NCBI GenBank assembly: GCA_030620255.1
Contig: JAUXFB010000020.1
Coordinates: 1 to 10,113 of the forward strand
Reading direction: 5' to 3'
DNA: 10,113 nucleotides
From: Candidatus Aminicenantota bacterium
GTDB taxonomy: Bacteria; Acidobacteriota; Aminicenantia; UBA2199
Below, piece by piece: positions 1 through 10,113 of this stretch (its first letter is position 1; each line of letters starts with the position of its first letter). The notes under the pieces were generated by a model. The model had not been told where the DNA came from. It made no database searches and saw only the letters and a list, made by a program, of their open reading frames with translations. Both the position numbers and the translations under genes were made by a program.

Positions 1-579
1 AAAAAAAGATGTGTCAACTGTATTAATAGCTATGAATATTTTTTCCGGATCAGCTCCCAAATTTATTAGATATTCCTTTGCTTTTGTCCCATAAGCGATA
101 AATCCATATGCTCTTCTGATTAATATCTTTCTGTATATTCTTCTTAAGAATGAATCTTTTCTCCCTTTTGTTATTATAGAACCTGACCAAATAATTATAG
201 GAGTCTTATTCCAAAATGATCTAATCCATAATTTTAATGTACCAAAAGAAAAACCTATAATTATAATCTTATCAGGTTGTTCTTGTCTTAAAGTTTTTAA
301 TAATCCTTTGTATGTAAAAAATGTTTTTTCGGAGTTTCCAAAATTGATCTTAAGTGAATTCAAAATTCGATATTCAAATTTACAATCATTTATGTTAAGA
401 ATAAATTTTCTCCTTTTATAACCTTTAGCTCCAAAAATTATTTTTAATTTAATTTGTTTTTTTTCAAGTTGTCTATTTAATTCATTAAATAAAGGTATCC
501 TATAAGGATTCGGGATATTTGTTATTAAAATGATTCTTTTTATTTTTCTCTTTTTTACTTTTTTCTTTATAATATCCAT
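1..579 (-). CDS. GT4-type glycosyltransferase, N-terminal part (cut by left edge)
   Basis: The reading frame opens with ATG at 579 and stays open for 193 codons to the window edge, so only the N-terminal domain is seen. The start is a basic stretch (MDIIKKKVKKRKIKR) followed by a hydrophobic strand and ITNIPNPYRIPLFNEL at about residues 18-33, the usual opening of the acceptor-binding Rossmann domain in GT4-like (GT-B fold) enzymes. Later come a strand PDKIIIIGFSFG (about 101-112), then IIIWSGS (about 126-132), and a GAxxEKIFIAINTVD-like segment (about 176-190) that normally precedes the nucleotide-sugar-binding domain. The ATG lies inside the end of the asparagine synthase homologue (13-base overlap, different frame) and has no clear Shine-Dalgarno sequence, so coupled translation is likely. 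Predicted cytoplasmic or membrane-peripheral sugar transferase; donor and acceptor cannot be told. Confidence 0.85.
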   Translation of the reverse strand, partial: MDIIKKKVKKRKIKRIILITNIPNPYRIPLFNELNRQLEKKQIKLKIIFGAKGYKRRKFILNINDCKFEYRILNSLKINFGNSEKTFFTYKGLLKTLRQEQPDKIIIIGFSFGTLKLWIRSFWNKTPIIIWSGSIITKGRKDSFLRRIYRKILIRRAYGFIAYGTKAKEYLINLGADPEKIFIAINTVDTSFF

Positions 580-2468
580 TTTTTAAACCAGTTCATTAAA
601 AAATAAAGAGTCCATAAATTATTAGTATATTTACTCTTTCCTCTATTAAATAATTCCTTTTGTGTTTTTAGTTCATTATAATCAAAAATATTTGTCTCCT
701 GACAAAATTTCTTTAGATTCTTATCAATATAATCATATAATATATCTCCTGCCCACTCCTTCAAAGGGACACAAAATCCCATTTTTTTTCTATAAAGAAT
801 AGAATCTGGTAATACTCTCCTTAAGGAGTTCTTTAAAATTGCTTTAGGCTCATTATTCACAATTTTAAATTTAGATGGAATAGAAAGGGCAAGATTGACA
901 AATTCATGATCCATAAATGGTGAACGTGTTTCAACTGAATTAGCCATCCCAAGACGATCTGATCTAAAAAGAAAAAAATTTGGCAATACAAATTTAAATC
1001 CGAGAAAACACATCCAATCAATATATGTTACTTGTCTATTTAAATTAAGTTTTTCAAAGCTTTTTCGATATGTACAGATTGTATCATGAGTATTTGAAAA
1101 TTTATTGCGTTCTAAAAAATTTCTATTAAATATTCTTTTCTTGGTTCCTTCTTTGAAACTATTTGCGCTACCCCAGAAAAATTCATGGTTTTTGGATGCT
1201 CGTATCAGCATCTCATGGTTTGGCGAGTTGTTGTTGAAAATCCCATATATACTTTTGATTATCTCTTTGAAAAATCTAGGTGACTTGGAATAGGTTTTGT
1301 AATAAGGGTATAGTTTAATATATCTCAGCCAGTTTCTATAACCTGCAAAAAGTTCATCTCCTCCATCTCCTGTCATTACAACTTTTGTCCCATTTTCCTT
1401 TGCCAATTTAGATATAAAATAAATAGGAATGGCTGTAGCATCAGATAATGGTTCATCAAAAATTTCAATAATTTTAGGTAAAAACTCACGGATATCCTCT
1501 GGGGTTATAAACCTTTCATAATGTTGAGTATTAAAAGTTTTAGAAATTGTTCGAGCATATTCAAGCTCTGTATAACCCGGCATATCTTTGAACCCAATCG
1601 AGAAGGTTTTTATTTTTTTATTTGTGTTTTTTTGCATTAGAGCAACTATTGCACTTGAATCAACACCTCCACTAAGGAATGCACCAACAGGGACATCACT
1701 TACCATTCTATATTTCACAGATCTGCTCAAACCCGAAAAAACCAGTTCTTCAATTTCTTTTTCATTATATTTCTCAAAATTTTTGTAATCAAGCTCCCAA
1801 AAAGGGGCATATTCTTTGATTCCATTTTTATCAACTGTCATTTTATAACCAGGATGAAATTTATGAATATTTTTAAACATTGTTTTTGGGGGTGGAAGTT
1901 TTCCAAAAGTAAGAAAATCATATAAAGCCTCTTCATCCAATTTCGGTTTTATCCATGGTAAATTGAATAACGATTTTATCTCTGAGGAAAATGCAAAAAT
2001 GCCATTTATTTCAGTATAATATAGAGGTTTCTGGCCCGCCCTATCTCTGGCAAGAAAAAGCTCGCTTTTTTCTTTATCCCATATTGCAAAGGCAAACATA
2101 CCATTACAATATCCCAAACACTCTTGCCCAAATTTTTCATATAAAGCTAATAAAACCTCTGTGTCACTTTGGGAAGAGAATTCGTATTCCTTGAGAAGTT
2201 TTCTCTTGATTTCAATAAAGTTGTAAATTTCACCATTAAAAACAATAGCATTACCTCTATTACTTTTCATTGGCTGACTTCCGGACTTTGAAAGGTCAAT
2301 AATACTTAATCTCTGATGACCAAAATAAATTCTGTTCTGATTATTAATCCAAGTCCCGCTAGCATCCGGGCCTCTGTGATGTATAGCTTTATTCATTTCC
2401 CGGATCAATTCCGTTGGATTTGTTGATGCTTTAGAGGAATTATCAAAAAAACCGTTTATTCCACACAT
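567..2468 (-). CDS. asnB: Asparagine synthase (glutamine-hydrolysing) homologue
   Basis: A 633-residue two-domain protein, normal for the AsnB family. The N-terminal class II glutamine amidotransferase domain starts MCGI, with Cys2 as the nucleophile exposed after Met removal; RLSIIDLS (53-60), FNGEIYN (77-83) and SDTE (101-104) are its glutamine-pocket motifs. The C-terminal synthetase domain has the ATP pyrophosphatase loop SGGVDSS (266-272) and GDGGDELFAGY (367-377), followed by the family signature around RSDRLGMANSVETRSPFMD. All key residues are present, so it should release ammonia from glutamine and transfer it to an adenylylated carboxylate. Start: ATG at 2468 shares one base with the upstream stop (TAATG), with GAGGA six bases before it. 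In polysaccharide clusters such homologues are often credited with amidating uronic-acid sugars; that is inference here, because no UDP-sugar dehydrogenase is visible. Housekeeping asparagine synthesis remains possible. Confidence 0.93.
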   Translation of the reverse strand: MCGINGFFDNSSKASTNPTELIREMNKAIHHRGPDASGTWINNQNRIYFGHQRLSIIDLSKSGSQPMKSNRGNAIVFNGEIYNFIEIKRKLLKEYEFSSQSDTEVLLALYEKFGQECLGYCNGMFAFAIWDKEKSELFLARDRAGQKPLYYTEINGIFAFSSEIKSLFNLPWIKPKLDEEALYDFLTFGKLPPPKTMFKNIHKFHPGYKMTVDKNGIKEYAPFWELDYKNFEKYNEKEIEELVFSGLSRSVKYRMVSDVPVGAFLSGGVDSSAIVALMQKNTNKKIKTFSIGFKDMPGYTELEYARTISKTFNTQHYERFITPEDIREFLPKIIEIFDEPLSDATAIPIYFISKLAKENGTKVVMTGDGGDELFAGYRNWLRYIKLYPYYKTYSKSPRFFKEIIKSIYGIFNNNSPNHEMLIRASKNHEFFWGSANSFKEGTKKRIFNRNFLERNKFSNTHDTICTYRKSFEKLNLNRQVTYIDWMCFLGFKFVLPNFFLFRSDRLGMANSVETRSPFMDHEFVNLALSIPSKFKIVNNEPKAILKNSLRRVLPDSILYRKKMGFCVPLKEWAGDILYDYIDKNLKKFCQETNIFDYNELKTQKELFNRGKSKYTNNLWTLYFLMNWFKKWIL

Positions 2469-3478
2469 TAGATTTCCTCAATAAGATTGATCCACTCATT
2501 TTTGAAATACTCATGATTAAACTTACAAGCAAACTCATAACCTCTTTCTCCTATTGCCTCCTTATCTTTCAGGCAATGTTTAACTAAATCGGGCAACTCT
2601 TCCCTAGAAGTACAGATTTTTTGCCTCCCTCCTTCAAGTAGTTCTCTCATCCCCCCTGAACCTGATCCAATAATAGGTTTCTTTAATAGCATCGCTTCAT
2701 GAGCAATTCTGTTCCAACCTTCAAGCATCCTGGACATTGTTATTACAAGATCACAGCTTTTTAATAAACAGAGATAATCCTCCCTATTCAGATTGAAAAA
2801 TCTTACTGGAAGATCCTTAGCTTTATTTGTTGAACCAGTCATAACAAGATCATATTCATAATCTTTTAAAGCATTGTATACCTCATAAACTCCCTTTTCA
2901 CGTGAAGAATTTCCGATATAAATCAGTGGTTTAGAATCCTCTAAATTATATTTTCTTCGAAATAATACAGTTTTATTCTCGGAAATTTCAAATTCTCTAG
3001 TGTCAAAGGAATTGTAAATGACTTTCACATTTTTGCACCCGATTTCATGAAGATATTTTTTCCAGAACTTTGATACTGTCACAACTAAATCCTGTTTTGC
3101 TAGGAGTTTTTCTAATCGTTTAAAATACCATTTATGTTTTATAGAATTTCTCTTTAAATCAAAATCGATATGATGAATCATTGCTATACTGAAGTTAGTA
3201 TTTTTTCTCCATGAAAATACAATTGGATAGGGTTCTCTTATAAATATATCTTGATTAGGTCTTTTAGTTCTTAATTTTAGCCAATATTTAAATAGATTAT
3301 CATTTTCTTTCTTTACAGATTTCTGATCAACTTCAACTTTGATATCATTGCAGGTATCGAGTGCAAATAGTGCTAGAATATCGTAGATATTACCGCCATT
3401 TGCTCGTTTTGAGATTTCTTTTTTCTGAAAAGAATCAAAAACGATTTGAGATTTAGTTTGCCATAATATTGTTCTCAT
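2468..3478 (-). CDS. GT4 family glycosyltransferase
   Basis: A 336-residue GT-B type enzyme, slightly short for GT4. The N-terminal half carries a His-containing strand AMIHHIDFD (99-107) and the inter-domain segment VVTVSKFWKKYL...VKVIYNSFDTREF (about 132-163). The C-terminal donor-binding domain shows PLIYIGNSSREKGVYEV (184-200), with the R/K pair that contacts the nucleotide diphosphate, then DLVMTGS, then the EX7E motif E253-G-W-N-R-I-A-H-E261, and KKPIIGSGSGGMRELL (266-281). It therefore looks catalytically complete and retaining; the sugar is unknown. The ATG at 3478 follows the methyltransferase-like gene by 21 bases and has only a poor purine-rich Shine-Dalgarno sequence; its end is coupled (TAATG) to the asparagine synthase homologue. 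Probably acts on the cytoplasmic face of the inner membrane during repeat-unit assembly. Confidence 0.9.
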   Translation of the reverse strand: MRTILWQTKSQIVFDSFQKKEISKRANGGNIYDILALFALDTCNDIKVEVDQKSVKKENDNLFKYWLKLRTKRPNQDIFIREPYPIVFSWRKNTNFSIAMIHHIDFDLKRNSIKHKWYFKRLEKLLAKQDLVVTVSKFWKKYLHEIGCKNVKVIYNSFDTREFEISENKTVLFRRKYNLEDSKPLIYIGNSSREKGVYEVYNALKDYEYDLVMTGSTNKAKDLPVRFFNLNREDYLCLLKSCDLVITMSRMLEGWNRIAHEAMLLKKPIIGSGSGGMRELLEGGRQKICTSREELPDLVKHCLKDKEAIGERGYEFACKFNHEYFKNEWINLIEEI

Positions 3479-3499
3479 ATTTTTTCTAAGTTTAAAAGG

Positions 3500-4141
3500 T
3501 TACTTTAATTTAATTTTTATTAACCCTTCTTTCCCAGTGTCTAAAACCCTAAATGAATATTTGTTTTTGTTCTTATTCAAATACTCCAGAACTTCAACAC
3601 CTTTTCCATTATTTAGAATATCATGACAATAAATTACACCATTTTGTGATAAATATTTTTCTAGCACTAAAAATTCAGCCAGTGCGGACCCTTTACGAGA
3701 ATCAATAAACGCAATATCAATCAGCTCCTTATTTAGTGTTTTTATTAAATTTCTTAAAATATCCTGTGGACCGGAATAATTTTTAAGTTCATCAAATGCG
3801 GGGGAGGTTGTTTCTTCTCTGCTTACACTCAATCCATGTAGTGCTCTAAATTGAGAAAAATTTCTAAACTTACTATTTGCCATGTCACAATTTTTTTTAT
3901 AGATATCGATCGTAAAGAATTTACATAGTGAAGACTTTGATATTAAATAATTAAATATTTTTTCAGCAGAGATCCCCTTTCCGGTTCCTATTTCAACGAA
4001 AATTTTTGGCTTTATCTCGTCAATTGAACTTAGAATTTCTAAATAATCACCTTCACTTATAGGACCTGGATTAGAGAAGTAGTCTTTTCTTAAAACAGAT
4101 ATGATCTTTTTTATCTTTTTTTTAACTCTTTTAATAATCAT
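3500..4141 (-). CDS. Class I SAM-methyltransferase-like protein (Methyltransf_24 type)
   Basis: A 213-residue protein from the chosen start. A strongly basic N-terminus (MIIKRVKKKIKKI) precedes a Rossmann-like core. Motif I is FVEIGTGKG (about 48-56) for SAM binding; TIDIY (about 77-81) carries the acidic residue after strand 2; IAFIDSRKG (about 143-151) and NGVIYCHDI (about 167-175) match the FIDg...GGvivihD pattern typical of the Methyltransf_24 group, in which the Asp residues often bind a metal. Such proteins in glycan clusters usually O-methylate a sugar or resemble cephalosporin-hydroxylase-type enzymes, so the substrate is open. An upstream in-frame ATG at 4165 gives 221 residues, but the ATG at 4141 has AAGGAG six bases before it and is preferred. 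It is the first gene after the largest gap in the window. Confidence 0.72.
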   Translation of the reverse strand: MIIKRVKKKIKKIISVLRKDYFSNPGPISEGDYLEILSSIDEIKPKIFVEIGTGKGISAEKIFNYLISKSSLCKFFTIDIYKKNCDMANSKFRNFSQFRALHGLSVSREETTSPAFDELKNYSGPQDILRNLIKTLNKELIDIAFIDSRKGSALAEFLVLEKYLSQNGVIYCHDILNNGKGVEVLEYLNKNKNKYSFRVLDTGKEGLIKIKLK

Positions 4142-4147
4142 TTCAAT

Positions 4148-4153
4148 CTCCTT
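4148..4153 (-). promoter_or_regulatory. Shine-Dalgarno sequence that decides the methyltransferase start
   Basis: On the minus strand AAGGAG (4153 to 4148) is followed by ATTGAA and then ATG at 4141, an ideal six-base spacing. The upstream in-frame ATGs at 4165 and 4159 have only A-rich leaders, and the AAGGAG would lie inside the coding region if either were used. This favours the shorter protein. Confidence 0.75.
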
Positions 4154-4291
4154 TTTCATTGTCATTTTTGATATGTGTATCTTTTTTTCTCATTTCTTCT
4201 TTGTGAGTTTTAAAAGTCAATATTATCTTTTTTGTATTTTATCTAAGTATAGATCTTAATGAGATTATTAAAAGTAATCATTCTTGATATT

Positions 4292-5284
4292 TTAGTTAAT
4301 TTTAAAAATGTTTAATGATGATCTTAGCGGACAAAAGAGAGGGAGATTTTTTTTATTATAATCAGAACTCCTTTTTTCATAATCCAGTTTCTCTCTTAAT
4401 ATTTTATGTTTATTTATGTTACTAATTGGTAAAAAGAAATTAAATCTATTGAAATTATTATTTAGGTTATAATACCTTTTTCCTAATATTTGAGCCGGTT
4501 TTCCTGGCAGAGTAAACCCGGAGTGTTCAAATCCAAAATCTTTTTTATTTAAAAACCATACATTTTTTGTTGAAGTATATTTATCTGCGATTTCAAAATA
4601 AAATTCCATTTTATCTGATAATAATATTTTTTTTAAAAATATTTCCAATTCCTTATGAAAATCAATGACCCATAATTGAAGATTTTTTTTGTCATATTTT
4701 TTGGAAAACCAATTGATTCTTATATCAATACATTCATTCACAAGATCAAATAATTTCCCTTCAGATACTTTCAGGAATTTAAGATCAAATAAAAGAGCTT
4801 TCACTTCCAGTAAGATAGATCTCAATTTAACAACTCCGTAGGTAATTTGAATTGATAAAGTCTGATACATTTTTATTAAATATTCCAATGCGATCTGTTG
4901 CTTTAAAATTTCAATTTCTTCTTTTGAAATATTGCTTTTCCCAATCTTGAAATCCTTCCCAAATAACTTGTTAAAACCATGGAAAAAAGTAAATTTTTGT
5001 GATTCAGTAAATTGTGAAGAAGATAATCCAAACAGATTGTGAATAAACAAATATTTTTCTTTTTTAGAGAGCCCTTCTCGTGGATCCTGAAGGCACATTG
5101 CATCATCACCAAAGATCACAAGCATATCTATATCGGATATCCCGGGATCACTAACACTACCGAGTTGGAAAATTGATAAAACTCCGGGAATATATTTTAG
5201 CTTTTCTACCATCCTTGATATTGCCCTTTCATATTCTTCAAGAGGGATGAATTTCGGATGATCAATAAATGTTAATTTTTTCAT
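4292..5284 (-). CDS. Nucleotidyltransferase-fold protein A (downstream of a tandem pair)
   Basis: A 330-residue protein of no named family that I recognise. Residues 39-58 hold the Pol beta superfamily signature: LGS (41-43), then S50-D51-I52-D53, i.e. hGS...DhD, where the two Asp residues normally bind metal and NTP. A mainly helical middle part follows (about 120-225), including CIDIRINWF (185-193), and then an unusual aromatic/Asn-rich tail with YYNLNNNFNRFNFF (271-284). The third catalytic carboxylate is not evident: where protein B has an Asp after strand 4, this protein shows FIHNLFG (80-86). It may thus be a weak or non-catalytic partner. Its ATG overlaps the stop of gene B as ATGA and lacks a clear Shine-Dalgarno sequence, so it is probably made by re-initiation alongside B. 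No signal peptide or membrane segment is seen. Possible roles, all inferred: nucleotidyl transfer to a sugar or lipid, or an accessory subunit. Confidence 0.75.
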   Translation of the reverse strand: MKKLTFIDHPKFIPLEEYERAISRMVEKLKYIPGVLSIFQLGSVSDPGISDIDMLVIFGDDAMCLQDPREGLSKKEKYLFIHNLFGLSSSQFTESQKFTFFHGFNKLFGKDFKIGKSNISKEEIEILKQQIALEYLIKMYQTLSIQITYGVVKLRSILLEVKALLFDLKFLKVSEGKLFDLVNECIDIRINWFSKKYDKKNLQLWVIDFHKELEIFLKKILLSDKMEFYFEIADKYTSTKNVWFLNKKDFGFEHSGFTLPGKPAQILGKRYYNLNNNFNRFNFFLPISNINKHKILREKLDYEKRSSDYNKKNLPLFCPLRSSLNIFKIN

Positions 5285-6342
5285 ATTTTGTCAGACATTA
5301 TTTTACACAGCTCTTTGATCCTGTTATAAAATTCCGGCTTAAGTTTGTTTTTTATATCATTTGGGATCTTTGGAGAAAAATATCTTGTAATCAACTTCCT
5401 ATAAGCAGGATTGGTTATTGTAAATAATTTTTTTTTGATGGGATTCATTTTATAGTGCCAATTTTCTCTTATCTCAGAAATCTCATCCATTATTTCCCAA
5501 TCTTCCTCTGAAAAATCTTTTTTAGCCATATCAAAACTATATTTTTTATATACACTTTTTTTATCTCTTGCCTGAACATAGAGGGCAGGAAGGAGCATAA
5601 ATTGGCTTAATATCCCTTTCAGTTGATATACGTTTTTTGGAATCCTTCCTAATTCAATTTGTTTTATTATCGAATTGGTCAGATCAAAAAAGGGTTTCTT
5701 ATAGTCCTGATCTTCCGGATTAAAATAGATCTTTAATTTTGACCCTTTTTCCGGGAATATAGATCTTGCATATTCAAATAATTCATGCGGGAAATAGGTT
5801 TGAGGATAATTTTTTAGATCATTCTCTGTTAAAATAAACCATCCGTGATGCTGCAAAGGATCCATCTCATACATAATCTTTTTTGCTTTAATAAGTTTTA
5901 ATGCAACTTGTGATAATCTTTTTGTATTTTCAAATACTTCATCTTTTATAATTACCAATGCATCAAAATCGCTATACGGTATCTCTTCATATGTTCCAAG
6001 ACTACCATGGACATAAGCTCCGAGCAAATCATCACTTAAATTCAAATCCAAGTAGTGTATCATTCTCTTAACCTGGGATGTTTCTCCGTTATATTGTGTG
6101 ATACTCAATGTAATTTTCTGTGAGTCAGACTCATTGCTAAACTCAGATATATTTTTAAAATGTTTTATTATTCTCTCTGAATTTTTTTTAAAAACATATT
6201 GAGGAGCTAACAATGAGATTAATAAATCCATTTTATTAAGATAGCCATTTGATAAAAATTTTATTAGATATTTTCGAATTCTATTATCAGGATCCATTAG
6301 GTCTTCAATTTGCATTTGATTATGAAATAAACATTTTTTCAC
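5281..6342 (-). CDS. Nucleotidyltransferase-fold protein B (upstream of a tandem pair)
   Basis: A 353-residue protein with an N-terminal extension of about 100 residues, then a Pol beta-type nucleotidyltransferase core: YVHGSLG (110-116) and YSDFDALVII (123-132) form the GS...DxD signature, and MYEMDPLQHHGW (157-168) supplies a plausible third carboxylate, D161. The core looks catalytically competent. A helical C-terminal half includes YQLKGILSQF (239-248) and EISEIRENWHYK (287-298); IRENW matches IRINW in protein A, so the two are probably distant paralogues. The start is uncertain: GTG at 6342 has no Shine-Dalgarno sequence, the next in-frame ATG is at codon 10, and the frame is also open back to the TGA of the upstream glycosyltransferase. 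The 3' end overlaps gene A by ATGA. Cytoplasmic by sequence. The substrate is unknown; it resembles neither sugar-1-phosphate nucleotidyltransferases (no GxGxR motif) nor the LicD signature. Confidence 0.78.
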   Translation of the reverse strand: MKKCLFHNQMQIEDLMDPDNRIRKYLIKFLSNGYLNKMDLLISLLAPQYVFKKNSERIIKHFKNISEFSNESDSQKITLSITQYNGETSQVKRMIHYLDLNLSDDLLGAYVHGSLGTYEEIPYSDFDALVIIKDEVFENTKRLSQVALKLIKAKKIMYEMDPLQHHGWFILTENDLKNYPQTYFPHELFEYARSIFPEKGSKLKIYFNPEDQDYKKPFFDLTNSIIKQIELGRIPKNVYQLKGILSQFMLLPALYVQARDKKSVYKKYSFDMAKKDFSEEDWEIMDEISEIRENWHYKMNPIKKKLFTITNPAYRKLITRYFSPKIPNDIKNKLKPEFYNRIKELCKIMSDKI

Positions 6343-6363
6343 ATCATCTAAAATTATGCTAAT

Positions 6364-7533
6364 TCAGATCAACTTAATAAAATCTGATATACCTTTATAC
6401 GATTTTGAATATGTATTTTTTTTCGCAAATTTAAGGCTTTTCTCTGATTTTCTTGAAGCCTCAATAGTATCATTAAGAATATATTTTATTTTTTCACTTA
6501 ATAATTTCGGTTTATCGGGAGGAACAAAAAAAGCCATATCTTCAGAAAAAATCTCTCTTGTTGATGGGAGATCTGCAAATATTATTGGCTTCCCGGCACA
6601 CACATAAACACCTGCTTTGGCTGAAGCTCTTTGGTTAACAGACAATTTATCGTCAGTATCATAGTAACTAAGAAGTATATCAGCACAGGATACATATTTA
6701 AAAAATCTATCAAGTGGTTGAAAACCATAAAATTTGACATTTCTTAAATTTTGCTTACTGAGAATCTCGTAAAAACAGCTCTTGAAATCATCCTTTAATC
6801 CCACAAAAATAAATTTGACTTCAGGAATGTTTTTTGCAGCTTCGAGAATATAATGTATTTCTTTCATTTTTGGGCTTATTTTTCCAGTATACATGGCAAT
6901 TGAATCCGATCGACTTAAACCCAATTCAGTTCTATAGTTTTTCCCGGAAATTATTACTTTTGAAAAATCTTCAAATTGAGATGGAAAGTTTGCTTTATAA
7001 ATTTTTCGTTCAGGAATACCATATGATTTCAAGTATTTTAATTTTATATAATTATTAAAAACAACTATGCCATCATTATTTAAAGCATTGAATCTATGAC
7101 TCCATTTATGTTCAACAAATGCTGCAGCCTCAAAAAATATTTTACTACGTAAAATTCTAACCTTTTTCAGTAATATTGCAGGTAATATACTTATATAACA
7201 TTTTGAATAAAGGATTGAATTTTTATTGAGGTTCTTAAACAACAACAAATAAATATAATATCCCAAGAAGAAAGCAAATTTCTGGAATCTTACGATAATT
7301 GAAGGTGTTTCATCTTTTAAATATGTAGAAAGCTCAACGATTTTAAAATTCTTATCTAAATTATATAGAGACCATATTTCTTTTTTTTTTACATTTTCCT
7401 TTCTTGATACTCTAGGTGTTACTAAAGTGACATCAAATCCATTCTTGGAAAACTCATTGCAAGATTTCATAATATGAACAGGATCTGCCCTGTTTTTTCT
7501 AACATCTCTCGGGGATATATAATATAATCTCAT
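6364..7533 (-). CDS. GT4-like glycosyltransferase with altered donor-site motif
   Basis: A 389-residue GT-B fold protein. The N-terminus (MRLYYISPRDVRKNRADPVH, then GFDVTLVTPR at 32-41) is typical of the acceptor domain; a hydrophobic patch FAFFLGYYIYLLLF (86-99) suggests membrane contact. The C-terminal domain has IAMYTGKISPKMKEIHYILEAA in pieces (212-233), VKFIFVGL (239-246), VKFYGFQPLDRFFKYVSCADILLSYY (266-291, in pieces) and GKPIIFADLPSTREI (314-328). Where relatives read KLFEYMAAGKP, this one reads KAGVYVCAGKP (306-316), so the Glu that usually ends the EX7E motif appears to be Val. It may still be active, since this Glu varies among GT4 subgroups. The start at 7533 has AGG nine bases upstream; 21 bases separate the stop from the next GTG start. 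Donor and linkage are unknown. Confidence 0.86.
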   Translation of the reverse strand: MRLYYISPRDVRKNRADPVHIMKSCNEFSKNGFDVTLVTPRVSRKENVKKKEIWSLYNLDKNFKIVELSTYLKDETPSIIVRFQKFAFFLGYYIYLLLFKNLNKNSILYSKCYISILPAILLKKVRILRSKIFFEAAAFVEHKWSHRFNALNNDGIVVFNNYIKLKYLKSYGIPERKIYKANFPSQFEDFSKVIISGKNYRTELGLSRSDSIAMYTGKISPKMKEIHYILEAAKNIPEVKFIFVGLKDDFKSCFYEILSKQNLRNVKFYGFQPLDRFFKYVSCADILLSYYDTDDKLSVNQRASAKAGVYVCAGKPIIFADLPSTREIFSEDMAFFVPPDKPKLLSEKIKYILNDTIEASRKSEKSLKFAKKNTYSKSYKGISDFIKLI

Positions 7534-7555
7534 TGTTTTTTACCTATTAGTGGTA

Positions 7556-7699
7556 TTAATCATTAATAGCAAAAATATTTTTAAATATTTATTTCAGTAA
7601 TCCAAATGCTATAGCAATTTTTATATATTTTACATGATTATATGTAATCATATAAACACTTACAAATAGCAGGTTGGCTGTTAAATCATTAAAACTCAT
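7556..7699 (-). pseudogene. Remnant of a GT2 (GT-A) glycosyltransferase N-terminus
   Basis: The 150-base gap after the acyltransferase gene holds a decayed reading frame. From an ATG at 7699 it encodes 36 residues ending in TAA at 7589, and contains VSVYMITYNHVKYIKIAI (residues 13-30). This closely matches the first strand and helix of family 2 glycosyltransferases (consensus of the type vSVcmiTYNHekyIeeAI), in which this strand binds the UDP moiety. After the stop the same frame continues IFKNIFAIND, which resembles the FkyEIvIgeD segment expected next, then ends at TAA (7558-7556). Everything downstream (DxD motif, acceptor domain) is absent because the next glycosyltransferase gene begins. 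It was probably a full gene once coupled to the acyltransferase, then deleted. A chance match is unlikely but cannot be excluded without a search. Confidence 0.62.
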
Positions 7700-8234
7700 A
7701 TTTTAATAGATCCCTTTTCCTTTCTTTATAAAATCTAACAGGTACACCAACATTTATTGTCCAAGGATCAAGATTTTTATTTACCAAAGTCATTGCCCCT
7801 GTCACAGCTCCTTCATCAATTGTTATATTTGGCATTACGATAGAACCTGAACCTATTTGAACATACTTTTTTAAATGAACTTTACCACCAATGACACTAA
7901 TACATTCTTTAGGTAATAGCGGTCCTATCATAAATTCCCCACTAAAATCATCAGTAGCACTAAAAACTGTAACTCTGGGTGATAAGCCTGAATAGTCATC
8001 CATTACAATTCCTTTTGTTCCATACATAGCAACATATGCCGAAATATGTATATATGATCCTAAAGTAATTTCACCTGAAAGAATAGCAAAATCATCAATT
8101 CTAACATTATTGCCAATCGAAATTCCTGATGGATTATAAAAACTTGCTTTTCTACTAATTTGTATATTTTCTCCAATAGATTTAAATCCTATTTTTAATA
8201 TCTCATCTGAATTTAAAAACGAATTATTACTCAT
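7689..8234 (-). CDS. Hexapeptide-repeat (left-handed beta-helix) sugar acyltransferase
   Basis: A 181-residue protein made of imperfect hexapeptide turns, e.g. ISIGNNVRIDDFAILSGE (38-55, in triplets of I/V-G-x), ITLGSYIHISAY (56-67), then VHLKKYVQIGSGSIVMPN (119-136) and ITIDEGAVTGAM (137-148), ending in the GVPVRFYK cap common in the family (163-170). An insert around FSATDDFSGEFMIGPLLP (91-108) is the loop that shapes the active site in WbbJ/xapAT-type acyltransferases. Members work as trimers and move acetyl or another acyl group from a CoA thioester to a sugar hydroxyl or amine. Directly after the aminotransferase (ATGA overlap), N-acylation of the new amino sugar is the simplest role, as VioB follows VioA; this is inference. 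ATG at 8234 is backed by AAGGAG five bases upstream. Confidence 0.88.
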   Translation of the reverse strand: MSNNSFLNSDEILKIGFKSIGENIQISRKASFYNPSGISIGNNVRIDDFAILSGEITLGSYIHISAYVAMYGTKGIVMDDYSGLSPRVTVFSATDDFSGEFMIGPLLPKECISVIGGKVHLKKYVQIGSGSIVMPNITIDEGAVTGAMTLVNKNLDPWTINVGVPVRFYKERKRDLLKYEF

Positions 8235-9346
8235 TGATACTCCTTTATTATTTTAACTATTTTATTTAAATCATTACTTTCCAATCCCGGATAAATTGGC
8301 AAACATAGAATCTGCTGGCTGACTCTGAAAGCAACAGGCAAGTTGTCCGAATGGGCTGATTCCATTCCCCGGTAAGTTGGGAATTCACTAATCAGGGGAT
8401 AAAAATATTTTCTGACATATATGTTTTTTTCCTTAAAAATATTATAAAGTTCATCTCTAGAATTTCTATATTCCTCTTTATTCACAAGAATTGGAAAATA
8501 AGAATAATTATGCTTCACTCCTTCTATTTCAGGAAGAACTGTAATCCCATTTATATTATTCAATTCCTTTCTATAATAATCTGCAATTTTTTTTCTTCCT
8601 GCAATCTCCTTATTTATATGTTTTAATTGAAGCAATCCTAATGCTGCTTGAAATTCATTCATTTTTGCATTAATTCCAGGTCCAACTACAGTAACTTCAC
8701 CTGCAAAACCAAAATTTTTAAGAAAATCAATGCGTTTCTTCATTTTCTCATTTTTTGATATGATCGCACCACCCTCAAAAGTATTAAAAACCTTTGTTGC
8801 ATGGAAACTCAAAATTGACAAATCACCATGATTAAGAATTGTTTTTCCATTCTTTTTTACACCAAAAGCATGTGCAGCATCATAAATAACCCTTAAACCA
8901 TAAATATCTGCAATTTTCTCTATTTTTCCCATATTGCATGGATTCCCATAAACGTGGACAGGCAGAATAGCAGTGGTCTGTGGAGTGATGTGAGATTCGA
9001 TCTTTTCAGAATCCAGGTTCATTGTTTCTGGTTCTATATCACAAAATACCGGCTTTATTCCATTCCAATTTAAAGCATGAGTAGTAGCAACAAAACTAAA
9101 TGGTGTTGTAATAACTTCACCTGTTATTTTTAAAGCTTGAAGTGCAGTTACTAGAGCAAGAGTTCCATTTGCAAAAACTGAAATGTGCTTCACTCCAAGA
9201 TAATCACATAAAGCTTTTTCAAACTTCTGATGAAATGGTCCATTATTAGTTAGCCATTTACTCTCCCAGATTTGTTCAAGATAAGGTATGAATTCTTTTA
9301 AGGGAGGTAATGATGGTTCTGTTACATAAATTTTTTTATCATTCAT
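8231..9346 (-). CDS. DegT/DnrJ/EryC1/StrS sugar aminotransferase, VioA-like
   Basis: A 371-residue PLP-dependent fold-type I enzyme of normal length. It has ANGTLALVTALQAL (59-72) for phosphate binding, TTPFSFVATTHAL (80-92), VIYDAAHAFGV (153-163) with the PLP-pyridine Asp156, and LSFHATKVFNTFEGGAI (179-195) with the Schiff-base Lys185. The C-terminal part has PGINAKMNEFQAALGLLQL (223-241, in pieces), the usual substrate-loop region. The opening PSLPPLKEFIPYLEQIWESKWLTNNGP (11-37, in pieces) and overall wording resemble VioA, which makes dTDP-4-amino-4,6-dideoxyglucose from the 4-keto sugar with glutamate as amino donor; that specificity is likely but unproven. ATG at 9346 directly abuts the flippase stop (TAA-ATG) with GGAG eight bases upstream. 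No dTDP-glucose synthesis genes are in view. Confidence 0.93.
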   Translation of the reverse strand: MNDKKIYVTEPSLPPLKEFIPYLEQIWESKWLTNNGPFHQKFEKALCDYLGVKHISVFANGTLALVTALQALKITGEVITTPFSFVATTHALNWNGIKPVFCDIEPETMNLDSEKIESHITPQTTAILPVHVYGNPCNMGKIEKIADIYGLRVIYDAAHAFGVKKNGKTILNHGDLSILSFHATKVFNTFEGGAIISKNEKMKKRIDFLKNFGFAGEVTVVGPGINAKMNEFQAALGLLQLKHINKEIAGRKKIADYYRKELNNINGITVLPEIEGVKHNYSYFPILVNKEEYRNSRDELYNIFKEKNIYVRKYFYPLISEFPTYRGMESAHSDNLPVAFRVSQQILCLPIYPGLESNDLNKIVKIIKEYQ

Positions 9347-10113
9347 TTAAATATCTCCGTTAAGATATAATTGTGATAATTTTTTATTTGAATAATATAT
9401 AAAAAATGCAGTTATTATAAGTTTTGAAGATAATAATCCTATTGCTGCTCCAGTTGCTCCATGTATTGGAATTAAGAGAATTGAAACTGTAAATCCAATT
9501 ATTATTGCATAAAAAGTAAACTTTAATCTTAATTGAGCCATCCCTAAACTTAATACCAGATAAAGTATCCAAAAGAAAACAACATTAATTACAGCTCCAA
9601 AAACCAAAAAAACAAATGGAGAAGAAGCATTGCTGTATTCAACTCCAAATAAAAATTCAATAATTGTTTTTCTAAATATAAATGTGGAAACTAAAAATAT
9701 TGATGCGGGAATTGATAATACTCCTGTTATCTTCTTCAACATTTTTTTTATTTCTACAATTTTCTTCTCCGAAACTAAGATTGATAATTGAGGGAAAATA
9801 GCTCCACCGAGTGGATCAGTGAGTAGTAAAATTGAATTTGCTAATTTTTTTGCTATTGAATAATACCCTACTGCTAATGGTCCTGCCATGGCTCCTAACA
9901 ATAAAATATCTCCCCTGTTCATTATAGTCTGAATAGTTTTGCTGACAGAATTATTTAGTGTAAAATTGATGATCTTTTTAAGGTCATCATATATAACTTT
10001 TATACGAATATTTTTTGTTCCTGAAAATTTTTTCTTGAGCTCCAGATAAGCAACAGAATTACATATAACACTATTGATCAATCGAGCAAAAATAACTGCG
10101 AAAAAAAAGGCCC
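9347..10113 (-). CDS. wzx: Wzx-like polysaccharide flippase, C-terminal part (cut by right edge)
   Basis: The frame is open from the right edge to TAA at 9347, giving 254 visible residues, about the C-terminal half of a MOP/Polysacc_synt family transporter. There is no true start in view; an internal TTG at 10081 should not be taken as one, because ten further codons (AFFFAVIFAR) continue upstream. RGDILLLGAMAGPLAVGYYS (66-85) matches the conserved Wzx segment (rxDxxllGxxxGxxavGyYs). Further hydrophobic segments lie near 130-148, 165-189, 198-214 and 218-240, separated by short basic loops (KKIVEIKKMLKK), as expected for a multi-pass inner-membrane protein. Predicted to flip the undecaprenyl-linked repeat unit to the periplasmic side. 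The next gene starts at once after its stop. Confidence 0.9.
   Translation of the reverse strand, partial: AFFFAVIFARLINSVICNSVAYLELKKKFSGTKNIRIKVIYDDLKKIINFTLNNSVSKTIQTIMNRGDILLLGAMAGPLAVGYYSIAKKLANSILLLTDPLGGAIFPQLSILVSEKKIVEIKKMLKKITGVLSIPASIFLVSTFIFRKTIIEFLFGVEYSNASSPFVFLVFGAVINVVFFWILYLVLSLGMAQLRLKFTFYAIIIGFTVSILLIPIHGATGAAIGLLSSKLIITAFFIYYSNKKLSQLYLNGDI

Follow-up and report, generated by a model that had tools for sequence, protein, structure and literature searches.

Two adjacent genes, here called B and A, encode related proteins that we tentatively interpret as a single surface-glycan enzyme, a duplicated AadA-like nucleotidyltransferase (NTase) in which B would be the catalytic subunit and A a degenerate partner. 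The pair is real and widespread, being found in bacteria and some archaea. Both genes lie on the minus strand of the window, the whole stretch of 10,113 nucleotides that was analyzed. B (5281..6342) encodes 353 aa from a GTG start, with an AadA-like NTase domain and a HEPN-like helical domain, and A (4292..5284) encodes 330 aa from an ATG, with an NTase-fold domain and a helical domain. The host genome, 77% complete in 325 contigs, carries a single copy of each. The start of B is uncertain within 6315-6342: it may be the GTG at 6342 or an in-frame ATG at 6315, nine codons on, which would give 344 aa as in database copy P0040, and the first 16 residues of the structural model are of low confidence.

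The original prediction described two frames joined by an ATGA, each with a GS...DxD signature and a version of a shared IRxNW motif, and all of these are present. The ATGA at 5281..5284 (minus strand) contains the stop of B and the start of A. B has HGS...SDFD at 5962..6009 (residues 112-127, with HGS at 112-114 and SDFD at 124-127) and IRENW at 5458..5472 (residues 291-295), while A has LGS...SDID at 5126..5164 (residues 41-53, with LGS at 41-43 and SDID at 50-53) and IRINW at 4709..4723 (residues 188-192), all on the minus strand. Among 20,000 residue shuffles of each protein, the GS...DxD pattern arose by chance 153 times for A and 101 times for B, and IRxNW 15 and 11 times, respectively.

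Predicted structures of both proteins show an NTase core and a helical domain, with the core better supported for B than for A. The structural neighbors among the matches listed are NTP-using ANTs, and the domain folds of MNT-HEPN pairs are related. In a sequence search of solved structures A had no match and the best match of B had an E of 0.05. Searches of Pfam, NCBIfam, PHROGs, and PADLOC likewise gave nothing at E<=1 for window A. The matches of window B to Polbeta (E 0.0028) and NTP_transf_2 (E 0.006) in Pfam and to PDC-S09 in PADLOC (E 0.001) are below cut-off, and in NCBIfam its match to ANT_9 reached 22.2 bits, far below the cut-off of 340. The NTP_transf_2 cut-off was passed by the distant B-type proteins of L034 and L052 and by the fusion protein of L046, and PF18765 is precomputed on two B relatives among the matches listed. 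Absent from the Pfam matches of A and B at E<=1 were the models for LicD, for GlnE/GlnD, and for NTP_transf_5 (PF14907), a family linked to polysaccharide loci. Setting LicD against the NTase fold was mistaken, as LicD is itself described as belonging to the NTase superfamily, within which it forms a subgroup (PMC11666461).

A very improbable reading is that B-A is a minimal-NTase/HEPN toxin-antitoxin or defense module that lies in glycan loci by chance. MNT-HEPN pairs consist of two one-domain proteins, whereas A and B each carry both domains in one chain, as AadA does. HEPN ribonucleases have an Arg-x(4-6)-His motif, which was not found in B, where the residue after the conserved R292..W295 varies and is no conserved His. 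B had no match in plasmid records, phage records, or viral contigs, and the glycan genes found in most loci (see below) also argue against this reading.

Homology between A and B was detected once distant members were included. When the close-family alignments, A1 and A2, were compared as profiles, the probability was only 1.2% (E 0.043), and distant members were needed. With these added (36 rows in A3, 34 in A4), a single comparison aligned the NTase domains with a probability of 94% and an E of 1.4e-7, placing H82 of A opposite H166 of B. The helical domains alone aligned over 30 columns in local hhalign (E 4.6e-5, probability 69%) with IRxxW in register, and the motif was again aligned in global mode (E 0.002, probability 6%). 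The simplest reading of these alignments is that A and B arose by duplication of a two-domain protein, in agreement with the old duplication originally proposed.

Conservation differs between the two families. Among close relatives, 37 rows for A and 37 for B, the R and W of IRxNW never vary, and in the alignments reaching archaea R is kept in 35/36 rows for A (R189) and 32/34 for B (R292), and W in 31/36 (W192) and 28/34 (W295). The N of the shared motif is not conserved. The hG[GS]...Dh[DE]h motif of the NTase superfamily is present, in A with Ser43 in only 14 of 36 rows. In B, G113, S114, S124, D125, D127, D161, H166, and K266 (5545..5547, minus strand) are invariant in all 34 rows, and H165 is kept in 32. 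The D161, H165, and H166 residues belong to a DPLQHHG block (5842..5862, minus strand; residues 161-167). D161 is a candidate for the third acid, but it precedes the modelled strand, and the HH pair is nearer to that strand. In A, Y18, G42, G48, S50, D51, and D53 are invariant in 36 of 36 rows, the P-loop serine Ser43 is absent in 22, and H82 (5039..5041, minus strand) is a histidine in 29. The third acidic residue that the superfamily carries on a later core strand was not found in A, and near H82 (residues 79-87) there is no conserved acid, any one column being acidic in at most 7 of 36 rows.

In AadA, Asp47, Asp49, and Glu87 are reported to bind Mg, with Glu87 as the base, and Ser36, Ser46, Arg192, Lys205, and Tyr231 to bind phosphate (PMC6065190, PMC4631478). 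Judged by kind and order of residues, B would have counterparts of both serines and both aspartates, and K266 is perhaps the counterpart of Lys205, a match likewise made by kind and order and not by residue-level superposition. B thus resembles AadA and the ANTs, including ANT(9) and ANT(4''), in its matching Ser, Ser, Asp, and Asp and in a helical-domain Lys that is invariant, and both members of the pair resemble them in having an N-terminal NTase domain and a C-terminal helical bundle. The earlier idea of two equivalent or sequentially acting enzymes finds no support in that form: with the P-loop serine missing from 22 of 36 A rows and no third acid conserved in A, an active subunit with a degenerate one fits better. 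Tam41 is reported to function although it has a single one of the three acids (PMC11646218), so the degeneracy of A is no proof of inactivity.

We examined pairing in a non-exhaustive set of 57 loci, obtained by a pattern scan for A with one genome per species, in which B was then placed by HMM. B was found in 53 of the 57, in four of them fused to A, so that the outcome named beforehand as speaking against the original prediction, A and B seldom together, was not observed. The two genes are adjacent on one strand in 28 loci (B first in 27, A first in L053), and in a further 16 they share a strand with 741-2398 nt between them. L059, one of the 28, has two frames that overlap by 706 nt, perhaps through a frameshift, and L022, one of the 16, has only a piece of B, at the sequence end. 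In five loci, all archaeal (L039, L040, L048, L049, L052), A and B lie on opposite strands as convergent genes whose 3' ends overlap, an arrangement that is not operonic. An extra gene lies between B and A at L043:1413-2360, assigned to the A family by BLAST and without an A HMM match. The four loci without B are L010, L047, L035, and L036, and in the first two A is 2 kb and 0.3 kb, respectively, from the contig end. Of the 57 genomes, 42 were searched whole: 38 have a strong B match (E<1e-30), G480 has only weak ones, and G455, G469, and G470 have none. G469 has three A-like genes and no B. L035:7642-15088 has three A-like genes, one of which forms a fusion with a GT4, and no B was detected in its genome.

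In genome sets that were not chosen through A, the pair is sporadic. In 100 relatives A was found in two genomes, the window's own and G021, and B in the same two. Across 396 genomes of the phylum at E<=0.001, A had 3 matches and B 17; strong B matches are in G000, G151, and G370 and strong A matches in G000 and G151. The other 14 B matches (E 6e-9 to 9e-4) were presumed to be different NTases on account of their shortness and low significance. The third A match, a weak one in G158 (L066:1357-2314), was set aside: there an NTase ORF of 182 aa precedes an ORF of 143 aa, and by eye the two resemble an MNT-HEPN toxin-antitoxin pair. G370 contains an 829-aa ORF that is a B-A fusion, with B at 175-377 (iE 2.4e-39) and A at 478-663 (iE 1.2e-6), and its A segment alone scored 18.5 bits, against a maximum of -3.5 in 200 shuffles. 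Within the family to which the L005 genome belongs (219 genomes), full A or B was found in the centre genome, that of L005, only, and 3 of the 4 B matches in this set were presumed to be different NTases on the same grounds. All three of the genomes with full-length B other than the window's or the centre genome (G021, G151, G370) have A, one in fused form.

In a protein collection, using the best 120 of 511 B matches and the best 120 of at least 386 A matches, with 39 more A matches from another search, an A entry was found on an equal-sized contig for at least 25 of the 61 listed B contigs of at least 5 kb; in a control with shifted sizes the mean was 0.08 and the maximum 1. The window, L025, and L026 are among the 36 unmatched contigs and yet have A, so 25 of 61 is a lower bound. 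Across 49 loci, the distances among A proteins track those among B proteins with a correlation of 0.865, where permutations reached at most 0.193. The A-B correlation also exceeds those with neighboring clusters: it is 0.846 versus 0.729 with A and 0.586 with B for the Wzy-like cluster (n=28), 0.807 versus 0.625 and 0.417 for AsnB (n=24), and 0.904 versus 0.863 and 0.760 for ADH/MocA (n=16). This shows joint inheritance, not contact. Given the fusions, a B-A heteromer is likely.

Two homologous NTase-plus-helical units that work as a pair, in B-A sometimes fused as well, are known from GlnE, the glutamine synthetase adenylyltransferase/removase. By analogy, B could add a nucleotidyl group to a protein of the locus, such as a glycosyltransferase, and A could remove or sense it. 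This regulatory role seems improbable to us: unlike GlnE, B-A has no GlnE/GlnD Pfam match, lies in glycan loci, and has one degenerate unit, A being without a conserved third acid, and no one partner protein is common to all loci.

The neighbors of B and A in the window are all on the same (minus) strand. A GT4 glycosyltransferase (6364..7533) adjoins B upstream, followed by a hexapeptide-repeat acyltransferase (7689..8234), a DegT/DnrJ/EryC1 aminotransferase (8231..9346), and a Wzx-type flippase cut by the window end (9347..10111). Downstream, a Methyltransf_24 protein (3500..4165) adjoins A, followed by a second GT4 glycosyltransferase (2468..3478), an AsnB-type amidotransferase (567..2468), and a glycosyltransferase-like (GT4-like) gene cut by the window end (1..579), whose Glyco_transf_4 match is just below cut-off. 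Neighbor clusters across the 57 loci were named from Pfam matches of representatives, the Wzy-like match being below cut-off (E 0.0049). GT4 is found in 47 loci, Wzy-like in 29, AsnB in 25, ADH/MocA in 20, Wzx in 19, DegT in 17, Wzz/Wzc in 16, export in 15, and GT9 in 6. One or more members of the glycosyltransferase, Wzx, Wzy-like, Wzz, or export groups are present in 49 of 57 loci. Among the remaining eight, NeuB is found in L036, L045, and L046, a GT4 in L047, and a GT4-B fusion in L037, while L050, L053, and L055 have no glycan gene among the genes scanned. Glycan genes are therefore present in 54 of 57 loci, a raw count without a background rate, and the glycan-locus setting originally proposed is upheld. 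For 24 distant loci, 121 of 145 listed neighbors were scanned, the other 24 (including all of L040 and L059) being dropped for length or redundancy; the 121 include 22 GT group 1, 10 Methyltransf_11, 6 GT9, 6 B12-radical-SAM, 5 NeuB, and 4 CTP_transf_3.

Some neighbors recur next to the pair. A methyl- or sulfotransferase adjoins or separates B and A in 22 of 57 loci, and the Methyltransf_24 cluster (c37) lies between them in L006, L019, and L020. A cluster matching GINT1_N, the inositolphosphorylceramide glucosamine transferase N-terminal domain, lies between them in 7 of 57 (L016, L022, L027, L028, L029, L031, L032). At L018:1683-3503 a GT-A-type NTP_transferase is fused to a class I/II aminotransferase, and a formyltransferase-domain gene adjoins it. 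Replacement of the initiating sugar-phosphate transferase by B-A was set aside, as PF02397 enzymes occur in 22 of 22 genomes searched. In six of these 22, a truncated PF02397 sugar-phosphate transferase is encoded on the B contig, 9-28 kb from B (L106:4141-5247, L107:4561-5667, L108:2134-4122, L109:4027-5208, L110:2848-4344, L111:3199-4398); it lacks the first ~30 profile positions, the membrane part, and instead begins with an extended N-terminal region to which Pfam gives no match.

Another conceivable role of the pair is to produce an NDP-activated sugar or polyol in place of a classical GT-A-type pyrophosphorylase; the NTase fold within sugar loci speaks for it, as do the NeuB and CTP_transf_3 genes that neighbor certain distant members. 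We find this distinctly improbable, as the neighboring sugar pathways vary between loci, some of which already have a classical cytidylyltransferase. The pair also shares membership in the NTase superfamily and a place in glycan assembly with LicD/fukutin-related phosphotransferases, and LicD-family NTases of glycan loci are described as using CDP conjugates (PMC11666461). A LicD/fukutin-like B-A would take a CDP-alcohol or similar donor and add a phospho-polyol, leaving no nucleotide on the product. This is unlikely in our view. The few hints in its favor are that L009, L015, L017, and L018 have a glycerol-3-phosphate dehydrogenase gene two positions upstream of B and that L018 has the NTP_transferase/aminotransferase fusion, but no CDP-alcohol gene is common across loci, the LicD model is not among the Pfam matches, and the listed structural neighbors are NTP-using ANTs. 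B-A further differs from LicD/fukutin in its AadA-type helical domain and its pairing.

AadA-like nucleotidylation is preferred, since the nearest structures and the residue set of B are those of NTP users. B would bind a nucleotide and Mg2+ through S114, S124, D125, and D127, together with the D161-xxx-HH166 block and probably K266. The group that it would then transfer to a hydroxyl or phosphate may be nucleotidyl or otherwise phosphate-linked. The acceptor may be a glycan building block or a lipid-linked oligosaccharide. A, which retains SDxD and R189/W192, could complete the site or recognize the acceptor. The active sites of KNTase and LinB are reported to lie between two subunits (PMC4631478), which makes a composite B-A site, with B catalytic, plausible. 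We infer the complex, the division into active and inactive subunits, the acceptor, and the transferred group; the A-B homology, the pairing and fusions, the glycan context, the conservation pattern, and, as a prediction, the two-domain fold come directly from the analyses above.

The fold and superfamily are already known. Unlike AadA and the ANTs, B is (nearly) always paired with a degenerate paralogue, lies in a glycan context, and has an invariant DxxxHH block. The profile libraries searched hold no name for the paired glycan-locus family beyond generic NTase models, and no description of the B-A pair was found in the literature searched, which comprised mainly titles and abstract openings with subscription papers thinly covered. 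It is possible, if doubtful, that B-A forms a new two-subunit class spanning bacteria and archaea, in which AadA-like B, with DxxxHH replacing the strand-borne third acid, and degenerate A together place a nucleotidyl or otherwise phosphate-linked group onto surface glycans or their precursors. Were this so, the antibiotic adenylyltransferases would have in this class a counterpart that acts on glycans. In bacteria and archaea alike, the pair marks a surface-polymer synthesis step that is unnamed in present profile libraries. If the product carries a nucleotide or another phosphate-linked group, the pair would perform a new kind of glycan decoration or activation and would place AadA-type enzymes in a setting beyond drug resistance.
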